From an uncultured Oscillibacter sp. (GTDB lineage: Bacteria; Bacillota; Clostridia; Oscillospirales; Oscillospiraceae): a stretch of 64,000 nucleotides of DNA. Positions within the stretch are counted from its first letter, which is position 1. Every line of letters begins with the position of its first letter. The notes under the pieces are model-generated. The model had not been told where the DNA came from. It saw nothing but the letters and a program-made list of their open reading frames with translations, and made no database searches. The stretch is from contig CATNDJ010000003.1 of assembly GCA_950097265.1 (NCBI GenBank), positions 55,821 through 119,820 of the forward strand. Reading direction: 5' to 3'. Shown piece after piece: positions 1 through 64,000 of the stretch. A program made the position numbers and the translations under genes.

Positions 1-502
1 TGGCCATGAGCTGGGCCGCGGTGCCGGCGGAGCGGACCAGCTGGGCGCCGTTGCCGGGATGCAGCTCGATGTTGTGGATCATGGTGCCCACGGGGATGTT
101 CGCCAGGGGGAGGGCGTTGCCCTCTTTGATGTCGGCGCTGGGGCCGGACTCCACCTTGTCGCCGGCCTTCAGGCCCACGGGGGCCAGAATGTAGCGGCGC
201 TCGCCGTCCTCATACTCCAGGAGGGCGATGTTGGCGGAGCGGTTGGGGTCGTACTCCAGGCGCAGGACAGTGGCGAACATATCGTGCTTATCCCGCTTGA
301 AGTCGATGACCCGGTATTTGCGCTTGTTGCCGCCGCCCCGGTGGCGGACGGTGATGCGGCCGTAGCTGTTCCGTCCGGCGCTCTTTTTCAGGGTCTCGGT
401 GAGCTTGGGCTCGGGCTTGGCCTTTTTGTCGATGCCGTCGAATCCGGAAACCGTCATCTGACGCCGGGAGGGAGTCGTCGGCTTAAAGGTTTTAATAGAC
501 AT
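1..502 (-). CDS. rplB: 50S ribosomal protein L2 (partial, N-terminal 167 residues)
   Basis: L2 binds 23S rRNA and is needed for subunit association and peptidyl transfer. The visible N-terminus begins [16 protein letters not shown] and continues through the L2 RNA-binding segments [17 protein letters not shown] and [13 protein letters not shown]. The C-terminal part, about 110 residues with the conserved His region, lies beyond the left window edge. It is the last visible gene of the S10 operon, 25 nt downstream of rplW. The start is set by ATG at 502-500 behind an AAGGAGTG ribosome site. Identification is by sequence recognition and is secure. Confidence 0.97.
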
Positions 503-527
503 TTGTCGTTACACTCCTTCCGTAGAA

Positions 528-821
528 TCAGACCATGCCTTCGAAAAATTCGATGGTCTTGGAATCAGGGGTCAGCTGGACGTAAGCCTTTTTCCAGGTC
601 TTGGTCATCCCGGGACGGCCCGCGCCCATGCGCTTTTCCTTGCCGGGGACCGTCAGGGTGTTGACGGCGGCGACCTTCACGCCGAAGATTTCCTCCACGG
701 CCTTTTTGATCTCAATTTTTCCGGCGCCGGGGGCTACCTCGAAGACATACTTCTTGTCGGCGGCTCCAGCCATGGCCCGCTCGGTGATGATGGGGCGGAT
801 CACGATATCATATGCGGTCAT
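528..821 (-). CDS. rplW: 50S ribosomal protein L23
   Basis: L23 sits at the polypeptide exit tunnel and docks trigger factor and SRP. The 97-residue product has the usual family length and shows the typical start MTAYDIVIRPIITERAM and the conserved basic loop GKEKRMGAGRPGMTKTWKKA. Its ATG overlaps the rplD stop codon by one base (TAATG), so translation is probably coupled. It lies in the order rpsJ-rplC-rplD-rplW-rplB, the standard S10 arrangement. Confidence 0.98.
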   Translation of the reverse strand: MTAYDIVIRPIITERAMAGAADKKYVFEVAPGAGKIEIKKAVEEIFGVKVAAVNTLTVPGKEKRMGAGRPGMTKTWKKAYVQLTPDSKTIEFFEGMV

Positions 822-1444
822 TACGCGTACACCTCCTCGATTTTGGCGAGGGCGGCCTGATCCACCACCAGATACTTGGCGTTCAGGATGTCATAGACAT
901 TCAGCTGCGCCGCGGGGGTGGTCAGCACGCCGGGAAGGTTCCGGGCGCTCTTGACGATGGTCTCGTCCATGGCGGGGGTCACCACCACGGCCTTGCCGTC
1001 GACCTTGACGGCGTCCAGGAACTTGCGGAACGCGGCGGTTTTGATTTCCGTCTGCTTAATGGAGTCGATGACCACCAGGCAGCCCTCGGCGGCCTTGGCG
1101 GAGAGGACGGACTTCAGCGCCAGGCGGCGCACCTTCTTGTTCAGCACGTAGCGGTAGCTCCGGGGCTTCGGCGCGAAGACGATGCCGCCGTGGGTCCACT
1201 GGGGAGCCCGGGTGCTGCCCTGGCGGGCGTGGCCCGTGCCCTTCTGGCGCCAGGGCTTCTTGCCGCCGCCGGAGACCTCGGCGCGGGTCAGGGCGCTCTG
1301 GGTGCCCTGGCGGCAGTTGGCGAGGTGGTTTTTCACAACCTCGTGGACGACGGATTCGTTGGGCTCGATGCCGAAGATCGCGTCGTTCAGTTCCACAGTA
1401 CCGACTTCAGCGCCGGCCATGTTTAAAACTTTTACAGTAGACAT
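821..1444 (-). CDS. rplD: 50S ribosomal protein L4
   Basis: L4 is an early-assembly 23S rRNA-binding protein whose long loop lines the exit tunnel. The 207-residue product carries the L4 signature around residues 45-80 (TRAEVSGGGKKPWRQKGTGHAR, here cited only as the GGKKPWRQKGTGHAR core) and the family C-terminal nucleotide-fold segment. In some bacteria L4 represses its own S10 operon through the leader RNA. Whether that happens here is unknown, but the operon does have a long structured leader at 2619-2896. It follows rplC by 18 nt. Confidence 0.98.
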   Translation of the reverse strand: MSTVKVLNMAGAEVGTVELNDAIFGIEPNESVVHEVVKNHLANCRQGTQSALTRAEVSGGGKKPWRQKGTGHARQGSTRAPQWTHGGIVFAPKPRSYRYVLNKKVRRLALKSVLSAKAAEGCLVVIDSIKQTEIKTAAFRKFLDAVKVDGKAVVVTPAMDETIVKSARNLPGVLTTPAAQLNVYDILNAKYLVVDQAALAKIEEVYA

Positions 1445-1462
1445 TGATTCAGCACCCCTTTC

Positions 1463-2182
1463 TTACTTGCTTCTGGCGGAGGCCTTCTGCGGGTTGCGGC
1501 CGGAAGCCTTCTGCGGGTTCTTGCTGATGTCCGCGCCGGCCTGCTTGACCTTGTGGACCTTGACCGTGGATTTGATGGTGACCAGGCCGCCCTTGGGGCC
1601 GGGCACCGCGCCGCAGACCACCAGCATGTTCAGCTCGGGATCCACCTTGACAACGGAGAGGTTCTGGACGGTAACCTGGTCCACGCCCATGTGGCCCGCG
1701 CCGTCGCGGCCCTTCATGATGCGGCCCGGGGTCGTGCCCGCGCCCAGGGAGCCCTGATGGCGGTGAACGGGGCCGCCGCCGTGGGTGTTGCGCTTCACAG
1801 CCGCTCCGTGGCGCTTGACCACGCCCTGGAAGCCGTGGCCCTTGCTGGTTCCGGTGACGTCCACGAAGTCTCCCTCGGCGAAGGTGTCGGCCTTGACAAT
1901 GTCGCCCACGTTCAGTTCGGCGGCGTTCTCCAGGTCAAATTCCTTCAGATGCTTCTTGGGGGCCACGCCGGCCTTGTTCAGGTGGCCCAGCTCCGGCTTG
2001 GTGAGCTTCCGCTCGGCAATGTCCTCGAAGCCCAGCTGCACGGCCTCGTAGCCGTCCTTTTCAGCCGTCTTCTTCTGCACGACCACGCAGGGGCCCGCCT
2101 CGATGACCGTGACGGGGATCACGTGGCCGTTCTCGTCAAAAATCTGGGACATGCCCACTTTTTTGCCGATGATCGCTTTCAT
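1463..2182 (-). CDS. rplC: 50S ribosomal protein L3, with C-terminal tail extension
   Basis: L3 nucleates 50S assembly near the peptidyl-transferase centre. The product opens [19 protein letters not shown] and contains the L3 core around [16 protein letters not shown] and [19 protein letters not shown]. At 239 residues it is about 30 longer than the usual 205-215. The extra length is a basic tail holding a near-perfect duplication of NPQKASGR / NPQKASAR. Spacing to rpsJ is unusually long at 124 nt and holds a possible hairpin. Start ATG 2182 follows AAGGAGG. Confidence 0.97.
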
Positions 2183-2210
2183 GTAGGTTCCTCCTTAAAT
2201 AAGGTTATTG

Positions 2211-2250
2211 GTTGGGCGAGGCGGCCATTGGGAACCGTTGCTCGGCCAAC
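2211..2250 (-). other. Inverted repeat in the rpsJ-rplC spacer
   Basis: Arms at 2211-2220 (GTTGGGCGAG) and 2241-2250 (CTCGGCCAAC) pair over 10 positions with one mismatch and a 20-nt loop. They lie in the 124-nt spacer between rpsJ and rplC, which is much longer than the other spacers in this operon. It could be a processing or regulatory hairpin. No U-run follows, so it is not a terminator. Confidence 0.4.
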
Positions 2251-2306
2251 TTGACCCGCCCATCTCAAAAACGCGACGGGCTGCGGTTCAACATGGTAAT
2301 AGAGTC

Positions 2307-2618
2307 TTACAGCTTAATTTCAATCTCCACGCCGGCGGGGAGCTCCAGGGCCATCAGGGCCTCCACGGTCTTGGGGGAGGACTTGGTGATGTCGATGAGC
2401 CGCTTGTGGGTCCGGCGCTCGAACTGCTCCCGGCTGTCCTTGTGCTTGTGGACGGAGCGCAGGATGGTGACGATTTCTTTCTTGGTGGGCAGGGGGATGG
2501 GGCCGGAGACCTCGGCGCCGGTGCGCTTGGCGGTTTCCACGATCTTTTCCGCGCTCTGGTCGATCATCTGGTGGTCATACGCCTTCAGGCGGATGCGGAT
2601 CTTTTCCTTCTGTGCCAT
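2307..2618 (-). CDS. rpsJ: 30S ribosomal protein S10
   Basis: S10 is a small-subunit head protein that also works in transcription antitermination as NusE. The 103-residue product begins [17 protein letters not shown] and contains [12 protein letters not shown] and the C-terminal [11 protein letters not shown], all classic S10. The ATG at 2618 is chosen over a longer in-frame extension because it matches family length and follows AGGAGG by a normal spacing. It is the first gene of the S10 operon, about 277 nt downstream of a consensus promoter. Confidence 0.98.
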
Positions 2619-2896
2619 GTCTGGGTTCCTCCTAATTCGTACGGTTTTTTGTTCGCGTCGATTCCGTACGGCGAGAGAAATTTTTCTGTCCGCGCTGCCG
2701 TGCGTATCATTCCGGCTCATGAAAAAATCCGGCGCAAAGCAGGCCGGTTCCGTCATGGCGCGGCGATCTACGCGCGCGTACAGACCTTTCTCAGCCGCCC
2801 GATTATCGGACATACTCCCCAGAAGTTACCTCTTTCGAGCAATCTCCCGGTTCATCGCGGTCACAGGGCGCAGAGGATGTCCTCTCCGCCGCATGC
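2619..2896 (-). promoter_or_regulatory. Long structured leader of the S10 operon
   Basis: About 277 nt separate the predicted transcription start (about 2896) from rpsJ. Read on the minus strand it holds a short GC hairpin (CCGGC ... GCCGG) followed by ATTTTTT, ending near 2724, which resembles an intrinsic terminator. Further downstream is a 7-bp stem with arms 2664-2670 and 2638-2644 (CGTACGG/CCGTACG), ending 11 nt before the AGGAGG of rpsJ. This suggests attenuation or translational feedback. The regulator is not identifiable from sequence. Confidence 0.5.
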
Positions 2897-2902
2897 CAAT
2901 AT

Positions 2903-2931
2903 ATCATAATTGAAAATTCCTCCCGTGTCAA
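2903..2931 (-). promoter_or_regulatory. Promoter of the S10 operon
   Basis: On the minus strand TTGACA (2931-2926) and TATGAT (2908-2903) are separated by exactly 17 bp. This near-perfect vegetative promoter would start transcription around 2896 and serve rpsJ-rplC-rplD-rplW-rplB. Confidence 0.85.
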
Positions 2932-3011
2932 GAGAAATTTTACTGTATTTTCTCTTTTTTTCAGAGGCGGCATTGGACGGTTTTCCGCATGCGGAATTTC
3001 CGCGGAAACGC

Positions 3012-3050
3012 GGAAAAAGAACCCCGAAACCATAGCGGTTCCGGGGTTCT
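3012..3050 (-). terminator. Terminator of tRNA-Ser
   Basis: Minus-strand hairpin AGAACCCCGGAACC-gctat-GGTTTCGGGGTTCT followed by TTTTCC. It begins four bases after the encoded CCA of the tRNA. Confidence 0.85.
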
Positions 3051-3053
3051 TGC

Positions 3054-3145
3054 TGGCGGAGAAGGAGGGATTCGAACCCTCGAGACCCTTTAGGGGCCTA
3101 CATGATTTCCAATCATGCGCCCTCGACCAACTAGGCGACTTCTCC
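3054..3145 (-). tRNA. tRNA-Ser (GGA)
   Basis: A 92-nt class II tRNA including an encoded CCA (3056-3054). The 7-bp acceptor GGAGAAG/CTTCTCC, the anticodon stem CATGA/TCATG with loop TTGGAAA (anticodon GGA), a long variable arm (TAGGCCCCTAAAGGGTCT) and the T loop GGTTCGAATCC are all visible. It reads UCC and UCU serine codons. It has its own promoter and terminator, so it is a single-gene unit between the S10 operon and the HPr-like gene. Confidence 0.96.
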
Positions 3146-3203
3146 ATCGTTGCCGATTGCTCTGCCTGTGCAATTGTGCGTCCCTCAGCGAAGAACAGTA
3201 GTT

Positions 3204-3231
3204 ATTATACCAGAGCTTTTCCCAAAGTCAA
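3204..3231 (-). promoter_or_regulatory. Promoter of tRNA-Ser
   Basis: Minus-strand TTGACT (3231-3226), 16-bp spacer, TATAAT (3209-3204). It lies about 60 bp upstream of the mature tRNA 5' end. Confidence 0.75.
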
Positions 3232-3360
3232 GCCCTTTTTCAAATTTTCCCCGGCGGGGAAAACCTTAAGAATTTTTAACAATTTCCGTCCCGGTCTCCC
3301 GCCGCCTTTTTGGGGAGACGACGAAAATGAACCGGGCCCAAAAAACTTCTTTAATAAAAA

Positions 3361-3389
3361 TTGGCTTCCGCCCAAAAGCGTGCTATACT
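3361..3389 (+). promoter_or_regulatory. Promoter of the HPr-like gene
   Basis: TTGGCT (3361-3366), 17-bp spacer, TATACT (3384-3389). It lies 33 bp before the ATG at 3423. The stretch 3232-3360 upstream of it shows nothing recognisable apart from AT-rich sequence. Confidence 0.7.
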
Positions 3390-3422
3390 AGCTCCAATTA
3401 TTTGACGGAACGGAGTGGGCAA

Positions 3423-3671
3423 ATGAATCGCACGGCAGTCGTACAGATTCCGGAAGACCAGCTGGACCGGGTTGCCACCAGCTTCATCAAGGCGGCCAGC
3501 GGCTTTTCCAGCCAGATCACCATCGCCCGGGGCGGGCACTGCATCAACGCCAAGAGCCTTCTTGGCTTCCTCTCCCTGATGCGGGATCACGGCGAGGTGA
3601 CGCTGACCGCCGAGGGGCCCGACGCCGGGGAGGCGCTGGGCAAGCTGGCAGACATCCTGGAGGTAAAATAA
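3423..3671 (+). CDS. HPr-fold protein lacking the catalytic histidine (Crh-like)
   Basis: The 82-residue product has the HPr fold pattern: the regulatory-serine region INAKSLLGFLSL (Ser45) and a C-terminal GPDAGEALGKLADIL helix. Aligned on Ser45 with the true HPr of this window (36823-37086), the active-site motif GLHARPA is replaced by QLDRVA, so His15 corresponds to Leu14; only the Arg and Ala survive. It therefore cannot take phosphate from Enzyme I. Known relatives without His15, such as Bacillus Crh, act only in regulation through the serine. The ATG at 3423 is favoured over a longer upstream extension because it follows a GGAGTGGGC ribosome site and the promoter. The gene is monocistronic with its own terminator. 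Its role is inferred. Confidence 0.85.
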   Translation: MNRTAVVQIPEDQLDRVATSFIKAASGFSSQITIARGGHCINAKSLLGFLSLMRDHGEVTLTAEGPDAGEALGKLADILEVK

Positions 3672-3683
3672 GAGCGGAGAGAA

Positions 3684-3709
3684 AAGGGACTGCCCCCCGG
3701 CAGTCCCTT
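3684..3709. terminator. Bidirectional terminator
   Basis: Hairpin AAGGGACTGCC / GGCAGTCCCTT with a CCC loop, followed by a pyrimidine-rich run. It lies between the converging HPr-like gene and the YcdB/SLH gene. Confidence 0.75.
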
Positions 3710-3720
3710 CTTCTTTCCGT

Positions 3721-5895
3721 TCAGGCCGCCCGCTCCAGCACCCGGCAGAGCATGGAGGCCGCCTCCCCCCGGGTGGCGGTCCGGGCCCCGGCGTAGGTTC
3801 CGGAGGCCAGCCCCAGGGCCTGGGCGATGGCGGCGTAGCCCAAGTCCTCCGCCGGGATGGAGTCTTTGTCCGTATAGGCGCAGATATAGATCCCGCCCAG
3901 GCGGGCGGCAGGGCCGTAGCCCGCGGCGTTCAGCAGCATGCGCGCCACGTCCGCCCGGCTGAGGACGGCGCCGTCGTCCCGCTCCGACGCGCGGAGGAGC
4001 CCCAGGCGGTAGGCGTCGTAGTAGGCGCTCTCCCGGCCGCCGTCCTCTTTTTTCACGGCCTCCGGGTCCAGGGCTCCGCCCCGGAGGCTGGAAACCAGGG
4101 CCACCAGCTCCCACTGGGTGATGTTCTTGGCGGGCCGGAACTTTCCTCCCGCGTAGCCCGCGCCGTACCGGGCCAGCTTCTCGACGTCCGCCTGGGCGGC
4201 GCTGCCGGCCAGGTCCGCGTAGGCCAGGGGCTCCCGGGCGCTGCCCCGGGCCTCCCGGACGGGTTCGCCGGTCTTGGCGTCCACGCCCACATAGTCCTCC
4301 GCCCGTTCCAGGCCGTAGGTCAGGCGAAGGCCGTAATAATATTCCACGCCCTGCTCCATCAGCTTGGCCTGGGCCGGGTCGGCCTTGGTGAGCTTTTGGG
4401 GCACGTTCCGGTACGCCAGTACGGCCTCGCAGGTCCCCGCCCAGGCGGACAGGGCCGTCTCCATGGAGACCATGCCGTTTGCGTCGTCGAAGGTCATGTT
4501 TTCATCCCAGGAGGAAGAGAGGGAGTACACGGACCCGTCCGCCGCGTCGATGCTGAGAAACACGGCGTTGCCCGGGAAGGGAAGGCCGTTGACCTTCCGG
4601 GCGAAGGTAAACCGCCAATCCGGCCCATCGGTTCCCCGGAGGGGCCGCGCAGCCTCGTCCCGGCTGTAAAGGGTCAGGTCCCGGTCCGGGCAGTAGGTCT
4701 TCAGGAACGCCTCCGCCTTTTTCAGGGCGGCCTCCTCCGCGAGCTTCTTCTCCCGGCCATAAGGGGCGGAGGACCAGACGCTCTCCACCTTTCCGGTTTT
4801 GGCGTCCACGGTGATGTTCCGGGTCAGGCGCTCCCCGCCGTCCGTCCGGGCATAGCGCAGGGTGCAGGTGACCTTTCCCTCTCCTTCCTTGGCAGGGGCG
4901 CTTTCATAGGACGCGCCGGTGAGGGCGTAGCCCCGGAGTCCGTAGGCGCTCTCCCCCCGGACGGCCTTGTCCAGGGCCTCCTGGGAGAGAACGCCCTCCA
5001 TCTGCCGGACGCCCTCCTGTTCCGCCTTTGTGAAGCCCGCCTCGTCGGCGGACATTTCCATTTTGGCCGTCGGGGCCGCGCCCCCGGCGACGGCGTTCCG
5101 GGCGTCTCCCCGGTCCATTTTCGCCTCCAGCTCCGTCAAATCCAGGAGCTCTCCGGTCTTGGCGTCCGCCAAGAAGTCGTGGGCCTCCTTCTCCGGCACG
5201 TAGCGCAGCACGGCCTTGGTGTCATCGGGCTTGTCCAGCACGTACTCCAGCCGGAGTTTCAGCGTCCCCTCCAGGTCCTCCCTGACCTTGGCGGCGTCCG
5301 CCGGTGCGTCAGGAGCGGGCACGCCGCCCACCGCAGTCCCCTCCGGCACGTCCCGGTCGAAGTGCTCCACCATGCCGTTCTTCACCCGGATCGAGTAGTG
5401 CAGGGGAGAGGGCAGGCCGTTCAGGGCGACGGTCCCGGACCAGCTGCTGCCGGAAGAGCCGCCCAGAGAGAGCCCCCCTTCCTGGTCCTTCAGCTCTACC
5501 GCCTCTCCCGACCGGAGGACCCGGGAGAGGAAGTCTTCGGCGGTCTCCCGGTCTCCGTCCCCGCTGCTCTCCGGGAAGGAGGGAAAAGCGCCCCAGGCGT
5601 CGCCGGGGCTGGGGTCATATTCCCAGCGGTAGAGGCTGACGACGGTCCCGTCCTCCAGGGCGGAGACGGAGAGGGAGCGCCGCTCGCTTTCCCAGCTCAG
5701 CTCCCACACGGGGGCCAGGCTCTCGGTCAGGCTCCCGCGGAAGGTCTCATAGGACTCCGTGTCCAGGCTCAGGGCCTTTTTCACCAGAGCGGTGACTTTG
5801 GCCAGGCGGGCGTCCTGGGTCTCCGCCGCTGCGGCGGGCAGGGTCAGCGCCGCAAGCAAGGCGGCGGCCAGGGTCAGGGAAAGCAGGCGTTTCAT
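3721..5895 (-). CDS. Secreted YcdB/YcdC-repeat protein with C-terminal SLH domains
   Basis: This 724-residue protein starts with a clear signal peptide (MKRLLSLTLAAALLAALTLP, cleavage after AAA near residue 24). The body, about residues 30-560, consists of repeated PepSY-like units with DAKTGEL/DAKTGKV/DAADGSV/DAKTGEP turns, typical of YcdB/YcdC proteins. Residues from about 568 on (YADLAGSAAQADVEKLARYG, GGKFRPAKNITQWELVAL, then a second unit ending ATRGEAASMLCRVLE) are SLH domains, which anchor proteins to secondary cell-wall polymer. It is likely an envelope-attached protein of unknown function. It sits alone between a convergent terminator and the LacI gene; ATG 5895 follows GGAGGGATCACC. 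Confidence 0.85.
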   Translation of the reverse strand: MKRLLSLTLAAALLAALTLPAAAAETQDARLAKVTALVKKALSLDTESYETFRGSLTESLAPVWELSWESERRSLSVSALEDGTVVSLYRWEYDPSPGDAWGAFPSFPESSGDGDRETAEDFLSRVLRSGEAVELKDQEGGLSLGGSSGSSWSGTVALNGLPSPLHYSIRVKNGMVEHFDRDVPEGTAVGGVPAPDAPADAAKVREDLEGTLKLRLEYVLDKPDDTKAVLRYVPEKEAHDFLADAKTGELLDLTELEAKMDRGDARNAVAGGAAPTAKMEMSADEAGFTKAEQEGVRQMEGVLSQEALDKAVRGESAYGLRGYALTGASYESAPAKEGEGKVTCTLRYARTDGGERLTRNITVDAKTGKVESVWSSAPYGREKKLAEEAALKKAEAFLKTYCPDRDLTLYSRDEAARPLRGTDGPDWRFTFARKVNGLPFPGNAVFLSIDAADGSVYSLSSSWDENMTFDDANGMVSMETALSAWAGTCEAVLAYRNVPQKLTKADPAQAKLMEQGVEYYYGLRLTYGLERAEDYVGVDAKTGEPVREARGSAREPLAYADLAGSAAQADVEKLARYGAGYAGGKFRPAKNITQWELVALVSSLRGGALDPEAVKKEDGGRESAYYDAYRLGLLRASERDDGAVLSRADVARMLLNAAGYGPAARLGGIYICAYTDKDSIPAEDLGYAAIAQALGLASGTYAGARTATRGEAASMLCRVLERAA

Positions 5896-5982
5896 GGTGA
5901 TCCCTCCAAATCGTTGGTTTTTCCTTTAGACGGCGGGGCCCGGAAAAAAGTTCCCGGTTTTCCATGCGAATATCTCCCAAGA

Positions 5983-6009
5983 AAAAAGCGCCGGAGGCTT
6001 CCTCCGGCG
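5983..6009 (-). terminator. Terminator of the lacI-family gene
   Basis: Minus-strand GCCGGAGG-aa-GCCTCCGGC followed by GCTTTTTTC, starting 10 bases after the stop codon at 6019. Confidence 0.8.
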
Positions 6010-6018
6010 TCTTCTCCT

Positions 6019-7017
6019 TCAATCGTCGCTCTCTCCGCAGGGGCGGTAGACCGAGGTCAGCACCCGCTCCGCCACCGGAGCGTCCGGTTTCTCCACCCGG
6101 AGCAGAATCTGCTCCCCGGCGATTTTTCCCAGCTCCTCCACCGGCTGGACGATGCGGTCTACCTGGTCGTAATAGAACTCATAGGCCCGGGTGTCGTAGT
6201 CCACGAAGCTCACCAGCTCCAGGTCCCGCCGGGGCCGGATGCCCTTCCCCCGGAGGTAGGCGATGGTGACGGAGGCCATGAGCCCCTGGCAGACCAGGAT
6301 GGCGTCGCACCCCCGGGCCAGAAGCTGGTCCAGGCAGGGCGGGGCGCTGTCCTCCATGGAGTTTCCGTAGAGGATAAGCGCTTCATCCAGGGGGAAGCCG
6401 CAATCCGCCATGGCCGCCCGGTAGGCGGCGATGCGCTCCTGGGTGGTGGAGAGCCGGGGCAGGCCGCCCACAATGCCGATCCGCCGCTTTCCCCGCTCCT
6501 TCAGGCGGCAGACGCTGCGGTAGATCGGCTGGAAGCTGGAGACGGAAACCGAGGAGTACTTCCGGCTGCCGAAGGTCCGGTCCACCAGCACCACCGGGAA
6601 CCCGGCGGGGATCAGCCCGTCCAGACGCTGGAAGTCGTCCATGGTGCTGGCGATCAGGAGCCCGTCCACCAGGCCCGCCGTCAAGAGGCGGAGATTCGTT
6701 TCCTCCCGGTCCATGTTCTCCTTGGTGTTGGCGATGATCAGGTGGTAGCCCTGGGCGGAGAGGCAGTTTTCCGCCGACTCAATGATGGTGCCGAAGAACT
6801 TATTGGAGATATCGGGCACGATAAAGCCGATGGTCTTTTTCTTCCCCGTGCGGAAGCTCCGGGCCGACGCGTCCGGGGTGTAGCCCAGCTGGCGGATGGC
6901 CTGATAGACCTTTTCCTTGGTGTCGCCGGAGACATAGCGGGTCGAGTTGATGGTGTGGGAGACGGTGGCGGTGGAGACCCCCGCCAGCCGGGCCACGTCG
7001 CTGATGGTGACTTTCAT
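6019..7017 (-). CDS. LacI-family transcriptional regulator
   Basis: The 332-residue product has a LacI HTH at residues 1-25 (VTISDVARLAGVSTATVSHTIN), a hinge helix region (residues about 45-60) and a periplasmic-binding-like effector domain from KKTIGFIVPDISNKFF on. The effector is not predictable; no sugar operon adjoins the gene. A 14-bp perfect palindrome (7048-7061) with a central CG lies between its own promoter and start codon, which is typical LacI operator architecture and suggests autorepression. Length and domain order are normal for the family. Confidence 0.93.
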   Translation of the reverse strand: MKVTISDVARLAGVSTATVSHTINSTRYVSGDTKEKVYQAIRQLGYTPDASARSFRTGKKKTIGFIVPDISNKFFGTIIESAENCLSAQGYHLIIANTKENMDREETNLRLLTAGLVDGLLIASTMDDFQRLDGLIPAGFPVVLVDRTFGSRKYSSVSVSSFQPIYRSVCRLKERGKRRIGIVGGLPRLSTTQERIAAYRAAMADCGFPLDEALILYGNSMEDSAPPCLDQLLARGCDAILVCQGLMASVTIAYLRGKGIRPRRDLELVSFVDYDTRAYEFYYDQVDRIVQPVEELGKIAGEQILLRVEKPDAPVAERVLTSVYRPCGESDD

Positions 7018-7047
7018 AAACCGGATCCTTTACGAAACAGAGAATTG

Positions 7048-7061
7048 CATTTGCGCAAATG
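7048..7061. promoter_or_regulatory. Putative operator of the LacI regulator
   Basis: Perfect palindrome CATTTGCGCAAATG in the 5' UTR of the lacI-family gene, 17 bp downstream of its -10 box. Its symmetry, central CG and position fit LacI/CcpA-type operators. Binding is inferred. Confidence 0.6.
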
Positions 7062-7077
7062 ATGACATTTTAGAAGT

Positions 7078-7106
7078 AGTATAGGACAGATTTTGACTTT
7101 CGTCAA
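7078..7106 (-). promoter_or_regulatory. Promoter of the lacI-family gene
   Basis: Minus-strand TTGACG (7106-7101), 17-bp spacer, TATACT (7083-7078). Confidence 0.8.
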
Positions 7107-7142
7107 GCGCTTTTGACGTTTTTTGACAGGGAAATTTTTCCC

Positions 7143-7171
7143 TTGCCTTTTCCCCTCTCCTGTGCTATACT
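7143..7171 (+). promoter_or_regulatory. Promoter of queT
   Basis: TTGCCT (7143-7148), 17-bp spacer, TATACT (7166-7171). Initiation around 7178 would place the riboswitch aptamer at the extreme 5' end of the transcript. Confidence 0.7.
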
Positions 7172-7178
7172 CTCCCAC

Positions 7179-7226
7179 GGCAGGTGCCATCACCCTGCCC
7201 GCCCTAGGGCGAACCAAAAAAATGGA
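7179..7226 (+). promoter_or_regulatory. preQ1-I-type riboswitch
   Basis: Stem P1 is GGCAGG/CCTGCC (7179-7184, 7194-7199), with loop TGCCATCAC whose last C precedes the P1 3' strand, the ligand-reading position in preQ1-I RNAs. An A-rich tail (AACCAAAAAAATGG) follows; its ATGG can pair with CCAT in the loop to form the P2 pseudoknot. That pairing overlaps the GGAGGA ribosome site of queT, implying translational OFF control by preQ1. Between P1 and the A-rich tail sits an extra perfect hairpin, CGCCCTAGGGCG. The downstream gene, a QueT transporter, is a classic preQ1 target. Confidence 0.72.
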
Positions 7227-7236
7227 GGAATTGAAT

Positions 7237-7746
7237 ATGATGAAAACCCGTTTCCAGGCCCGGAGGCTGGCCCTGGCCGGCCTCGTCGCCGCCGTTTACG
7301 CGGCGGCCACCCTCATCCTGCCCATCCCTCAATACGGAGGCGTTCAGTTCCGCGTGGCGGAGGCCATGACGGTGCTGCCCTTCCTCTTCCCGGAGGCCGT
7401 TCCCGGCCTGGCCGTGGGCTGCTTCCTGGCGAACCTGCTGGGCTCCCCCATCGTGCTGGACTGGGTTTTCGGCACCCTGGCAACCCTCCTGGCGGCCCTC
7501 TGGAGCCGGAGGATGCCCAGCGTCTATCTGGCGGCCCTGCCGCCGGTGGTGTGCAACGCGGTGATCGTGGGGGCGGAAATCGCCTGGTTCACCGTCCGGG
7601 ACGGCGGGGCTTTCTGGCCCGCCTATGGGCTGAACGCCCTGACCGTGGGCCTGGGGGAACTGGCGGCGTGCTATCTCCTGGGCGTACCCCTGGCGAAGCT
7701 GCTGGGGAAAACCCTGGCGGCTCAGGGCATTCTGGAGACCCGTTGA
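7237..7746 (+). CDS. queT: QueT-type queuosine-precursor ECF transporter S component
   Basis: The 169-residue product is an integral membrane protein with about five or six hydrophobic segments. It shows the QueT-family pattern AAVYAAATLILP...YGGVQFRVAEAMTVLPFLFPEAVPGLAVGC. As an energy-coupling-factor substrate subunit it would capture a 7-deazaguanine (queuosine precursor such as preQ1) and work with shared ATPase/T units encoded elsewhere. ATG 7237 follows GGAGGAATTGAAT; the next in-frame codon is also ATG. The upstream riboswitch supports substrate and regulation. Confidence 0.9.
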   Translation: MMKTRFQARRLALAGLVAAVYAAATLILPIPQYGGVQFRVAEAMTVLPFLFPEAVPGLAVGCFLANLLGSPIVLDWVFGTLATLLAALWSRRMPSVYLAALPPVVCNAVIVGAEIAWFTVRDGGAFWPAYGLNALTVGLGELAACYLLGVPLAKLLGKTLAAQGILETR

Positions 7747-7757
7747 GGCGAGAGCGA

Positions 7758-7783
7758 AAAGGGACCGCGAAAGCGGTCCCTTT
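7758..7783. terminator. Convergent terminator queT / nitroreductase
   Basis: AAAGGGACCGC-gaaa-GCGGTCCCTTT, between two genes that face each other. Confidence 0.75.
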
Positions 7784-7785
7784 GC

Positions 7786-8445
7786 TTATGCCCAGTCGAA
7801 GTTCCCTTTCCCCGCTCCCAGCTCAAAGTGGTACTTCCCGATGCCCAAATCCACGCCGGCGAACGCCCCGCCGTCACAGGCCAGGGAGACCCTCCGGCCC
7901 TCTCCCCGGAGGGTGAACGTCTGCCTGTTCAGGGCCGTGGGGGCTAAAAGCAGGGCCTCCACGCCTTTTGCGAACCACTCCGGAGCCTCGCCCTCGTAGG
8001 AGGCCACCTCCCCCGGCCGTTTGGACTTATGGGGAACGCCCTGCACCGCGCCATAGCCCAACGCCAGAAGGCCCAGGATTTTCTCCGCCTCCGGGGCGGC
8101 GTTTTTCCGCAGGCCCTTCCGGCTGTAGGTGCCCCCCACCCACCAGGAGTTCAGTCCCAGGGCCTGGGCGAAGAGCATTACGTCCGCCCCGCAGTACCCG
8201 ATTTTTTCGTCCAGGCCGGGCCCGCCCGCCAGGATGACGTAATTGCGGACCCCCTTGGCCAGGAAGAGCTTCAGGGCCGGGCCGAAGGCCTCCGTGTTCT
8301 CCGTCACCAGGCTCATGGCCAGGCCGTGCTCCTCGTTGTTCCTCCGGATGCGTTCCCGGAGCTGCTCCAGAATGTCCCCGGGGATTTTCCGGTCCGTGTA
8401 CCGACGGACCGTGTGGCGGGTCCGCATGGCCTCTTCCAGTGTCAT
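7786..8445 (-). CDS. Nitroreductase-family protein
   Basis: The 219-residue protein starts MTLEEAMRTRHTVRRYTDRK, the FMN-phosphate-binding RHTVRRY element of nitroreductases. It also has a dimer-type core around GGPGLDEKIGYCGADVMLFAQALGLNSWWVGG. It most resembles the nitroreductase subfamily with an ALGYG segment and a second half-domain (TM1586-like). It probably binds FMN and uses NAD(P)H, but the substrate is unknown. The gene stands alone, divergent from the ECF sigma gene. Confidence 0.85.
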   Translation of the reverse strand: MTLEEAMRTRHTVRRYTDRKIPGDILEQLRERIRRNNEEHGLAMSLVTENTEAFGPALKLFLAKGVRNYVILAGGPGLDEKIGYCGADVMLFAQALGLNSWWVGGTYSRKGLRKNAAPEAEKILGLLALGYGAVQGVPHKSKRPGEVASYEGEAPEWFAKGVEALLLAPTALNRQTFTLRGEGRRVSLACDGGAFAGVDLGIGKYHFELGAGKGNFDWA

Positions 8446-8533
8446 AAAGCGCCTCCGTCTTTTATTTTAGATGAATCCCATTCTAACACGCCGCCCGGCG
8501 GGCGTGGTAAACTTTTTCAAAATTTTCAAAACC

Positions 8534-8560
8534 TGAGACAAAGCCCCCTCCCCCGTCGTA
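8534..8560 (+). promoter_or_regulatory. Candidate ECF-type autoregulatory promoter
   Basis: TGAGAC (8534-8539), 17-bp spacer, CGTA (8557-8560) resembles ECF sigma promoters of the TGAAAC/CGTA type. It lies just upstream of the ECF sigma gene, and no good -35 for the housekeeping sigma factor is present. Autoregulation is inferred. Confidence 0.4.
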
Positions 8561-8604
8561 CAATAAGTGAGAGTACTCCCAACCCAACAAATCGAGGACG
8601 ACAT

Positions 8605-9087
8605 ATGGACAAGGCCAGCTTTACCGCCGCCGCACGGCGCTATCAGAATATGGTTTACCGCACGGCCCTCCACACCCTGGGGAACCCCCAGGACGCGGAC
8701 GACGCCGTGCAGGAGGTCTTCCTGCGCCTCTTCCGGCACAGGGGCGCCTTCGAGAGCGGGGAGCACCTGCGGCGCTGGCTGCTGCGGGTGACGGTGAACT
8801 ACTGCCGGGACCTTCTGAAAAGCCCCTGGCGGAAGCGGCGGGTGTCCCTGGAGGCGCTGCCGGAAACGCCGGTTTTCGACCGGCCCCGGGAGGAGGCCCT
8901 GTACCGGGAGGTCATGGCCCTGCCGGAAAAGTACCGGACGGTGCTGAACCTCTTTTACTACGAGGAACTCAGCGTCCGGGAGATCGGGGAGCTGCTGGAG
9001 GTGGGCGATTCCACGGTGACCACCCGGCTGGCCCGGGCCCGGCGGCGGCTAAAGGAACGATTGGGGGAGGACTGGCAGGATGAGTAA
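8605..9087 (+). CDS. ECF-type RNA polymerase sigma factor
   Basis: The 160-residue protein has sigma region 2 (residues about 10-75, YQNMVYRTALHTLGNPQDADDAVQEVF-type helix and HLRRWLLRVTVNYCRDLLK) and region 4 (about 105-155, LPEKYRTVLNLFYYEELSVREIGELL). Group 4 length is normal. The ATG at 8605 is chosen because upstream in-frame sequence lacks sigma homology. It overlaps the next gene by 8 nt (9080-9087), and that gene encodes a membrane protein with a short cytoplasmic N-terminus, the usual sigma/anti-sigma layout. Confidence 0.93.
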   Translation: MDKASFTAAARRYQNMVYRTALHTLGNPQDADDAVQEVFLRLFRHRGAFESGEHLRRWLLRVTVNYCRDLLKSPWRKRRVSLEALPETPVFDRPREEALYREVMALPEKYRTVLNLFYYEELSVREIGELLEVGDSTVTTRLARARRRLKERLGEDWQDE

Positions 9088-10933
9088 CCGGGAATTTTAC
9101 CAGCAGACCTTCTCCCAGGTCCGCGGGAGCAGAGAAATCCGATGGGAGGATTATGAGATGACAAGGCGTGGAAAGAGCCTGAAATGGCTGGTGACCCTGG
9201 CGGCGGCCGTCGCCCTGCTGGCGGCCCTGTCCGTCCTGGCGGTGGCGGCCAACTTCTTCGGCCTCAGGGACGTGCTGCTGCCGGAGAAGGGCAGCGTGTA
9301 CGTGACGGACGAAAAAGGCGTGGTAATCCCCGGGGAGAAGGAGTTCAAGGACTTTGTCAGTCTCTCCGGCTGGGGGGACACCCCGGAGAGCCGGGCCCTG
9401 GCGGAGTGGGAGGCCTTTCAGGAAAGCTACGACCCGGACGGGTCCATCGTCTCCGCCATCGGCAACGAGCCCACAGGCTTTGAGGACCGCTACGGCTTCT
9501 ACCTGGTCTACACCCAGGAGATGGCCGACAAGCTGGAAGAGATCACCGCGAAATACGGCCTCAAGCTCCACCAATGGATGGAGGTCGTTCTGCCGGAGAC
9601 CTGGGCCGCCGCAGCGGGGGACTTCTGCGGGGAGAACGTCACGCCCTACTCCGGCTACATCTACGAAAACGGAACCTTCCGCTTTGACGGCGACGCGGAG
9701 CTGGGGGCCGGAGAGCGGATGGGCTATGGGACCATCGAGTACCAGTTCAGCCGCTCCGTCAAGGGGACCTTTGACGACGTGGCCCTGAATATCGGGGACC
9801 TGAGCGACTTTGAGGAGTGGGGCTACACGGCGGCGGACGGGACCAGGGTCACCCTGGGCCTGGGGGCCCGGAACCGCTCGCTGATCCTGGCGGACCTGGG
9901 GGACGGCTTCGTGCTGGTAAACGTGCTGACGGGGCGGCAGGGGGACGACGCCTTCTCCTCCGGGGCCATCGGCCGGGAGGAGCTGGAGGAGCTGGCGGAC
10001 AGCTTTGTTTATTCCGCTCTCACCCCGGCGAGAGAGCCGGACCGGGCCGCTATTCTGGCGTCCAATGATGCCTACATGGAGGCGCTGGAAAATCAGCCCC
10101 TGGAGACCCTGCCCTCGGAGTCCCAGGATCCGCTGTACACCCGCACGGGCATCCAGAGCGGCGTGGCGAAGGACTTCGTGCTGCTGCTGGCGGAGCGCAT
10201 CGAGGAGGGGCGGAAAGAGGAAATCGCGGACCTTTTGGTCTACCCCGCCCAGGTGGAAGTGTCCGCCGGGACCTTCACGGTGAACTCTCCCGAGGAGTTC
10301 CTGCCCTATTACGATGAGGTCGTCGGGCAGAACCGCCTGGGCCTCTCCTCGGCCATGACCTGGGAGTCCGCGCCGGCGGAGTTCCAGATTTTCAGCGACG
10401 GCAGCGGCCTTGCCTCCGTTGCGGACGGGGCCGTGTGGTTCGGGCTGGTGGAGGACGGCGTGATCCGGGTCTTTACCATCCAGACGGACCAGGCCGCCGT
10501 CCGGGCCCTGGGGGGAGGGGAGATTACCCAGGATACCGGGGCGGAGGACCTGTACGCGTCCCTCTCTATCGACGAGGGCCGGGAGTTTATTCTGGACCTG
10601 GCGGACCTCATCGACGGCGGGAAACGGGAGGAAATCGCGAACCTCCTCGCCTATCCCGCCAAGGTGACGGCCCCCGGCGGCGAGTGGATTGCAAGCTCGC
10701 CGGAGGAGCTTCTGGAGCACTATGACGAGACCATAGGAGGCAACGGCCGGGGGACCCTGGCGGCGGACCTCCGGGCGGACCCGGAGCCGGTCCTGGACGG
10801 GAGCGGGGGGCTGGCCTCCGCCGCCAGTGGGGCGGTGTGGTTTGACCGGGGAGAGAATGGGGGACTCAAAATCCTCACCCTCCAGTCGGACGTGTGGCGG
10901 TGGAGCGTCCAGTATTGGGGCGAGAAGCCGTAA
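9080..10933 (+). CDS. Membrane-anchored putative anti-sigma partner with tandem extracellular domains
   Basis: The 617-residue product has a short charged N-terminus (1-32), one transmembrane segment (about 34-57, rich in Ala/Leu/Val) and a large extracytoplasmic part. The latter ends with two homologous modules at about 375-470 and 511-605. Both begin GRKEEIADLLVYP / GKREEIANLLAYP, carry SPEEFLPYYDE / SPEELLEHYDE and end GLASVADGAVWFG / GLASAASGAVWFD. Translational overlap with the ECF sigma gene suggests it senses an envelope signal and holds the sigma factor. No zinc-binding HxxxCxxC anti-sigma motif is visible, so this role is inferred from layout. Confidence 0.7.
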   Translation: MSNREFYQQTFSQVRGSREIRWEDYEMTRRGKSLKWLVTLAAAVALLAALSVLAVAANFFGLRDVLLPEKGSVYVTDEKGVVIPGEKEFKDFVSLSGWGDTPESRALAEWEAFQESYDPDGSIVSAIGNEPTGFEDRYGFYLVYTQEMADKLEEITAKYGLKLHQWMEVVLPETWAAAAGDFCGENVTPYSGYIYENGTFRFDGDAELGAGERMGYGTIEYQFSRSVKGTFDDVALNIGDLSDFEEWGYTAADGTRVTLGLGARNRSLILADLGDGFVLVNVLTGRQGDDAFSSGAIGREELEELADSFVYSALTPAREPDRAAILASNDAYMEALENQPLETLPSESQDPLYTRTGIQSGVAKDFVLLLAERIEEGRKEEIADLLVYPAQVEVSAGTFTVNSPEEFLPYYDEVVGQNRLGLSSAMTWESAPAEFQIFSDGSGLASVADGAVWFGLVEDGVIRVFTIQTDQAAVRALGGGEITQDTGAEDLYASLSIDEGREFILDLADLIDGGKREEIANLLAYPAKVTAPGGEWIASSPEELLEHYDETIGGNGRGTLAADLRADPEPVLDGSGGLASAASGAVWFDRGENGGLKILTLQSDVWRWSVQYWGEKP

Positions 10934-10939
10934 GCGAAA

Positions 10940-10967
10940 AGGGGACCGGGAAAAATCCCGGTCCCCT
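10940..10967. terminator. Convergent terminator
   Basis: AGGGGACCGGG-aaaaat-CCCGGTCCCCT followed by CTCCTTTT, between the sigma operon and the CAT-like gene. Confidence 0.8.
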
Positions 10968-10973
10968 CTCCTT

Positions 10974-11594
10974 TTACAGCTCTTCCATCAGGGCGTCCAG
11001 CGCCTCGTGGAACCGGCCCACGTGGAGGCCGTCCGTAAAGCGGTGGTTCAGCTCCATGGAGATGTGGAGGACCTTCCGGTCCCCCTCCTGGGCGTACTTC
11101 CCCCAGGCGATCCGGGGCACCGAATCGTCCGGGTCGAAATTCCGGTTGTTGGTCACCGCCGTCGTCTCCACCCAGGGCAGGCACGTGAAGAAAATCAGGT
11201 CCTGGCTGTCCTCCCCGCTGAGGAGGGTCGTCTGGGCGGCGCTCTTGGCCTTGGCGGCGGCGCAGAAGTCCCGGATATCCCCCCGGCAGGGCAGGGTGAC
11301 GATGTGGAAGGTCTCCGCCCCGGGCTTCAAATCCGTAAAGCTGGGGACCCGCCCGTCGAACAGCACCAGGTCCTCTCCCCGGAGGGCGTAGCGGAACGCC
11401 TCCACCTGATTCACGGCCCGGGTGCAGAGGTACACCAGGGAATAGTAAAAGGAAAGGCGGTTCTCCCTGGCGAACCTGTAGAGCCTTGTCACATCCTGGC
11501 GGAACGTAACGGAGTAAAAGGGCTGGGACTGAGCGGAGAAGAAATCGAACAGCTCCCGCCTGGGCCAGGAGGCCTTGTCAACGATGTGGGTCAT
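10974..11594 (-). CDS. Chloramphenicol acetyltransferase-fold protein
   Basis: The 206-residue protein is CAT-like from end to end (type A CATs are about 215). N-terminal segment RELFDFFSAQSQPFYSVTF and C-terminal ISMELNHRFTDGLHVGRF match the family. The catalytic motif is NHRFTDG instead of the canonical HHAVCDG, so the catalytic second His and the Asp-Gly are kept while the first His is Asn. It should transfer an acyl group from CoA to a hydroxyl, but resistance to chloramphenicol cannot be assumed. Many chromosomal CAT-fold genes of Clostridia have unknown substrates. Confidence 0.8.
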   Translation of the reverse strand: MTHIVDKASWPRRELFDFFSAQSQPFYSVTFRQDVTRLYRFARENRLSFYYSLVYLCTRAVNQVEAFRYALRGEDLVLFDGRVPSFTDLKPGAETFHIVTLPCRGDIRDFCAAAKAKSAAQTTLLSGEDSQDLIFFTCLPWVETTAVTNNRNFDPDDSVPRIAWGKYAQEGDRKVLHISMELNHRFTDGLHVGRFHEALDALMEEL

Positions 11595-11695
11595 AGGGGC
11601 CCTCCTTTCTGATGAAAACAGTATACCAGCTTTTCCGCGGATTACAAGTCCTGTGCAGTTTTCCCCTTTCCTCCCCGCCGGTTTTCTGATATACT

Positions 11696-11723
11696 GCCCT
11701 TGAAACTCAGCCCTTGAAACTCA
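11696..11723 (+). repeat. 14-bp tandem duplication upstream of rsmA
   Basis: GCCCTTGAAACTCA occurs twice in immediate tandem (11696-11709, 11710-11723), 21 bp before the rsmA start and just after a TATACT box at 11690-11695. Confidence 0.9.
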
Positions 11724-11744
11724 CATCGGAAAGGCGGACAGGCC

Positions 11745-12596
11745 ATGAACCTCTGCGACCGGGAAACCCTCCGCGCCCTGCTGGGGCGGCACGGCTTCCA
11801 TTTTTCCAAGTCCATGGGACAAAACTTTCTCATCGACCCCGCCGTCCCGGCGGACATCGCGGCCGCCTCTCAGGCGGACGGCGCCTGCGGCGTGCTGGAA
11901 ATCGGTCCCGGCGTCGGGTGCCTCACGGCGGAACTGGCGGAGCGGGCCGGGAAGGTGGTCTCCGTCGAGCTGGACAAAAAACTGCTTCCCGTGCTGGCGG
12001 AGACCATGGCCCCCTATGACAACGTAGAAATCGTCTCCGGGGACGCGCTGAAGCTGGACCTCGCCGCCCTGGCGGCGGAGAAGTTCGCCGGGCTCCGGCC
12101 CCTGGTCTGCGCGAATCTCCCCTACAACATCACCACCCCGGTGCTGACGAAGCTGGCGGAAACCCCCAGCTTTGAGAGCGTCACCGTCCTCCTCCAGAGG
12201 GAGGTGGCCCGCCGCCTGGCGGCCCCTCAGGGCTCCGCGGAGGTTGGGGCCTTCACCCTGTGGCTCCAGTACTGCATGGAAACGGAGATCCTCTTCGACG
12301 TCCCGGCGGAGAAGTTTTTCCCCGCCCCCAAGGTGGACTCCGCCGTCCTGCGCTGCGTCCGGCGGGAAAGGCCCGCCGTGGAGGTGGAGGACGAGGCCTT
12401 TTTCTTCCGCGTGGTCCGGGGGGCCTTCCTCCTCCGGCGGAAGACCCTGGCCAACAGCCTCTCCGCCGCCCTGCCGGAGACCGGAAAAGAGCGGGTGCAG
12501 GAGGCCATGGCCGCTCTGGGCCTCCCCGAGAGCGTCCGGGGGGAAAAGCTGACCCTAGAGGACTTCGCGGCGCTGGCCGCGGAACTTGCGAAATAA
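11745..12596 (+). CDS. rsmA: 16S rRNA (adenine1518/1519-N6) dimethyltransferase
   Basis: RsmA (KsgA) dimethylates two adenines in helix 45 of 16S rRNA using S-adenosylmethionine, late in 30S assembly. The 283-residue product has the SAM motif LEIGPGVGCLTAEL (residues about 50-63), SVELDKKLLPVL, and the catalytic NLPYNITTP motif (about 126-134). Length is normal. It heads rsmA-mrnC-rqcH, with 10 nt to mrnC and the AAGGAG of mrnC overlapping the rsmA stop. Confidence 0.97.
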   Translation: MNLCDRETLRALLGRHGFHFSKSMGQNFLIDPAVPADIAAASQADGACGVLEIGPGVGCLTAELAERAGKVVSVELDKKLLPVLAETMAPYDNVEIVSGDALKLDLAALAAEKFAGLRPLVCANLPYNITTPVLTKLAETPSFESVTVLLQREVARRLAAPQGSAEVGAFTLWLQYCMETEILFDVPAEKFFPAPKVDSAVLRCVRRERPAVEVEDEAFFFRVVRGAFLLRRKTLANSLSAALPETGKERVQEAMAALGLPESVRGEKLTLEDFAALAAELAK

Positions 12597-12606
12597 GGAG
12601 TACGAG

Positions 12607-13026
12607 ATGGAAAATTATTTTCGCCCCCAGCTGAGCCGGGAGCACATCCTGGGGATCAGCTCCATCGGCCTGGCCCACATGGGGGACGCGGTGTTCGAGC
12701 TGCTGGTCCGCGCCTGGCTCTGCGCCCACGGCGGGGCCACGGGCCGGGGGATGCACCGCGCCGCCGTGGCGCTGGTCTGCGCCGAGTCCCAGGCGGAGAA
12801 GGCGGAGAAAATCAAGCCCCTGCTGACGGAGGACGAAAAGGCCGTCTTCCGCCGGGGGCGGAACGCCCAGGTTCACACCGTCCCCCACCACGCCAGCCGG
12901 GCCCAGTACGGCGAGGCCACGGCCCTGGAGGCCTTGCTGGGCTGGCTCTACCTCCGGGGGGAGACAGAGCGGATTAACCAGCTCTTTTGCATCATGATGG
13001 AGGAGGAGGAAGCCCATGGCGATTGA
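12607..13026 (+). CDS. mrnC: Mini-ribonuclease III
   Basis: Mini-III is a dimeric RNase III catalytic domain without a dsRNA-binding domain; in Bacillus it matures 23S rRNA. The 139-residue product shows SSIGLAHMGDAVFELLVR with the metal-binding Asp and a C-terminal GEATALEALLGWLYL segment with the family Glu. ATG 12607 is preferred to an upstream in-frame ATG at 12586 because AAGGAG lies 6 nt before it and the longer version would sit inside rsmA. It overlaps rqcH by 11 nt. Confidence 0.93.
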   Translation: MENYFRPQLSREHILGISSIGLAHMGDAVFELLVRAWLCAHGGATGRGMHRAAVALVCAESQAEKAEKIKPLLTEDEKAVFRRGRNAQVHTVPHHASRAQYGEATALEALLGWLYLRGETERINQLFCIMMEEEEAHGD

Positions 13027-14755
13027 CGCAATCTGCTTACAGGCCGTGACGGCGGAGCTGCGGCCCCAGCTGACGGGCCTCCGGGTGGACAAGGTCCAGC
13101 AGCCCGCCCGGGACCAGGTGGTCCTCCTCTTCCGTGGGAAGCGCCTGCTGCTGAACGCCGGGGCGGGGGCCCCCCGGCTGCAACTGACGGAAGTCCTCCG
13201 GGACAACCCGGCGGAGCCCCCCATGTTCTGTATGCTTCTCCGAAAGCACCTCTCCGGTGCCCGGTTGGCGGGCCTGACCCAGCCCCCCCTGGAGCGGCTG
13301 GTGAAAATCGAGTTCGACGCCTCCGACGAGCTGGGCCGGGCGGGAAAGCGCACCCTGGTGCTGGAGGCCATGGGCCGCCGGTCCAACCTCATCCTGCTGG
13401 ACGGGGAGGACCGGATTATCGACAGCCTCCGCCGGGTGGACGCGGACATGTCCGCCGCGCGGCAGGTGCTGCCCGGCCTCTTCTACCAGCCCCCGGCCTC
13501 CACGGGGCGCCTCCCCTTCCTGGAGGAGACGGAGGCGGGCTTCGCCGCCCGTCTCAAAGCCGCCCCGGCGGAGAAGACCCTGGACGGCTTTCTGCTGGAC
13601 AGCTACTTCGGCCTCTCCCCCCTCATGGCCCGGGAGCTCAGCTTCCGGGCGGCGGGGGACACGGACGCCCGGGTCTTCCAGCTGGGGGCCCCCGGCCCCC
13701 TGTGGCGGGCCCTGGAGGATTTGCAGGGCCGGGTCCGGGAAAACCGCTTTACCCCCGTCTGCCTCCTCCGGGACGGGAAGCCCCTGGACTTCGCCTGCGT
13801 TCCCGTGGGCCAGTACGGCGGCGCGGCGGAGTGCGTGACCTATGACAGCTTCTCCGCCCTGCTGGACGCCTTCTATGCCGCCCGGGAAAAACAGGAGCGG
13901 GCCCGCCAGCGGGGGGCGGACCTCCTTCGGGCCGCCTCCACGGCCCGGGACCGCCTCCGGCGGAAGCTGGCCCTCCAGGAGAAGGAGTACGCGGCCACCC
14001 AGGACCGGGACAAGCTCCGTATCCAGGGGGACCTGATCACCGCCAATCTCTACCGGATGGAGCGGGGGCAGTCCCGGCTGGAGTGCGAAAATTACTATGA
14101 GGACAACACCCCGGCCACCGTCCCTCTGGACCCCCTGCTGACCCCCCAGCAGAACGCCGCCAAGTACTACAAGCGCTACGCCAAGGCCAAGACGGCGGAA
14201 AAATACCTCCGGGAACAGATGGACCTGGCAAAGCGGGATCTGGAGTACCTGGAGAGCGTCCTGGCGGAAATTGCCCGGGCGGAAACGGAGGCGGATTACC
14301 TGGACATTCGGGCCGAGCTCCGGGAGGCGGGCTTCCTCAAAAAGCAGGGCCGGGGGAAGAAGGAGAAGTCCCGCCCCGCCGCCCCCTGGGAGTTCCGCAC
14401 GTCCTCGGGACTCCGGGTGCTGGTGGGCCGGAACAACCGCCAGAACGACAAGCTGACCCTCAAGGACGCGGACCGCCGGGACCTCTGGTTCCACACCCAG
14501 AAGATCCACGGGTCCCACGTCATCCTCCGCTGCGCCGGGCGGGCCCCCTCGGAAGAGGACGTGGCCCAGGCCGCCATGCTGGCCGCCTGGTTCTCCCAGG
14601 CCCGGGAGAGCGGGAACGTGCCGGTGGACTATACCGAGGTCCGGGACGTGAAAAAGCCCGCCGGAGGCCGGCCGGGCATGGTGGTCTACACCGCGTACCG
14701 CACCGTAAACGTCACGCCGGAGGAAGCGGCGGTGGAACGGCTGAAGGTCAAATGA
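13016..14755 (+). CDS. rqcH: Rqc2 homologue RqcH (NFACT protein)
   Basis: RqcH binds obstructed 50S subunits carrying peptidyl-tRNA and recruits tRNA-Ala to add an alanine tail that marks the nascent chain for degradation. The 579-residue protein has the NFACT-N domain at the start (AIDAICLQAVTAELRPQLTG, DKVQQP), a coiled-coil middle (about 290-430) and the C-terminal NFACT-R domain with DRRDLWFHTQKIHGSHVIL, the DxWFH motif. Co-location with rsmA and Mini-III makes a ribosome-maintenance cluster. Older annotation calls such proteins fibronectin-binding; the ribosomal function is the better supported. Confidence 0.93.
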   Translation: MAIDAICLQAVTAELRPQLTGLRVDKVQQPARDQVVLLFRGKRLLLNAGAGAPRLQLTEVLRDNPAEPPMFCMLLRKHLSGARLAGLTQPPLERLVKIEFDASDELGRAGKRTLVLEAMGRRSNLILLDGEDRIIDSLRRVDADMSAARQVLPGLFYQPPASTGRLPFLEETEAGFAARLKAAPAEKTLDGFLLDSYFGLSPLMARELSFRAAGDTDARVFQLGAPGPLWRALEDLQGRVRENRFTPVCLLRDGKPLDFACVPVGQYGGAAECVTYDSFSALLDAFYAAREKQERARQRGADLLRAASTARDRLRRKLALQEKEYAATQDRDKLRIQGDLITANLYRMERGQSRLECENYYEDNTPATVPLDPLLTPQQNAAKYYKRYAKAKTAEKYLREQMDLAKRDLEYLESVLAEIARAETEADYLDIRAELREAGFLKKQGRGKKEKSRPAAPWEFRTSSGLRVLVGRNNRQNDKLTLKDADRRDLWFHTQKIHGSHVILRCAGRAPSEEDVAQAAMLAAWFSQARESGNVPVDYTEVRDVKKPAGGRPGMVVYTAYRTVNVTPEEAAVERLKVK

Positions 14756-14787
14756 GGCCCCCGCGGGCCGCGGCGGCAAACGGAATC

Positions 14788-14821
14788 AAGCGCCCGGAAG
14801 CTCCAGAGCTTCCGGGCGCTT
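14788..14821. terminator. Convergent terminator rqcH / leuS
   Basis: A 16-base arm pair (AAGCGCCCGGAAGCTC and its complement) with a tiny loop. A TCTTTTTACT run follows at 14826 on the plus strand. Confidence 0.85.
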
Positions 14822-14831
14822 GGCTGTCTTT

Positions 14832-17258
14832 TTACTGGGGCTTCACGATGAGGTTCACCAGGCGGTTCTTGACGAAGATGGTCTTGACCACCTTCATCCC
14901 CGCCGTGGCCTTCTGGACCTTGTCCACCGTCAGGGCGGCCTCCACCACGGCCGCCTCCTCGCTGTCCGTGGGCATGGTGACGGTCCCTTTCAGCTTCCCG
15001 TTTACCTGGACGGCGAAGTCCACCGCGGACGCCACGGTCTTGCTCTCGTCGTAGGCGGGCCAGTCGCTCTGGCAGCACATCTTCCCCGTTTCGGCGGCAA
15101 AGCCGAACCTCTCCCACAGCTCCTCGGTGATGTGGGGGGCGAAGGGGCAGAGGATCTGGAGCAGGGGCTTCATGTCCCCTTTCGTGACTCCGTTGGCCGT
15201 CAGCTCGTTCACCGCCGTCATCATGGCTGCAATGGCCGTGTTCATTTTCAGGCTGTCCACGTCCGAGGTGACCTTTTTGATGGTCCGGTGCAGGATGGCC
15301 TCGTTGGCCGCGCTGGGGTTCGGGTCGTCCTTGGCGGCCTCGGCCAGATTCCACACCCGGTCCAGGAAGCGTTTGGAGCCCTTGACGGCCTCCGTGGACC
15401 AGATGGCCGCCTGCTCGAAGTCGCCCACGAACATGATATAGAGCCGCATGGTGTCCGCGCCGTACTGGGCTACAATGTCGTTGGGGTTCACCACGTTCCC
15501 CCGGGACTTGGACATCTTCTCTCCGCCCTCGCCCAGGATCATGCCGTGGCTGGTCCGCTTGGCGTAGGGCTCCGCCGTGGGGACCACGCCGATGTCATAG
15601 AGGAACTTGTGCCAGAAGCGGCTGTAGAGCAGGTGGAGGGTGGTGTGCTCCATGCCGCCGTTGTACCAGTCCACGGGGGACCAGTAGTCCAGGGCCTCCT
15701 TAGAGGCCAGGGCCTTGTCGTTGTGGGGGTCCATATAACGGAGGAAGTACCAGCTGGAACCCGCCCACTGGGGCATGGTGTCCGTCTCCCGCTGGGCGGG
15801 GCCGCCGCAGCAGGGGCAGGTGGTGTTCACCCAGTCCGTCATCTTGGCCAGGGGAGACTCGCCGGTGTCCGTGACCTCGTAGCTCTCCACCTCCGGCAGG
15901 AGCAGGGGAAGCTGATCCTCCGGCAGGGGGACCCAGCCGCACTTGGGGCAGTTCACCAGGGGGATGGGTTCGCCCCAGTAGCGCTGGCGGGAGAAGACCC
16001 AGTCGCGGAGCTTGAAATTCGTCTTGGGCCGGCCGTAGCCCTCCTTGGTGACGTGCTCCCTCATGGCGGGGATGGCCTCTTTGACCGTCATGCCGTTCAG
16101 GAAGCCGGAGTTCACCATGATTCCCGTGTCGTCCTTCAGGGCGAAGGCCTCCTTGGTGATATCTCCGCCCTTGACCACCTCCACGATGGGCAGACCGAAT
16201 TTCGTGGCGAACTCCCAGTCCCGCTGGTCGTGGCCCGGCACGCCCATGACGATGCCGGTGCCGTAGCCCATCAGCACGTAGTCGGAGACAAACATAGGCA
16301 CGTGCTTGCCCGTGGCGGGGTTGACCACCTCGATGCCGTCCAGGCGGACGCCGGTCTTTTCCTTGTTCAGCTCGCCCCGCTCGAAGTCGGACTTCCGCGC
16401 AGCCTCGGCCTGATAAGCGGCCACCTCGTCCCAGTTCTTGATCTGGTCTTTCCACCGCTCCAGGAAGGGGTGCTCCGGGGAGATGACCATGTAGGTCACG
16501 CCGAAGAGGGTGTCGCATCGGGTGGTGTAGACCGTCAGCTTGTCGCCGTTGGTGGCGGTGAAGTCCAGCTCGGTGCCCTCGGACCGGCCGATCCAGTTGC
16601 GCTGCTGGATCTTCACCCGGTTGATGAAGTCCACATCCTCCAGGTCGTCGATGAGCCGGTCGGCATACTTGGTGATGGCCAGCATCCACTGGCTCTTTTC
16701 CTTCCGGATGACCTCGCCGCCGCAGCGCTCGCAGACGCCCTCCACAACCTCCTCATTGGCCAGGACGATCTTGCAGCTGGTGCACCAGTTCACGGGCATG
16801 GAGGCCTTGTAGGCCAGGCCCTTCTTGAACATCTGGAGGAAGATCCACTGGGTCCATTTGTAGTAGTCCGGGTCCGTGGTGTTGACCTCCCGATCCCAGT
16901 CGAAGGAATAGCCCAGCATGCGGAGCTGCTTGCGGAAGTTCTCCACGTTGTCGTGGGTCACCTTGGCGGGGTGGATGTGGTTTTTGACCGCGTAGTTTTC
17001 CGTGGGCAGGCCGAAAGCGTCGTAGCCGATGGGGAAGAGGACGTTATAGCCCTGCATCCGCTTCTTCCGGCAGATGATGTCCATGGCGGTGAAGGGCCGG
17101 GCGTGGCCCACGTGGAGCCCCTGGCCGGAGGGATAGGGGAACTCGATGAGGCCGAAGAATTTTTCCCGGCTCTTGTCCCCGTTGACGGCGGTGAAGGGCT
17201 TCTCCTCCAGCCACTTGGCCTGCCACTTTTTCTCAATGGCGGTAAAATCGTACTTCAT
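14832..17258 (-). CDS. leuS: Leucyl-tRNA synthetase
   Basis: LeuRS charges tRNA-Leu. The 808-residue class Ia enzyme contains the HIGH-like HVGH within [14 protein letters not shown] (residue about 50), the zinc-type insertion CTSCK...CERCGG, an editing (CP1) domain and the KMSKSRGN motif near residue 580. Length is typical. It is the second gene of a T-box-regulated operon, 44 nt downstream of the DUF2500 gene. ATG 17258 is the only plausible start. Confidence 0.98.
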
Positions 17259-17302
17259 GTGTGATCACCTTTATTTTTAGAAAATGGAATTTCTATGATT
17301 GC

Positions 17303-17686
17303 TCAGGTCCTCTCAAAGCCCAGATACCGGGTCCCCTGGAAGGTGAGGCTTCCCCGGTCCCCCTCCGCCAGCATGCCGTATTCGGAGCCGCTGAGGGGAA
17401 GCTCCACCCGGTCCCCGCTCTCCACCTGGAAGGTGGCGTAATAGGAGGTGCTGGAATGACTCATGCTGTCTTGATGGTGATGGTGGGAAACCTGCGTCCG
17501 CTTGGACACCACTTCGGCGGAGACCGTCAGCCGGGGGGAGGCGTTGTTTTTGTTCCAAGTCATGACGCCCCGGACGGCGAACACGATGAACGTGCCGATG
17601 ACAATGGCGAATACCGTTAGAAACAAAAACGGAAAAATCCCAAACAGGAGGTTGAAGCCCCCCATTCCAAACCCTGAACCTGCCAT
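17303..17686 (-). CDS. DUF2500 family membrane protein
   Basis: The 127-residue product has one N-terminal transmembrane helix (about 8-38, LLFGIFPFLFLTVFAIVIGT) and a small C-terminal beta-rich domain with TVSAEVVSKRTQVSHHHHQD and YYATFQVESGDRVELPLSGSEYG, the DUF2500 pattern. The ATG at 17686 follows AAAGGAGAG. It is the first gene after the Leu T-box and precedes leuS, so its expression should rise when tRNA-Leu is uncharged. Its function is unknown; the operon link to leuS is unusual. Confidence 0.85.
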   Translation of the reverse strand: MAGSGFGMGGFNLLFGIFPFLFLTVFAIVIGTFIVFAVRGVMTWNKNNASPRLTVSAEVVSKRTQVSHHHHQDSMSHSSTSYYATFQVESGDRVELPLSGSEYGMLAEGDRGSLTFQGTRYLGFERT

Positions 17687-17713
17687 GTCTTCTCTCCTTT
17701 CCAAGTCAATGAA

Positions 17714-17952
17714 AACACCCCCAGCCTAAAACGGCCAGGGGCGTGTCGTCACTACGCGGTACCACCCTGTTCAGCCGCCAAAGGCGGCCCTTGGGGCCCG
17801 GTAACGGGGGCAAGGCCGTCCCGCCCTACCTCTCGGGCGGGAGACTCCGGGACCAGTCATGCACAGGGGCTCCCCCGCCGGCTCGCACCAGCCGCCGGCT
17901 CTCTGAGGGCGGGATATTCCCCCGTCTTTTTTCCCTTCATCGTCTTTCAACA
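17714..17952 (-). promoter_or_regulatory. T-box riboswitch (probable Leu specificity)
   Basis: Minus-strand leader RNA with the T-box core CAGGGTGGTACCGCG (17769-17755) and a stem I with GACGATGAAGGG near the start. A distal GGTGCGAGCC loop and a terminator hairpin (17745-17714) followed by TTTTCATT complete it. The proposed specifier is CTG at 17856-17854, in the context ATGA-CTG-GTCCC; aligning GTC with the GTC after ATG in the Met T-box of this window supports it. Uncharged tRNA-Leu would stabilise the antiterminator and allow transcription of DUF2500-leuS. Confidence 0.88.
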
Positions 17953-17958
17953 GGCCCT

Positions 17959-17987
17959 ATTGTACAGGGAAGGGGCGGTTTTGTCAA
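17959..17987 (-). promoter_or_regulatory. Promoter of the T-box-DUF2500-leuS operon
   Basis: Minus-strand TTGACA (17987-17982), 17-bp spacer, TACAAT (17964-17959). Confidence 0.85.
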
Positions 17988-18001
17988 GGGGGAAATAGCC
18001 A

Positions 18002-18036
18002 AAAAACCGCCCGGGGCCGGGCCCCGGGCGGTTTTT
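18002..18036 (-). terminator. Terminator of putP
   Basis: AAAAACCGCCCGGGGC / GCCCCGGGCGGTTTTT with a 3-nt loop, just after the putP stop. It is symmetrical and could act both ways. Confidence 0.85.
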
Positions 18037-18046
18037 AAAGCCGGTA

Positions 18047-19579
18047 TTACTTCTCCTTCACTTCGTCGAAGAGCTTCAAAGCGCCCGCGTCCGGGGCCGG
18101 GGTCAGCAGGCTGACAATCACAATGGCGGCCAGGCCCACGATGAAGGCGGGCAACAGCTCGTAGATGTCCCACGCGCCGCCCATGGGGCGCACCATAAAC
18201 TTCCACACGAAGATCATCACGCCGCCGGCAACCAGGCCCGCCATGATCCCCTGGCGGTTGCTCCGCTTCCAGTACAGGGCGCAGAGGATGGCGGGGCCGA
18301 ACGTCGCGCCGAAGCCCGCCCAGGCGAAGGACACGATTTGGAACACGTTGCTGCCCGGGTCCGAGGCCAGGAACAAGGCGATGACCGCGATGACGATGAC
18401 CGTCAGCCGGGCGATGAGCATGGTCTGCTTCTCCGTCAGCTTGACGCCGAAGACCTCCTGGACGATGTTTTCCGAGAAGGCGGAGGAGGCCGCCAAGAGC
18501 TGGCTGTCCGCCGTGGACATGGTGGCGGCCAGGATGCCCGCCAGGATGCAGCCCGCCACAATGGCCGGGAAGATCCCGTAAGAGGACAGCAGGTCGGAGA
18601 GCTTGACGATGATGGTCTCGGTGGCGCTGCCCTCCAGGAAGGGCACCTTGCCCGCGGCGGAGACCGCGTGGCCCACGATGCCGATGAACACCGCCACGCC
18701 CATGGAGATCACCACCCAGGTGGCGGCGATGCGGCGGGAGAGGGTCAGTTCGTTCTCGTCCCGGATGGCCATGAAGCGCACCAGGATGTGGGGCATGCCG
18801 AAGTAGCCCAGGCCCCAGGCCATCATGGAGATGATGCGGATGAAGCCGTAGGGGTCCGCCCCGCCGGTGGAGACGTTATAGGTCTCCGTGAAGCTGAAGA
18901 AGCCGGGGAGGGTCTGAGCGTGGGCGATCACCGCGTCCATGCCCCCCGCCTGGACCACGCCGAACACCACGATGACGGCCAGGGCGGCGGTCATGATGAC
19001 GGACTGGATCAGGTCCATGGTGGCCACGGCGTTGAAGCCCCCGATGGAGGTGTAGCTGATGATGACGATGGCTCCGATGACCACCGCCGCCATGTAGTTC
19101 CAGCCGAACAGGCTGTTGAACAGCTTCCCGATGGCGGCCAGGCCGGAGGCAACATACGGCACGAAGAAAATCAGGATAATCAGGGCGGAGATGCACATAA
19201 TGACGGGCTTTTTCTCCCCATAGCGCTTGGAGATGAAGCTGGGGATGGTGATGGCGTCCAGCTTCACGCTGTAGCGCCGGAGCTTTTTGGCCACCAGCAG
19301 GAAGTTCAGATAGGTGCCCACGGCCAGGCCGATGGCGGTCCAGCTGGCGTCCGCCACGCCGGAGAGGTAGGCAAGGCCGGGAATGCCCATGAGCAGGTAG
19401 CTGCTCATGTCGCTGGCCTCGGCGCTCATGGCGGTGACCAGGGGGCCGATGCCCCGGCCGCCCAGGTAGAAGCCCTCGGCGCTCTTTTTGGACCGGCGGC
19501 CGATCATGACTCCGGTGAAGATGACGAAGCAGAGGTACGCGATAATCGTACCCATGATGCAGATTTGTGCGGTAGACAT
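18047..19579 (-). CDS. putP: Sodium/proline symporter
   Basis: PutP imports proline with Na+. The 510-residue protein has about 13 membrane segments. It carries the SSS-family features RSKKSAEGFYLGGRGIGP, ASDMSSYLLMGIPGLAYLSG (substrate/Na+ region in TM2) and FGATFGPAILCALYW near TM11. Length and sequence fit PutP rather than other SSS members, though the substrate is assigned by resemblance only. It is a single gene with its own terminator. Confidence 0.9.
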   Translation of the reverse strand: MSTAQICIMGTIIAYLCFVIFTGVMIGRRSKKSAEGFYLGGRGIGPLVTAMSAEASDMSSYLLMGIPGLAYLSGVADASWTAIGLAVGTYLNFLLVAKKLRRYSVKLDAITIPSFISKRYGEKKPVIMCISALIILIFFVPYVASGLAAIGKLFNSLFGWNYMAAVVIGAIVIISYTSIGGFNAVATMDLIQSVIMTAALAVIVVFGVVQAGGMDAVIAHAQTLPGFFSFTETYNVSTGGADPYGFIRIISMMAWGLGYFGMPHILVRFMAIRDENELTLSRRIAATWVVISMGVAVFIGIVGHAVSAAGKVPFLEGSATETIIVKLSDLLSSYGIFPAIVAGCILAGILAATMSTADSQLLAASSAFSENIVQEVFGVKLTEKQTMLIARLTVIVIAVIALFLASDPGSNVFQIVSFAWAGFGATFGPAILCALYWKRSNRQGIMAGLVAGGVMIFVWKFMVRPMGGAWDIYELLPAFIVGLAAIVIVSLLTPAPDAGALKLFDEVKEK

Positions 19580-19607
19580 GTAATCTCTCTCCTTTTCCGT
19601 TCAGTGG

Positions 19608-19622
19608 GTGCTATCATAGCAC
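19608..19622. promoter_or_regulatory. Palindrome over the putP -10 region
   Basis: Perfect inverted repeat GTGCTAT-c-ATAGCAC, about 30 bp upstream of putP. On the minus strand it contains TATGAT, with a weak TTTCAT -35 17 bp upstream. It could be an operator overlapping the promoter. Confidence 0.45.
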
Positions 19623-19643
19623 ACTTTTTACTAGAATGAAAGA

Positions 19644-19681
19644 CAGAACGAAGTATAGAATGTAGTCTACACTTCGTTCTG
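19644..19681. repeat. 11-bp inverted repeat upstream of putP
   Basis: CAGAACGAAGT (19644-19654) and ACTTCGTTCTG (19671-19681) flank a 16-bp spacer. No U-run follows on either strand, so an operator or stabilising hairpin is as likely as a terminator. The rest of 19580-19808 shows no gene. Confidence 0.5.
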
Positions 19682-19808
19682 TTGGATTTCAACAAACTAT
19701 CAGAATTTCAAGTCTTTTAAGCCATACAATTTTTAGGGGAAATTTCCGGCGAAAAGCAAAATCCGTCCTTTACGCCTCCCGGCGCATCGCTGTCCGAAGG
19801 GGCGGCGG

Positions 19809-20501
19809 TCACTCCGGTTCCTCCGAAAAGGCCTCCAGGGCCCGCTCCAGGATTTCCTCCACCTCCGTCTTTTCGCCGGGTTCGCCGACGATGTGGACCT
19901 GGTACAGCACGCCGTCCCAGATCAGGTAGGCCGTGCGGGAGCAGTACCGCTTCGTGTCCTCCGGGATCACGTGCAGCACGCCGTCCGTCTCCTGCTTCCC
20001 CAGGTCCAGGGTCCAGTCCCTGTCCGAAAGCCTGGCCTTGGCCGGGTCCCCGTACAAATGGGCCGAGAGCATCACTCGGGTCGGACCGCTGCGGTACCCG
20101 GCACCGGCGCTGACCCAGTCCACATAGCCCTCCTCGGTGCCGTACCACTGGATGTCCACCCGGGGGGCTTCCTGGAAGCCCAGGGGCATGGCCACGTAGG
20201 TCCCCTTTTCCAGCCAATCGCTGTCCTCCAGGGGATTGGGGACAGGGAAGCCCAGGAAAGCCTCGCCGGCGGCCCAGTCCTCAAAGCCCCTCTGGCACCA
20301 GCCGGGCATATGGCTGGAGACAACCTGCGCCTCCTCGCTCAAAGCGTTCCAGGCCTCCCACTCCTCCTCCAGAGCGTCCCGCAGGTCCTGGGAGAGGGAC
20401 TCCTGAGAGATGGGGTCCGCCGCCTTCGGCCCGGAGCCCCCCTGGCACCCGGCCAGCAGCGCCGCGCACAGCAGCCAGGCAAGCGCCCGCCGTTTTCTCA
20501 T
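19809..20501 (-). CDS. Lipoprotein of unknown function
   Basis: The 230-residue product has a lipoprotein signal (MRKRRALAWLLCAALLAGCQ, lipobox LAGC with Cys19) followed by a Gly/Ser linker and a soluble domain. No family was recognised. It overlaps the TetR gene by 4 nt (ATGA at 20501-20498), so the two are co-translated. The downstream side has no clear terminator before the inverted repeat near putP. Confidence 0.8.
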   Translation of the reverse strand: MRKRRALAWLLCAALLAGCQGGSGPKAADPISQESLSQDLRDALEEEWEAWNALSEEAQVVSSHMPGWCQRGFEDWAAGEAFLGFPVPNPLEDSDWLEKGTYVAMPLGFQEAPRVDIQWYGTEEGYVDWVSAGAGYRSGPTRVMLSAHLYGDPAKARLSDRDWTLDLGKQETDGVLHVIPEDTKRYCSRTAYLIWDGVLYQVHIVGEPGEKTEVEEILERALEAFSEEPE

Positions 20502-21106
20502 TTCGCAGCCTCCTTTTTATCCGCGCTCCGCCAGCTCTCCAGAAACGTGGGGGTCATAACGTCCGTGTAGGCGACCAAAGAGTACTCCCCGCCGCAGAGG
20601 CACCAGTCGTACAGCAAGGCCCGCTCCCAGAGGGCGTAGGCCTTCACAATCTCGTTCACCGTCCGGTCCGTGCGGAGCTGGTCCGCCTGCTGTCCCTCGG
20701 CGATGATCTTCCGCAGCAGCTTGAAATAGGTGCGATTCCGGTCCAGCAGGTGCTTCTCCCCCCGGGTGAGGAGCTGGGTGGAGAGCAGCCGGGCCAGCAG
20801 GTCCAGGGAGATGCCCCCGTCGATCATGGCGAAGAGCTCGTGATTTAAAAAGGCCAGCTTCTCAATGGCGTCCTGCTCCGGCGAGAGGGCGGGGATCAGG
20901 GACTCGTACTTCTCGTCGAAGACGTTGGAGAGGGTGCCAAGCAAAGCGTCCTTGCCGTCGAAGTAGTGGTAGAAGGAGCCCTTGGAGGTCTCGGACTCGA
21001 AGACGATGTCCTCGATGGTGGTGTCCTCGTAGCCCTGCTCGTAGAAGAGCTTCCAGGCTGCGGAGATAATACGGCCCTTGGTGTTCCGGGCGTTCTTCCT
21101 GGGCAT
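20498..21106 (-). CDS. TetR-family transcriptional regulator
   Basis: The 202-residue protein has a TetR N-terminal HTH (residues about 10-55: TKGRIISAAWKLFYEQGYEDTTIEDI, then SKGSFYHYFDGKDALL) and a divergent ligand-binding half. ATG 21106 follows AAGGAGGCCCCGCC; an upstream in-frame ATG would add an atypical N-terminus. It is co-transcribed with the downstream lipoprotein. Only its family can be stated. It is divergent from a strong promoter for the antisense RNA at 21138. Confidence 0.9.
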   Translation of the reverse strand: MPRKNARNTKGRIISAAWKLFYEQGYEDTTIEDIVFESETSKGSFYHYFDGKDALLGTLSNVFDEKYESLIPALSPEQDAIEKLAFLNHELFAMIDGGISLDLLARLLSTQLLTRGEKHLLDRNRTYFKLLRKIIAEGQQADQLRTDRTVNEIVKAYALWERALLYDWCLCGGEYSLVAYTDVMTPTFLESWRSADKKEAAK

Positions 21107-21137
21107 GGCGGGGCCTCCTTTCCGGGGGATTTTATGG

Positions 21138-21166
21138 TTGACAGCCCGGAATGGGGCTGGTATAAT
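21138..21166 (+). promoter_or_regulatory. Perfect consensus promoter of the antisense RNA
   Basis: TTGACA (21138-21143), 17-bp spacer, TATAAT (21161-21166) is an exact sigma-A consensus. No plus-strand protein gene follows within 370 bp, so it should drive a non-coding RNA. Confidence 0.85.
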
Positions 21167-21172
21167 CAAAGC

Positions 21173-21275
21173 AAGAGGGGCACCTGTCGTCACCAGGTTC
21201 GGCTAACCTCCTACAAGTTTATAGCTTGAGAAATCGCCGTTCCTTAATGTCTGGGGGCGGTTATTTCTTTGTCAT
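21173..21275 (+). ncRNA. Putative antisense antitoxin RNA (type I TA)
   Basis: Transcript predicted from the perfect promoter at 21138-21166. It holds a small hairpin AGGTT-cggct-AACCT (21195-21209) and a CAAG/CTTG hairpin. It then runs into the 3' part of the oppositely encoded toxin gene, ending at or after an imperfect GAAAT...ATTTC stem near 21230-21270. Convergent overlap of an RNA with the tail of a small hydrophobic ORF is the layout of TxpA/RatA-like systems. The 3' end is estimated, not seen. Confidence 0.6.
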
Positions 21276-21344
21276 CGCGCTGATGACGCCGAAAATCACA
21301 ACGGCCAGCAGGTTCAGTAACGCCAGGGTTTCCAGAACCGTCAC
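21261..21344 (-). CDS. Small hydrophobic peptide, putative holin-like type I toxin
   Basis: GTG-started 27-residue peptide: MTVLETLALLNLLAVVIFG followed by VISAMTKK. It is one transmembrane helix with a short basic tail, matching the putative holin-like toxin family of Firmicutes (TxpA/BsrG-like). A strong GGAGGTG ribosome site lies 6 nt upstream. A promoter (21425-21397) provides a roughly 45-nt leader. Antisense RNA from the opposite strand overlaps its 3' end. Function is inferred from peptide type and architecture. Confidence 0.75.
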   Translation of the reverse strand: MTVLETLALLNLLAVVIFGVISAMTKK

Positions 21345-21396
21345 GTTGTCACCTCCTATGTACGGAGGCCGAGCCGTTCCCCTCTTGCCTGATACT

Positions 21397-21425
21397 GATA
21401 TACCATACTTCCCCAGTCCTGTCAA
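21397..21425 (-). promoter_or_regulatory. Promoter of the toxin mRNA
   Basis: Minus-strand TTGACA (21425-21420), 17-bp spacer, TATATC (21402-21397). Confidence 0.7.
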
Positions 21426-21480
21426 CGGCGGGGCCCGCCGGGCTCCGCACTTTTTGCAAGGTTTCCAGCACGTTCTCCGG

Positions 21481-21509
21481 TGTTCATTTGCGGAGAGTGC
21501 GATTATAAT
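21481..21509 (+). promoter_or_regulatory. Promoter of dapF
   Basis: TGTTCA (21481-21486), 17-bp spacer, TATAAT (21504-21509). The -35 is weak and the -10 perfect. Confidence 0.6.
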
Positions 21510-21535
21510 GAGAATCAGACAAGGAGGAAGGACCC

Positions 21536-22375
21536 ATGAGATTCTGGAAGATGAACGGGGCCGGAAACGATTTTCTCATCCTTAACAACCTGGCCGAACG
21601 CCTGCCCCACGAGGCCCTGCCCCAAATCGCCCGGACGCTGTGTGAGCGGCGGCTCTCCATCGGAGCCGACGGGCTGATGGTGGTGGAGGCCGCGGACCAG
21701 GGCGGCGACTTCAAAATGCTGTTCTTCAACTCTGACGGAAGCGTGGGGGAGATGTGCGGCAACGGGGCCCGGTGCATCTGCCGCTACGGCTTCGAGAACG
21801 GCCTTGCCAAGGAGGCCCAGGCCGTGGAGACCACCGCCGGGATGGTGTTCGGGCAGAGGATGGACAAACGGCTCTACCGGGTCCGGCTCAACGACCCCAC
21901 TGCCATCAAGCTGGACTGCCCCGTGGATGTCGACGGCGTGCGGTACGCCTGCTCTTATGTGGAGCTGGGGGACCCGGGCCTGCCCCATGCGGTGGTCCCC
22001 TATCACAATCTGCGGAACGCCGACGAGCACGAGCTGCGGGAGCTGGGCCGGAAGATCCGCTGGAGCCCCGTCTTTCCCAAGGGGGCCAACGTGAATTTCT
22101 ACGAGCTCACCGGGGAGGACCGCTTCTTCGAGCGGACCTTCGAGCGGGGGGTGGAGGACTTCACCTACGCCTGCGGCACGGGCACCGGGTCCGTGACGGC
22201 GGTGCTGACCCTTCAGGGCAAGGTCAGCGGCCACGCCGTCCGGGCGGACATGACCGGCGGGACGCTGTACGCGGACGCGGAACGGGTCTACAGCCAAATC
22301 ACCGAGCTGTACCTGGCCGGGCCCACAAACATTGTCTGCAAGGGCGAGGTATTTGACGAAGATCTGACCTATTAA
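21536..22375 (+). CDS. dapF: Diaminopimelate epimerase
   Basis: DapF interconverts LL- and meso-diaminopimelate for lysine and peptidoglycan synthesis. The 279-residue product has both catalytic cysteine motifs, MCGNGARC (residue about 79) and ACGTGTGS (about 217), plus the N-terminal MNGAGNDF motif. Length is normal. ATG 21536 follows AGGAGGAAGGACCC. It is followed after 31 nt by the dicarboxylate symporter gene, probably on the same transcript. Confidence 0.97.
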   Translation: MRFWKMNGAGNDFLILNNLAERLPHEALPQIARTLCERRLSIGADGLMVVEAADQGGDFKMLFFNSDGSVGEMCGNGARCICRYGFENGLAKEAQAVETTAGMVFGQRMDKRLYRVRLNDPTAIKLDCPVDVDGVRYACSYVELGDPGLPHAVVPYHNLRNADEHELRELGRKIRWSPVFPKGANVNFYELTGEDRFFERTFERGVEDFTYACGTGTGSVTAVLTLQGKVSGHAVRADMTGGTLYADAERVYSQITELYLAGPTNIVCKGEVFDEDLTY

Positions 22376-22406
22376 GAAGTGTGTAAATCAAGCAGGAGGG
22401 AACATT

Positions 22407-23681
22407 ATGGAAAAGAAATCCATCGCGAAGAACTACGCCTTTTTGGCCGTCATGCTGGGGGCCATGATCCTGGGCGCCATCCTGGGCTGGGTCTGGCCCG
22501 CCGAGTCGGACGGGAGCGGAGGCATTGTCTCCGGAACCGGCGCGACGGTGCTCAAGCCCCTGGGCACCGTGTTCATCAACATGATGTTCTGCGTGGTGGT
22601 CCCCATGGTCTTCGCCTCCATCTCCAGCGCCGTGGCCAACATGGAGAGCCGGAAGCGGGCGGGGAAAATCATGGGCGTGACGGTGGGGACCTTCGTGGTC
22701 ACCGGGGCCATCGCCGCCGTGATTATGTACCTGCTGATGATTGTGTTTCCGCCGGTGCCCGCCGCCTGGACGAACCTGGCCGCGGAGGAAATGGGCGAGT
22801 ACGCCACCCTGCCCGACATGATCGTCAACTTTTTCACCGCCAGCGATTTCAGCGGCCTCTTGACCCGCCGGGCCATGCTGCCCCTCATCGTGTTCTCCCT
22901 GCTTTTCGGCTTCGCCGTGAACCTGAACGGCGGCAAGGAGACTCCCGTGGGCCGCTTCCTGGACGACCTGGCCGGGGTCATGCTGAAGTTCGTGAAGATC
23001 ATCACCTACTACGCCCCCATCGCCTTCTTCGGCTTCTTCGCCGACCTGGTGGCCACCTACGGACCTCAGATTACGGAGAACTACGCCCGGGCCCTGGCGG
23101 TGTACTATCCCCTGTGCTTCATCTACATCTTCACCGCCTGGCCCCTGTTCGCCTGGTTCGGCGGCGGCAAGGGGGCCGTGGGGGTCATGTTCCGGCACAT
23201 CACGAAGCCCGCAGTGGTGTCTCTGGGCACCTGCTCGTCTGTTGCGACCATCCCCACTAACATGGAGGAGGCTGCGGACACCGGCATCCGCAAGGACGTG
23301 GCGGACATGGTGCTGCCCCTGGGCGCCACCATGCACATGGACGGCTCCTGCTTCAGCTGCGTGCTGAAAATCGCCTTCGTGCTGGGGGTCTTCGGCCAGA
23401 AGCTCACCCTGGGGATGCTGATTCCCGTGGTGCTGGTGGCGGTGCTCAGCTCCGTGGGCATGAGCGGCGTCCCCGGCGGCGGATACATCGGCGAGTACAT
23501 CATCTGCTCCATCTTCTTCCCCGCCCAGATGGAGATTGCCTTCCCCATCCTGGTGGTCATCGGCAACCTGGTGGACCCCCCGGCGACCATGATCAACGCC
23601 GCGGGCGACTACGTGGTCTGCTACATCGTCTCCCGCTTCGTGGACGGGAAGGACTGGCTCCGCAAGCAGCTGAAAAAGTAA
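22407..23681 (+). CDS. Dicarboxylate/amino acid:cation symporter (SDF family)
   Basis: The 424-residue DAACS-family protein has eight-helix topology and the conserved HP1 serine-rich loop SLGTCSSVATIPTN. It also has GATMHMDGSC (TM7 region), MSGVPGGGYI (HP2) and the TM8 tail LVDPPATMINAAGD. Such carriers import glutamate, aspartate, C4-dicarboxylates or small neutral amino acids with Na+ or H+. The exact substrate is open. Its ATG follows AGGAGGGAACATT. It ends at a strong terminator. Confidence 0.92.
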   Translation: MEKKSIAKNYAFLAVMLGAMILGAILGWVWPAESDGSGGIVSGTGATVLKPLGTVFINMMFCVVVPMVFASISSAVANMESRKRAGKIMGVTVGTFVVTGAIAAVIMYLLMIVFPPVPAAWTNLAAEEMGEYATLPDMIVNFFTASDFSGLLTRRAMLPLIVFSLLFGFAVNLNGGKETPVGRFLDDLAGVMLKFVKIITYYAPIAFFGFFADLVATYGPQITENYARALAVYYPLCFIYIFTAWPLFAWFGGGKGAVGVMFRHITKPAVVSLGTCSSVATIPTNMEEAADTGIRKDVADMVLPLGATMHMDGSCFSCVLKIAFVLGVFGQKLTLGMLIPVVLVAVLSSVGMSGVPGGGYIGEYIICSIFFPAQMEIAFPILVVIGNLVDPPATMINAAGDYVVCYIVSRFVDGKDWLRKQLKK

Positions 23682-23698
23682 GCCCCGGAACGGACCCC

Positions 23699-23733
23699 AG
23701 GGCCGGCGGGGACCTCCCCGCCGGCCCCTTTTC
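23699..23733 (+). terminator. Terminator after the symporter gene
   Basis: GGGCCGGCGGGG / CCCCGCCGGCCC followed by CTTTTCC. Confidence 0.8.
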
Positions 23734-23759
23734 CACAGGGGCCCGTTCCTGAGCAAGGC

Positions 23760-23795
23760 AGCGCCCCCGCCGGAGTCCCGGCGGGGGCGCTGTTT
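23760..23795. terminator. Second, bidirectional terminator
   Basis: AGCGCCCCCGCCG-gagtcc-CGGCGGGGGCGCT followed by GTTTTT on the plus strand. It sits right at the end of the convergent hypothetical gene. Confidence 0.75.
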
Positions 23796-23796
23796 T

Positions 23797-24771
23797 TCAT
23801 GCCTGTGAAGCGGAATCCGCGCCTTCCCCTTCGGCCGGCTCCTCCGCCGGAGCCGACGGGCCGTCCTGCTTCTCTCCCCGGACAATCTCGTCGATAAGGC
23901 CGTCGATGACGCTCTGGACATACTGGCTGCATCCGTCCGCCAGCTTCTGGTCCCAGTCCTCCTGGTTTTCCTCCAGCTTCCGCTCAAGGGCGCCCCAGTC
24001 CGTGGCGCCTCCGGAGCGAATGCGGTCCCCGACGGCCCTGGCATAGACCTCTGTCTCTTGGGCGGCGTTGTCCGTCTCCAGAATGGGCGGGTTCTCCAAG
24101 TACCTGGCTCCCCTGGCCCACTGGACCAGCTTGGCCCGTATAAGGGTCAGGGCCCCCTGAATCTCCTTCTGGTCTCCCAGGCCGCACAGCTTCAGCTCCT
24201 GGAGCACGCCGGCCTGTCCGGCAAAGCCCCCGCCGTTCTGCCGCTTGGCGATGGCCTGGGCGGCCTGCCCGTCCGTCATGCCGGGGTAATACGCCTCCCG
24301 GTGGAGCTTTCCAATGTCCGTCAAGCCCTGGCTGTTCCACTGCCGGGCCTGTTCCGCCCGGATGAGGGGCCCCGTGCCCTTGACGGTCCGGGCCGCCATT
24401 TGGCCGGATCCGAAATAGTGGGCGCTGTCCCGGCCGATCACCTCCGCCTCGTAGGCGCGGAGCTCCGGAAAAGCGGCCTCAAAGCGGTCGTTCATCAGCT
24501 TGTATTTTTCCGCGTCCGTCATGCCGCTGTAGTCCGTGGCGTCGTGGAGAGTGGCCAGGGCGGAAAGTTTCTGCCTGTCCGTCATTTTGGCGAAGTTGGG
24601 CAGCTCCGGCGTCCTCGCCGCCTGTTCCGCCCGCTCCGCCTCGGTCAGTACGGATTGAAACGAGTCGGTCCTGGCGGGGGCGGCGGCTCTTTTCGCCTCC
24701 GCCGGGACGGCCCGCTGAACCGGGGCCAGGGTCTGCCGCCGGAGCCCTTGGATTCCTTCCATGCTTCGCAT
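23797..24771 (-). CDS. Hypothetical protein behind a sigma-28-like promoter
   Basis: This 324-residue soluble protein has no signal peptide. The N-terminal 35 residues are basic and Ala-rich (MRSMEGIQGLRRQ start), followed by DSFQSVLTEAERAEQ. It has two related motifs, DYSGMTDAEKYKLMNDRF (about 80-97) and YYPGMTDGQAAQAIAKR, and an acidic Pro/Glu-rich tail. No family was recognised. A TAAA-N15-GCCGATAG sequence upstream resembles the flagellar/chemotaxis sigma-28 promoter. An early FxxVL segment is also seen in some flagellar export substrates, so a flagellar accessory role is conceivable but unproven. Confidence 0.65.
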   Translation of the reverse strand: MRSMEGIQGLRRQTLAPVQRAVPAEAKRAAAPARTDSFQSVLTEAERAEQAARTPELPNFAKMTDRQKLSALATLHDATDYSGMTDAEKYKLMNDRFEAAFPELRAYEAEVIGRDSAHYFGSGQMAARTVKGTGPLIRAEQARQWNSQGLTDIGKLHREAYYPGMTDGQAAQAIAKRQNGGGFAGQAGVLQELKLCGLGDQKEIQGALTLIRAKLVQWARGARYLENPPILETDNAAQETEVYARAVGDRIRSGGATDWGALERKLEENQEDWDQKLADGCSQYVQSVIDGLIDEIVRGEKQDGPSAPAEEPAEGEGADSASQA

Positions 24772-24799
24772 CCTCTCTTTGAACAGAATTTGCCGGAAA

Positions 24800-24825
24800 A
24801 AGGGCCGGGAGCTGTCCCGGCCCTT
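24800..24825 (-). terminator. Terminator of the aldo/keto reductase unit
   Basis: Minus-strand AAGGGCCGGGA-cagc-TCCCGGCCCTT followed by TTTCC. It would also form the very 5' end of any transcript from the sigma-28-like promoter next to it. Confidence 0.8.
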
Positions 24826-24832
24826 ATAAATT

Positions 24833-24859
24833 CTATCGGCTCTTTTTCCCGTTTCTTTA
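24833..24859 (-). promoter_or_regulatory. Candidate sigma-28 (SigD/FliA-type) promoter
   Basis: Minus-strand TAAA (24859-24856), 15-bp spacer, GCCGATAG (24840-24833), against the family consensus TAAA-N15-GCCGATAT. It is 62 bp upstream of the hypothetical gene at 23797-24771. Confidence 0.5.
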
Positions 24860-24950
24860 GGGGCTTTTTCCCATCCGGAGATAAAGAGTCCCGTCCTCCG
24901 GGAGATAGGGGCCCAGCCAAAGGAGAGTCCGGCTCTTCGCCTTGTCAGGC

Positions 24951-25979
24951 TCAGGCGTCATTGTGGTGCACGGCGTAGAACGCGTCGTAGTCCTTCAGCA
25001 TCTCCACCAGGAGGTTCGGCGTGTCCAGCCCGTAGGGGCAGCGGCTCTTGCAGGCGTCGCAGTGGATGCAGTTTTCAATCTGGTGCATCTTCTGATACCA
25101 CTCGCCGGACATGAATTTCTGGTAGGGCGAACGCCGCAGCAGGGCGGACATCCGGGCCGCCTGGGGAATGTCGATGCCCGCGGCGCAGGGCAGGCAGTAG
25201 CCGCAGGAACGGCAGAAGCTCCCCGCCAGGTCCTTCCGGTCCGCCTCGATGACGGCCTGAAGCTCCGGCGTCATATGGGGATCCCGCTCCGTCAGCTCCA
25301 GCCACTGGTCCAGCTCCTCCTCCCGCTGGATGCCCCAGATGGGCACCACGTTGGGATATTCCTGCATGAAGGCGTAGCAGGCCTCGGCGTTGTTCAAAAG
25401 CCCGCCGGAGAGGCCCTTCATGGCGATATAGCCCATGTCGGCCTTGGCGCAGTCCTCCACCAGGCCCAGCTCCTTCTCCGTGGTCAGATAGCAGAAGGGA
25501 AACTGGAGAGTCTCGAAGTTCCCGGAGGCGATGGCCTCCCGGGCGACAAACAGCCGGTGGTTGGTAATGCCGATGTGCCGGATATAGCCCTTTTCCTTCA
25601 TCTCCAGGGCGGCGGCGAAGGGGCCGTCAGGGTCGTTGATATCCGGCAGCTTGGCGGGGTTGTGGAACTGGAAGAGGTCGATGTAATCCGTCCGCAGGGA
25701 ACGAAGGCTCTGCTCGATGTGGGCCAGCACCGTCTTTTTGTCCCCGCCGCCGCTCTTGGTGGAAATGACCACGTTCTGCCGGACGCTCTCCAGGGCCTCG
25801 CCCAGCTTTTCCTCGCTGTCCGTGTACATGTTGGCGGTGTCGAAGTAATTGATTCCCGCCTCATAGGCCCGGCGAACCAGCTTCACCGCGTCCGCCTTGG
25901 AAATCCGCTGAATGGGCAGGGCGCCGAAGGCCGTCTTCGTCACCAGCAGCTCCGTCCGCCCCAGTCTCACTTTTTCCAT
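24951..25979 (-). CDS. Aldo/keto reductase with C-terminal double [4Fe-4S] domain
   Basis: The 342-residue protein has an AKR barrel (residues about 1-270) with MEKVRLGRTELLVTKTAFG, the catalytic Asp/Tyr stretch NYFDTANMYTDSE and QFHNPAKL in place of the usual catalytic His segment. A ferredoxin-like tail carries CRSCGYCLPCAAGI and CIHCDACKSRCPYG, eight cysteines for two clusters. AKR-ferredoxin fusions are common in Clostridia and probably exchange electrons between NAD(P)H and an Fe-S partner. It is 12 nt downstream of pfkA and shares its promoter. Confidence 0.9.
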   Translation of the reverse strand: MEKVRLGRTELLVTKTAFGALPIQRISKADAVKLVRRAYEAGINYFDTANMYTDSEEKLGEALESVRQNVVISTKSGGGDKKTVLAHIEQSLRSLRTDYIDLFQFHNPAKLPDINDPDGPFAAALEMKEKGYIRHIGITNHRLFVAREAIASGNFETLQFPFCYLTTEKELGLVEDCAKADMGYIAMKGLSGGLLNNAEACYAFMQEYPNVVPIWGIQREEELDQWLELTERDPHMTPELQAVIEADRKDLAGSFCRSCGYCLPCAAGIDIPQAARMSALLRRSPYQKFMSGEWYQKMHQIENCIHCDACKSRCPYGLDTPNLLVEMLKDYDAFYAVHHNDA

Positions 25980-25991
25980 AGAGTCCTCCTT

Positions 25992-27002
25992 TTAAAAGTC
26001 CGGACCGCAGCTGTTGGTCAGGGCCTCCAAAATCTGGTAGCGGTCCATCTGGAAGGTCTTCTTCATGGCCAGGGCCTCCTCCATGTCCAGGTCCGTCAGG
26101 CGGCCGTCCAGGATGCCGATGATGCGGTTGCCCGCGCCCTCGGCCAGGACCTTCACCGCCTCATAGCCCATGCGGCTGGCGGTCTCCCGGTCCCGGACGG
26201 TGGGGGAGCCGCCCCGCTGGATGTGCCCCAGCACCGTCACCCGGGGGTCGATGCCCAGTTCGTCGTGGATGCGCTGGCTGATTTCGATGGCGCTGCCCGC
26301 GCCCTCGGCCACGACGACCATGTAATGGGTGGTCCCCGCCAGGCGGGCCCGGCGGATTTTCTCCACAATGTCCCGCTCGAAGTCCGGTTCCCGCTCGGGG
26401 ATCAGCACGGCGGTGGCGCCCACGGAGATGCCCACGTACAGGGCAAGGTAGCCCGCGTGGCGGCCCATGACCTCCACCACGGAGCAGCGCTCGTGGGACT
26501 GCATGGTGTCCCGGAGCTTGTCGATGCACTCGATGGCCGTGTTGCAGGCGGAGTCAAAGCCTATGGTGTAGTGGGAGCATCCGATGTCGTTGTCTATGGT
26601 GGCCGGGATGCCCACCACCCGGAGGTCCATGCCGTCCTTGGCGGCCTGCCGGGAGATGGCCAAAGCCCCTCGGAAGGTGCCGTCGCCGCCGATGGCCACG
26701 ATGCCGTCGAGCCCTAAGAGGCGGCAGGTGGCCAGGGCCTTGGCCCGGCCGGCCTCCTCCATAAATTCCAGGCTCCGGGCGGTGTAGAGCATGGTGCCGC
26801 CCTTGTTGATGATGTGGCTGACGCTGGAGGAGGTCAGGGGCACAAAGTCGCTGGTGATCAGGCCGTTCCAGCCCCGGCGGATGCCGATGCAGCCGATGCC
26901 CCGGGCGATGGAGGCCCGGACCACCGCCCGCACCGCCGCGTTCATGCCCGGCGCGTCGCCGCCGCTGGTGAGGACGCCGATTCTCTTTACCTTCTTTTCC
27001 AT
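25992..27002 (-). CDS. pfkA: ATP-dependent 6-phosphofructokinase
   Basis: PfkA phosphorylates fructose-6-phosphate, the committed step of glycolysis. The 336-residue product shows LTSGGDAPGMNAAVRAVVR, the ATP-type GGDGTFRGA (Gly rather than Asp at the PPi/ATP discriminator), the catalytic PATIDNDI and EVMGRHAGYLAL. Length is slightly above the bacterial norm of 320. It is the first gene of a two-gene unit with the aldo/keto reductase. Confidence 0.97.
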   Translation of the reverse strand: MEKKVKRIGVLTSGGDAPGMNAAVRAVVRASIARGIGCIGIRRGWNGLITSDFVPLTSSSVSHIINKGGTMLYTARSLEFMEEAGRAKALATCRLLGLDGIVAIGGDGTFRGALAISRQAAKDGMDLRVVGIPATIDNDIGCSHYTIGFDSACNTAIECIDKLRDTMQSHERCSVVEVMGRHAGYLALYVGISVGATAVLIPEREPDFERDIVEKIRRARLAGTTHYMVVVAEGAGSAIEISQRIHDELGIDPRVTVLGHIQRGGSPTVRDRETASRMGYEAVKVLAEGAGNRIIGILDGRLTDLDMEEALAMKKTFQMDRYQILEALTNSCGPDF

Positions 27003-27086
27003 AAGAAAACCCTCCTGACGAATTTCACCGGGGCGGCCCTCCGCCGTGGAGCGGGCCGGGCGGCAGCCGATTTTTTCCTGTATACC

Positions 27087-27115
27087 ATGATACCGCCGGG
27101 AAAGCGGGATGTCAA
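27087..27115 (-). promoter_or_regulatory. Promoter of pfkA
   Basis: Minus-strand TTGACA (27115-27110), 17-bp spacer, TATCAT (27092-27087). Confidence 0.8.
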
Positions 27116-27238
27116 GCTGGGTTTGATTTCCAGCCCAGGACGGGGAGGACGGAAAACTGTCACCTTTTTGTTACCACTTTGGCGGGAAAACCTGTTATAT
27201 TGGGTCTATCAAATCTGGATTGGAAGGAATCGTGGGAT

Positions 27239-28141
27239 ATGCGCCGTGTACTGATTTTACTGCTGGCCCTGCTGCTGCTCTCCGCCTGCGCCGCCCCGGC
27301 GGAGACGGAGGAGGCCCCGCCGGTCCCGGAAGCCCCGGAGGCCGCCGCGCCGGAGGAGGAAGCCCTGGAGGACCCCGGGGAGGAGACGGAAGACCACGTC
27401 CTTTTGACCCTGGACGCGCCCCTGGCGGACGGGCGGACCTTGCGGCTGGAGGCCTTCGGCCGGCGGGCCGACGAATACAGCTATGGCGTCCGGGAGGTGC
27501 GGGTGTACGACGGGGACGCGCTTATCCAGACTGTCCAGGCCCGGGAGGGCATTGTAAGCGAAGGGGTTGAGGACAGCGACTACACCGACTGCTGGAGCAC
27601 GGAAGACTGCATGGACGAGCTGGACCTGAACTTTGACGGGGATACAGACTTCGGCCTCTTCGCCGGGCGGTGCAACAACATGATCCCCTATTACTATTGG
27701 ACCTGGGACCGGGAGGCGGGGCAGTATCAATTCGCCTGCATCCTCCAGGGGGCGGAGGCCCATCCGGAAAGCGGGGAAACCACCGCCGAATATAAATCCG
27801 GCTCCGCAGGGTCCCAGTGGGTTACGGAGTACTACTGGCCTGACGGGAACGGAAGCCTGTATTTGCACCGGGTGGAACGGCTGGTCCGGGACTTCCAGCC
27901 CGATTCCGGCTATCTGGACGTAGAGCGGGAGGGCGCACGGGAAGTCTGGCTCCCCAGGGAGGGAGATTTCCTCCGCCCCCGGCCCGCCGAGTGGAGCATT
28001 GAGGCAGACCTGGTCCTGGCCAGCCGGGAGGTCCCGGTCTATGAGGGCAATGGGGATGGCACCGTCTCCTATTTTACCGAGCTTTGGGAGTTCTGGGACG
28101 GCGAGCCCCAGCTGGTGGAGCGAAAGGAGTATATCCCATGA
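27239..28141 (+). CDS. Lipoprotein of unknown function
   Basis: The 300-residue product starts MRRVLILLLALLLLSACAAP, a lipobox LSAC with Cys17. A Pro/Glu/Ala-rich linker and a domain with an EF-hand-like DLNFDGDTDFG motif (residue about 133) follow. A similar DLNGDGAEEL motif occurs in the lipoprotein at 59653-60600. No family was recognised. ATG 27239 is chosen because it begins the signal peptide and follows GGAAGGA. Its stop overlaps the ModE-like start (ATGA). Confidence 0.82.
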   Translation: MRRVLILLLALLLLSACAAPAETEEAPPVPEAPEAAAPEEEALEDPGEETEDHVLLTLDAPLADGRTLRLEAFGRRADEYSYGVREVRVYDGDALIQTVQAREGIVSEGVEDSDYTDCWSTEDCMDELDLNFDGDTDFGLFAGRCNNMIPYYYWTWDREAGQYQFACILQGAEAHPESGETTAEYKSGSAGSQWVTEYYWPDGNGSLYLHRVERLVRDFQPDSGYLDVEREGAREVWLPREGDFLRPRPAEWSIEADLVLASREVPVYEGNGDGTVSYFTELWEFWDGEPQLVERKEYIP

Positions 28142-28494
28142 ATCACAGTCCTGACCTGCGCCTGGCCGTCACCCTGCGCCTTTTGGACGGCGAGGGCCAG
28201 CGGCGCTTTGGGCCCGGCGTGGCCGCTCTTTTGGAGGAGGTCCGGGAAAAGCGCTCCCTCCGGGCGGCGGCGGGGTCCATGGGCATGGCCTACTCCAAGG
28301 CCTGGCGCATCGTCCGCACCGCCGAGGAGGCCCTGGAGTGCAAGCTGCTGGACAGCACCATCGGCGGCCGCCACGGCGGAGGCGCGGCATTGACGCCGGA
28401 GGCGGAGGCTTTGCTGGCCGCCTATCAGGCTCTTCGGGAAGAGGTAAACGCCTACGCCCAGCGGCGCTTTCAGGAGCGCTTCCGGGACCTCTGA
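28138..28494 (+). CDS. ModE-like winged helix-turn-helix regulator
   Basis: The 118-residue protein matches the DNA-binding half of molybdate regulator ModE: FGPGVAALLEEVREKRSLRAAAGSMGMAYSKAWRIV, then a wing GGRHGGGAALTPEAEALL. It lacks the C-terminal molybdate-binding (TOBE) domains. Stand-alone ModE-N proteins are common in Firmicutes, often near molybdenum or tungsten genes, but none is visible here. The start overlaps the preceding lipoprotein stop by 4 nt; AAAGGAG precedes it. Confidence 0.88.
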   Translation: MNHSPDLRLAVTLRLLDGEGQRRFGPGVAALLEEVREKRSLRAAAGSMGMAYSKAWRIVRTAEEALECKLLDSTIGGRHGGGAALTPEAEALLAAYQALREEVNAYAQRRFQERFRDL

Positions 28495-28546
28495 CCCCCT
28501 CCCCGCATAGGATGGAATACATCTTATGTAATAAGGAGGTCCTCTT

Positions 28547-28813
28547 ATGGAACCTGTCTGCAATGAGTGCGCCCAGGAGCGCCTGGAACCCGTCACCATG
28601 AACGCCCGGGTACTGCGGGTGAACTGCTGCGACCTGCTGGTCTGCGACCTGTGCGGCTGTCAGGAAGTCCTGGTCCATACCAACGACGCCTGCTGCTTCC
28701 GCCCGGGCGAGTGCGTCTGCATCGAGTACGACGGCGCGATGACCATGAGCATCCCGCCCCAGATCAGCGCGGGCTGCGTGAAGCGCGTCCCCTGCGGAGG
28801 GTGCTGCTGCTGA
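28547..28813 (+). CDS. Cysteine-rich small protein (16 Cys in 88 residues)
   Basis: The 88-residue product starts MEPVCNECAQERLEP, has a VNCCDLLVCDLCGCQE core and ends VPCGGCCC. Cysteines come in pairs and CxxC units, suggesting metal or cluster binding. The segment VLVHTNDACCFRPGE and the motif MTMSIPPQISAG resemble a small conserved clostridial protein whose function I cannot name. It is 52 nt downstream of the ModE-like gene with a strong AAGGAGG site, and a short inverted repeat TACAT-ctt-ATGTA lies between. A terminator follows directly. Confidence 0.7.
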   Translation: MEPVCNECAQERLEPVTMNARVLRVNCCDLLVCDLCGCQEVLVHTNDACCFRPGECVCIEYDGAMTMSIPPQISAGCVKRVPCGGCCC

Positions 28814-28819
28814 GAAACC

Positions 28820-28855
28820 CCCGGCCCTTCCTCAAGGAGGGCCGGGCCCTTTTTC
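28820..28855 (+). terminator. Terminator after the Cys-rich gene
   Basis: CCCGGCCCT / AGGGCCGGG with a 9-nt loop, followed by CCCTTTTT. Confidence 0.8.
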
Positions 28856-28858
28856 CCC

Positions 28859-28887
28859 TTGACAGGCCGCCCCGGACGGCCTATAAT
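28859..28887 (+). promoter_or_regulatory. Perfect consensus promoter of the deaminase gene
   Basis: TTGACA (28859-28864), 17-bp spacer, TATAAT (28882-28887). Confidence 0.88.
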
Positions 28888-28902
28888 CATACTCACATAC
28901 CG

Positions 28903-28965
28903 GCTTGTATAAGCTCATGATTGGATGGGCGTCTCTACCAACTGCCGCAACAGTTGACTACAAGC
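28903..28965 (+). promoter_or_regulatory. Purine riboswitch aptamer (guanine type, C74)
   Basis: Three-way junction. P1 is GCTTGTA/TACAAGC (28903-28909, 28959-28965), P2 GCTCAT/ATGGGC with loop GATTGG, P3 CAACTG/CAGTTG with loop CCGCAA. J2/3 reads GTCTCTAC where the xpt reference has GTTTCTAC, so only position 48 differs. J3/1 is AC before the P1 strand, giving C at the ligand-reading position 74, hence guanine-like specificity. U22, U47 and U51 equivalents are kept. P2 and P3 are each shorter than usual. Confidence 0.85.
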
Positions 28966-28998
28966 TTTGGGGCCCGCCCCAAAGCCTGTGGTCTTTTT
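28958..28998 (+). terminator. Riboswitch terminator sharing the P1 3' strand
   Basis: The hairpin 5' arm spans 28958-28972 and includes the whole P1 3' strand. The 3' arm is 28977-28991, with one A/C mismatch, and a TCTTTTTCT run follows. Because ligand-bound P1 and the full terminator are mutually exclusive, purine binding should promote read-through (ON switch). Confidence 0.7.
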
Positions 28999-29049
28999 CT
29001 TTGCCGGTATTCATTCCGCGGGACTTCCGCGCACTTGGGAGGATGCCAC

Positions 29050-30405
29050 ATGCGCAGTCTTTTGATCAAAAACGCCTCCGCCGCCGTCACCTGCGACAGC
29101 CGGGACACGGTGCTGGAAAACGCCAATCTCCTGATTCAGGACGGCGTCATCGCCTACATAGGGCCCGAGCCCCGGGAAGCGGAGGAAACCCTGGACGCCT
29201 CGGGCTGCATCGCCTACCCCGGCCTCGTCAACACCCACCACCACCTTTACCAGACCTTCAGCCGGAACCTGCCCCAGGTGCAGAATCTGGAGCTCTTCGA
29301 CTGGCTGACCGCCCTTTACGAGATCTGGAAGAACCTGGACGGCGAGGCCGTCTATTACAGCTCCCTCGTGGGCATGGGGGAACTGCTGAAGACCGGATGC
29401 ACCACCGTCTTTGACCACCACTACGTCTTCCCCGGCGGGGCCTCCCTGGCATTGCTGGACGCCCAATTCGCCGCGGCGGAGGCCCTGGGCGCGCGCATGT
29501 ACGCCTCCCGGGGAAGCATGGACTTAAGCCGGAAGGACGGCGGACTGCCTCCGGACAGCGTGGTCCAGACGGTGGACGAAATTCTGGCGGACTGCCAAAG
29601 AGCGGTGGAGAAGTACCACGACCCCTCCTTTAACTCCATGCGCATGGTGGCCCTGGCCCCCTGTTCCCCCTTCAGCGTGTCGGCGGAGCTGCTGCGCCAG
29701 TCCGCCGTCCTGGCACGAAGCTTGGGCGTCCGGCTCCACACCCACCTGTGCGAGACCAAGGACGAGGAACGCTACGTCCTGGAGAAGCACGGCAAGCGTC
29801 CCCTGGCCTATATGGAGGACCTGGGCTGGGTGGGCCCGGACGTGTGGTACGCCCACGGCATCCACTTCAACGACGCAGAATTGAAGCTGCTGGCGGACAC
29901 GGGCACCGGCATCGCCCACTGCCCCATCTCCAACATGAAGCTCTCCTCCGGCGTGTGCCGCATTCCCGACATGCTGGCCCTGGGGGTCCCCGTGGGCCTG
30001 GCGGTGGACGGCAGCGCCAGCAACGACGGGTCCAATCTTCTGGAGGAACTTCGAGTGGCCTATCTGCTCCACCGCCTGTGCTCCAGTGAGAAAGCTCCCA
30101 GCGGCTACGACCTGCTGAAAATCGCCACCCGGGGCGGCGCCCGGGTCCTGGGCCGGGAGGATATCGGCTCCCTGGAGGCGGGCAAGGCCGGGGACCTGTT
30201 CCTGATCCGCCGGGACCGGCTGGAGCTGGTGGGAGCGGACCTGGACGTTTCCTCCCTGCTGGGCACGGTGGGCTTCAAGGGCCCCGTGGATTACACGGTG
30301 GTCAACGGCCGGATCGTCGTGCGGGAGGGCCGCCTTACCGGCGTGGACGAGGAAAAAGCGGTCCGGGAGGCCCGGGCCGCGGTGAGAAAATACCTGGAGC
30401 GCTGA
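29050..30405 (+). CDS. 8-oxoguanine deaminase (amidohydrolase)
   Basis: This enzyme family hydrolyses 8-oxoguanine to urate and ammonia, often with weaker activity on other purines. The 451-residue protein has an amidohydrolase barrel with NTHHHLYQTFSR (HxH metal site, residue about 60), HTHLCET, AHGIHFND and the diagnostic AVDGSASNDGSNLLEELR. The whole sequence reads as the 8-oxoguanine deaminase clade rather than chlorohydrolase or guanine deaminase, but a substrate test would be decisive. ATG 29050 follows GGGAGGATGCCAC. A guanine-type riboswitch controls it, and its stop abuts a repeat element. Confidence 0.88.
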   Translation: MRSLLIKNASAAVTCDSRDTVLENANLLIQDGVIAYIGPEPREAEETLDASGCIAYPGLVNTHHHLYQTFSRNLPQVQNLELFDWLTALYEIWKNLDGEAVYYSSLVGMGELLKTGCTTVFDHHYVFPGGASLALLDAQFAAAEALGARMYASRGSMDLSRKDGGLPPDSVVQTVDEILADCQRAVEKYHDPSFNSMRMVALAPCSPFSVSAELLRQSAVLARSLGVRLHTHLCETKDEERYVLEKHGKRPLAYMEDLGWVGPDVWYAHGIHFNDAELKLLADTGTGIAHCPISNMKLSSGVCRIPDMLALGVPVGLAVDGSASNDGSNLLEELRVAYLLHRLCSSEKAPSGYDLLKIATRGGARVLGREDIGSLEAGKAGDLFLIRRDRLELVGADLDVSSLLGTVGFKGPVDYTVVNGRIVVREGRLTGVDEEKAVREARAAVRKYLER

Positions 30406-30407
30406 TG

Positions 30408-30549
30408 GTAGGGGGGCGGGCGCTGCGCAGCCCTTGGCGGCTTTGCCGCTTAGGGATGCGGCGTGCCCCTTGCGGGTGCTGTCCCGCCCCGTTTCTCCGA
30501 AAACAGGACGGTTCCGAAAGAGCAGGAGGGGACAGAGCCCCTCCCCTAC
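30408..30549. repeat. Palindromic-ended repeat element, copy 1
   Basis: This 142-bp intergenic element begins GTAGGGGGGCGGGCGCTGC and ends with the complement of GTAGGGGAGGGGCTCTGTCC. Its right 25 bp are identical, inverted, to the left 25 bp of the element at 47545-47627. Its terminal TAG is the stop codon of the convergent popT gene (30546-30548). It fills the space between the deaminase and popT. The inner part contains short GC-rich inverted repeats and no ORF. Confidence 0.75.
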
Positions 30550-31379
30550 TGCTGCAATTGCTTGTCCATCCGCGCCAGGAAGAAGGCCAGGCCGAACCCG
30601 GCGGCGGCGCAGAAGGCGGAAAGGGCGATTTCTCCCGCCCCGGTGTACTCCGTGGGGACGATGACCAGGGTGGAGGCGGCCACAAAGCCCAAAATGCCGT
30701 GGAAGGCCACGGCGTAATGCCGCTGGAAAAACCAGGTCACCAGGCGGGCCAGCAGCGCGATGGTCAGAAACATCCCCGGCAGGGCGGCGGAGAGGACCAG
30801 CAGGTCCAGCCGCGCCAGCCCCTCCAGCATGGGCCGGTAGAGCCCCAGGGCCATCATCACCGAGGAGGAGGTCATGCCGGGGATCACCACCCCCATGCCC
30901 CACAGGGCCCCGCAGAAGTTGTACCACCAGAAATTCGGTTCCACCTGGACGTGGGCCACCCGGCTGACGTAGAACAGCCCCGCGAACACCGCCCCGGCGC
31001 AGAGGAGGAAGCTCCCCCAGGCGGAGGCGGACCGGCCCTCCTTCCCCGCCTCCCGGAAGAGGGAGGGGGCCGTGCCCGCGATGAGGCCGATGAAGAGCCA
31101 GTAGGTCACCGCGTCGGAGAGGGTCATGGCCGCGGCGATGCCCTTGGCCACGCCCAGGAAGCCCGCGGCCCAGCCCAGGCCCAGGGGAATCAGCATCCGC
31201 CAGTACTTGGGGACCGCGCGCCTGGGCCGGGTCAGCACCTCCATGAAGGGCCGGTAGATGCCGAACACCACCGCCAGCACGCCGCCGGAGACCCCCGGCA
31301 GGATGGCCCCCGCGCCGATGAAAGCGCCGCAGAGGAAGTCCCGGAGCCAGTGGGCCCGCCGCCGCTGCCGCTCGTCCAT
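30546..31379 (-). CDS. popT: DUF368 / PopT-type undecaprenyl phosphate translocase
   Basis: DUF368 proteins return undecaprenyl phosphate across the membrane for envelope polymer synthesis. The 277-residue protein has about eight to nine membrane segments. It carries the two inverted family motifs GAGAILPGVSGGVLAVVFGIY (cited core ILPGVSGG, residue about 25) and WGMGVVIPGMTSSSVMMALGLY (core IPGMTSSS). Its TAG stop lies inside the repeat element. No partner gene follows. The start ATG at 31379 is preceded by GGGGGAAACGGAAC, a modest ribosome site. Confidence 0.88.
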   Translation of the reverse strand: MDERQRRRAHWLRDFLCGAFIGAGAILPGVSGGVLAVVFGIYRPFMEVLTRPRRAVPKYWRMLIPLGLGWAAGFLGVAKGIAAAMTLSDAVTYWLFIGLIAGTAPSLFREAGKEGRSASAWGSFLLCAGAVFAGLFYVSRVAHVQVEPNFWWYNFCGALWGMGVVIPGMTSSSVMMALGLYRPMLEGLARLDLLVLSAALPGMFLTIALLARLVTWFFQRHYAVAFHGILGFVAASTLVIVPTEYTGAGEIALSAFCAAAGFGLAFFLARMDKQLQQ

Positions 31380-31557
31380 GTTCCGTTTCCCCCTCTCCGA
31401 AGGCTCAAGATTTTACGCGGAATATGATAGCAGTTTTGCCGGAGCCTTGCAATCCGATTCTTGTTTTTCGGGCAAAATTTCTTCCGCCGTTTCGGCCCTT
31501 TTGTGGATTCCGCTGATATTTTTGGGGCCGGGCGGGGCTTTTCTGTGCGCTTCGCCG

Positions 31558-31586
31558 TTGACAGGGGCGGGGAAAGCGTGTAAACT
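31558..31586 (+). promoter_or_regulatory. Promoter of the Met T-box-metNIQ operon
   Basis: TTGACA (31558-31563), 17-bp spacer, TAAACT (31581-31586). Confidence 0.85.
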
Positions 31587-31592
31587 ACAAAG

Positions 31593-31887
31593 CACTTCCA
31601 ACAATTGAACAGCCGCAAAGACGATGAAGAGAAGAGTACGCCGGATGAACCGTCAAAGAGAGCCCCGAGAGGTGAAAAGGGGCACGGAGGGGCCGGCCGA
31701 ACATGGTCTTGGAGTTGCGCCGCCGACTGCCTCAGGGGCATAGGCCGCGACGGGAGCGCCCGTGACAGCGCGGGAGTGTGCTGGCACTCTATAAGGCCGC
31801 CTCCGCGAGGGGGCGCGCGAATCAAGGTGGTACCACGGCGCGATTCTGCGCTCGTCCTTGAAGCTGAACGCTTCAAGGGCTTTTTTG
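31593..31887 (+). promoter_or_regulatory. T-box riboswitch, methionine specificity
   Basis: The leader has the T-box core AAGGTGGTACCACGG (31824-31838) and the specifier ATG (31703-31705) in the context CGAAC-ATG-GTCTTGG. GACGATGAAGAG lies near the base of stem I. A terminator follows: CCTTGAAGC-tgaac-GCTTCAAGG plus GCTTTTTTG, 31856-31887. It senses uncharged tRNA-Met and controls the methionine ABC transporter downstream. Confidence 0.95.
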
Positions 31888-31922
31888 TTTGCCTGTGACT
31901 TTCCGGTAAAGGAGCTGTTACC

Positions 31923-32939
31923 GTGAGCGAATCCATTATCCAAATCCAGCACCTGACCAAGAATTTCGGCGGCGGGCCCGACGAGGTCCACGCCCTGACG
32001 GACATCAGCCTGGACATCCGGCAGGGGGAGATCTTCGGCATCATCGGCCTCTCCGGCGCGGGGAAGTCCACCCTGGTCCGGTGCATGAACCTGCTGGAGC
32101 GGCCCACCTCCGGCACCGTCCTGGTGGACGGGAAGGACATGACCGCCCTGGGCGAGCGGGAACTGCGGCTCCAGCGGCGGAAGATCACCATGATCTTCCA
32201 GAGCTTCAACCTGCTGATGCAGCGGACCTGCCTGCGGAACGTCTGCTTCCCCATGGAGATTGCCGGGACGCCCAAGGCCCAGGCGAAGAAGCGGGCGGAG
32301 GAGCTCCTGGACCTGGTCGGCCTTGCCGACAAGGCGGGCGCCTACCCCGCTCAGCTCTCCGGCGGGCAGAAGCAGCGGGTGGCCGTGGCCCGGGCCCTGG
32401 CGACGGATCCCAAGGTCCTCCTCTGCGACGAGGCCACCTCCGCCCTGGACCCCACCACCACCGTCTCCATCCTGGAGCTCCTCAAGGACCTGAACGCCAA
32501 GCTGGGGGTCACCGTGGTGGTCATCACCCACCAGATGAGCGTCATCGAGGCCATCTGCTCCCGGGTGGCCATCCTGGACGGAGGGCGGGTTGCTGAGCTG
32601 GGGGACGTGCAGGAGATCTTCTCCAACCCCACCACCGACGCCGCCCGGCGGCTGGTATACCCCGGCGGGGCCAGCGTCAGCCAGTATCCCGCCAGCACCC
32701 GGGCCATCCGCCTGTCCTTCAACGGCGGCACGGCCTATCAGCCCCTCATCGCCTCCGTGGCCATCGACTGCGGCGTCAAGCTGAACATCCTGGGGGCGGA
32801 CACCCGGAACGTGGGCGGCAAGGCCCTGGGCACCATGCTCCTGGGGCTCCCCGACGACCCCAACGAGGCCGCCAAGGCCCTGAGCTATATCCGGGCGCAG
32901 CCCTATATCACCGTGGAGGAGGTGGAGTACCGTGGCTGA
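31923..32939 (+). CDS. metN: Methionine ABC transporter ATP-binding protein
   Basis: MetN powers methionine import. The 338-residue protein has Walker A GLSGAGKST (residue about 43), the signature LSGGQKQR (about 144), Walker B LLCDEATSALD (about 164) and a C-terminal NIL domain (about 255-335), the methionine-sensing domain of this subfamily. It starts with GTG at 31923 after AAAGGAG, 35 nt past the T-box terminator. It overlaps metI by 8 nt. Confidence 0.95.
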   Translation: MSESIIQIQHLTKNFGGGPDEVHALTDISLDIRQGEIFGIIGLSGAGKSTLVRCMNLLERPTSGTVLVDGKDMTALGERELRLQRRKITMIFQSFNLLMQRTCLRNVCFPMEIAGTPKAQAKKRAEELLDLVGLADKAGAYPAQLSGGQKQRVAVARALATDPKVLLCDEATSALDPTTTVSILELLKDLNAKLGVTVVVITHQMSVIEAICSRVAILDGGRVAELGDVQEIFSNPTTDAARRLVYPGGASVSQYPASTRAIRLSFNGGTAYQPLIASVAIDCGVKLNILGADTRNVGGKALGTMLLGLPDDPNEAAKALSYIRAQPYITVEEVEYRG

Positions 32940-33615
32940 AATCTTTACCGCCGCCTTCTGGGCGGAGTACGGCGGCATCCTGGCCGAGGGCGTCCTGGAC
33001 ACCCTGATTATGACCGCCGCATCCACCGCCCTGGCCTATCTCTTCGGCCTACCCATGGGCATTGTCTGCATTCTGACCCAGCCCCACGGCATCCGGCCAA
33101 ACCGGCCCGTCAACGCCGTGCTGGGGTGGATCATCAACATCGGCCGCTCCTTCCCCTTCGCCATTTTGATGGTGGCCCTCTTCCCCTTCACCAAGCTGGT
33201 TATGGGGACCCGGCTGGGCCTCCGGGGGGCGATTCTGCCCCTGGTGGTGGCCTCCGCCCCCTTTGTTGCCCGGATGGTAGAGACCTCCCTCAGCGAGGTG
33301 GACGCCGGAGTTATCGAGGCGGCCCAGTCCATGGGAGCCTCCACATTCCAGATCGTCCGGAAGGTCTACCTGCCGGAGGCTATGCCCTCCCTAATTCTCG
33401 GAGGGTCCATCACCCTCATTGCCATCGTGGGCTACACGGCCATTGCGGGCATGGTGGGCGCGGGAGGCCTGGGAGACCTGGCCATCCGCTACGGCCACCA
33501 GCGGAACGTCCCCTCCGTCATGTGGGTGACGGTGATTTTCCTCATCATCATGGTCCAAGCGGTTCAAAGCGTTTTCAGCCGCCTGTCGGTGCGCATCGAC
33601 AAGCGTTTGAAATAA
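32932..33615 (+). CDS. metI: Methionine ABC transporter permease
   Basis: The 227-residue membrane protein has about five helices and the binding-protein-dependent permease EAA loop EAAQSMGASTFQIVRKVYLPEA (core EAAQSMGAS). The conserved AIVGYTAIAGMVGAGGLGDLA is typical of MetI. GTG start at 32932 lies within the metN tail. A 130-nt spacer with no recognisable signal separates it from metQ. Confidence 0.95.
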   Translation: MAEIFTAAFWAEYGGILAEGVLDTLIMTAASTALAYLFGLPMGIVCILTQPHGIRPNRPVNAVLGWIINIGRSFPFAILMVALFPFTKLVMGTRLGLRGAILPLVVASAPFVARMVETSLSEVDAGVIEAAQSMGASTFQIVRKVYLPEAMPSLILGGSITLIAIVGYTAIAGMVGAGGLGDLAIRYGHQRNVPSVMWVTVIFLIIMVQAVQSVFSRLSVRIDKRLK

Positions 33616-33745
33616 AAAGGCATTTCCCTTCCGGGCTCTCCCAGCCCCTCACGCGCGCAGAGAGGACGGAGGACGGAGGGCGGAAGCCGCAGACACCGAA
33701 GACATTCGGAACAAGTCCTTGTTTTTGAAATTGGAGGAACACATT

Positions 33746-34540
33746 ATGAAAAAGAAGATTTTCGCTCTTACCCTGGCCCTGGTTCTGGCCCTGTCCCTGG
33801 CCGCCTGCGGCGGCAAGAAGTCCACCACCCTAAAGGTCGCCGCCTCCCCCACCCCCCACGCCGAGATTCTGAACCAGTGCGTAGATCTCCTGAAGGAGCA
33901 GGGCATTGAGCTGGTGGTCACCGAGTACTCCGACTACGTAGTGCCCAACACCGCCGTGGAAGATGGAGACGAGGACGCCAACTACTTCCAGCACGTCCCC
34001 TATCTGGACAACTTCAACGCCGAGCGGGGCACCCACCTGGTGAGCGTGGCCGGCGTCCACATCGAGCCCATGGGCCTGTACGCGGGCAACGCCGCCTCCC
34101 TGGACGCCATCCCCGACGGGGGCAAGGTAGCCGTCCCCAACGACGCCACCAACGAGGGCCGGGCCCTTCTGCTGCTGGAGGCCCAGGGGCTCATCAAGCT
34201 GGCGGACAGCACCAAGCTGGACTCCACCCCCAAGGACATCGCCGAGAACCCCAAGAACCTGGAGTTCGTGGAGCTGGAAGCCGCCCAGGTCCCCGCCGCC
34301 CTGGATGAGGTGGATATCGCCGCCATCAACTCCAACTACGCCCTGGGCGCGGGTCTGAATCCCGTGGAGGACGCCCTGGTCATCGAGTCCTCCGACTCCC
34401 CCTATGTGAACATCCTGGTGGTCAAGGAAGGCAATGAAAACAACGAGGCCGTCCAGGCCCTGGTGAAGGCCCTCCAGTCCGACACCGTGAAAGACTATAT
34501 CAACAGCACCTTCGGCGGCGCGGTGGTCCCCGCTTTCTGA
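33746..34540 (+). CDS. metQ: Methionine-binding lipoprotein
   Basis: The 264-residue protein starts MKKKIFALTLALVLALSLAA with the lipobox LAAC (Cys21), then the NLPA-family domain: LKVAASPTPHAEIL, NYFQHVPYLDNFN and IAAINSNYALGAGL. It binds methionine outside the membrane and delivers it to MetNI. ATG 33746 follows TTGGAGGAAC. A 28-bp perfect palindrome starts at its stop codon. Confidence 0.95.
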   Translation: MKKKIFALTLALVLALSLAACGGKKSTTLKVAASPTPHAEILNQCVDLLKEQGIELVVTEYSDYVVPNTAVEDGDEDANYFQHVPYLDNFNAERGTHLVSVAGVHIEPMGLYAGNAASLDAIPDGGKVAVPNDATNEGRALLLLEAQGLIKLADSTKLDSTPKDIAENPKNLEFVELEAAQVPAALDEVDIAAINSNYALGAGLNPVEDALVIESSDSPYVNILVVKEGNENNEAVQALVKALQSDTVKDYINSTFGGAVVPAF

Positions 34541-34566
34541 TACTTTTTCTCGAGAGAAAAAGTATC
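34539..34566. terminator. 28-bp perfect palindrome at the metQ end
   Basis: GATACTTTTTCTC and its exact complement GAGAAAAAGTATC, joined without a spacer and overlapping the metQ TGA. It probably ends the metNIQ transcript; the same stem could act from the other side. Confidence 0.7.
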
Positions 34567-34588
34567 CAAAAGGAGCTTTAGCGCGCTC

Positions 34589-34867
34589 TGGCAGTCTGGT
34601 GATCCACCAGACCGGAGCGACGGCAACCTGGTTTCAGCGCAATGAAGAGGCCGGAGGGAAGCCCCTCCGGTCTTTTTTGTTCGATAAGCGCCAGGTTAGC
34701 GGCAGCGAGGATAGCCGGACAGTCCATGCGTCGACCACCAAAATCCCCGCTAGCACCACGCCGCGGGCAGAAGACATGCGTACCCGGAGGAAGCACCTTT
34801 TGCGCGCCCCTCGTTTTCTCTCTTCCACCGTGCACGGCGCATTCTCTCTTTTCGTAAAAGAGAGAAT
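34589..34867. other. Gene-free block with three further inverted repeats
   Basis: Between metQ and uvrC about 360 bp carry no credible gene. It contains GTCTGGTG-atc-CACCAGAC (about 34593-34611) and a terminator-like CCGGAGGG/CCCTCCGG followed by TCTTTTTT (34649-34678). A third repeat is ATTCTCTCTTTT-cgt-AAAAGAGAGAAT (34841-34867). The rest (34680-34840) shows nothing recognisable. Such clustered hairpins suggest an intergenic repeat or stacked terminators. Confidence 0.55.
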
Positions 34868-34928
34868 GGGGGGTGCATTGGACCAGCCATCGCTGACCTC
34901 TAATCCGCCCCGCCCGCCAGGGCGAGTT

Positions 34929-36758
34929 TTACTTCCCCCCCGAATGGAAGTGCCGCCACACCGCCTCCGCGGCGGGCCTGGGCACCGCCGCCGCCAGGGT
35001 CTCCACGTCCGCCTCCCGGATGGCCTTGATGGTGCCGAATTTCTTCCGCAGCTCCTCCCGCCGCTTGGGGCCCACGCCGGGGATGCCGTCCAGGGCGGAG
35101 CGCAGGGCGCTTTTCCCGTGGCTCTCGTGGTGGTAGGTGATGGCAAAGCGATGGGTTTCCTCCTGAATCTGCCCGATGAGGGAGAACACCGCCTGGTTCC
35201 CCACGATGCCGATTTCCCGGCCCTCCGGGGTCACCAGGGCCCTTGTCCGGTGCCGGTCGTCCTTCACCATGCCGAAGATGGGAACCCGCACCCCGAACTC
35301 CTCCGCAACGCCCAGGGCCGTCTGGGCGTGGGTCACGCCGCCGTCGATCAAGAACACGTCCGGCAGGGGCAGGAACTTCTCGTCCCCGTCCGCCGCCCGC
35401 TGGAGCCGCCGCCGGAGCACCTCCCGCATGGAGGCGTAGTCGTCCGGCTTCCCCTCCAGGTCCTTGATGCGAAAGCGCCTATAGGCGCTTTTCAGGGGCC
35501 GCGTCCCGCTGTAGACCACCATGGAGGCCACAATGTCGCTGCCCCCGGTGTTGGAGATGTCGAAGGACTCCAGCCGCCTGGGCGGGGCCGGGAGGTCCAG
35601 CATTTTCGTCAGCAGCTCCAGGGTGTGGGCCACCCGCTCCTCGGCGGTAGTGGCCCGCTCCGCCTCCTCGGCGGCGTTCCGCTGGGCCATGGCGCGGAGC
35701 TCCGCCTTCTCCCCCCGCTGGGGGACGTGGACCCAGACTTTATGGCCCGCCCGCTTGGTCAGGGCCTCGGAGAGGCTTTCGCAGTAGCCCTCCGTCGCAA
35801 AGGGCAGCAGAATCTCATGGGGCAGAATGGCCCGGGGCAGATAATACTGGGCCGTCAGGGCGGAGAGCATCTCCTCTTGGGGTTCTTCCATGGGGGCGGA
35901 AAACAGCTCCGTCTCCCGGCCCGCAAGATTCCCCTCCTCCATGTGCAAAACGGCGTAGCAGCACTTCCCCGCTCCCCGGTAGAGGCCCCAGATGTCCGTG
36001 TCGGCGCAGAGCCCGGCGATGACCGTCTGCTTTTTGGAGAGGGCGCTGATGGCGTTGATCCGGTCCCGGAGGGCCGCCGCCTGCTCGAAGCGCAGGGCCT
36101 CCGCCTCCGCCTCCATCTCCCCGGTCATCTCCCGGAGGAGCTCCCTGGCCTTCCCCTCCAGCATCTGGGCGGCCTGGCGGATGCGGCGGTTATACTCCTC
36201 CGCCTTCATCTCCGGGCGGCAGAAGCCGTCGCACCGGCCCATATGGAAATTCAGGCAGGGCCGCTCCGCCCCGATGTCCCGGGGGAATTTCCGATTGCAG
36301 GTGGGGAGCCGCAGGGCGGCGCACACGGCGTCCAGGGCCTGGCGGGTCTCGAAGCGCCCGCCGAAAGGGCCGAAGTACCGGGCCCCGTCCCCCGCCCACT
36401 TGTGGACCATGGAGAACCGAGGGTAGGATTCCCGGGAGAGGCGGACGAAGGGATAGCCCTTGTCGTCCTTGAGCAGGATGTTATAGCGGGGCATGTGGCG
36501 CTTGATGAGGGAGTTTTCCAGCACCAGGGCCTCGAACTCGCTGGAGACGAAGATGGTGTCGAAATGGTCAATCTGGGAGACCATCTGCCGGGTCTTGGCC
36601 GTGTGGGAGGCGCTGTCCTGGAAGTACTGGCTGACCCGGTTCTTGAGCTTTTTCGCCTTGCCCACGTAGATGACCTTCCCGGTCTTGTCCATCATCAGGT
36701 AGACCCCCGGCAGCAGGGGCAGGTCGTTGGCCTTTTCCTTCAGTTCGTCCCTGGTCAT
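34929..36758 (-). CDS. uvrC: Excinuclease ABC subunit C
   Basis: UvrC makes both incisions in nucleotide excision repair. The 609-residue protein has the GIY-YIG domain at the start (LPGVYLMMDKTGKVIYVGKAKKLKNRV, cited as GVYLMM...IYVGKAKKL), UVR segment ALRFEQAAALRDRI, the RNase H-like nuclease with FDISNTGGSDIVASM and FLIDGGVTHAQTA, and C-terminal helix-hairpin-helix LDGIPGVGPKRREEL. Length is standard. It lies 64 nt after ptsH on the same strand but behind a terminator. Confidence 0.98.
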   Translation of the reverse strand: MTRDELKEKANDLPLLPGVYLMMDKTGKVIYVGKAKKLKNRVSQYFQDSASHTAKTRQMVSQIDHFDTIFVSSEFEALVLENSLIKRHMPRYNILLKDDKGYPFVRLSRESYPRFSMVHKWAGDGARYFGPFGGRFETRQALDAVCAALRLPTCNRKFPRDIGAERPCLNFHMGRCDGFCRPEMKAEEYNRRIRQAAQMLEGKARELLREMTGEMEAEAEALRFEQAAALRDRINAISALSKKQTVIAGLCADTDIWGLYRGAGKCCYAVLHMEEGNLAGRETELFSAPMEEPQEEMLSALTAQYYLPRAILPHEILLPFATEGYCESLSEALTKRAGHKVWVHVPQRGEKAELRAMAQRNAAEEAERATTAEERVAHTLELLTKMLDLPAPPRRLESFDISNTGGSDIVASMVVYSGTRPLKSAYRRFRIKDLEGKPDDYASMREVLRRRLQRAADGDEKFLPLPDVFLIDGGVTHAQTALGVAEEFGVRVPIFGMVKDDRHRTRALVTPEGREIGIVGNQAVFSLIGQIQEETHRFAITYHHESHGKSALRSALDGIPGVGPKRREELRKKFGTIKAIREADVETLAAAVPRPAAEAVWRHFHSGGK

Positions 36759-36777
36759 GCTCCACCTCCATGCAGAT

Positions 36778-36814
36778 AAAAAAAGACCACCCCGCGCTGA
36801 CGGGCAGCACGGGG
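36778..36814 (-). terminator. Terminator of ptsH
   Basis: Minus-strand CCCCGTGCTG-cccgt-CAGCGCGGGG followed by TGGTCTTTTTTT. Confidence 0.8.
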
Positions 36815-36822
36815 ACGGTTCA

Positions 36823-37086
36823 TTACTCTCCGAAGTTGTCTTTCACCAGGTCCACCAGCGCGGTGACCGCCTCTTTCTCATCGCTGCCGTCCGCGATCAG
36901 GGTGATGGGGGTTCCCTTCACGATGCCCAGGGACAGCACGCCTAACAGGCTCTTGGCATTCACGCGGCGATCCTCCTTCTCGACCCAGATGCCGCTCTTA
37001 AACTCGTTGGCCTTCTGGATAAAGAACGTGGCGGGGCGGGCGTGCAAACCAACTTCGTTGTTGACCGTGATTTCCTGCGTGTACAT
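36823..37086 (-). CDS. ptsH: Phosphocarrier protein HPr
   Basis: HPr relays phosphate from Enzyme I to PTS sugar permeases and, when phosphorylated on Ser46, acts as a catabolite-repression corepressor. The 87-residue product has both sites: GLHARPA (His15) and NAKSLLGVLSL (Ser46). No ptsI adjoins it. It is the authentic HPr against which the His-less paralogue at 3423-3671 can be compared. ATG 37086 follows AAAAAGGAGAGCTGCAAC. Confidence 0.97.
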   Translation of the reverse strand: MYTQEITVNNEVGLHARPATFFIQKANEFKSGIWVEKEDRRVNAKSLLGVLSLGIVKGTPITLIADGSDEKEAVTALVDLVKDNFGE

Positions 37087-37148
37087 GTTGCAGCTCTCCT
37101 TTTTGTGTCAAATCAAATCAATGGTTGACCACGAGTCTTTCCTTTACC

Positions 37149-37177
37149 ATCATAACCGCTTTTCCGTCTCCCGTCAA
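37149..37177 (-). promoter_or_regulatory. Promoter of ptsH
   Basis: Minus-strand TTGACG (37177-37172), 17-bp spacer, TATGAT (37154-37149). Confidence 0.8.
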
Positions 37178-37460
37178 TGGACAATTGCACAAACATTTTA
37201 AAAAATTTTCCTTGGCAGTAAAATTCTTTTTGTTAGTTTACTCCAATTTTGACGGAAATTATACGTCATTTCGCCGAAATTTCAAGAGTTTTCCATTGAC
37301 ATTTCCGGAGCCCTCCCGCCCGGCGGCAGTTTCCCGCCCGGGCTCCGCCGCTTTCTAAAAAAAGCCTCCGCCCCCTGAAAGTTCCGCGGTTGGCCCGGGC
37401 CGGGCCGGGGACAATAGCGCCAGGGTATCGCGGACACGGGGCGGCGTTTCGTCCCGCGGG

Positions 37461-37505
37461 CCGTCAAAGAGGCTCAAGGGCTCCGCTCCTGAGTTCCTTT
37501 GACGG
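37461..37505 (+). other. 45-nt hairpin in the leader of a small lipoprotein gene
   Basis: Arms CCGTCAAAG (37461-37469) and CTTTGACGG (37497-37505) enclose further pairing (CTCA/TGAG, GC/GC). It lies 65 bp before the lipoprotein start and has no U-run. The rest of 37178-37560 holds no gene I can support; it is AT-rich on the left and very GC-rich on the right. Confidence 0.45.
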
Positions 37506-37569
37506 CAGGGCCGGGGCCCCGTCCATCCGGCGGGGTCCCGGGCCGGAAAGATCGAAGGAGGAGTATCCC

Positions 37570-37899
37570 ATGAAAAATACTCTGATGTTCCTGCTGGTCT
37601 CCCTGCTCCTGGCGGTCTGCCTGACCGCCTGCGGCGGAAGCCAGACCAGCGGCAATATGGACGGCTACGGCTCCACCGGCCAAACCGGAAGCGCGGCGGG
37701 TGGAAACGGCTCCGTCAACGGAGGAAGCACGGTCGGAAGCGGTTCCGTCAGCGGCGGAAGCAGTTCTGCCGGAACCGGCTCCACGGGGAGCGGCTCTGTA
37801 AACGGCGGCGAAAGCTATGGAAGCGGCTCCGTCAACGGCGGCTCCGCCGGGGACGGCCTGCTGGACGACGCCCGGAGCGCCCTGGACGGCGAGTTCTAA
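37570..37899 (+). CDS. Small Gly/Ser-rich repeat lipoprotein
   Basis: The 109-residue product starts MKNTLMFLLVSLLLAVCLTA with lipobox LTAC (Cys21). The mature part is almost entirely Gly, Ser, Asn and Thr in degenerate repeats (GSVNGGS, GSVSGGS, GSVNGGE, GSVNGGS), ending in LLDDARSALDGEF. This looks like a flexible surface peptide or tether; no family or function is recognised. ATG 37570 follows GAAGGAGGAGTATCCC. Confidence 0.75.
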   Translation: MKNTLMFLLVSLLLAVCLTACGGSQTSGNMDGYGSTGQTGSAAGGNGSVNGGSTVGSGSVSGGSSSAGTGSTGSGSVNGGESYGSGSVNGGSAGDGLLDDARSALDGEF

Positions 37900-38031
37900 G
37901 CGTCCCCTTTACCGCCGGACCGCCGGAAGGATTCTGCGTCCCTTCGGCGGCCCGGCCGTCCATAACGGGCTTTTCTTTTTTCTCCGTCTCCTGTATACTA
38001 TATGCGGATAACGAGAAAAGGAGGCCCGCCC

Positions 38032-38730
38032 ATGCCTGAAAAATTTGCCATGAGGCCCATCGCCCGTATCCGCAGCGATTTCGCCGGGAAATTCGGCGTC
38101 CCCCGCCAGAGCGGCCTGGTAGAGTCCCTGGAGGCCCTGGTGGTCTTCGAGCCGGAGTACCGGGACCCCGCCGCTCTCCGGGGGCTGGAGGGCTTTTCCC
38201 ATATCTGGCTGCTGTGGGTCTTCGACCGGGCGGTCCGGGAGGGCTGGTCCCCCACGGTGCGCCCGCCCCGGCTGGGGGGCAACGCCCGGCTGGGGGTCTT
38301 CGCCACCCGGTCTCCTTTCCGGCCCAACCCCATCGCCCTGTCCGCCGTGGCCCTGGCGGACATGGAGGAGACCCGGGAATGGGGGACCGTCCTCCGGGTC
38401 CGGGGGGCGGACCTGATGGACGGCACGCCCATCCTGGATATCAAGCCCTACCTCCCCTACGCCGACTGCCGGCCCGAGGCCCTGGGGGGCTTCGCCTCCG
38501 CCGCCCCCGACGGGGAGGCGCTGGCGGTGGACTGCCCGGCGGGGCTGTGGGATCGGGTCCCGCCGGACCGGCGGGAGGCCCTCCGGGCTGTGCTGGCCCT
38601 GGACCCCCGGCCCAAGTACCAGGATGACCCGGGACGGGTCTACGGCTTCGGCTTCGCCGGGCTGGAGGTGCGCTTCTCCGTGGAGGGGGAGACCCTGCAT
38701 GTCTTAGAGATTGAAAAAGCGGGAGGCTGA
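38032..38730 (+). CDS. trmO: tRNA (N6-threonylcarbamoyladenosine37-N6)-methyltransferase, TsaA/TrmO family
   Basis: TrmO adds a methyl group to t6A37 in certain threonine tRNAs. The 232-residue product has the TsaA beta-barrel signature: MRPIARIRSDFAGKFGVPRQ, LEGFSHIWLLWVF and LGVFATRSPFRPNPIALS (residue about 85-102), plus a C-terminal extension. ATG 38032 is preferred over the in-frame ATG at 38002 because AAAGGAGG lies between them at proper spacing. A TATACT box at 37994-37999 is a likely -10. Confidence 0.92.
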   Translation: MPEKFAMRPIARIRSDFAGKFGVPRQSGLVESLEALVVFEPEYRDPAALRGLEGFSHIWLLWVFDRAVREGWSPTVRPPRLGGNARLGVFATRSPFRPNPIALSAVALADMEETREWGTVLRVRGADLMDGTPILDIKPYLPYADCRPEALGGFASAAPDGEALAVDCPAGLWDRVPPDRREALRAVLALDPRPKYQDDPGRVYGFGFAGLEVRFSVEGETLHVLEIEKAGG

Positions 38731-38750
38731 CCTTTGTCAGCCTCCCGCTT
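38717..38750. terminator. Convergent terminator trmO / yitT
   Basis: AAGCGGGAGGCTGA-cctttg-TCAGCCTCCCGCTT; the trmO stop codon lies inside the stem. Confidence 0.8.
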
Positions 38751-38754
38751 AGGT

Positions 38755-39639
38755 TCACTCCAGCTTCCGCACGAAGTTTCCGAAGACCCGGACCCGCTCC
38801 TGCACGGTGACGAAGGCGTGGTCGTCCCGCTCGTGAACCGCGTGGAGCAGCTCTTCGATCTCAAACTTGGACAGGCACACCACCAGCACGTGGAGCCCCT
38901 TGCCGCTGTAAGCGCCGACGCCCTCCCAGTAGGTGACGCTGCGGCCCAGCTTCTCGATGATGAAGCGTCCCAGCTCCTTCTCGTCCTCCTTGGTGAAGAT
39001 CATGGCCTGGACGTTCACGTTTTGCTGGTGCATCCGGTCCAGCACCATGGCGGAGAAGAAATTGTAGATGACGGAGTAAATGGCCACCTCCGGGATGAAC
39101 AGCACCAGGCAGGCGGCGTAGAGGAAGAAATTGAAGGTCAGGGAGAACTTGCCCACGGTGAAGCGGCTGCCCCGCTTGCTCAGGCACAATCCCACGATGT
39201 CCAGCCCGCCGCCGCTGCCGCCGCAGGTCAGCACGATGCCGCTGGCGGTGCCCACGATGATGCCCCCCAGCAGGCAGGAGGTCAGGTAGTCGTCCACAAT
39301 GGGAACCGACGGCGAGGGGATGATACTATAGAAAAAGGAGAAGGACACCGTACAGGCAATGGTCTTAAAGGTCATCCTGGGCCCCAGGGTCTTCCAGCCC
39401 AGGAGCAGGATGGGGATGTTGCTGAGGAAGTAGAGAACGCCGGCGATGTCCGCTTCCAGACCCAGGGTGTTGTGAAGCAGGGTGCGGATGAGCTGGCACA
39501 GGCCCATCAGGCCGCCGGAATAGAGCCCCAGCGGCACGATGAACAGGCGGAGGGCCAGGGCCACCACGCCCTCCCCCAGCATGGCGGCCAGAAGCCGCAG
39601 CCAGCGGTTGTGCAGGGAATTATACATCATGTCCTTCAT
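38755..39639 (-). CDS. YitT family membrane protein
   Basis: The 294-residue protein has an N-terminal membrane region of about five helices (DUF161 type: LRLFIVPLGLYSGGLMGLCQLI, LGGIIVGTASGIVLTCGGSGGGLDI) and a C-terminal soluble DUF2179 domain (MIFTKEDEKELGRFIIEKLGR, VTYWEGVGAYSGKGLHVLV). The family's biochemical role is not settled. ATG 39639 follows GGGAGGAACGAC; longer in-frame starts would be non-homologous. Confidence 0.9.
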   Translation of the reverse strand: MKDMMYNSLHNRWLRLLAAMLGEGVVALALRLFIVPLGLYSGGLMGLCQLIRTLLHNTLGLEADIAGVLYFLSNIPILLLGWKTLGPRMTFKTIACTVSFSFFYSIIPSPSVPIVDDYLTSCLLGGIIVGTASGIVLTCGGSGGGLDIVGLCLSKRGSRFTVGKFSLTFNFFLYAACLVLFIPEVAIYSVIYNFFSAMVLDRMHQQNVNVQAMIFTKEDEKELGRFIIEKLGRSVTYWEGVGAYSGKGLHVLVVCLSKFEIEELLHAVHERDDHAFVTVQERVRVFGNFVRKLE

Positions 39640-39832
39640 GTCGTTCCTCCCGGTCCGGCGCTGCCGCCGCTCCATCCGCGGGCCCCGGCCCTCTGGAAGG
39701 TTCGGGGCTTTCTTTGTTCTCTTCGTTGAACGCTGGCTATGATTATAGCCGCTTCCAGGGAAAACCGCAAGAGAAAACTCAGGACAGAATTGCCGAATTA
39801 CAGGGGAAATCCTGTATCTTCCCGTCAAAAGT

Positions 39833-40141
39833 CTACAAAGCGTACCGGAGGCAGCGGTAGAGCCGGTCCCGGGCCCGGCGGAGGGTCCGGGAGACGGTGG
39901 AGCGGTTCACCCCCAGCTCCCCGGCAATCTGGGGGATGTTCATCCCCTGGTCGTAATAAAGCTCCAGAAGCTGGCGCTGCCGGGGCGTCAGCTCCTGCTC
40001 CCGGGCCCGGCGGAGATTCCGGCGCAGGCGCTCCAGGCGCTCTGAGTTGTCGGCGGCGTGCTCCCGGGTCCAGACCGTCATGTCGCCGATCCATTCGCTG
40101 GCCCTGGTGTCAAAGGATCCCTCATAGCGTGTATTTTTCAT
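39833..40141 (-). CDS. Small sigma-70 region 4-like HTH protein
   Basis: The 102-residue product has a C-terminal sigma region 4 helix-turn-helix: LTPRQRQLLELYYDQGMNIPQIAGELGVNRSTVSRTLRRARDRLYR (positions about 50-97; cited for the LYYDQGMNIPQIAGELGV core). Region 2 is absent, so it cannot be a complete sigma factor; it may be a DNA-binding regulator or part of a split factor. It is the last of three overlapping small genes (20-nt overlap with the previous one). Confidence 0.8.
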   Translation of the reverse strand: MKNTRYEGSFDTRASEWIGDMTVWTREHAADNSERLERLRRNLRRAREQELTPRQRQLLELYYDQGMNIPQIAGELGVNRSTVSRTLRRARDRLYRCLRYAL

Positions 40142-40355
40142 GTTTGTGATAGCTCCTGTCGTAATAATGGGCGGTCAGAACCGCCAGTTCCCGGGCCTCC
40201 CGCCAGAGGGGGGTCAGCTCGTCGATGCGCCGGCGGAGGCGGAAGGCCGCCTCCGGGTCCGCCTGGGCCCGCTCCAGACCCCGCAGCTCCACGATGCGCC
40301 CGTGGATGGCGGCGGCGCTGCGGCGGTAAGAGGCCGACATCTCCAAAAGAGTCAT
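40122..40355 (-). CDS. Small charged helical protein
   Basis: The 77-residue product (start MTLLEMSASYRRSAAAIHGR) is rich in Arg, Glu, Ala and Leu and probably forms a two-helix coiled coil; ending HYYDRSYHKHEKYTL. No family with a known function was recognised. It is the middle gene of a three-gene overlap series: ATGA overlap with the zinc-ribbon gene upstream and 20-nt overlap with the HTH gene downstream. Confidence 0.7.
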   Translation of the reverse strand: MTLLEMSASYRRSAAAIHGRIVELRGLERAQADPEAAFRLRRRIDELTPLWREARELAVLTAHYYDRSYHKHEKYTL

Positions 40356-40540
40356 GGCCGGGCCTCCCTTCCCCGGACCTCCCGGCAGGGGGCCAGCTCC
40401 CGCCGGGCCAGGTCCGGAAAGCACATCCCGCAGGAAAGATGGCCGTTGCAGGCCCAGTACTCCTCGCCCCGGAGAATCTCCCGGCCGCACAGGGTGCACC
40501 GGAGGGCCGCCCGGGCGGGGCGGCGTCTTGTGTGGATCAT
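40352..40540 (-). CDS. Small zinc-ribbon-like protein
   Basis: The 62-residue product contains CTLCGREI and, after GEEYWACNGHLSCGMCF, two further CxxC-like cysteines, a treble-clef or LIM-like zinc site. ATG 40540 follows AAAGGAGAGGATTTGG; an earlier in-frame ATG would run into the tRNA promoter region. It starts the micro-operon that ends with the sigma-like HTH protein. Function unknown. Confidence 0.7.
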   Translation of the reverse strand: MIHTRRRPARAALRCTLCGREILRGEEYWACNGHLSCGMCFPDLARRELAPCREVRGREARP

Positions 40541-40587
40541 CCAAATCCTCTCCTTTGAAAAAAGCGTAAAAATAGGGAAAATTTTTG

Positions 40588-40616
40588 TTGACAAACGGAA
40601 AGCCGTCTGCTAGAAT
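40588..40616 (+). promoter_or_regulatory. Promoter of the tRNA-Thr/tRNA-Tyr unit
   Basis: TTGACA (40588-40593), 17-bp spacer, TAGAAT (40611-40616), 20 bp before tRNA-Thr. Confidence 0.85.
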
Positions 40617-40635
40617 AAGCAATGCTGTTGGAACT

Positions 40636-40711
40636 GCTGGTGTAGCTCAGTTGGTAGAGCAGCTGATTTGTAATCAGCAGGCCGGGGGTTCGAGTCCGTC
40701 CACCAGCTCCA
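40636..40711 (+). tRNA. tRNA-Thr (TGT)
   Basis: A 76-nt tRNA with encoded CCA. Acceptor GCTGGTG/CACCAGC, D-arm GCTCAGTTGGTAGAGC, anticodon stem GCTGA/TCAGC with loop TTTGTAA (anticodon TGT), T-loop GGTTCGAGTCC. It reads ACA and probably ACG. Confidence 0.96.
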
Positions 40712-40738
40712 CCTTCTTTCCAACGCGCAATTGAATAT

Positions 40739-40823
40739 GGGGGAATTCCAGAGCGGTCAAATGGGGCAGACTGTAAATCTGTTGTCACTGACTTCGGTGG
40801 TTCGAATCCACCTTCCCCCACCA
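40739..40823 (+). tRNA. tRNA-Tyr (GTA)
   Basis: An 85-nt class II tRNA with encoded CCA. Acceptor GGGGGAA/TTCCCCC, anticodon stem CAGA/TCTG with loop CTGTAAA (anticodon GTA), a variable arm TGTCACTGACTTCGG and T-loop GGTTCGAATCC. Cotranscribed with tRNA-Thr, 27 nt apart. Confidence 0.95.
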
Positions 40824-40830
40824 GCTCGGG

Positions 40831-40870
40831 AAAAGCCCTGAGGCGATGAAAAAAGCCTCAGGGCTTTTTT
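40831..40870 (+). terminator. Terminator of the tRNA unit
   Basis: AAGCCCTGAGGC / GCCTCAGGGCTT followed by TTTT, 8 nt after the tRNA-Tyr CCA. Confidence 0.9.
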
Positions 40871-40900
40871 CATGCGCCGGACGGGCTTTTCCCGAGCTTT

Positions 40901-40942
40901 CACCTGCGAACCGCGTTGCTGGGTTCGCAGGTGATTCTTTTT
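40901..40942 (+). terminator. Second terminator-like hairpin
   Basis: CACCTGCGAACC / GGTTCGCAGGTG with a short loop, then ATTCTTTTTT. It backs up the first terminator. The following stretch 40943-41034 is GC-rich with no gene. Confidence 0.75.
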
Positions 40943-41034
40943 TACGGGGGACGAAGGACGGGAAACGGGGGACGCGCCGCGGCGCTGCGCTGGCGGCGGG
41001 GGAGCGGGGACAGGGTGGAAAAGCGGGAGTGGAA

Positions 41035-41115
41035 ATTACAAGAAACTTGGCGGTAATTACAAACTAGCACATATGTTCTAGATTGTCAAGAGGGAATTTA
41101 CAAGAAACTTGTAAA
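41035..41115. promoter_or_regulatory. Operator region of the S24 repressor
   Basis: There are two related dyads. The perfect one is TTTACAAG-AAA-CTTGTAAA (41097-41115); an imperfect copy is ATTACAAG-AAA-CTTGG (41035-41050). Between them is an 18-bp near-palindrome (41064-41081) containing GCACATATGTTC, one base from the Gram-positive SOS box GAACATATGTTC. All lie just upstream of the repressor promoter. Confidence 0.65.
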
Positions 41116-41121
41116 AATAGA

Positions 41122-41150
41122 TTGACAGAACTTTGACAGGCTGGTAAGAT
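41122..41150 (+). promoter_or_regulatory. Promoter of the S24 repressor gene
   Basis: TTGACA (41122-41127), 17-bp spacer, TAAGAT (41145-41150), 7 bp downstream of the perfect dyad. Confidence 0.8.
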
Positions 41151-41176
41151 GGGGAAAATGGAAGGAGGGTTCGGGG

Positions 41177-41926
41177 ATGTCGTTTGGCGAGAGGATGCGG
41201 GCCCGGCGGGGGGAATTGGATATGACCCGGGTGGAGCTGGCCGCTCTGCTGGGGGTCTCCCCCTCCGCGGTGGGGAATTATGAGACGGGGGTCAGCTTTC
41301 CCAAGGAGGAGATTATGCTGCGGCTGTTCGACTCCCTGGAGGTGGACCCCAACACCTTGTTTCAGGACAGCTTTCAGTTCAACAAGGGGGCCCTGGATCC
41401 CAGAGAGCAGCGGCTGCTGGAGGGCTACCGGGGGCTGTCCGCCCTGGGGCGGGAGACGGTGCGGACCATGGTGGAGGCGCTGTGCGCTTATCGGGACGAG
41501 GCGGAGGCGGGCCCCGGGGCGGCGGAGCCCCGGATGATCCCGCTGTACCGGACCCCCGCCGCCGCCGGGTATGCCGCCCCGGCCTTCGGGGAGGATTACG
41601 ACCTCATCCCCGTCGCGGGGGACGTGCCCCCGGCGGCGGAGTTCGGCGTGCGGATCCAGGGGGACTCCATGGCCCCCTACATCGCCGACGGGTCCGTGGC
41701 CTACGTGAACCGGGACCCGCTGAAGGCCGGGGACGTGGGCGTCTTCTGCGTGGACGGGGACATCCTGTGCAAGCAGTATTACAAGGACCCGGCGGGAATC
41801 GTGTACCTCTTCTCCCTGAACCGGGCCCGGGCGGACGCGGACGTGGTGCTGCCCGCCTCCGGGGGGCGGACGCTGGCCTGCTTCGGGCGGGTCATCCTGC
41901 GCGCCTTCCCCCTGCCGGGCCGGTGA
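41177..41926 (+). CDS. XRE-family repressor with S24 (LexA-like) peptidase domain
   Basis: The 249-residue protein has an N-terminal XRE HTH (residues about 5-58, TRVELAALLGVSPSAVGNYETG) and a C-terminal self-cleaving S24 domain. In the latter the Ser is in QGDSMAPYI (about 158) and the Lys in VDGDILCKQYY (about 197). A candidate Ala-Gly cleavage bond is in TPAAAGYAAP (about 131). This is the CI/HdiR repressor layout, inactivated by RecA-stimulated autocleavage in known members. No phage genes adjoin, so it may govern the downstream acylation cluster or only itself. ATG 41177 follows GGAAGGAGGGTTCGGGG. Confidence 0.9.
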   Translation: MSFGERMRARRGELDMTRVELAALLGVSPSAVGNYETGVSFPKEEIMLRLFDSLEVDPNTLFQDSFQFNKGALDPREQRLLEGYRGLSALGRETVRTMVEALCAYRDEAEAGPGAAEPRMIPLYRTPAAAGYAAPAFGEDYDLIPVAGDVPPAAEFGVRIQGDSMAPYIADGSVAYVNRDPLKAGDVGVFCVDGDILCKQYYKDPAGIVYLFSLNRARADADVVLPASGGRTLACFGRVILRAFPLPGR

Positions 41927-42017
41927 GAATTTTGTGAAAAAATGTCTTTACTTCACGTAGCTCTTTTGGTAAACTATACGTTGCGTAATTTAGTATCAGC
42001 CAAAGGAGCGTCCGACT

Positions 42018-42704
42018 ATGAGTTCAGAGTTTTCCCGCACGTTGTCCCTGCTGCGGCAGGAAAAGGGCGTCAGCCAGCGCCTGGCCGCCGGGGAGCTGGG
42101 CATTTCCCAGGCCCTCCTCTCCCACTATGAGAACGGCATCCGGGAGCCGGGCCTTCGCTTCGTGGTCCGGGCCTGCGATTACTACGGCGTTTCCGCCGAC
42201 TTCATTCTGGGCCGCACCCTCTCCCGGGAGGGGAACATGCTGACGGAACAGGACATCCTGGACGCCGCCGAGCCGAAGAGCACCCTCCGGGGCAGCGTCC
42301 TGGCCACCCTCCAGAGCAAGCTCCTCTCCGGCGCGGTGGGAGTCCTCTTCGAGCTTCTGGGCAAGCTGGGGGACAAGGCCGTTATCAACGCCGCCGCCGC
42401 GTATCTGGGCAGCGCGGTCTACCAGCTCTACCGGCACCTGTACCGGGCCTCCGGGGCCAACGAGGGCTACTTCGCCCTGGACCCCAATACCTGCGTCCTG
42501 GGGCTGGCCGACGCGGACCGGAAGCTCTCCGAAGCCCGCTACGCCGCCGCCCTCCGGGACCTGAAGGCCAAAAAGGCCGAGTTCCCGGACCTGTCCTCCC
42601 CGGCCATCAACGCCGCCTACCCCGGGCGCTGCCAGAGCCTGACCCAGGTCCTCAGCACCACGGATTCCCGCCTGACCGCCCTTGCGAAGCAGCCTGAAAA
42701 ATGA
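42018..42704 (+). CDS. XRE-family helix-turn-helix regulator with unknown C-terminal domain
   Basis: The 228-residue protein has an XRE HTH at the N-terminus (LSLLRQEKGVSQRLAAGELG...LLSHYENGIREPG). A C-terminal half of about 150 residues follows, predicted mainly helical (SKLLSGAVGVLFELLGKLGDKAVINAAAAYLG; cited for LFELLGKLGDKAVINAAA), with no recognised family. ATG 42018 follows AAAGGAGCGTCCGACT. A TTCACG-17-TATACG promoter lies at about 41954-41982. It overlaps the MBOAT gene by 4 nt, so the regulator and the acyltransferase are translationally coupled. Confidence 0.85.
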   Translation: MSSEFSRTLSLLRQEKGVSQRLAAGELGISQALLSHYENGIREPGLRFVVRACDYYGVSADFILGRTLSREGNMLTEQDILDAAEPKSTLRGSVLATLQSKLLSGAVGVLFELLGKLGDKAVINAAAAYLGSAVYQLYRHLYRASGANEGYFALDPNTCVLGLADADRKLSEARYAAALRDLKAKKAEFPDLSSPAINAAYPGRCQSLTQVLSTTDSRLTALAKQPEK

Positions 42705-44176
42705 GCTTTCAATCGTTTGGCTTCCTGGCCTTTCTTGTGATTACCGCCGCCGTCTGCCTGGGGCTTGCCCGGTGGGACCGCTCCATCGCGGCGGAGTGCC
42801 TGACCCTGGCCTGTTTGGTGTTCTATATCATCGGGGGCGGGTGGGCCGCGCTGCTGGTGCTGGTCCTGGGGCTGGCGGTGTCCGCCGCCGCCGTCCGGGT
42901 TCTCACCACGCCGGACTTCTGCATCCGGCCGGAGGGGGACGGCCCCACGGCTTACGCCTATCCACGGACGAACGTCCGCCGCCGCCGCTGCCTGCTTCTG
43001 GCGGCGGCTTGGCACGTGGGGGTCCTGGCGGCCTTCAAGTACACGGGCTTTTTCACCGGGGGGCGCTTCTCCCTGGGCTGGGCCCCCCTGGGCCTCAGCT
43101 TTTTCACCTTTCAGCAGCTGTGGCTTTTAAAGGAGTCCTACGCCGGCGGCTTCCGCCCGGAGCGGAGGGACCTGCGCCTCTACGCCTTCTTCTTCCCCAC
43201 CGTGGTCTCCGGGCCCATTCTGAAGCCCCAGGCGTTTTTCCCCCAGCTCCACGGGGAACGCTTTTTGAACCCGGACGGGCGGGACTATGCCGCCGCCTGT
43301 TACGCCATTGCCTCCGGCATGGCCAAGAAGGTGCTGCTGGCGGACAACCTGGGAACGGTGGTGGACAGCGGCTGGTCCCACCTGGACCAGCTCTCCGCCC
43401 CCGCCGCCTGGCTGGTGATTTTGGGCTATACGCTCCAGCTGTACTTTGACTTTTCCGGCTACTGCGACATTGCCGCCGGGGCGGCGCGGCTGCTGGGGAT
43501 CCGGCTGCCCGTCAACTTCGACTCTCCCTACCGGAGCCTCTCTGTGGGGGAGTTCTGGAAGCGGTGGCACATCACCCTGACCTCCTTCCTCCGGGAGTGC
43601 CTGTACTTCCCCCTGGGGGGGAGCAAACAGGGGACCGGGCGGACCTATCTGAACATTTTGGTTGTCTTCCTCGCCAGCGGCCTGTGGCACGGGGCGGGGT
43701 GGACCTTCCTGATTTGGGGCGGGCTCCACGGCCTGGGCCAGATCGTGGAGCGGGCCTGGGGCCCGGGCCGGGAGAGGCTGCCGAAGCTCCTCCGCTGGGC
43801 CGTGACCTTCGCCTTTGTCAACGCCGCCTGGGTCTTCTTCCGGGCCCCCGGGGTCTCCCAGGCGCTGACCCTGCTGAAAACCGCCGTCACCGCCGACTTC
43901 CGCCCCCCGGCGGACTGGCTGATGGCGGAGGTCTTCGCCAAGGAGGCGGAGGCGTTCGGCATAGTGTTTCCGGCCCTCCGGGCCTGGACGGCCCCGGCGC
44001 TGACCTATGGGCTCTTTGCCGCCGCCATGCTGGCGGCCCTGTGGCCCCGGAACGCCGCGGGGCAGATGGACGCTTTCAAGCCCACCGCCCGGCGGGCCGT
44101 GGCCCTGGCCGGGCTCTGCGCCTGGTCCGTGCTGTCCTTCACCGGGGTGACCACCTTCATCTATTCCAATTTCTGA
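42701..44176 (+). CDS. MBOAT family membrane-bound O-acyltransferase (AlgI/DltB-like)
   Basis: The 491-residue multi-pass protein carries MBOAT features: PLGLSFFTFQQLWLLKESYAG, FFFPTVVSGPILKP, LYFDFSGYCDIAAGAARLLGI (cited core DFSGYCDIAAG), FWKRWHITLTSFLRECLYFPLGG and the catalytic His in ASGLWHGAGWTFLIWG (residue about 331). Such proteins move acetyl groups across the membrane onto extracellular polymers. Next to it is an SGNH-like partner (44186-45286), as in AlgI/AlgX or Dlt-type pairs. The polymer is not identifiable. Confidence 0.92.
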   Translation: MSFQSFGFLAFLVITAAVCLGLARWDRSIAAECLTLACLVFYIIGGGWAALLVLVLGLAVSAAAVRVLTTPDFCIRPEGDGPTAYAYPRTNVRRRRCLLLAAAWHVGVLAAFKYTGFFTGGRFSLGWAPLGLSFFTFQQLWLLKESYAGGFRPERRDLRLYAFFFPTVVSGPILKPQAFFPQLHGERFLNPDGRDYAAACYAIASGMAKKVLLADNLGTVVDSGWSHLDQLSAPAAWLVILGYTLQLYFDFSGYCDIAAGAARLLGIRLPVNFDSPYRSLSVGEFWKRWHITLTSFLRECLYFPLGGSKQGTGRTYLNILVVFLASGLWHGAGWTFLIWGGLHGLGQIVERAWGPGRERLPKLLRWAVTFAFVNAAWVFFRAPGVSQALTLLKTAVTADFRPPADWLMAEVFAKEAEAFGIVFPALRAWTAPALTYGLFAAAMLAALWPRNAAGQMDAFKPTARRAVALAGLCAWSVLSFTGVTTFIYSNF

Positions 44177-44185
44177 GGCCGATCA

Positions 44186-45286
44186 ATGAACAAGACTTAT
44201 GAGCGCTGGGCCCGCCGCTTCCTGGCGGCGCTGCTGGCGGCGCTGGCCCTGTGCGGCGGGCTTGTGTACGCCGTGGACCCCTGCCTGTACTACCGGATGC
44301 CGGAGAGCCGCCTTCCCGCTTTCTTCAACGAGCGCTACCAGGCGGCGGGCATGGCGAAGAACGTGGCGGCGGACACGGTCCTTTTGGGCACCTCCATGGC
44401 CGCCAACTACCGGGCGAGCTGGATTGAGGAGTTTTACCACGGTCCGGGGCTCCGGATTACCATTCCCGACGGGTACTTCTCCGAGTTCGGCCAGGTGGTG
44501 GACCTGCTCTTCCGGGAAAACCCGCCGGAGCGGGTGCTGTTCGCCCTGGACTTGAACACCCTGATTCGGGACGACCGGGGCGCAACGGACGCGATGCCGG
44601 ACTATCTTTACAACCGCAATCCCCTGGACGACGTGAAATACCTTCTGAACAAGGACTCCCTCTACTACAGCCTCTACGCCCTCCAGACCAGCCGCCAAGG
44701 GGGCGGGCAGACCCTGGACGAGGGCTTTACCTGGGACAGGACCTCCCTCTGGGGGAAGTACGAGACCCTGCGGACCTATGACCGGCCTCCGGTGTCGGAG
44801 GAACGGACGCCGGAAAACGCCTACCTGCAATTTACACAGGAAAACTTGGCGGTGATGGAGGACTGGTTCCAGGACCACCCGGAGACGAAGTTTGAGATTT
44901 TCCTGTCCCCTTACAGCATCCTCTCCTGGGACCGCTGCCTCCGCCGGGGGGACCTGGACGCCCGGCTTACGGCCCTGCGGACGGCGTGCCACACCCTGAA
45001 CCGCTGGCCCAACGTCCGGGTCCACGCGCCGCTCTTTGCCAAGGACATGGTGACGGAGCTGAACAACTACTGCGACTACATCCACCACTCCGGCGAGGCC
45101 GGGAAGTGGGTGCTGGGGAACGTGTGCGCCGAGAAGTTCCTCCTCCGGGAGGAGGACGTGGAGAAGACCCTGGCGGACTGGCGGGAGTTTGTGATACACT
45201 ATGACTACGACGCGCTGTGGGACGGCGAGTTCTGGGAGCGGTGGTACGAGGACCATGACCAGCCGCCGGACTGGTGCAAGAGCTGA
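44186..45286 (+). CDS. SGNH-like (AlgJ/DltD-type) membrane-anchored partner
   Basis: The 366-residue protein has an N-terminal signal anchor (residues about 12-32) and an extracellular domain. A GTSMAANYRASW motif there (block I Ser, residue about 70) and a late NNYCDYIHHSGEAG (Asp and His, about 296) fit the SGNH hydrolase/acyltransferase triad. It is 9 nt after the MBOAT gene. It probably receives acyl groups from the MBOAT protein and transfers them to a glycan. Family placement rests on the motifs and context. Confidence 0.75.
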   Translation: MNKTYERWARRFLAALLAALALCGGLVYAVDPCLYYRMPESRLPAFFNERYQAAGMAKNVAADTVLLGTSMAANYRASWIEEFYHGPGLRITIPDGYFSEFGQVVDLLFRENPPERVLFALDLNTLIRDDRGATDAMPDYLYNRNPLDDVKYLLNKDSLYYSLYALQTSRQGGGQTLDEGFTWDRTSLWGKYETLRTYDRPPVSEERTPENAYLQFTQENLAVMEDWFQDHPETKFEIFLSPYSILSWDRCLRRGDLDARLTALRTACHTLNRWPNVRVHAPLFAKDMVTELNNYCDYIHHSGEAGKWVLGNVCAEKFLLREEDVEKTLADWREFVIHYDYDALWDGEFWERWYEDHDQPPDWCKS

Positions 45287-45300
45287 AAAAGGAGGGCCCC

Positions 45301-45708
45301 ATGAAAAAAATCCTGCCCATTGTCCTGGCTTTCCTCATCGGCGCGGCCGCCGGAGCACTGTTTGTCATGCCGGGCTTTCATAAGAGGACGGACATCGATC
45401 TGCAAAAGTTTTCCGTCTCTGACGACGGGTCCATCGTCACGGTACAGACGTTTCCCGAGGGTTCCATGGGCTTCATCCGGGCCATGGAGGCCAAGCAGTT
45501 CGGCGATGAGATCCACTGCTCCTTTTACAGCTGCTTCGGCGGGCTGAACAGCAGCATTGGGTCAGAATACAGGTTTGACATTCAACCGGATGATTCCGCC
45601 GAACGGATATACTTCGACCGGGGGACAAGTCCCGACGTTCTAGTCCTGGAGCGGGACCCGGACACCGGCGTGTGGGCGGCGGTGTATCCCCATCTTCCGC
45701 AAGTATGA
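45301..45708 (+). CDS. Membrane-anchored protein of unknown function
   Basis: The 135-residue product starts [20 protein letters not shown], an uncleaved signal anchor, followed by a small soluble domain with no recognised family. ATG 45301 follows AAAGGAGGGCCCC. It is 14 nt after the SGNH-like gene and likely the last gene of the XRE-MBOAT-SGNH unit. Confidence 0.7.
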
Positions 45709-45742
45709 CACCATCAAGACTTCCCCAAGGAGGCTTTTTTCT

Positions 45743-47548
45743 ATGATAAACCAAGACCACATCCGCAACTTTTCCATCATCGCCCATATTGACCACGGCA
45801 AGTCCACCCTGGCGGACCGGCTTCTGGAGAAGTGCAACGCCGTCAGCCAGCGGGAGATGGAGAGCCAGCTCCTGGACAACATGGACTTAGAGCGGGAGCG
45901 GGGCATCACCATCAAGGCCCGGGCCGTGCGGCTGAACTACACCGCCGCCGACGGGGAGGACTACGCCCTGAACCTCATTGACACCCCGGGCCATGTGGAC
46001 TTCAACTATGAGGTGTCCCGGTCCCTGGCGGCCTGCGAGGGGGCGGTGCTGGTGGTGGACTCCACCCAAGGCGTGGAGGCCCAGACCCTGGCCAATACCT
46101 ACCTCGCCATGGAGCACGAGCTGGAAATCCTGCCGGTCTTCAACAAAATCGACCTCCCCGCCGCCAATCCGGCTCAGGCCAAGCAGGAGGTGGAGGACAT
46201 CATCGGCCTCCCGGCCCTGGACGCGCCGGAGATTTCCGCCAAACAGGGGGTCAACATCGACGCGGTGCTGGAGGACATTGTGAAAAACGTGCCGCCTCCC
46301 TCCGGAGACGAGAGCGCCCCCCTCAAGGCCCTGATTTTTGACAGCCAGTACGACAGCTACCGGGGAGTTATCGTCTACATGCGGCTTATGGAGGGCTCCC
46401 TTCGGGCGGGGCAGACGGTGAAAATGATGGCCTCCGGCGCCAGCTACCAGGTGGTGGAGTGCGGCCACCTGCTGCCGTTGGGGATGGAGCCCTGCGAGTG
46501 CCTCCGGGCGGGGGAGGTAGGCTACTTCACCGCCTCCATCAAAAACGTCCAGGACACCCGGGTGGGCGACACCGTCACCGACGCGGCAAACCCCGCCGCC
46601 GAGGCCCTCCCCGGCTACCGGCCCGTGCAGCCCATGGTCTACTGCGGCATCTACACCGAGGACGGGTCCAAATACCCGGACCTGCGGGACGCGCTGGAAA
46701 AGCTGCGGCTCAACGACGCGTCCCTGGCCTTTGAGCCCGAGTCCTCCGTGGCCCTGGGTTTCGGCTTCCGGTGCGGCTTTTTGGGCATGCTCCACATGGA
46801 GGTCATCCAGGAGCGGCTGGAGCGGGAGTTCGACCTGGACCTGGTGACCACCCTGCCCTCCGTCATCTACGACGTGTACAAGACCGACGGCAGCCTGGTC
46901 CGGGTGGACAATCCTCACAACTACCCGGACCCGGCCTCCATTGAGCGGGCGGAAGAGCCCTATGTAAAAGTGTCCATCATCTCCCCCAACGACTACGTTG
47001 GCAACATCATGCCCATGTGCCAGGAGCGCCGGGGGGAGTTCAAGGACATGCAGTACCTGGACACCCACCTGGTGGAGCTCCACTATCAGATGCCCCTTAA
47101 CGAGATCATCTACGACTTCTTCGACACGCTGAAAGCCAACACCAAGGGCTACGCCTCCCTGGACTACGAGCTCTCGGGCTACCGGCCCAGCGAGCTGGTG
47201 AAGGTGGACCTGCTGCTGAACGGGGACCAGGTGGACGCGCTGAGCTTTATCGCCCACAAGGACAAAGCCTACCCCCGGGCCCGGAAACTCTGCGAGAAAC
47301 TGAAGGAGAACATTCCCCGCCAGCTCTTCGAGGTGCCGGTACAGGCCGCCATCGGCGGGCGGGTCATCGCCCGGGAGACCGTCAAGGCCATGCGGAAGGA
47401 CGTGCTGGCCAAGTGCTACGGCGGCGACATCACCCGGAAGAAAAAGCTGCTGGAAAAGCAGAAGGAGGGAAAGAAGAAGATGCGCTCCCTGGGCTCCGTG
47501 CAGATTCCCACGGAGGCGTTTTTGGCGGTGCTCAAGCTGGATGAGTAG
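45743..47548 (+). CDS. lepA: Elongation factor 4 (LepA GTPase)
   Basis: LepA is a ribosome-associated GTPase active in translation initiation and stress. The 601-residue protein has G1 [14 protein letters not shown], switch [18 protein letters not shown]4 NKIDLP, EF-G-like domains and the LepA-specific C-terminal domain ([22 protein letters not shown], cited as [37 protein letters not shown] core). Length is standard. Its TAG stop is formed by the first bases of a repeat element. Confidence 0.98.
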
Positions 47549-47627
47549 GGGAGGGGCTCTGTCCCCTCCCGCCCTTTCGGGGCCTCTCTTTTCCGACAGA
47601 CGGGCCGGGGCAGAGCCCGGCCCCTAC
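47545..47627. repeat. Palindromic-ended repeat element, copy 2
   Basis: This 83-bp element has terminal inverted repeats: it starts GTAGGGGAGGGGCTCTGTCC and ends with the complement of GTAGGGGCCGGGCTCTGCCC. The left 25 bp match copy 1 (30525-30549, inverted) exactly, and similarity continues into CTTTCGG. The lepA stop codon TAG is bases 2-4 of the element. It is non-coding and of the size of a small palindromic repeat or MITE relic. Confidence 0.78.
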
Positions 47628-47646
47628 AAGATATCCCGAAATACGA

Positions 47647-47668
47647 AGGACCGCCTTTTGGCGGTCCT
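47647..47668. terminator. Hairpin between lepA and ferredoxin
   Basis: AGGACCGCC-tttt-GGCGGTCCT, at the end of the ferredoxin gene and after the repeat element. Confidence 0.6.
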
Positions 47669-47672
47669 CCCC

Positions 47673-47852
47673 TTATCCGATGCTGATGGCGCTGACCGGG
47701 CACTCGTCCCGGGCGGACTGGGCGGCGTCCATCAGGTTGTCGGGGATCTCCCCGCCGTGGGCGAAGCCGTCGTCCCCCATGGTAAAGACCTCCGGGCAGT
47801 TCCCGGCGCACAGGCCGCAGCCGATGCAGTTTTCATTCACCGTCGCGTTCAT
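47673..47852 (-). CDS. Single-cluster [4Fe-4S] ferredoxin
   Basis: The 59-residue product has CIGCGLCAGNCPEVF near the N-terminus and a distal CPVSAISIG. The three cysteines of CxxCxxC plus the distal Cys can bind one [4Fe-4S] cluster; the second cluster of two-cluster ferredoxins is missing, as in Thermotoga-type ferredoxins. ATG 47852 is chosen over an upstream in-frame TTG because GGAGAG lies just before it. Likely a general low-potential electron carrier; it has no obvious operon partner. Confidence 0.92.
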   Translation of the reverse strand: MNATVNENCIGCGLCAGNCPEVFTMGDDGFAHGGEIPDNLMDAAQSARDECPVSAISIG

Positions 47853-47883
47853 AAAACGTCTCTCCAATCAAAACAAAAAATCT

Positions 47884-47906
47884 GCCCCGTCCCAGGGGAA
47901 CGGGGC
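47884..47906 (-). terminator. Terminator of the scf/decarboxylase unit
   Basis: Minus-strand GCCCCGT-tcccctggg-ACGGGGC followed by AGATTTTTTG. Confidence 0.75.
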
Positions 47907-47937
47907 GGCAAGGCTAGTGTGCCTCATTTTTTGATTT

Positions 47938-49281
47938 TCAGTCCTTCAATACGTCCACGGTTTTCACGCCGTAATACCGAAACAGGGCCAGGGCCTCCGG
48001 TCCAATCCGCTCCCCGGTGACGGCAATGGGCACCGCCGGGGGACAGCTCACCGTGGGCGCGCCGCAGATTCGGCCCAGGCTCTCCTCCGCCGGGACGGTC
48101 TCCTGGGGGGCGAAGAGCGCCTCCCGGACGGACAGCGCCCGCTCTCCCCTGGCCGGGGGCGGGGCGGGGCGGGAACGGGCGGGGCCCGGGGCCGCCGGGC
48201 CCGGGGCGGCGGCCGCCGTTCTCAAAGCCGCCTCGTCCGTGGCCCCGGAGGCCATGAGGACCACATGGTCCCGGTCCGCGTACTCCGGCTCCGCGCCCCC
48301 GGCCCGCAGCAGGTCCGCCAGGGCGGAGCCCGCCCAGCCGGAGGCCGCCGCGTCAAAGGTGAGCTTCAAGGGCTCCTCTCCCGCAAAGGCCCAGCCCCGG
48401 GCGGACAGTTCCCGCTTCACTTCCGCCAGTCCCCCGGCGGCGGCGCGGATGCGCGCCGGGCCCTCCCCGGCCAGCCAGGCATTGCACAAATCCAGAGAGG
48501 CCAGGGTCAAATACGACGGGCTGGTGGAGCCGAAGAGGGCCAGGGCGGCCCTGGCCCTCTCCCGGAGGGCCGCCGGGGCGGCTTTGGAAACATGCAGGTA
48601 CGCCCCGCCGGTGAGAACCGGCAGGGTCTTGTGGGCGGAGTCGCAGACCAGGTCCGCCCCCTGGTCCACGGGGTGGAGGGAGGGGGACAGGAAGCGGAGA
48701 TAGGCCCCGTGGGCGTTGTCCGCTAGCAGCAGGGTCCCGTGACGGCGGCAGATCCCCGCCAAAGCCGGGACGTCCTGAAAATTCCCCAGGTAGTCGGGGC
48801 TTGTGACATAGACGGCGGCGGGGGGTGCCGGCAGGGCGGAAAGGGCCCGGTCCAAACCCTCCGCCGTGACGGGACAGGCGCAGAGGGAGGCGCTTTCCTC
48901 CTCCGGCCAGAGCCACGCCGGCTCGAAGTCCAGCAGGGCGGCGGCGTGGACAAAGGACTTGTGGACGTTCCGGGCGGCCAGGATCACCGGCGGCGTGCCC
49001 GCCGGCCGGCACTGGAGGGCCAGATGGAGCATCGCCTTGACGCACTGGCTGGAGCCCTCGGTGGAGTAGAAGGTGGCGGCGGAGCCGAAGAGGGCGGCGG
49101 CGTGGCCCTCGCTCTCCGCAATAATCCCCGCCGCCTCATAGAGGGAGTCCGCGCCGGGAATCTCCGTGAGGTCCCACTGTTCACAGCCCAGGGGCCCCCG
49201 GCCCTTGTGGCCCGGCATGTGGAAGCGGGCCCTGCCTTCCCGCCGGCAGCTCTCCAGGAAGTCCCAGATGGGGGTGGTCAT
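47938..49281 (-). CDS. PLP-dependent Orn/Lys/Arg decarboxylase-family protein
   Basis: The 447-residue protein opens with the family motif FHMPGHKGRGPL and contains FYSTEGSSQCVKAML. The PLP-lysine region is DSAHKTLPVLTGGAYLH (residue about 215) and the fold-type I Asp is in LLLADNAHGAYL. It resembles the short biosynthetic-type decarboxylases such as YaaO, 450-490 residues. The substrate (Arg, Lys or Orn) is not predictable. The C-terminal region contains an Ala/Pro/Gly-rich linker. It overlaps scfB by 4 nt, an unusual partner for a peptide maturase. Confidence 0.87.
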   Translation of the reverse strand: MTTPIWDFLESCRREGRARFHMPGHKGRGPLGCEQWDLTEIPGADSLYEAAGIIAESEGHAAALFGSAATFYSTEGSSQCVKAMLHLALQCRPAGTPPVILAARNVHKSFVHAAALLDFEPAWLWPEEESASLCACPVTAEGLDRALSALPAPPAAVYVTSPDYLGNFQDVPALAGICRRHGTLLLADNAHGAYLRFLSPSLHPVDQGADLVCDSAHKTLPVLTGGAYLHVSKAAPAALRERARAALALFGSTSPSYLTLASLDLCNAWLAGEGPARIRAAAGGLAEVKRELSARGWAFAGEEPLKLTFDAAASGWAGSALADLLRAGGAEPEYADRDHVVLMASGATDEAALRTAAAAPGPAAPGPARSRPAPPPARGERALSVREALFAPQETVPAEESLGRICGAPTVSCPPAVPIAVTGERIGPEALALFRYYGVKTVDVLKD

Positions 49282-50672
49282 GCCTCCGGCTCTCCCGCGT
49301 CCTCCGCCAGGGCGGCCTGGAGCATAATGGCGCACTCCATCCGCTTGCGGAAGAGCTCGCAGCCCTCCTCGTAGACTCCCCGGATGGACCCGGAGGCGTG
49401 GTAGGCGTTGGCGGCGCAGCCGCCGGAGCAGTAGAGCTTGGCCCAGCAGCCGGCGCACTCCGGCCGGGCGTAGGCGTTGCAGGAGCGGAATTCCTCCCGG
49501 AGGGCGGTATTCGTCACGCCGCTCCACACGTCCCCCAGCTTGTACGCCTCCTCTCCCACGAACTGGTGGCAGGGGTACAGGTCTCCCCAGGGGGTGACGG
49601 CCATGTACTCCGTGCCGGAGCCGCAGCCGGACACCCGCTTGTAGACGCAGGGGCCCCCGGTGAGGTCCAGCATGTAGTGGTAGAAGGTGAGGGGGCGGCC
49701 CTCCCGATGGCGCTTCAGCATCTCCACGGCCAGAAGCTCATACTGCTCCTTGACGGTTTCCAGGTCCTCCGCCGTCAAGGCCGCCGGGTCCCCGGGGGCG
49801 CACACCACCGGCTCCATGGAGAGCTCGGTGAAGCCCAGATCCGCCATGTGGAAGAGGTCCTTTGTAAAGTCGGGGTTTCGGTGGGTGAAGGTGCCCCGCA
49901 TATAGTACCGGGTTCCCCCCCTGGCCTTCACCAGCTCCTGGAACTTGGGGACGATGCGGTCGTAGCTGCCGTTCCCCGCGCAGTCCACCCGGAGTGCGTC
50001 GTGGATCTCCTTCCGCCCGTCCAGGGAGAGGACCACGTTGTCCATCTCCCGGTTGGCAAAGCCGATCACGTCTTGGTCAATCAACATCCCGTTGGTGGTC
50101 AAGGTGAAGCGAAAATGCTTGTGGTGCGGTTCTTCCTGGGTCCGGGCGTAGGCCACCAGGTCCTTCACCACCTGCCAGTTCATCAGCGGCTCGCCGCCGA
50201 AGAAGTCCACTTCCAGATTGGTCCGGCTTCCCGAGTGGGCGATGAGGAAGTCCAGGGCCTGCTTCCCCACCTCGAAGGGCATCAAGGCCCGGTCGCCCCG
50301 GTATTTGCCCTGGCTGGCGAAGCAGTAGGCGCAGCTGAGGTTGCAGGTGTGGGCCACATGGAGGCACAGGGCCTTCACCACGTCCCCGGAGCGCTGCTTG
50401 AAGGTCCCGGCGATATCGGCGAAGGTGTCCGGCGTATAGAGCTGCCCGGATTGCACCAGGGCCTCCACGTCGGCGACGCACCCCCGGAGCTCCGCCTCCG
50501 TCACATCGGGGCGGTCCGGGTACTTGGCCAGCAGGGCCCTTACAATCTCCTCCGGCGTGTGGTCCGGGTAGAGGGCGATGACGTCGTAGGCCACCTCGTC
50601 CACCACGTGGACCCCGCCGGAGCAGCTGTCCAAAACGATATGATAACCATTGAGCTTGTATTGATGTACCAT
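49278..50672 (-). CDS. scfB: SCIFF peptide radical SAM maturase
   Basis: ScfB installs thioether crosslinks in the SCIFF peptide. The 464-residue protein begins MVHQYKLNGYHIVLD, has the radical-SAM motif CNLSCAYC (residue about 107) and a long SPASM tail with CGSGTEYMAVTPWGDLYPC and CAGCWAKLYCSGGC for auxiliary clusters. ATG 50672 follows TTAGGAGGACTCCC. Its precursor peptide gene scfA is 64 nt upstream on the same strand, separated by a hairpin that probably lowers maturase level relative to peptide. Confidence 0.96.
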   Translation of the reverse strand: MVHQYKLNGYHIVLDSCSGGVHVVDEVAYDVIALYPDHTPEEIVRALLAKYPDRPDVTEAELRGCVADVEALVQSGQLYTPDTFADIAGTFKQRSGDVVKALCLHVAHTCNLSCAYCFASQGKYRGDRALMPFEVGKQALDFLIAHSGSRTNLEVDFFGGEPLMNWQVVKDLVAYARTQEEPHHKHFRFTLTTNGMLIDQDVIGFANREMDNVVLSLDGRKEIHDALRVDCAGNGSYDRIVPKFQELVKARGGTRYYMRGTFTHRNPDFTKDLFHMADLGFTELSMEPVVCAPGDPAALTAEDLETVKEQYELLAVEMLKRHREGRPLTFYHYMLDLTGGPCVYKRVSGCGSGTEYMAVTPWGDLYPCHQFVGEEAYKLGDVWSGVTNTALREEFRSCNAYARPECAGCWAKLYCSGGCAANAYHASGSIRGVYEEGCELFRKRMECAIMLQAALAEDAGEPEA

Positions 50673-50703
50673 GGGAGTCCTCCTAACACGGATGTTCAAG
50701 GAA

Positions 50704-50729
50704 AAGCGCCGCCTCACCGGGCGGCGCTT
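50704..50729 (-). terminator. Hairpin between scfA and scfB
   Basis: Minus-strand AAGCGCCGCC-cggtga-GGCGGCGCTT followed by TTCC. It is a weak terminator or processing hairpin consistent with partial read-through into scfB. Confidence 0.65.
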
Positions 50730-50736
50730 CGCGTTT

Positions 50737-50877
50737 TTACTTCTGCTCGCACTTCTGATTGGCGACGCCGCAGGAGGTCTTGCACGCGGACTGGCAGGAG
50801 GTCTGGCACTCGCCGCAGCCGCCCTTTTTGGCGCTCTCGCAGAGGCTGCGGGTCTCCAGGGTCTTGATTCTCTTCAT
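50737..50877 (-). CDS. scfA: SCIFF precursor peptide (six cysteines in forty-five)
   Basis: This 46-residue peptide starts MKRIKTLETRSLCESAKK and has the near-invariant core GGCGECQTSCQSACKTSC followed by GVANQKCEQK. It has seven cysteines: the six of the SCIFF core plus an extra one at position 13. SCIFF peptides are found almost throughout Clostridia and are crosslinked by ScfB; their role is unknown. ATG 50877 follows GGGAGTAACGATC. It is located by its sequence and by adjacency to scfB. Confidence 0.96.
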   Translation of the reverse strand: MKRIKTLETRSLCESAKKGGCGECQTSCQSACKTSCGVANQKCEQK

Positions 50878-50946
50878 GATCGTTACTCCCATCTGATTGA
50901 ATTTGAAGCGCTCCGCTTTTGGAAAAAGCGGCCTTTTGTCTTCGTC

Positions 50947-50975
50947 AGTTTAGCATAGGACCGCCGGAAAGTCAA
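50947..50975 (-). promoter_or_regulatory. Promoter of scfA
   Basis: Minus-strand TTGACT (50975-50970), 17-bp spacer, TAAACT (50952-50947). The -35 overlaps the lspA stop codon. Confidence 0.75.
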
Positions 50976-51403
50976 GAGGGCCCTTTGCCGCCTCGGGCAA
51001 TGCACAGGGCCCCGCCGGCGAAGACGCACAGGTCCGCCAGGTTAAAGACGTAGCGGTCCAGGGGCTTTGGGGCCCGGGGAAACTGGAGGTAGTCGCAAAC
51101 CCGGCCCTCCGTCAGGCGCTCCTGGAGATTGCTGAGGCCCCCGCCCAGGATCAGCCCCGTGCCCAGGGGGCAGCGCCGCCGCCGGGTCCACAGCAGGCCC
51201 AGGGCCGCCGCCGAGGCCAGGGGCAGGATCTCCGCCGGAATGGGCAGGGAAAAGGCCGCTCCCTCGTTCCACATGGACTTCAGCCGGACCCGGCCTCCCA
51301 GATGGTCCTCGTCCCGGCGGCCGGTGCGGTCCAGGTATGCCCGGGCGGCGGCGCAGCCGGAATACGCCGCCAGGGCGGTAAACAGCGTTCCTCCCATGCT
51401 CAT
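50972..51403 (-). CDS. lspA: Signal peptidase II (LspA)-like protein
   Basis: LspA cleaves lipoprotein signal peptides. The 143-residue membrane protein shows WNEGAAFSLP, GGGLSNLQERLTEGRVCDYL and the final FNLADLCVFAGG. The catalytic aspartates are present in RVCDYL and FNLAD. The usual NxxDR before them reads NLQER, and the protein is shorter at the N-terminus than typical LspA (150-170), so it is a divergent member. It overlaps the GTPase-NYN gene by 4 nt (ATGA) and ends the proS operon. Confidence 0.82.
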   Translation of the reverse strand: MSMGGTLFTALAAYSGCAAARAYLDRTGRRDEDHLGGRVRLKSMWNEGAAFSLPIPAEILPLASAAALGLLWTRRRRCPLGTGLILGGGLSNLQERLTEGRVCDYLQFPRAPKPLDRYVFNLADLCVFAGGALCIARGGKGPS

Positions 51404-54048
51404 TTCTCCTCCTTCTGCTTCTCCGCCTTTTCCATGGCGGCCCGGAGGGCCCCGTGGCCCCGGCAGTTGTTGCCGGCCAGAATCCGGGCGATCTGGCCCT
51501 GGACCGCCTCCACCTCCTCCCGGAAGGCGGAGGCCGAAACCCGGAGGGCCCCGTGGCCCAGGATGATGAGCTGTTCCGGTCCGTCGGAGGTGGCGACCCG
51601 CACCCGGTGGCGCTTCCCCAGCTCGTAGGTGGCCCGCTCGATGTAGGCGTCCGCCGTCTCCGCCTCCTTGGTATAGACCACGTGGATGCTGTGGTACTTC
51701 TCCACGGACCCCTGGCCGCCCCGGACCTTATAGGCATCGAAGACGGCGATGATCCGGCAGCCCCGGCAGCCCTGGTAGTTGCACAGCAGGTCGCACAGGG
51801 CCTTCCGGGCCGCGTCCAGGCTCTCCCGGGCGATGGTCTTCAGCTCCTCCCAGGCGAAGATGATGTTGTACCCGTCCACCAGCAGGTATTCCGGACCGGC
51901 GGGCTGCGGGCTGCGGGCGGGGCGGCGCTCCGCCGCCTCCGGGGAAACGGGCCGCCGGGGGGCCTTGGGGGGCAGGAAGTCCCGGCGCTTCACCGCGCCG
52001 TAGGTCCGCTCGAAAATGGCTTGCAGCTCCTTGTCCTGCTCGATGGTCCCGGCGTAGGCGGCGCTCCGGCGGGTCTCCGGCTCTCCGGCCTCCTGGGGCT
52101 CCGGGGCGTTCAAGCGGATCCCGCTGTCCACGTGGGCCTGGGCGGGAACCTGGCTCCATTTCACCGTGTACCCCGCGCCGTGAGCGCAGAAGATGGAATC
52201 CGGCGTGTTCTCCACGTCCCGCTCCGGATCGTAGCCGATGGCCTCAATGACCGCTTCCGGGTCCCCACAGGGCCGGTACCCGGCGGGGCGGAGGCTCAAA
52301 CGGCCCTGACCCCGGGTGTAGGCCGCCAGCTCCCGGGCGTAGTCCCCCATAGCGGCCACCGGGGCCTCCCCGGCGAGGGCGGCCTCGTCCCCCAGGGTTT
52401 CCGGCGGCTCCGTCTCGCCGCCCATCTGCTGCACGTCGTTCAGGGCCCGGCCCAGCTGGGCGGCGGGCAGCTCCAGGCGGAAGGCGTACCAGGGCTCCAG
52501 CAGCACGCTCTGGGCGCTCATGAGACCCTGGCGCACCGCCCGGTAGGTGGCCTGGCGGAAGTCGCCGCCCTCGGTGTGCTTCTCGTGGGACCGGCCTGCC
52601 GTCAGGGTAATTTTCATATCCGTAATGGGGGACCCGGTGAGAACCCCCAGGTGGGGCTTCTCCCAGAGGTGGGTCAGGATGAGCCTCTGCCAGTGGCCGT
52701 CCAGCTGGTCTTCCGGGCAGGCCGTGGCGAAGCGGAGGCCCGCCCCCCGGGGCAGGGGCTCCAGGAGCAGGTGGACCTCGGCGTAGTGCCGCAGGGGCTC
52801 GAAGTGCCCCACGCCCTCCACCGGGGCGGCGATGGTCTCCCGGTACACCACCCGCCCCGCGCCGAACCGGGCCTCGACGCCGAAGCGCTCCGCCAGGCGG
52901 CGGCGCAGAATCTCGGTCTGGACCTCTCCCATCAGCTGCACCCGGATGCTCCCGGCGGCCCAGGAAACCCGCAGCTGGGGGTCCTCCTCCTCCAGGAGGC
53001 GAAGGGCCTTCAGCGCCGCGGAGGGGTCCGCCTCCGTCTCCATTTGATAGGCCAGCACCGGCTCCAGGGCGGGGACGGTCCAGGCCGTCTCACAGCCCAG
53101 CCCCTGGCCCGGCAGGGCCCGGCTCAGCCCCGTGACGGCCACGACGGAACCAGCGGGGGCGCTGTCCACGGGACGGAACTTCTCCCCAGAGTAGAGGCGG
53201 AGCTGGTCCGCCTTTTCCTCCCAGATTTCCTCTTCCGGGACGTCGGGCCGGCGGTTCGTCAGCACGTCCTTGGTTTTCAGAACGCCGCCGGTGACCTTCA
53301 TCCAGGTCAGGCGCGCCCCCCGGCCGTCCCGGGAGACCTTGAAGACCCGGGCCCCGAAATCCTGGGGATAGGTCCGCAGGGGCGCGTGGCGGCGGAGGGT
53401 TTCCAAAAGTTCCCCCACCCCCTCCAGCTTCAGCGCGGAGCCGAAGAGACAGGGGAACAGCTTCCGCCCGGCGATCAGGTCCGTCAGGCTTTCATCCGCC
53501 AGGCGGCCCGTCTCCAGATACTCGTCTAGGGCTTCCTCGCCGCACACGGCGGCCTCCTCCGCCAGGGCGTCCGGCGGCAGGGAGAAGTCCGCGCAGCCCC
53601 CGTCCAGGCGGGCTTTCAGCTCACTCAGCAGGGCTTTCCGGTCCGCGCCCGCCAGGTCCATCTTGTTGACGAAGAGGAACACCGGCACCTCGTACCGCTC
53701 CAGCAGCCGCCAGAGGGTCCGGGTGTGGGCCTGAACCCCGTCGCTGCCGCTGACCACCAAAACGGCGCAGTCCAGGACCTGTAAAACCCGCTCCGCCTCG
53801 GCGGAGAAGTCCACGTGGCCCGGGGTGTCCAGCAGGGTGACCTCCAAATCCCCCAGGGAAAATTCCGCCTGCTTGGAGAAGATGGTGATGCCCCGTTCCC
53901 GCTCCATGGCGTCGGTGTCCAGAAAGGCGTCCCGGTGGTCCACCCGGCCCAGGCGGCGGATGGCCCCGCTTTGGTACAGCAGGGCCTCGGAAAGGGTGGT
54001 TTTCCCGGCGTCCACGTGGGCCAGGACGCCCATGACCAGTTTTTTCAT
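51400..54048 (-). CDS. TetM/EF-G-like translational GTPase fused to a C-terminal NYN (YacP/Rae1-like) nuclease
   Basis: This 882-residue protein has, in order, a G domain with AHVDAGKTTLSEALL (residue about 10), [11 protein letters not shown] and NKMDLAGADR. EF-G domains II-V in the TetM-like form follow to about residue 690, then a Pro/Arg-rich linker and a NYN domain (about 720-882). The NYN acidic residues are in EYLLVDGYNIIFAWE, VFDAYKVRGG, ETADAYIER and ATSDGPEQ. NYN/YacP domains include Rae1, which cuts mRNA in the ribosomal A site. The fusion suggests a factor that binds the ribosome, hydrolyses GTP and cleaves RNA. ATG 54048 overlaps the DUF1624 stop. Confidence 0.88.
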   Translation of the reverse strand: MKKLVMGVLAHVDAGKTTLSEALLYQSGAIRRLGRVDHRDAFLDTDAMERERGITIFSKQAEFSLGDLEVTLLDTPGHVDFSAEAERVLQVLDCAVLVVSGSDGVQAHTRTLWRLLERYEVPVFLFVNKMDLAGADRKALLSELKARLDGGCADFSLPPDALAEEAAVCGEEALDEYLETGRLADESLTDLIAGRKLFPCLFGSALKLEGVGELLETLRRHAPLRTYPQDFGARVFKVSRDGRGARLTWMKVTGGVLKTKDVLTNRRPDVPEEEIWEEKADQLRLYSGEKFRPVDSAPAGSVVAVTGLSRALPGQGLGCETAWTVPALEPVLAYQMETEADPSAALKALRLLEEEDPQLRVSWAAGSIRVQLMGEVQTEILRRRLAERFGVEARFGAGRVVYRETIAAPVEGVGHFEPLRHYAEVHLLLEPLPRGAGLRFATACPEDQLDGHWQRLILTHLWEKPHLGVLTGSPITDMKITLTAGRSHEKHTEGGDFRQATYRAVRQGLMSAQSVLLEPWYAFRLELPAAQLGRALNDVQQMGGETEPPETLGDEAALAGEAPVAAMGDYARELAAYTRGQGRLSLRPAGYRPCGDPEAVIEAIGYDPERDVENTPDSIFCAHGAGYTVKWSQVPAQAHVDSGIRLNAPEPQEAGEPETRRSAAYAGTIEQDKELQAIFERTYGAVKRRDFLPPKAPRRPVSPEAAERRPARSPQPAGPEYLLVDGYNIIFAWEELKTIARESLDAARKALCDLLCNYQGCRGCRIIAVFDAYKVRGGQGSVEKYHSIHVVYTKEAETADAYIERATYELGKRHRVRVATSDGPEQLIILGHGALRVSASAFREEVEAVQGQIARILAGNNCRGHGALRAAMEKAEKQKEEK

Positions 54049-54791
54049 GCCGTCGCTCCTGTCAAGAGAAAGTGGCCCGCCGTCAGCAGGGCGTAAATCA
54101 CCGGCTGGTGAAGCATATAGATGAGGAGGGACCGCCGCCCCATGGCCGTGACAATGGGAACCCGCCGGGTCTCCCTGGCCTCCTCCGGGTGGAGGCGGAA
54201 GAGAAACCACCCCGTCAGGAAGAGGAAGAACCAGGGGAACAGGGAGAAATAGTCCGTGGAAAAGAAGTCCGCCGGGGGGAAGCCCAGCAGGGCGGTGAAG
54301 TAATTCCGGTACAGCCCGGCGGGCAGGACGGCGAATCGCACCCCCTCAAAGCCTAAGGTTCCGGCGTTCACATCCCGGGTCAGCAGGAACAGCAGGAAGC
54401 TCCCCGCCGCCCCCGCCTGAGCGGGAACGCGCCCCAGCGCCGGGGCCAGGGGAATCAGCAGCAGGGAGGAGGCCCCCAGCAGGGTCAGCACGCCGCAGAA
54501 GACCAGGTTGCCGGGCACAAATGCCCAGGTGACGGCGGTGATCAGCGCCCCGCAGAGGAAGACCGTCAGCCCCCGGCGGAGCTTCCGGCGGCCCAGGGCC
54601 CAGCAATAGCCGGAGAGGAGAATGAAGGTCCAGCAGATGCTCTGCTGCCACACGTGGGCGGCGAAGCCATGAAACCAGGGCCAGTCCGCGCCGAACATAT
54701 AGACTATATCCCAGGCGGCGTGATAGAGGATCATGCTGATAAGAGCGAAACCCCGGATCGTGTCCAGGGTTTCGGAGCGGCGCGGCCTCAT
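54045..54791 (-). CDS. DUF1624 / heparan-alpha-glucosaminide N-acetyltransferase-like membrane protein
   Basis: The 248-residue multi-pass protein starts RRSETLDTIRGFALISMILYHAAWD (cited core LDTIRGFALISMILYH). That is the pattern of DUF1624 acyltransferases, which use a membrane His to transfer acetyl groups. About seven to eight hydrophobic segments follow, ending LLIYMLHQPVIYALL. ATG 54791 overlaps the proS stop by one base (TGATG). It is followed by the GTPase-NYN gene with a 4-nt overlap. The substrate is unknown. Confidence 0.85.
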   Translation of the reverse strand: MRPRRSETLDTIRGFALISMILYHAAWDIVYMFGADWPWFHGFAAHVWQQSICWTFILLSGYCWALGRRKLRRGLTVFLCGALITAVTWAFVPGNLVFCGVLTLLGASSLLLIPLAPALGRVPAQAGAAGSFLLFLLTRDVNAGTLGFEGVRFAVLPAGLYRNYFTALLGFPPADFFSTDYFSLFPWFFLFLTGWFLFRLHPEEARETRRVPIVTAMGRRSLLIYMLHQPVIYALLTAGHFLLTGATA

Positions 54792-56230
54792 CAATAAGCC
54801 ACGCCCCAATAGATGTCGGTGGTGCATTTCTTCCCGCACACGGGGCACACGCCCTCCGTGCCGCTCTGCTGGAGGGGCATGCAGCGGGAGCTGACCCCGG
54901 CCCGCTCCTTCATGGCCAGCTCACACTCCAGGGAGCCGCACCACTTGGAGCGGAGGAAGCCGCCCTTCCCCTCGGCGATGGCCTTGGCCTCCTCCGGGGT
55001 GGAGATATCGAAGGTGTTGTCCTCCCGGTTTTGGAGCGCCATGGCGTACATGTTGCCGTGGACCGCGTCCAGGAGCTTTTTCACCGTCTCCTCCAGCGAC
55101 GCCAGGGGGACCGTCACCTTTTCCCCGGTGTCCCGGCGGGCGACGACGCACTGGTCCTTCTCCATGTCCTTGGGCCCGATCTCCACCCGCAGGGGCACGC
55201 CCTTCATCTCGTACTCGGCGAACTTCCAGCCGGGGGAGTTGTCGGAATCGTCCATCTTGGAGCGGACGCCCGCGGCCTTCAGCCGGTCCCGGAGGGACGC
55301 GGCGGCATCCAGCACGCCGGGCTTGTGCTGGGCCACGGGGATGACCACCGCCTGGATGGGGGCCACCCGGGGGGGCAGCACCAGGCCGTTATCGTCTCCG
55401 TGGGTCATGATGATGCCGCCGATCATCCGGGTGGACACGCCCCAGCTGGTCTGGTGGGGGTGGTGCAGCTGGTTGTCCTTCCCGGTGTAGGTAATGTCAA
55501 AGGCCCTGGCGAAGCCGTCCCCAAAGTAATGGCTGGTTCCCGCCTGGAGGGCCTTGTGGTCGTGCATCATGCACTCCACGGTGTAGGTCTCCTCGGCCCC
55601 CTTGAACTTCTCCTTGTCCGTCTTCCGGCCCCGGAGGACGGGCATGGCCAGGAAGTTCTCCATGAAGTCGGCGTAGACGTTCAGCATCCGCATGGTCTCC
55701 TCCCGGGCCTCGGTCTCGTCCACGTGCATGGTGTGGCCCTCCTGCCAGAGGAACTCCCGGTGCCGGAGGAAGGGGCGGGAGGTCTTCTCCCACCGCAGGA
55801 CGCTGCACCACTGGTTATAGAGCTTCGGGAGATCCCGCCAGGAGTGGATGATGTTGGCGTAATGCTCGCAGAACAGCGTCTCGGAGGTGGGGCGGACGCA
55901 GAGCTTATCCTCCAATTTCTCGCTGCCCCCCAGGGTAATCCAGGCGCACTCCGGGGCGAAGCCCTCCACGTGGTCTTTCTCCTTCTGGAGGAGGGATTCG
56001 GGAATCAGCACGGGCAGATAGACGTTCTCGTGGCCCGTCTCCTTAAAGCGGCGGTCCAGCTCGTTTTGGATGTTCTCCCAGATGGCGTAGCCGTAGGGCC
56101 GGTAGATGAACATACCCTTGACGGAGGTGTAGTCGATGAGCTCCGCCTTTTTGCAGACGTCGGTATACCACTGGGCGAAGTCCTCGTCCCGGGCGGTGAT
56201 GGCGTCCACTTGTCTCTTGTCCATAGCCAT
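54791..56230 (-). CDS. proS: Prolyl-tRNA synthetase, archaeal/eukaryotic-type (ProRS type 3)
   Basis: ProRS charges tRNA-Pro. The 479-residue class II enzyme lacks the bacterial editing insertion. It shows GMFIYRPYGYAIWENI, RPTSETLFCEHYANIIHSW, the motif LRWEKTSRPFLRHREFLWQEGHT and a C-terminal zinc-type tail VCPVCGKKCTTDIYWGVAY. This short form is common in Clostridia. ATG 56230 gives MAMDKRQ; a second Met two codons on is possible. It leads a four-gene overlapping operon through lspA. Confidence 0.97.
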   Translation of the reverse strand: MAMDKRQVDAITARDEDFAQWYTDVCKKAELIDYTSVKGMFIYRPYGYAIWENIQNELDRRFKETGHENVYLPVLIPESLLQKEKDHVEGFAPECAWITLGGSEKLEDKLCVRPTSETLFCEHYANIIHSWRDLPKLYNQWCSVLRWEKTSRPFLRHREFLWQEGHTMHVDETEAREETMRMLNVYADFMENFLAMPVLRGRKTDKEKFKGAEETYTVECMMHDHKALQAGTSHYFGDGFARAFDITYTGKDNQLHHPHQTSWGVSTRMIGGIIMTHGDDNGLVLPPRVAPIQAVVIPVAQHKPGVLDAAASLRDRLKAAGVRSKMDDSDNSPGWKFAEYEMKGVPLRVEIGPKDMEKDQCVVARRDTGEKVTVPLASLEETVKKLLDAVHGNMYAMALQNREDNTFDISTPEEAKAIAEGKGGFLRSKWCGSLECELAMKERAGVSSRCMPLQQSGTEGVCPVCGKKCTTDIYWGVAY

Positions 56231-56276
56231 AGCGTTTTCAGTTCCTTTCCATATTTGGTGTCCAAATAACCCCTTT

Positions 56277-56305
56277 ATTGTATCCGCCCGGGGCGGGATT
56301 GTCAA
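56277..56305 (-). promoter_or_regulatory. Promoter of the proS operon
   Basis: Minus-strand TTGACA (56305-56300), 17-bp spacer, TACAAT (56282-56277). Confidence 0.85.
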
Positions 56306-56377
56306 CCGTAAATCCCCCATGCCTCCGTCCCGGCAGGATGTTCCAGGACAAAATTTACACTTTTCACAGATACCCCC

Positions 56378-56406
56378 TTGACATTCCCCCTGGTGGAAGG
56401 TGTATC
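56378..56406 (+). promoter_or_regulatory. Promoter of the serine hydrolase gene
   Basis: TTGACA (56378-56383), 17-bp spacer, TGTATC (56401-56406); TATCCT two bases on is an alternative -10. Confidence 0.6.
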
Positions 56407-56465
56407 CTGAAAAGGCACCTACAAGAGCGCCCCGCCCCCCGGCGGGGCGGGAAAGGAAACCGAAT

Positions 56466-58532
56466 ATGAAACAGAGAATCCAAACCCTCAGCGCCCTGCT
56501 GCTGGTCCTGGCCCTGAGCCTGAGCCTCGCCCTCCCCGTCTCGGCGGCGGAGTCCACGGCCCTGGACGAGGCCGCCCGGGCCGCCGTCAGCAGCGCCATG
56601 ACCTACGGCCAGGCCACCCAGGCCAGCTGGGCCGTGTGGCAGGACGGGAAAATCGTCTCCTCCGGCTCTCATCAGGCCAAGCAGGCCGGAGGCACCGAGG
56701 CCCTGGAGGGCAAAGGCGGCGTGTACGGCATCGGCTCCGTCAGCAAGATCTTTACCACCGTGGCCGTCATGCAGCTGGCGGAGGCCGGGAAGCTGGACCT
56801 GGACGGCCCCGTGGTGAAGTACCTGCCGGAGTTCAAGATGGCGGATCCCCGGTACAAGGACATCACCGTCCGCATGCTGCTGAACCACTCCTCGGGCCTC
56901 ATGGGCTCCTCCCTGGGCAGCGGCATGCTCTTTGACGACGACACCCCCACCGCCACCAGCGAGCTGCTCAGCCGCCTTTCCACCCAGCGCCTCAAGGCCG
57001 ACCCCGGGGCGTACAGCGTCTACTGCAACGACGGCTTCACCCTGGCGGAGCTGGTGGTGGAGAGAGTGGCGGACGTCAACTTCCAGGACTACCTCCACGA
57101 GAACATCTTCGACAAGGCCGGACTGAAAGAGACCTATTTCCCCGGCGACAGCTTTGAGGACCGCCGGGTGGACATCTACCAGCCCGGGGACAGCCGCCCC
57201 CTGCCCAAGGACTGCCTGGGCATCGCCGGCGCCGGCGGGCTCTACGCCACGGCGGAGGACCTGGCCGCCTTCGGCGGGGCCCTCACCAAGCAGGGCCTTT
57301 TGAAAAAGTCCTCCCTGGACGCCATGGCCGCCCCGGAATACGCCAAGGGCCTCTGGCCCGAGGAGGGCCCCGACGGCCTGGCCTTCGGCCTGGGCTGGGA
57401 CAACGTGGAGTGGTATCCCTTCGACCTGAATAAAACCACCGCCCTGGTGAAGGGCGGCGACACCCAGCACTACCACGCCGGGCTGGTGGTCCTGCCGGAG
57501 CAAAAGCTGGCGGCGGCGGTCCTCAGCACCGGGGGCACGTCCACCTACAACGAGATGGCCGCCTCTCAGATGCTCATTTCCATCCTGCGGGAGAAGGGTC
57601 AGGAGGTGGTGGAGCTCCGCCTCCGTCTCCCCACCGCCAAGAAGGCCGCCATGCCCAAGGAGCTGCTGGACAGCGCGGGCTATTACGGCGCCCTGACCGT
57701 CTATGAGGTGGCGCTCAGCGAGGACGGCGTTTTGACCATGCGCTATCCCGCCATGCCCAACCTCCCGGAGCGGAACTTCTACTACTATGACGACGGCACC
57801 TTCCGGGACGAGAAGGGGACCTCCGCCCTCCGCCTGGTGAAGGAGGACAACGGCCAGACCTATCTCTACCAGTGGTCCCTGACCGACCTCTCGGGCCTGG
57901 GCTACCTGCCCTCGTCCAACTACGCCGCCATGAAGCTGCCGGAGAACCAGGTGGACCCGGCCCTGCAGGAAAAATGGGAGTCCCTGATGGGCGGCGCGGT
58001 GCTGCCCATGAACGAGCGCTACAGCTCCCAGGTGTACGCCTCCCTGGGGGCCCTGCTCCAGGTGGAGCCCGGCGCGGTTGAGAGCGCCCCTGGCTACATC
58101 GGCTCCCTGCGCATTGAGGACGAAACTCACCTCCGTTACGTGGTCCAGGTCCCCGGCAACGCCGGGCGGGACGGCTCCGACATGGAGGTCCGCAAGGACG
58201 CAAAGGGGAACCTCTGGTTCTACCAGTCCACCGGAAGCGTCTTCATGGACATGAACGCCGCTCCCACCCTCTCCACCGGCAGCGAGGGCAAAGCCGCCTG
58301 TACCATCCAGCCCGACGGCTACGCCCGCTGGTACAAAATCGGGGAAAACGCCAACGGAAAGACCATGACCGTCCAGATGCCCAAGGACGCAGGTTTCTGG
58401 GTCTATGACGCCAAGGGCGCCATCACCGCCTCCTCCGTCCTCTGGGACGACGATTCCGCCAAGCTGGCCAAGGGCGGCCTGATCGCCTTCGCCGGAGACC
58501 CCGGCGCGCGCTTTGAGCTGACCTTCCAATAA
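56466..58532 (+). CDS. Secreted beta-lactamase-family serine hydrolase
   Basis: The 688-residue protein starts with a signal peptide (MKQRIQTLSALLLVLALSLS..., cleavage near residue 27). A class C beta-lactamase/DD-peptidase fold follows, with the nucleophile motif SVSK (residue about 93), YCN (about 188) and HAGL replacing the KTG triad (about 338). A C-terminal region of about 300 residues is of unknown type. It is probably an exported peptidase or esterase acting on peptidoglycan peptides; beta-lactam resistance cannot be claimed. ATG 56466 follows GGAAACCGAAT. Confidence 0.87.
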   Translation: MKQRIQTLSALLLVLALSLSLALPVSAAESTALDEAARAAVSSAMTYGQATQASWAVWQDGKIVSSGSHQAKQAGGTEALEGKGGVYGIGSVSKIFTTVAVMQLAEAGKLDLDGPVVKYLPEFKMADPRYKDITVRMLLNHSSGLMGSSLGSGMLFDDDTPTATSELLSRLSTQRLKADPGAYSVYCNDGFTLAELVVERVADVNFQDYLHENIFDKAGLKETYFPGDSFEDRRVDIYQPGDSRPLPKDCLGIAGAGGLYATAEDLAAFGGALTKQGLLKKSSLDAMAAPEYAKGLWPEEGPDGLAFGLGWDNVEWYPFDLNKTTALVKGGDTQHYHAGLVVLPEQKLAAAVLSTGGTSTYNEMAASQMLISILREKGQEVVELRLRLPTAKKAAMPKELLDSAGYYGALTVYEVALSEDGVLTMRYPAMPNLPERNFYYYDDGTFRDEKGTSALRLVKEDNGQTYLYQWSLTDLSGLGYLPSSNYAAMKLPENQVDPALQEKWESLMGGAVLPMNERYSSQVYASLGALLQVEPGAVESAPGYIGSLRIEDETHLRYVVQVPGNAGRDGSDMEVRKDAKGNLWFYQSTGSVFMDMNAAPTLSTGSEGKAACTIQPDGYARWYKIGENANGKTMTVQMPKDAGFWVYDAKGAITASSVLWDDDSAKLAKGGLIAFAGDPGARFELTFQ

Positions 58533-58539
58533 CTGCAAG

Positions 58540-58567
58540 AAGCCCTCCGCCATACGGCGGAGGGCTT
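58540..58567. terminator. Convergent terminator
   Basis: AAGCCCTCCGC-catacg-GCGGAGGGCTT, between the serine hydrolase and the stalk-domain gene. Confidence 0.8.
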
Positions 58568-58581
58568 TCCTTATTCATCGC

Positions 58582-59580
58582 TCAACCCAAGGACAGATAC
58601 AGGTTCAGGTACCGGCACAGCTCCTCCAGGGGCAGGTAGGTGGTCCCGTTCTCCTTCAGGCAGGGGGCGGAAAGGGTCATCTCCCCCAGCTCCGGGGTCC
58701 AGAGGACGTCGTCCCCCGGCTGGACGTAAAACACCACCTCCGTGTTCTCGTCATACACCACCGCGCCCCGGTTCTTGTCCCAGGAGACGCTGTACCCGGC
58801 GGCCTCGGCGATGGCCCGGATGGGGGCCATGGGGCCGTTCTCCGTCCGCTTGCCGGAGAACTGGGGCACGCCCTGGTCCCGCTCCGCGTCAAAGCCGCCG
58901 TTCACCGCCAGGCGCACGTCGCGCATGGTGGCCAAGGCGCACACATAGCCCTGGTACACGCCGGGGAGAAGCTGGATTTTCTCCGCCGCGCCGTCCTTGT
59001 CCTTCCAGGCCAGGACCCGGGTGCCGGGGGCCAAGTCGTCCATGCCCACAATCTGCTTGGTCAGCCAGGGGGTGTAGGCGGTCTTCTCCGTCACTTCCAA
59101 CTCCCCGCCGCCGGTGAGGGGGAATCTGGCATTGCCCGTGCCGCCGGGGGCGGGGAACACGGCCCGCCCGGCAATCTCACAGAACTCCGGGGCGGCGGCG
59201 TCCGCCGGGACGTTGCCCACGACGGCCAGGGCGGAAACCTGGGGCGGCATGCTCAGGGCCATGGCGGGGCCCGTCCAGACGTAGAGGGTATCCCCCTCCT
59301 TGACGGTCTTCAGGTCCAGGGGCAGGCCCGTGGACGCGTCCACCGCCGGGGTCCGCTCTCCCACGTGGACCACCACCTGGTCCAGGGAGCCGTCCCCGCT
59401 GTCGTTCTTCAGATAAATGCCCTCCCCCTCCCAGGGGGAGACCTTGCCCCACACCCGGACAAAGGCAGGGGCCTTCTCAGGGGCTTCCGAAGTCTCCTTC
59501 GCCTCCTCGGCCGCGGCGGGGAGGCACAGGGCGGCGGACAGGGCCGCCAGGGTCAGCAGTACGCTCAGCAGCTTCTTCAT
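58582..59580 (-). CDS. Secreted stalk-domain (copper amine oxidase N-like) protein
   Basis: The 332-residue product has a signal peptide (MKKLLSVLLTLAALSAALCL, cleavage after AAA near residue 24). A middle domain of unknown type follows. The C-terminal stalk module (FSGKRTENGPMAPIRAIAEA, GYSVSWDKNRGAVVYDENTEV, TYLPLEELCRYLNL) is typical of copper-amine-oxidase-N-type domains found on clostridial cell-surface proteins. No enzymatic residues are evident. ATG 59580 follows CGGAGGAGTTTTT. Confidence 0.83.
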   Translation of the reverse strand: MKKLLSVLLTLAALSAALCLPAAAEEAKETSEAPEKAPAFVRVWGKVSPWEGEGIYLKNDSGDGSLDQVVVHVGERTPAVDASTGLPLDLKTVKEGDTLYVWTGPAMALSMPPQVSALAVVGNVPADAAAPEFCEIAGRAVFPAPGGTGNARFPLTGGGELEVTEKTAYTPWLTKQIVGMDDLAPGTRVLAWKDKDGAAEKIQLLPGVYQGYVCALATMRDVRLAVNGGFDAERDQGVPQFSGKRTENGPMAPIRAIAEAAGYSVSWDKNRGAVVYDENTEVVFYVQPGDDVLWTPELGEMTLSAPCLKENGTTYLPLEELCRYLNLYLSLG

Positions 59581-59652
59581 AAAAACTCCTCCGTTTTTGT
59601 TCCACATGTGATAGGTCCAATATATCATATTTTTACCGGGCGGGCAAGGGAC

Positions 59653-60600
59653 TCAGCCTGCGGGCTCGGGGTAAGCCACCTCCGGACTGGGATACCCCAG
59701 GTCGGAAATCTGTATATCTCCCATGTGCCGGTAGGGAATCTCCAGGGGCTCCGTGCCGCCGGTATAGGCGTTCATCCACTCCTCCAGGGCCGCTCCGTCC
59801 ACCGGGTCCGTGTCCCAGAGCCGCCCGTCCAGGCGGCCGTCGGAGGGCGTCCGGTCATTCTTATACCACTCTCCGGTGAGGATGTAGTAGACCAGTCCGT
59901 CCCCGTCGGCGTCCACATCCCGGGGGAAGGCGGCGGCCAGCGTCTCGTCTCCCTCGGTGCACTCCAGGTCCCAGGCGTCCACGCTGCCGATCTCCTCATA
60001 CACGCCGCTTTCCTCGCTGTACCGGTAGAGGGTGACGGGCCAGAAGCGCCCGGCCCAGCCCTGGCTGTGGGACCAGTCCGCCGCCGCAGTCCCGTTTTCA
60101 TAGAAGGTCAGGGCGGGAAACTCGGAGAGGACCAGCCGCAGCTCCTCCTCGGGGTAGTCGTAGGTATAGACCAGCCCCTGCATCCCGGCCATGCAGGCCT
60201 GATCCCAGCAGACGATCAGTTCCTCGGCCCCGTCGCCGTTCAAATCGGCCAGGGCGAAGCGGTTTCCCTCGGCGGGGCCCAGATCCGAGGCGCGCTCCAG
60301 CTCCTCCCCGTCGGGGCGGAGGCCCAGCAGGTACATGTCCCACAGCGCCTTGCCGTAGGCCAGCATCCGGGCCTCGTCCTCCTCGGCGGTGATGGAGGCC
60401 CCGGGCTTGGGCTCCGGCGGGTCCTCCGGCTGTTCCGCCGGGGCGGGGTCCGTCTCCGGCGCGGCGGCCGCCTGGACGGCGGGGTGCTTGGCCGTGGTGA
60501 TAACCGCCGTGCTGAATTGGCCCGCCCCGCAGGCGCTGAGGGTCCCCAGCAGCAGCCCGGAAATAAAAATTCCGCAGAGCATCCAGATAAAGTGTTTCAT
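59653..60600 (-). CDS. Lipoprotein with EF-hand-like motif
   Basis: The 315-residue product starts MKHFIWMLCGIFISGLLLGT and continues to the lipobox LSAC (Cys24). An Ala/Pro/Glu-rich linker and a domain with FALADLNGDGAEELIVCWD (about 116-134), an FG-GAP/EF-hand-like calcium loop, follow. A second acidic loop DVDADGDGLVYYIL lies near residue 226. Function unknown. The -10 may be TATAAT near 60637-60642. It faces away from the SOD gene; the intergenic 60601-60763 holds only promoter-like sequence. Confidence 0.8.
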   Translation of the reverse strand: MKHFIWMLCGIFISGLLLGTLSACGAGQFSTAVITTAKHPAVQAAAAPETDPAPAEQPEDPPEPKPGASITAEEDEARMLAYGKALWDMYLLGLRPDGEELERASDLGPAEGNRFALADLNGDGAEELIVCWDQACMAGMQGLVYTYDYPEEELRLVLSEFPALTFYENGTAAADWSHSQGWAGRFWPVTLYRYSEESGVYEEIGSVDAWDLECTEGDETLAAAFPRDVDADGDGLVYYILTGEWYKNDRTPSDGRLDGRLWDTDPVDGAALEEWMNAYTGGTEPLEIPYRHMGDIQISDLGYPSPEVAYPEPAG

Positions 60601-60763
60601 GGCCTCTCTTCTTTCTGTCGTAATCTGTCTTTTTTATTATAGACGTTTGAGCGGCGGCTTTTGTTACAAACTTTTCTGAAATTTTGTCAAAATTTTCTCC
60701 CCGTATGCCAGCCCTTTCCTGTACATATACTATAGAAACCAATCAGCGCGAAAGGAGAACCCT

Positions 60764-61405
60764 ATGGAAGCACATTACCCCTTCACCCTGCCGCCCCTGC
60801 CCTACGGTTACGACGCCCTTCTGCCGGACATCGGGGAGCGGACCCTGCATTTTCATCATGACAAGCACTTTCAGACCTATATCGACAACCTGAACAAGCT
60901 GCTGGAAAAGCACCCGGACATTCAGGACTGGCCCCTGGAACGGCTGGTCCAGGAGTGGCCCCGCCTGCCGGAGGATGTCCGCCAGGGCGTGCGGAACAAC
61001 GCCGGGGGCGTGTACAACCACGACCTTTACTTCAAGACCCTGGCCCCCGGATCCCCCTCCTCCCCCATGGGCCCCCTGGACGACGCCGTCGTCCGGGACT
61101 TCGGGGACCTGGCGGGCCTGAAGACCGCCATGAAGAACGCCGCCCTGGGTCAGTTCGGCTCCGGCTGGGCCTGGCTGGTCAGCGACAGCGAGGGACGGCT
61201 GTCCGTGGTCAAGACCCCCAACCAGGACGTTCCCCTGCCCCTGGTCCCCCTGCTGCTGTGCGACGTGTGGGAGCACGCCTATTACCTGGACTACCAGAAC
61301 CGCCGCCCGGACTACTTCGAGGGCTGGTGGCGCAAGGTGAACTGGCCCGCCGTCTCCCGGGCCTATGACGCATTGATGGAGAACCGGCCCCGGCGGGCGG
61401 AGTGA
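60764..61405 (+). CDS. sodA: Superoxide dismutase (Fe/Mn)
   Basis: SOD converts superoxide to peroxide and oxygen. The 213-residue protein has the four metal ligands: His in TLHFHHDKHFQTYIDNLN (residue about 28), His in GGVYNHDLYF (about 84), and Asp and His in LLCDVWEHAYYLDYQNRRPDY (about 166 and 170). Fe or Mn preference cannot be decided. Length is standard. A TATACT box lies at 60726-60731. The presence of SOD suits an anaerobe exposed to transient oxygen. The symbol follows the common Mn/Fe name. Confidence 0.94.
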   Translation: MEAHYPFTLPPLPYGYDALLPDIGERTLHFHHDKHFQTYIDNLNKLLEKHPDIQDWPLERLVQEWPRLPEDVRQGVRNNAGGVYNHDLYFKTLAPGSPSSPMGPLDDAVVRDFGDLAGLKTAMKNAALGQFGSGWAWLVSDSEGRLSVVKTPNQDVPLPLVPLLLCDVWEHAYYLDYQNRRPDYFEGWWRKVNWPAVSRAYDALMENRPRRAE

Positions 61406-61415
61406 AAACTTCCTA

Positions 61416-61444
61416 TTGACAAATCCGCCCCGTCTGCGTATGAT
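61416..61444 (+). promoter_or_regulatory. Promoter of the PfoR-type gene
   Basis: TTGACA (61416-61421), 17-bp spacer, TATGAT (61439-61444). Confidence 0.85.
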
Positions 61445-61478
61445 AGGCCTTACAGGTGTCATGACACCTGTAAGGCCT
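61445..61478. promoter_or_regulatory. 34-bp perfect palindrome at the transcription start
   Basis: AGGCCTTACAGGTGTCA and its exact complement meet without a spacer, beginning right after the -10 box. A TCTGCTTTTTCC stretch follows. As DNA it is an ideal operator over +1; as RNA it is a 5' hairpin followed by a U-run, so an attenuator is also possible. Confidence 0.75.
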
Positions 61479-61544
61479 TCTGCTTTTTCCAAAGAGTTCG
61501 CAGAGGCCCCGAAAAGAAACTACGAAAGAGACAGGTGCTTCCCA

Positions 61545-62654
61545 ATGGAAAACGTCAAGGCGTTTTTGAAACGCAAAAACATTGTCCTCTCCGCCCGCCG
61601 CTACGGCATCGACGCCCTGGGAGCGATGGCCCAGGGCCTCTTCTGCTCCCTGCTCATCGGCACAATCCTGAACACCGTGGGCTCCCAGTTCCACATCGGC
61701 TTCCTGACGGCCCAGATCATCACCATCAATGAAGTGGGCTACACCATCGGGGGCATGGCCTCCTTCATGAGCGGCGCGGCCATGGCCGTGGCCATCGGTT
61801 ACGCCCTCCAGGCCCCGCCCATGGTCCTGTTCTCCCTGGCCACGGTGGGCTACGCCTGCAACGCCCTGGGCAAGGCCGGGGGACCCCTGGCGGTGCTCTT
61901 CGTGGCCATCATCGCCGCCGAGTGCGGCAAGGCCGTGAGCAAAGAGACGAAAGTGGACATTCTGGTGACCCCCATTGTCACCACCCTGGTGGGCATCGGG
62001 GCGGCCTGGGTCATCGCGCCCCCCATCGCCGCCGCCGCCAGCGCCTTCGGCCAGCTTATCATGCGGGCCACGGTGCTCCAGCCCTTCCTCATGGGCATTC
62101 TGGTCTCCGTGCTGGTGGGCGTGGCCCTGACCCTGCCCATCTCCTCCGCCGCCATCTGCTCCGTCCTGGGGCTGACGGGCCTGGCGGGAGGGGCCGCCGT
62201 GGCGGGCTGCTGCGCCCAAATGGTGGGCTTCGCCGTCATGAGCTTCCGGGAGAACGGCTGGGGGGGCCTGGTGAGTCAGGGCCTGGGCACCTCCATGCTG
62301 CAAATGCCCAACATCGTGCGAAACCCGAAAATCTGGATTGCTCCCACGGTGACCTCGGCCATCACGGGGCCCATCGCCACCTGCCTCTTCCGCCTGGAGA
62401 TGAACGGCGCGGCCATCAACTCCGGCATGGGGACCTGCGGCCTCTGCGGCCAGCTGGGGGTCTGGACGGGGTGGATCGCCCCCAGCGAGACGGCCCTGGC
62501 CAACGGGGGGTTGGCCATCGTCCCCGGGGCCATGGACTGGGCCGGGCTGATTTTGATTTCCTTCGTCCTCCCCGCCGTCATCTGCCCCCTCGTCAACCAG
62601 CTCTGCCGGAGGGCGGGCTGGGTGAAGGACGGGGATTTGACCCTGGCGGGCTGA
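61545..62654 (+). CDS. PfoR/PTS EIIC-like membrane protein
   Basis: The 369-residue multi-pass protein starts MENVKAFLKRKNIVLSARRY. It carries the features of the PTS-EIIC-2/PfoR family (GSQFHIGFLTAQIITINEVG, LEMNGAAINSGMGTCGLCGQ, GWIAPSE). No EIIA or EIIB domain or gene is nearby, so it may be a stand-alone carrier or regulator rather than a classical PTS permease. ATG 61545 is chosen because the homology begins there; the ribosome site is weak (AGAGACAGGTG). It lies behind the promoter with the 34-bp palindrome. Confidence 0.85.
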   Translation: MENVKAFLKRKNIVLSARRYGIDALGAMAQGLFCSLLIGTILNTVGSQFHIGFLTAQIITINEVGYTIGGMASFMSGAAMAVAIGYALQAPPMVLFSLATVGYACNALGKAGGPLAVLFVAIIAAECGKAVSKETKVDILVTPIVTTLVGIGAAWVIAPPIAAAASAFGQLIMRATVLQPFLMGILVSVLVGVALTLPISSAAICSVLGLTGLAGGAAVAGCCAQMVGFAVMSFRENGWGGLVSQGLGTSMLQMPNIVRNPKIWIAPTVTSAITGPIATCLFRLEMNGAAINSGMGTCGLCGQLGVWTGWIAPSETALANGGLAIVPGAMDWAGLILISFVLPAVICPLVNQLCRRAGWVKDGDLTLAG

Positions 62655-62675
62655 GCCGGACGGCAGATGGAAGAA

Positions 62676-62712
62676 AGCGGGAGGCTTCCCTTTTCAGAGG
62701 AAGCCTCCCGCT
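62676..62712. terminator. Convergent terminator
   Basis: AGCGGGAGGCTTCC / GGAAGCCTCCCGCT with a 9-nt loop, followed by GTTCTATTG. Confidence 0.8.
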
Positions 62713-62715
62713 GTT

Positions 62716-63294
62716 CTATTGTTCCTTCCGGTTTTGCCTCCAGGTGAAGCACACCGCCGCCGCCAGCAGCAACAGCAGAACGTTCATCCCGTTCCAGGCG
62801 TCCGGCGGCGGCGCGGCCCCCAAGCGGTACAACGCTCCGTTAATAAAGGCCGTCAGCCATGCCAGCAGCAGGCACGCGGTTCCCAGGGCCCGGGAGGTCC
62901 TGCCCAGGCGGCGGAAGGCGGCGTACAGCAGCCACAGGAACACCAACGAAATGAGAGCCACCGCCGTCCCCACGGTGAACACGGCCCGGACCCTCAGCAG
63001 GCGGCTGAGTCCGTACAGATAGGGGACCGTGAACACGCTGAGGGCCCCCAGGCACCCCGTCAGACTCCCCCGCTCCAAAGCGGCCAGCGGGAAGAGCAGG
63101 GCCCACCCGTAGGCGCAGGAGAGAGCCACGATCCGCGACCAGCCCAGAGCGCCGTTCAGCGCCGTGTCGCAGATGAAGCACACCAGCGCGCCGGTGAACA
63201 GCCCCCCCGTCAGCAGCAGGGCCGGCCACCGCCGCCTCTCCCCCCGGCGGGCCGTGCCGAAGGCTCCGGCGGTTCCCTGGTTCATATTCCCCAT
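62716..63294 (-). CDS. Multi-pass membrane protein of unknown function
   Basis: The 192-residue product has five to six hydrophobic segments starting near residue 24 and a short basic N-terminus. No family was recognised. The start at 63294 (MGNMNQG) is preferred to 63312 because AGGAAAGGGG precedes it and a TAGAAT -10-like box sits immediately upstream of the longer start. It stands alone between two convergent or divergent neighbours. Confidence 0.75.
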   Translation of the reverse strand: MGNMNQGTAGAFGTARRGERRRWPALLLTGGLFTGALVCFICDTALNGALGWSRIVALSCAYGWALLFPLAALERGSLTGCLGALSVFTVPYLYGLSRLLRVRAVFTVGTAVALISLVFLWLLYAAFRRLGRTSRALGTACLLLAWLTAFINGALYRLGAAPPPDAWNGMNVLLLLLAAAVCFTWRQNRKEQ

Positions 63295-63446
63295 CCCCTT
63301 TCCTCTTTGCATCCTATTCTAGCACAGCTCCCCGGCAATTTCCATCCCCTTTTTCCCCCGGGAAAATTCCCCGCCACCTTTCCCGACGGGTTTTTCCTTT
63401 CTCCGGCGCTACAATGAGAGGACAACATCTCGAGGAGGGACAAGCT

Positions 63447-63902
63447 GTGGCACACGGGACATTGGAACGGGAGAGGACAGGGCGGCTGGTCAATCTGGGC
63501 GTCCGCTTCTTCCTGGCGGCGGCCCTGGCCGCCGGGCAGACCGCCGGAGGGGCCGCCCCCTTCGCCCTGGGCTGGGTGGCGGCGGCGGGACCAGGGCCGG
63601 AGGGCATCGCGGCCCTGGCGGGGGCCTTCGCCGGGAACTCCACCCTGCCCGTCATCGGCATTCCCATGAAGGGGGGAGCCATGGACGGCCTGGACGCCCT
63701 GCTGGCCACCGTCCAGATGCCCAGCGGCATCCCCGTGGCAACGGTGGCCATCAACGGGGCGAAAAACGCCGCGGTGCTGGCCGCCCAGATCCTGGCGGTG
63801 TCCGACGAGGAACTGGCCGCCAGGCTGGACCAAGCCCGGGAGAAGATGGCCGCCCAGATCGCCGAGAAGGAGGCCAGGCTCCAGGCGGAGCTGGGCTGCT
63901 GA
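63447..63902 (+). CDS. In-frame chimera: SpoIIE N-terminus joined to PurE C-terminal half
   Basis: This 151-residue ORF starts with GTG after CGAGGAGGGACAAGCT. Residues 1 to about 62 ([40 protein letters not shown]) look like the start and first membrane segments of sporulation phosphatase SpoIIE. From [15 protein letters not shown] on (about 64-151) it is the C-terminal half of PurE, with [20 protein letters not shown] and [16 protein letters not shown]. The PurE nucleotide-binding N-half is absent and SpoIIE lacks its catalytic domain, so neither function can remain. It is either a genuine deletion fusion or an assembly join. Confidence 0.75.
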
Positions 63903-63915
63903 GGAGGGAACGCGG

Positions 63916-64000
63916 ATGTCCCAGGAACTGTCCCGAGCGGAGCTGACCGAGCTGGTGAAGGCCATCCAGACCGTCCGGGAGCCAAAAACCGGGCGGACGC
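63916..64000 (+). CDS. Unidentified gene, 5' end only
   Basis: Fourteen nt after the chimera, ATG 63916 behind GAGGAGGGAACGCGG opens a frame reading [20 protein letters not shown] and then REPKTGRT to the right edge of the window. Twenty-eight residues are too few to identify a family. The spacing suggests it was the gene following purE in its operon. Confidence 0.5.

Follow-up and report, generated by a model that had tools for sequence, protein, structure and literature searches.

The leader of a gene for an 8-oxoguanine deaminase (8-oxoGD) family protein in an uncultured Oscillibacter sp. raises a double question: which purine does its RNA recognise, and does binding turn the gene on or off? 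We analysed the whole stretch of 64,000 nucleotides in which this leader lies (hereafter the window; positions are those of the window, and features lie on its + strand unless stated otherwise), taken from a 139-contig assembly that is 91.5% complete. An initial annotation had proposed a guanine-type riboswitch at which purine activates the gene.

A guanine-type purine riboswitch and its gene

At 28885-28980 (+) the window matches the purine riboswitch model RF00167, scoring 49.6 bits where the gathering score is 37 (E = 2.3e-5 when the entire window is searched against all of Rfam). This match, the fold and covariation define a three-way-junction aptamer at 28902-28966. P1 (28902-28909 with 28959-28966) leads through J1/2 UAA (28910-28912) into P2 (28913-28918/28925-28930, 6 bp) with its 6-nt loop L2, GAUUGG. 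J2/3, GUCUCUAC, follows at 28931-28938 (46-53 in xpt numbering, C48 being 28933 and U51 28936), then P3 (28939-28944/28951-28956, 6 bp), capped by the 6-nt L3, CCGCAA, which retains the CC that partners the GG of L2. In the alignment to RF00167, the end of P3 and J3/1 supply G72-A73-C74-U75 at 28956-28959. Folded in isolation, the aptamer adopts exactly P1/P2/P3 as its minimum-energy structure, and among 20 aligned aptamers both sides have changed in 16 of 19 pairs, covering all three helices. In that alignment 92.6% of cells are paired, a value that none of 500 shuffles reached.

The guanine-I pocket is complete. U22 (28910), U47 (28932), U51 (28936) and C74 (28958, by the RF00167 alignment the nucleotide that base pairs with the purine ligand) are all present, and J2/3, 8 nt from G46 to C53, has the length and contacts of guanine-I. 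Indeed, every contact position (J1/2 UAUAA, U47, U51, A73 at 28957 and C74) is as in guanine-I. The RF00167 score and C74 confirm that the leader RNA is a real purine riboswitch of the guanine type, as first proposed. The U48 to C difference that had been pointed out is likewise there, at 28933. The helices P2 and P3 had been described as short; P2, P3, L2 and L3 each fall one unit short of the Rfam RF00167 consensus, a slight reduction that leaves 6 bp and 6-nt loops.

The open reading frame downstream (29050-30405, 451 aa) is an 8-oxoGD family amidohydrolase, as the initial annotation had it: it scores 579.7 bits with NCBIfam NF006055 (8-oxoguanine deaminase; cut-off 532) and matches Pfam Amidohydro_1. 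A ribosome-binding region around GGGAGG (29034-29045) precedes the start codon at 29050. The best PDB relatives of the protein are 3hpa and 7ww2. Its residues Q68, E235, H269 and D320 are invariant in our alignment (A1) and correspond, by motifs matched by eye, to the catalytic Q74/E243/H275/D326 of poNdmH from the AtzB/8-oxoGD cluster (PMC13054789). Given that relatives in the 8-oxoGD cluster are weak on guanine and active on several analogues of it (PMC6186785, PMC13054789), the NF006055 name alone does not fix the substrate here. An N2,N2-dimethylguanine hydrolase was considered and rejected, the CQxxN residues of that enzyme being CSxxS here, as in 3hpa and 7ww2 (PMC13054789). The gene after the deaminase lies on the opposite strand, so that 29050-30405 is apparently monocistronic and the riboswitch apparently serves one gene. 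Directly upstream of the leader, at 28547-28813 (+), lies an 88-residue cysteine-rich open reading frame with a ribosome-binding site and its own terminator (28820-28846), without a match in Pfam or NCBIfam. The window also holds, at 2795-2863 (-), an S10-Clostridia ribosomal protein leader (RF03136) at 36.8 bits, barely over its cut-off of 35.1.

Expression platform and predicted polarity

A sigma-70 type promoter (TTGACA, 17-nt spacer, TATAAT) at 28859-28887 agrees with the consensus at 12 of 12 positions, where 0.1 such matches would be expected, and the transcript should therefore start about 8 nt before P1. Past the aptamer, folding reveals an intrinsic terminator hairpin at 28956-28993 followed by UUUUU at 28994-28998; a simple pattern scan misses it, its stem being split by an A.C mismatch into segments of 7 bp and 9 bp below a CCCG loop. 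Compared with 200 shuffles, the hairpin (-26.8 kcal/mol) has a z of -6.6. Its lower stem, GACUACA/UGUGGUC, is built from G72, A73, C74, U75 and the beginning of the P1 3' strand, the remainder of which goes into the upper stem, and in the free fold J3/1 including C74 is paired within the terminator. The 5' arm, first placed at 28958-28972, in fact begins at 28956; it does take the entire P1 3' strand, as had been claimed, and J3/1 with C74 in addition. The folding agrees with the claim that P1 and the full terminator exclude each other. Since J3/1, C74 and the P1 3' strand are all used by the terminator, it cannot coexist with the aptamer, which predicts an ON switch. Scanning and folding revealed neither a second terminator between aptamer and start codon nor a separate antiterminator.

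When P1 is forced to form, a short hairpin at 28966-28983 (+) is compatible with the aptamer. Its base lies 10 nt from the U-run, too far for intrinsic termination to be expected, and by analogy with pbuE (PMC10907184) it likely nucleates the full terminator. Folding the growing transcript step by step gives the aptamer as the lowest-energy structure at lengths ending at 28965-28985, and the terminator from 28989. For the whole leader, the full terminator state (-39.9 kcal/mol) lies 7.4 kcal/mol below the P1-forced state (-32.5 kcal/mol) without ligand, in energies that leave out the loop-loop contact, magnesium and ligand. Since this unliganded gap favours termination, only fast co-transcriptional binding would work.

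We consider it probable that the leader is a transcriptional ON switch, induced by a guanine-class purine and acting by strand displacement. RNA polymerase would set out from the predicted start, about 8 nt ahead of P1, and P2, P3 and then P1 would fold behind it. While the aptamer is preferred, from about 28965 to 28985, a guanine-class purine could bind and pin C74, J3/1 and P1. The lower terminator stem would then be blocked, only the short hairpin would be left, and transcription would read through into the 8-oxoGD-family gene. Without ligand, the 3' segment 28977-28993 would invade and displace P1, completing the full hairpin against the U-run, and transcription would stop. In this reading, bound ligand would increase read-through, and the switch would presumably serve to induce purine breakdown at times of purine abundance.

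The arrangement in relatives and other purine switches

We fetched the 80 nearest 8-oxoGD genes from GTDB release 220 and searched them with a covariance model (R1) built from 20 aptamers. This search for homologues ahead of the same gene, which the initial annotation had suggested, returned an aptamer directly upstream in 5 of the 80; the majority of the relatives are without the switch. A Brachyspira locus carries the aptamer as well. The five belong to an uncultured Oscillibacter MAG (L062, 86% protein identity), a MAG labelled Lachnospiraceae (L063, 78%), an Enterococcaceae MAG (L093), Agrilactobacillus yilanensis (L097) and an uncultured member of the Clostridia (L113). The polarity of L113 is ambiguous, with a 4-bp P1 and a weak overlap between P1 and terminator. 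The other four are predicted to be ON switches: their free folds place the P1 3' strand inside the terminator, with gaps of 9.3-21.5 kcal/mol. Their terminator sequences differ among themselves, and those of L063, L093 and L097 also take P3. Activation by purine, the polarity originally put forward, is thereby supported as a prediction by four relatives that reach it with other terminators. L062 carries a promoter at the same place (TTGACA-17-TATACT), and its upper stem differs from that of the window by a compensating U-A to C-G change (GCUUUGGGG to GCUUCGGGG, CCAAAGC to CCGAAGC). That L062 has the same arrangement argues against an assembly artefact.

In Brachyspira pilosicoli PC5538III-hc (L146, reverse strand, about 983-1079) the aptamer is followed by codons for MSSLFIKN and then by an insertion sequence. 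The rest of an 8-oxoGD gene lies on another contig (L064:1-620), after transposase sequence of the same kind. It appears that the insertion has divided the riboswitch-8-oxoGD cassette near the beginning of the coding region. The Brachyspira deaminase is 71% identical to that of the window, which suggests transfer between phyla. In a quick deaminase tree the window, L062 and L063 form a clade (support 98) that Brachyspira joins (89), and the presence of the aptamer takes 4 changes on this tree against 8.7 in shuffles. Of 151 genomes in the window's own family, 30 encode a homologue of the deaminase, and an aptamer lies within the fetched flanks only in the window's own genome. Among 300 sampled genomes from the phylum to which Agrilactobacillus belongs, no new example of the linkage turned up at the deaminase loci retrieved, about 16 weaker places being left out. 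All plasmid-borne relatives of the deaminase are below 60% identity.

The source genome has one other RF00167 match (G000:C13:58052-58149). The gene after it most resembles guanine deaminase (TIGR02967, 302 bits, short of the cut-off of 375), and here, too, the terminator has its start inside the P1 3' strand, overlapping it by only about 2 nt. Of the 30 nearest homologues of this guanine-deaminase-like gene in the window's family, 23 are preceded by an aptamer, and most of the associated terminators begin in or beside the P1 3' strand. ON-geometry purine switches thus look common before such genes in this family, a pattern absent from the initial annotation, and purine-induced deaminases look like a regulon of which the switch studied here is one member. 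Before the guanine-deaminase-like gene, position 73 is changed (L242-L271; the genome's own copy is the C13 match, L002). The 21 distinct aptamers linked to the guanine-deaminase-like gene have G at this position in 15, U in three, C in two and A in one; A is found in all seven of those linked to 8-oxoGD and in nearly all other tabulated aptamers. Judged by sequence, those with an altered position 73 may form an undescribed variant group. The Enterococcaceae MAG and the MAG labelled Lachnospiraceae each carry a further purine aptamer (L150 and L147), predicted to be ON, whose long terminator draws in both P3 and P1. The proteins that follow resemble purine permeases by eye, and that of L150 has no match in NCBIfam.

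Alternative readings and known purine riboswitches

Riboswitches for 8-oxoguanine, a class that does not appear in the initial annotation, were reportedly described in 2023 as ON switches before 8-oxoGD genes in Paenibacillaceae. When the family of genome G182, which we infer to be Paenibacillaceae, was searched with NF006055, 36 of 400 genomes had a deaminase above the cut-off, and 16 of the 32 genes fetched were preceded by an aptamer. All 16 have J2/3 GCUCUAC (7 nt, one shorter than guanine-I), a J3/1 with AACUA, and A in place of G72; the two that we checked (L190, L193) have ON geometry, with a terminator that takes J3/1 and the P1 3' strand. We take these 16 to be probable members of the published 8-oxoguanine class, which was announced in PMC9295807. 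The window's ON switch, too, might have 8-oxoguanine as its natural ligand, as an independently arisen sensor with a guanine-I-like pocket. The name of the gene in NCBIfam favours this reading, as does the fact that in another family the same gene has ON switches matching the announced 8-oxoguanine class. C48 also fits that class. Nonetheless, neither the window nor its 8-oxoGD-linked relatives share the GCUCUAC and A72 of the 16 class aptamers. Moreover, no position is common to the 8-oxoGD-linked aptamers yet missing from the ordinary guanine riboswitches of the family, and to our knowledge no guanine pocket senses 8-oxoguanine. The initial annotation had read U48C as a hint of altered ligand preference, which the counts do not bear out: C48 occurs in 16 of 41 tabulated purine riboswitches, including 10 of the 23 that precede other, unrelated genes, and the two aptamers most closely related to that of the window have U and G. 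Among the 8-oxoGD-linked aptamers, position 48 holds C in the window, G in L063 and U in all others. Ordinary guanine riboswitches of the window's family often carry C48, and we therefore rejected it as a specificity change. In the adenine riboswitch, U48 fills the ligand site only in an unliganded form and is displaced upon binding (PMC11477058). All 8-oxoGD-linked aptamers of the window's set keep guanine-I junctions. From these sequences, the window switch would most likely be triggered by guanine or by a closely related 6-oxopurine such as hypoxanthine or xanthine, and not by 8-oxoguanine, which we regard as an unlikely ligand.

The polarity could also be the reverse, a liganded aptamer letting the terminator form and shutting the gene off, as in xpt and yxjA (PMC9881172, PMC9756952); OFF-type terminators do precede other genes of the window's family. 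Given that the single leader terminator needs the P1 3' strand and C74, that no separate antiterminator was seen and that the aptamer-compatible hairpin ends 10 nt short of the U-run, we consider an OFF switch very improbable. Alternatively, the aptamer could be degenerate and the hairpin a constitutive attenuator, to which the shortening of P2, P3 and both kissing loops by one unit and the greater stability of the terminator state without ligand would be congenial. Yet the junction nucleotides are all intact, the GG/CC of the loops is kept, three helices covary across 20 aptamers, and L062, at 86% protein identity, retains the aptamer as well as the terminator, whose upper stem shows a compensating change; a non-functional aptamer is hardly credible.

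The 8-oxoGD gene appears to be under ON control by purine riboswitches with two kinds of pocket: a remodelled one in the inferred Paenibacillaceae and the ordinary guanine-I pocket in the window. The arrangement also suggests that a guanine-I aptamer need not mean repression. Depending on whether the damaged base or guanine itself is the effector, the gene would serve oxidative-damage clearance or general purine breakdown in gut anaerobes. There is some small chance that sensing of 8-oxoguanine, or of some other oxidised or alkylated guanine, evolved independently a second time here, with an apparently unmodified guanine-I pocket, and that riboswitch and gene travel as a single mobile cassette among gut Clostridia, Lactobacillales and Brachyspira. 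In the open-licence literature searched, no paper describes a guanine-I pocket with ON geometry before 8-oxoGD, which is weak evidence of novelty.

With the 8-oxoguanine class the window switch shares the gene, the ON geometry and a terminator using J3/1 and the P1 3' strand. Compared with the 16 collected aptamers, it differs in having GUCUCUAC (8 nt), U47 and G72 where they have GCUCUAC and A72, and J2/3 length and position 72 rule out membership. The pbuE riboswitch of B. subtilis is a purine (adenine) transcriptional ON switch whose terminator takes the P1 3' strand. An inner hairpin nucleates that terminator (PMC10907184), and the short hairpin in the window likely does the same. Unlike pbuE, which senses adenine through U74, the window has C at this position (28958). 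Guanine-II and xanthine-II riboswitches have the same scaffold, a predicted ON polarity and genes of purine salvage or breakdown (PMC9295807); they carry insertions in J2/3 and J3/1, and xanthine-II also U51G, whereas the window is without insertion and keeps U51. Finally, guanine-I, as in B. subtilis xpt-pbuX, resembles the window in its three-way junction, J1/2 UAUAA, J2/3 GUYUCUAC, J3/1 ACU with C74 and GG/CC loops. Among the well-studied guanine-I riboswitches, however, xpt and yxjA are OFF switches (PMC9881172, PMC9756952), in contrast to the window, where the P1 3' strand lies within the terminator and an ON switch is predicted.
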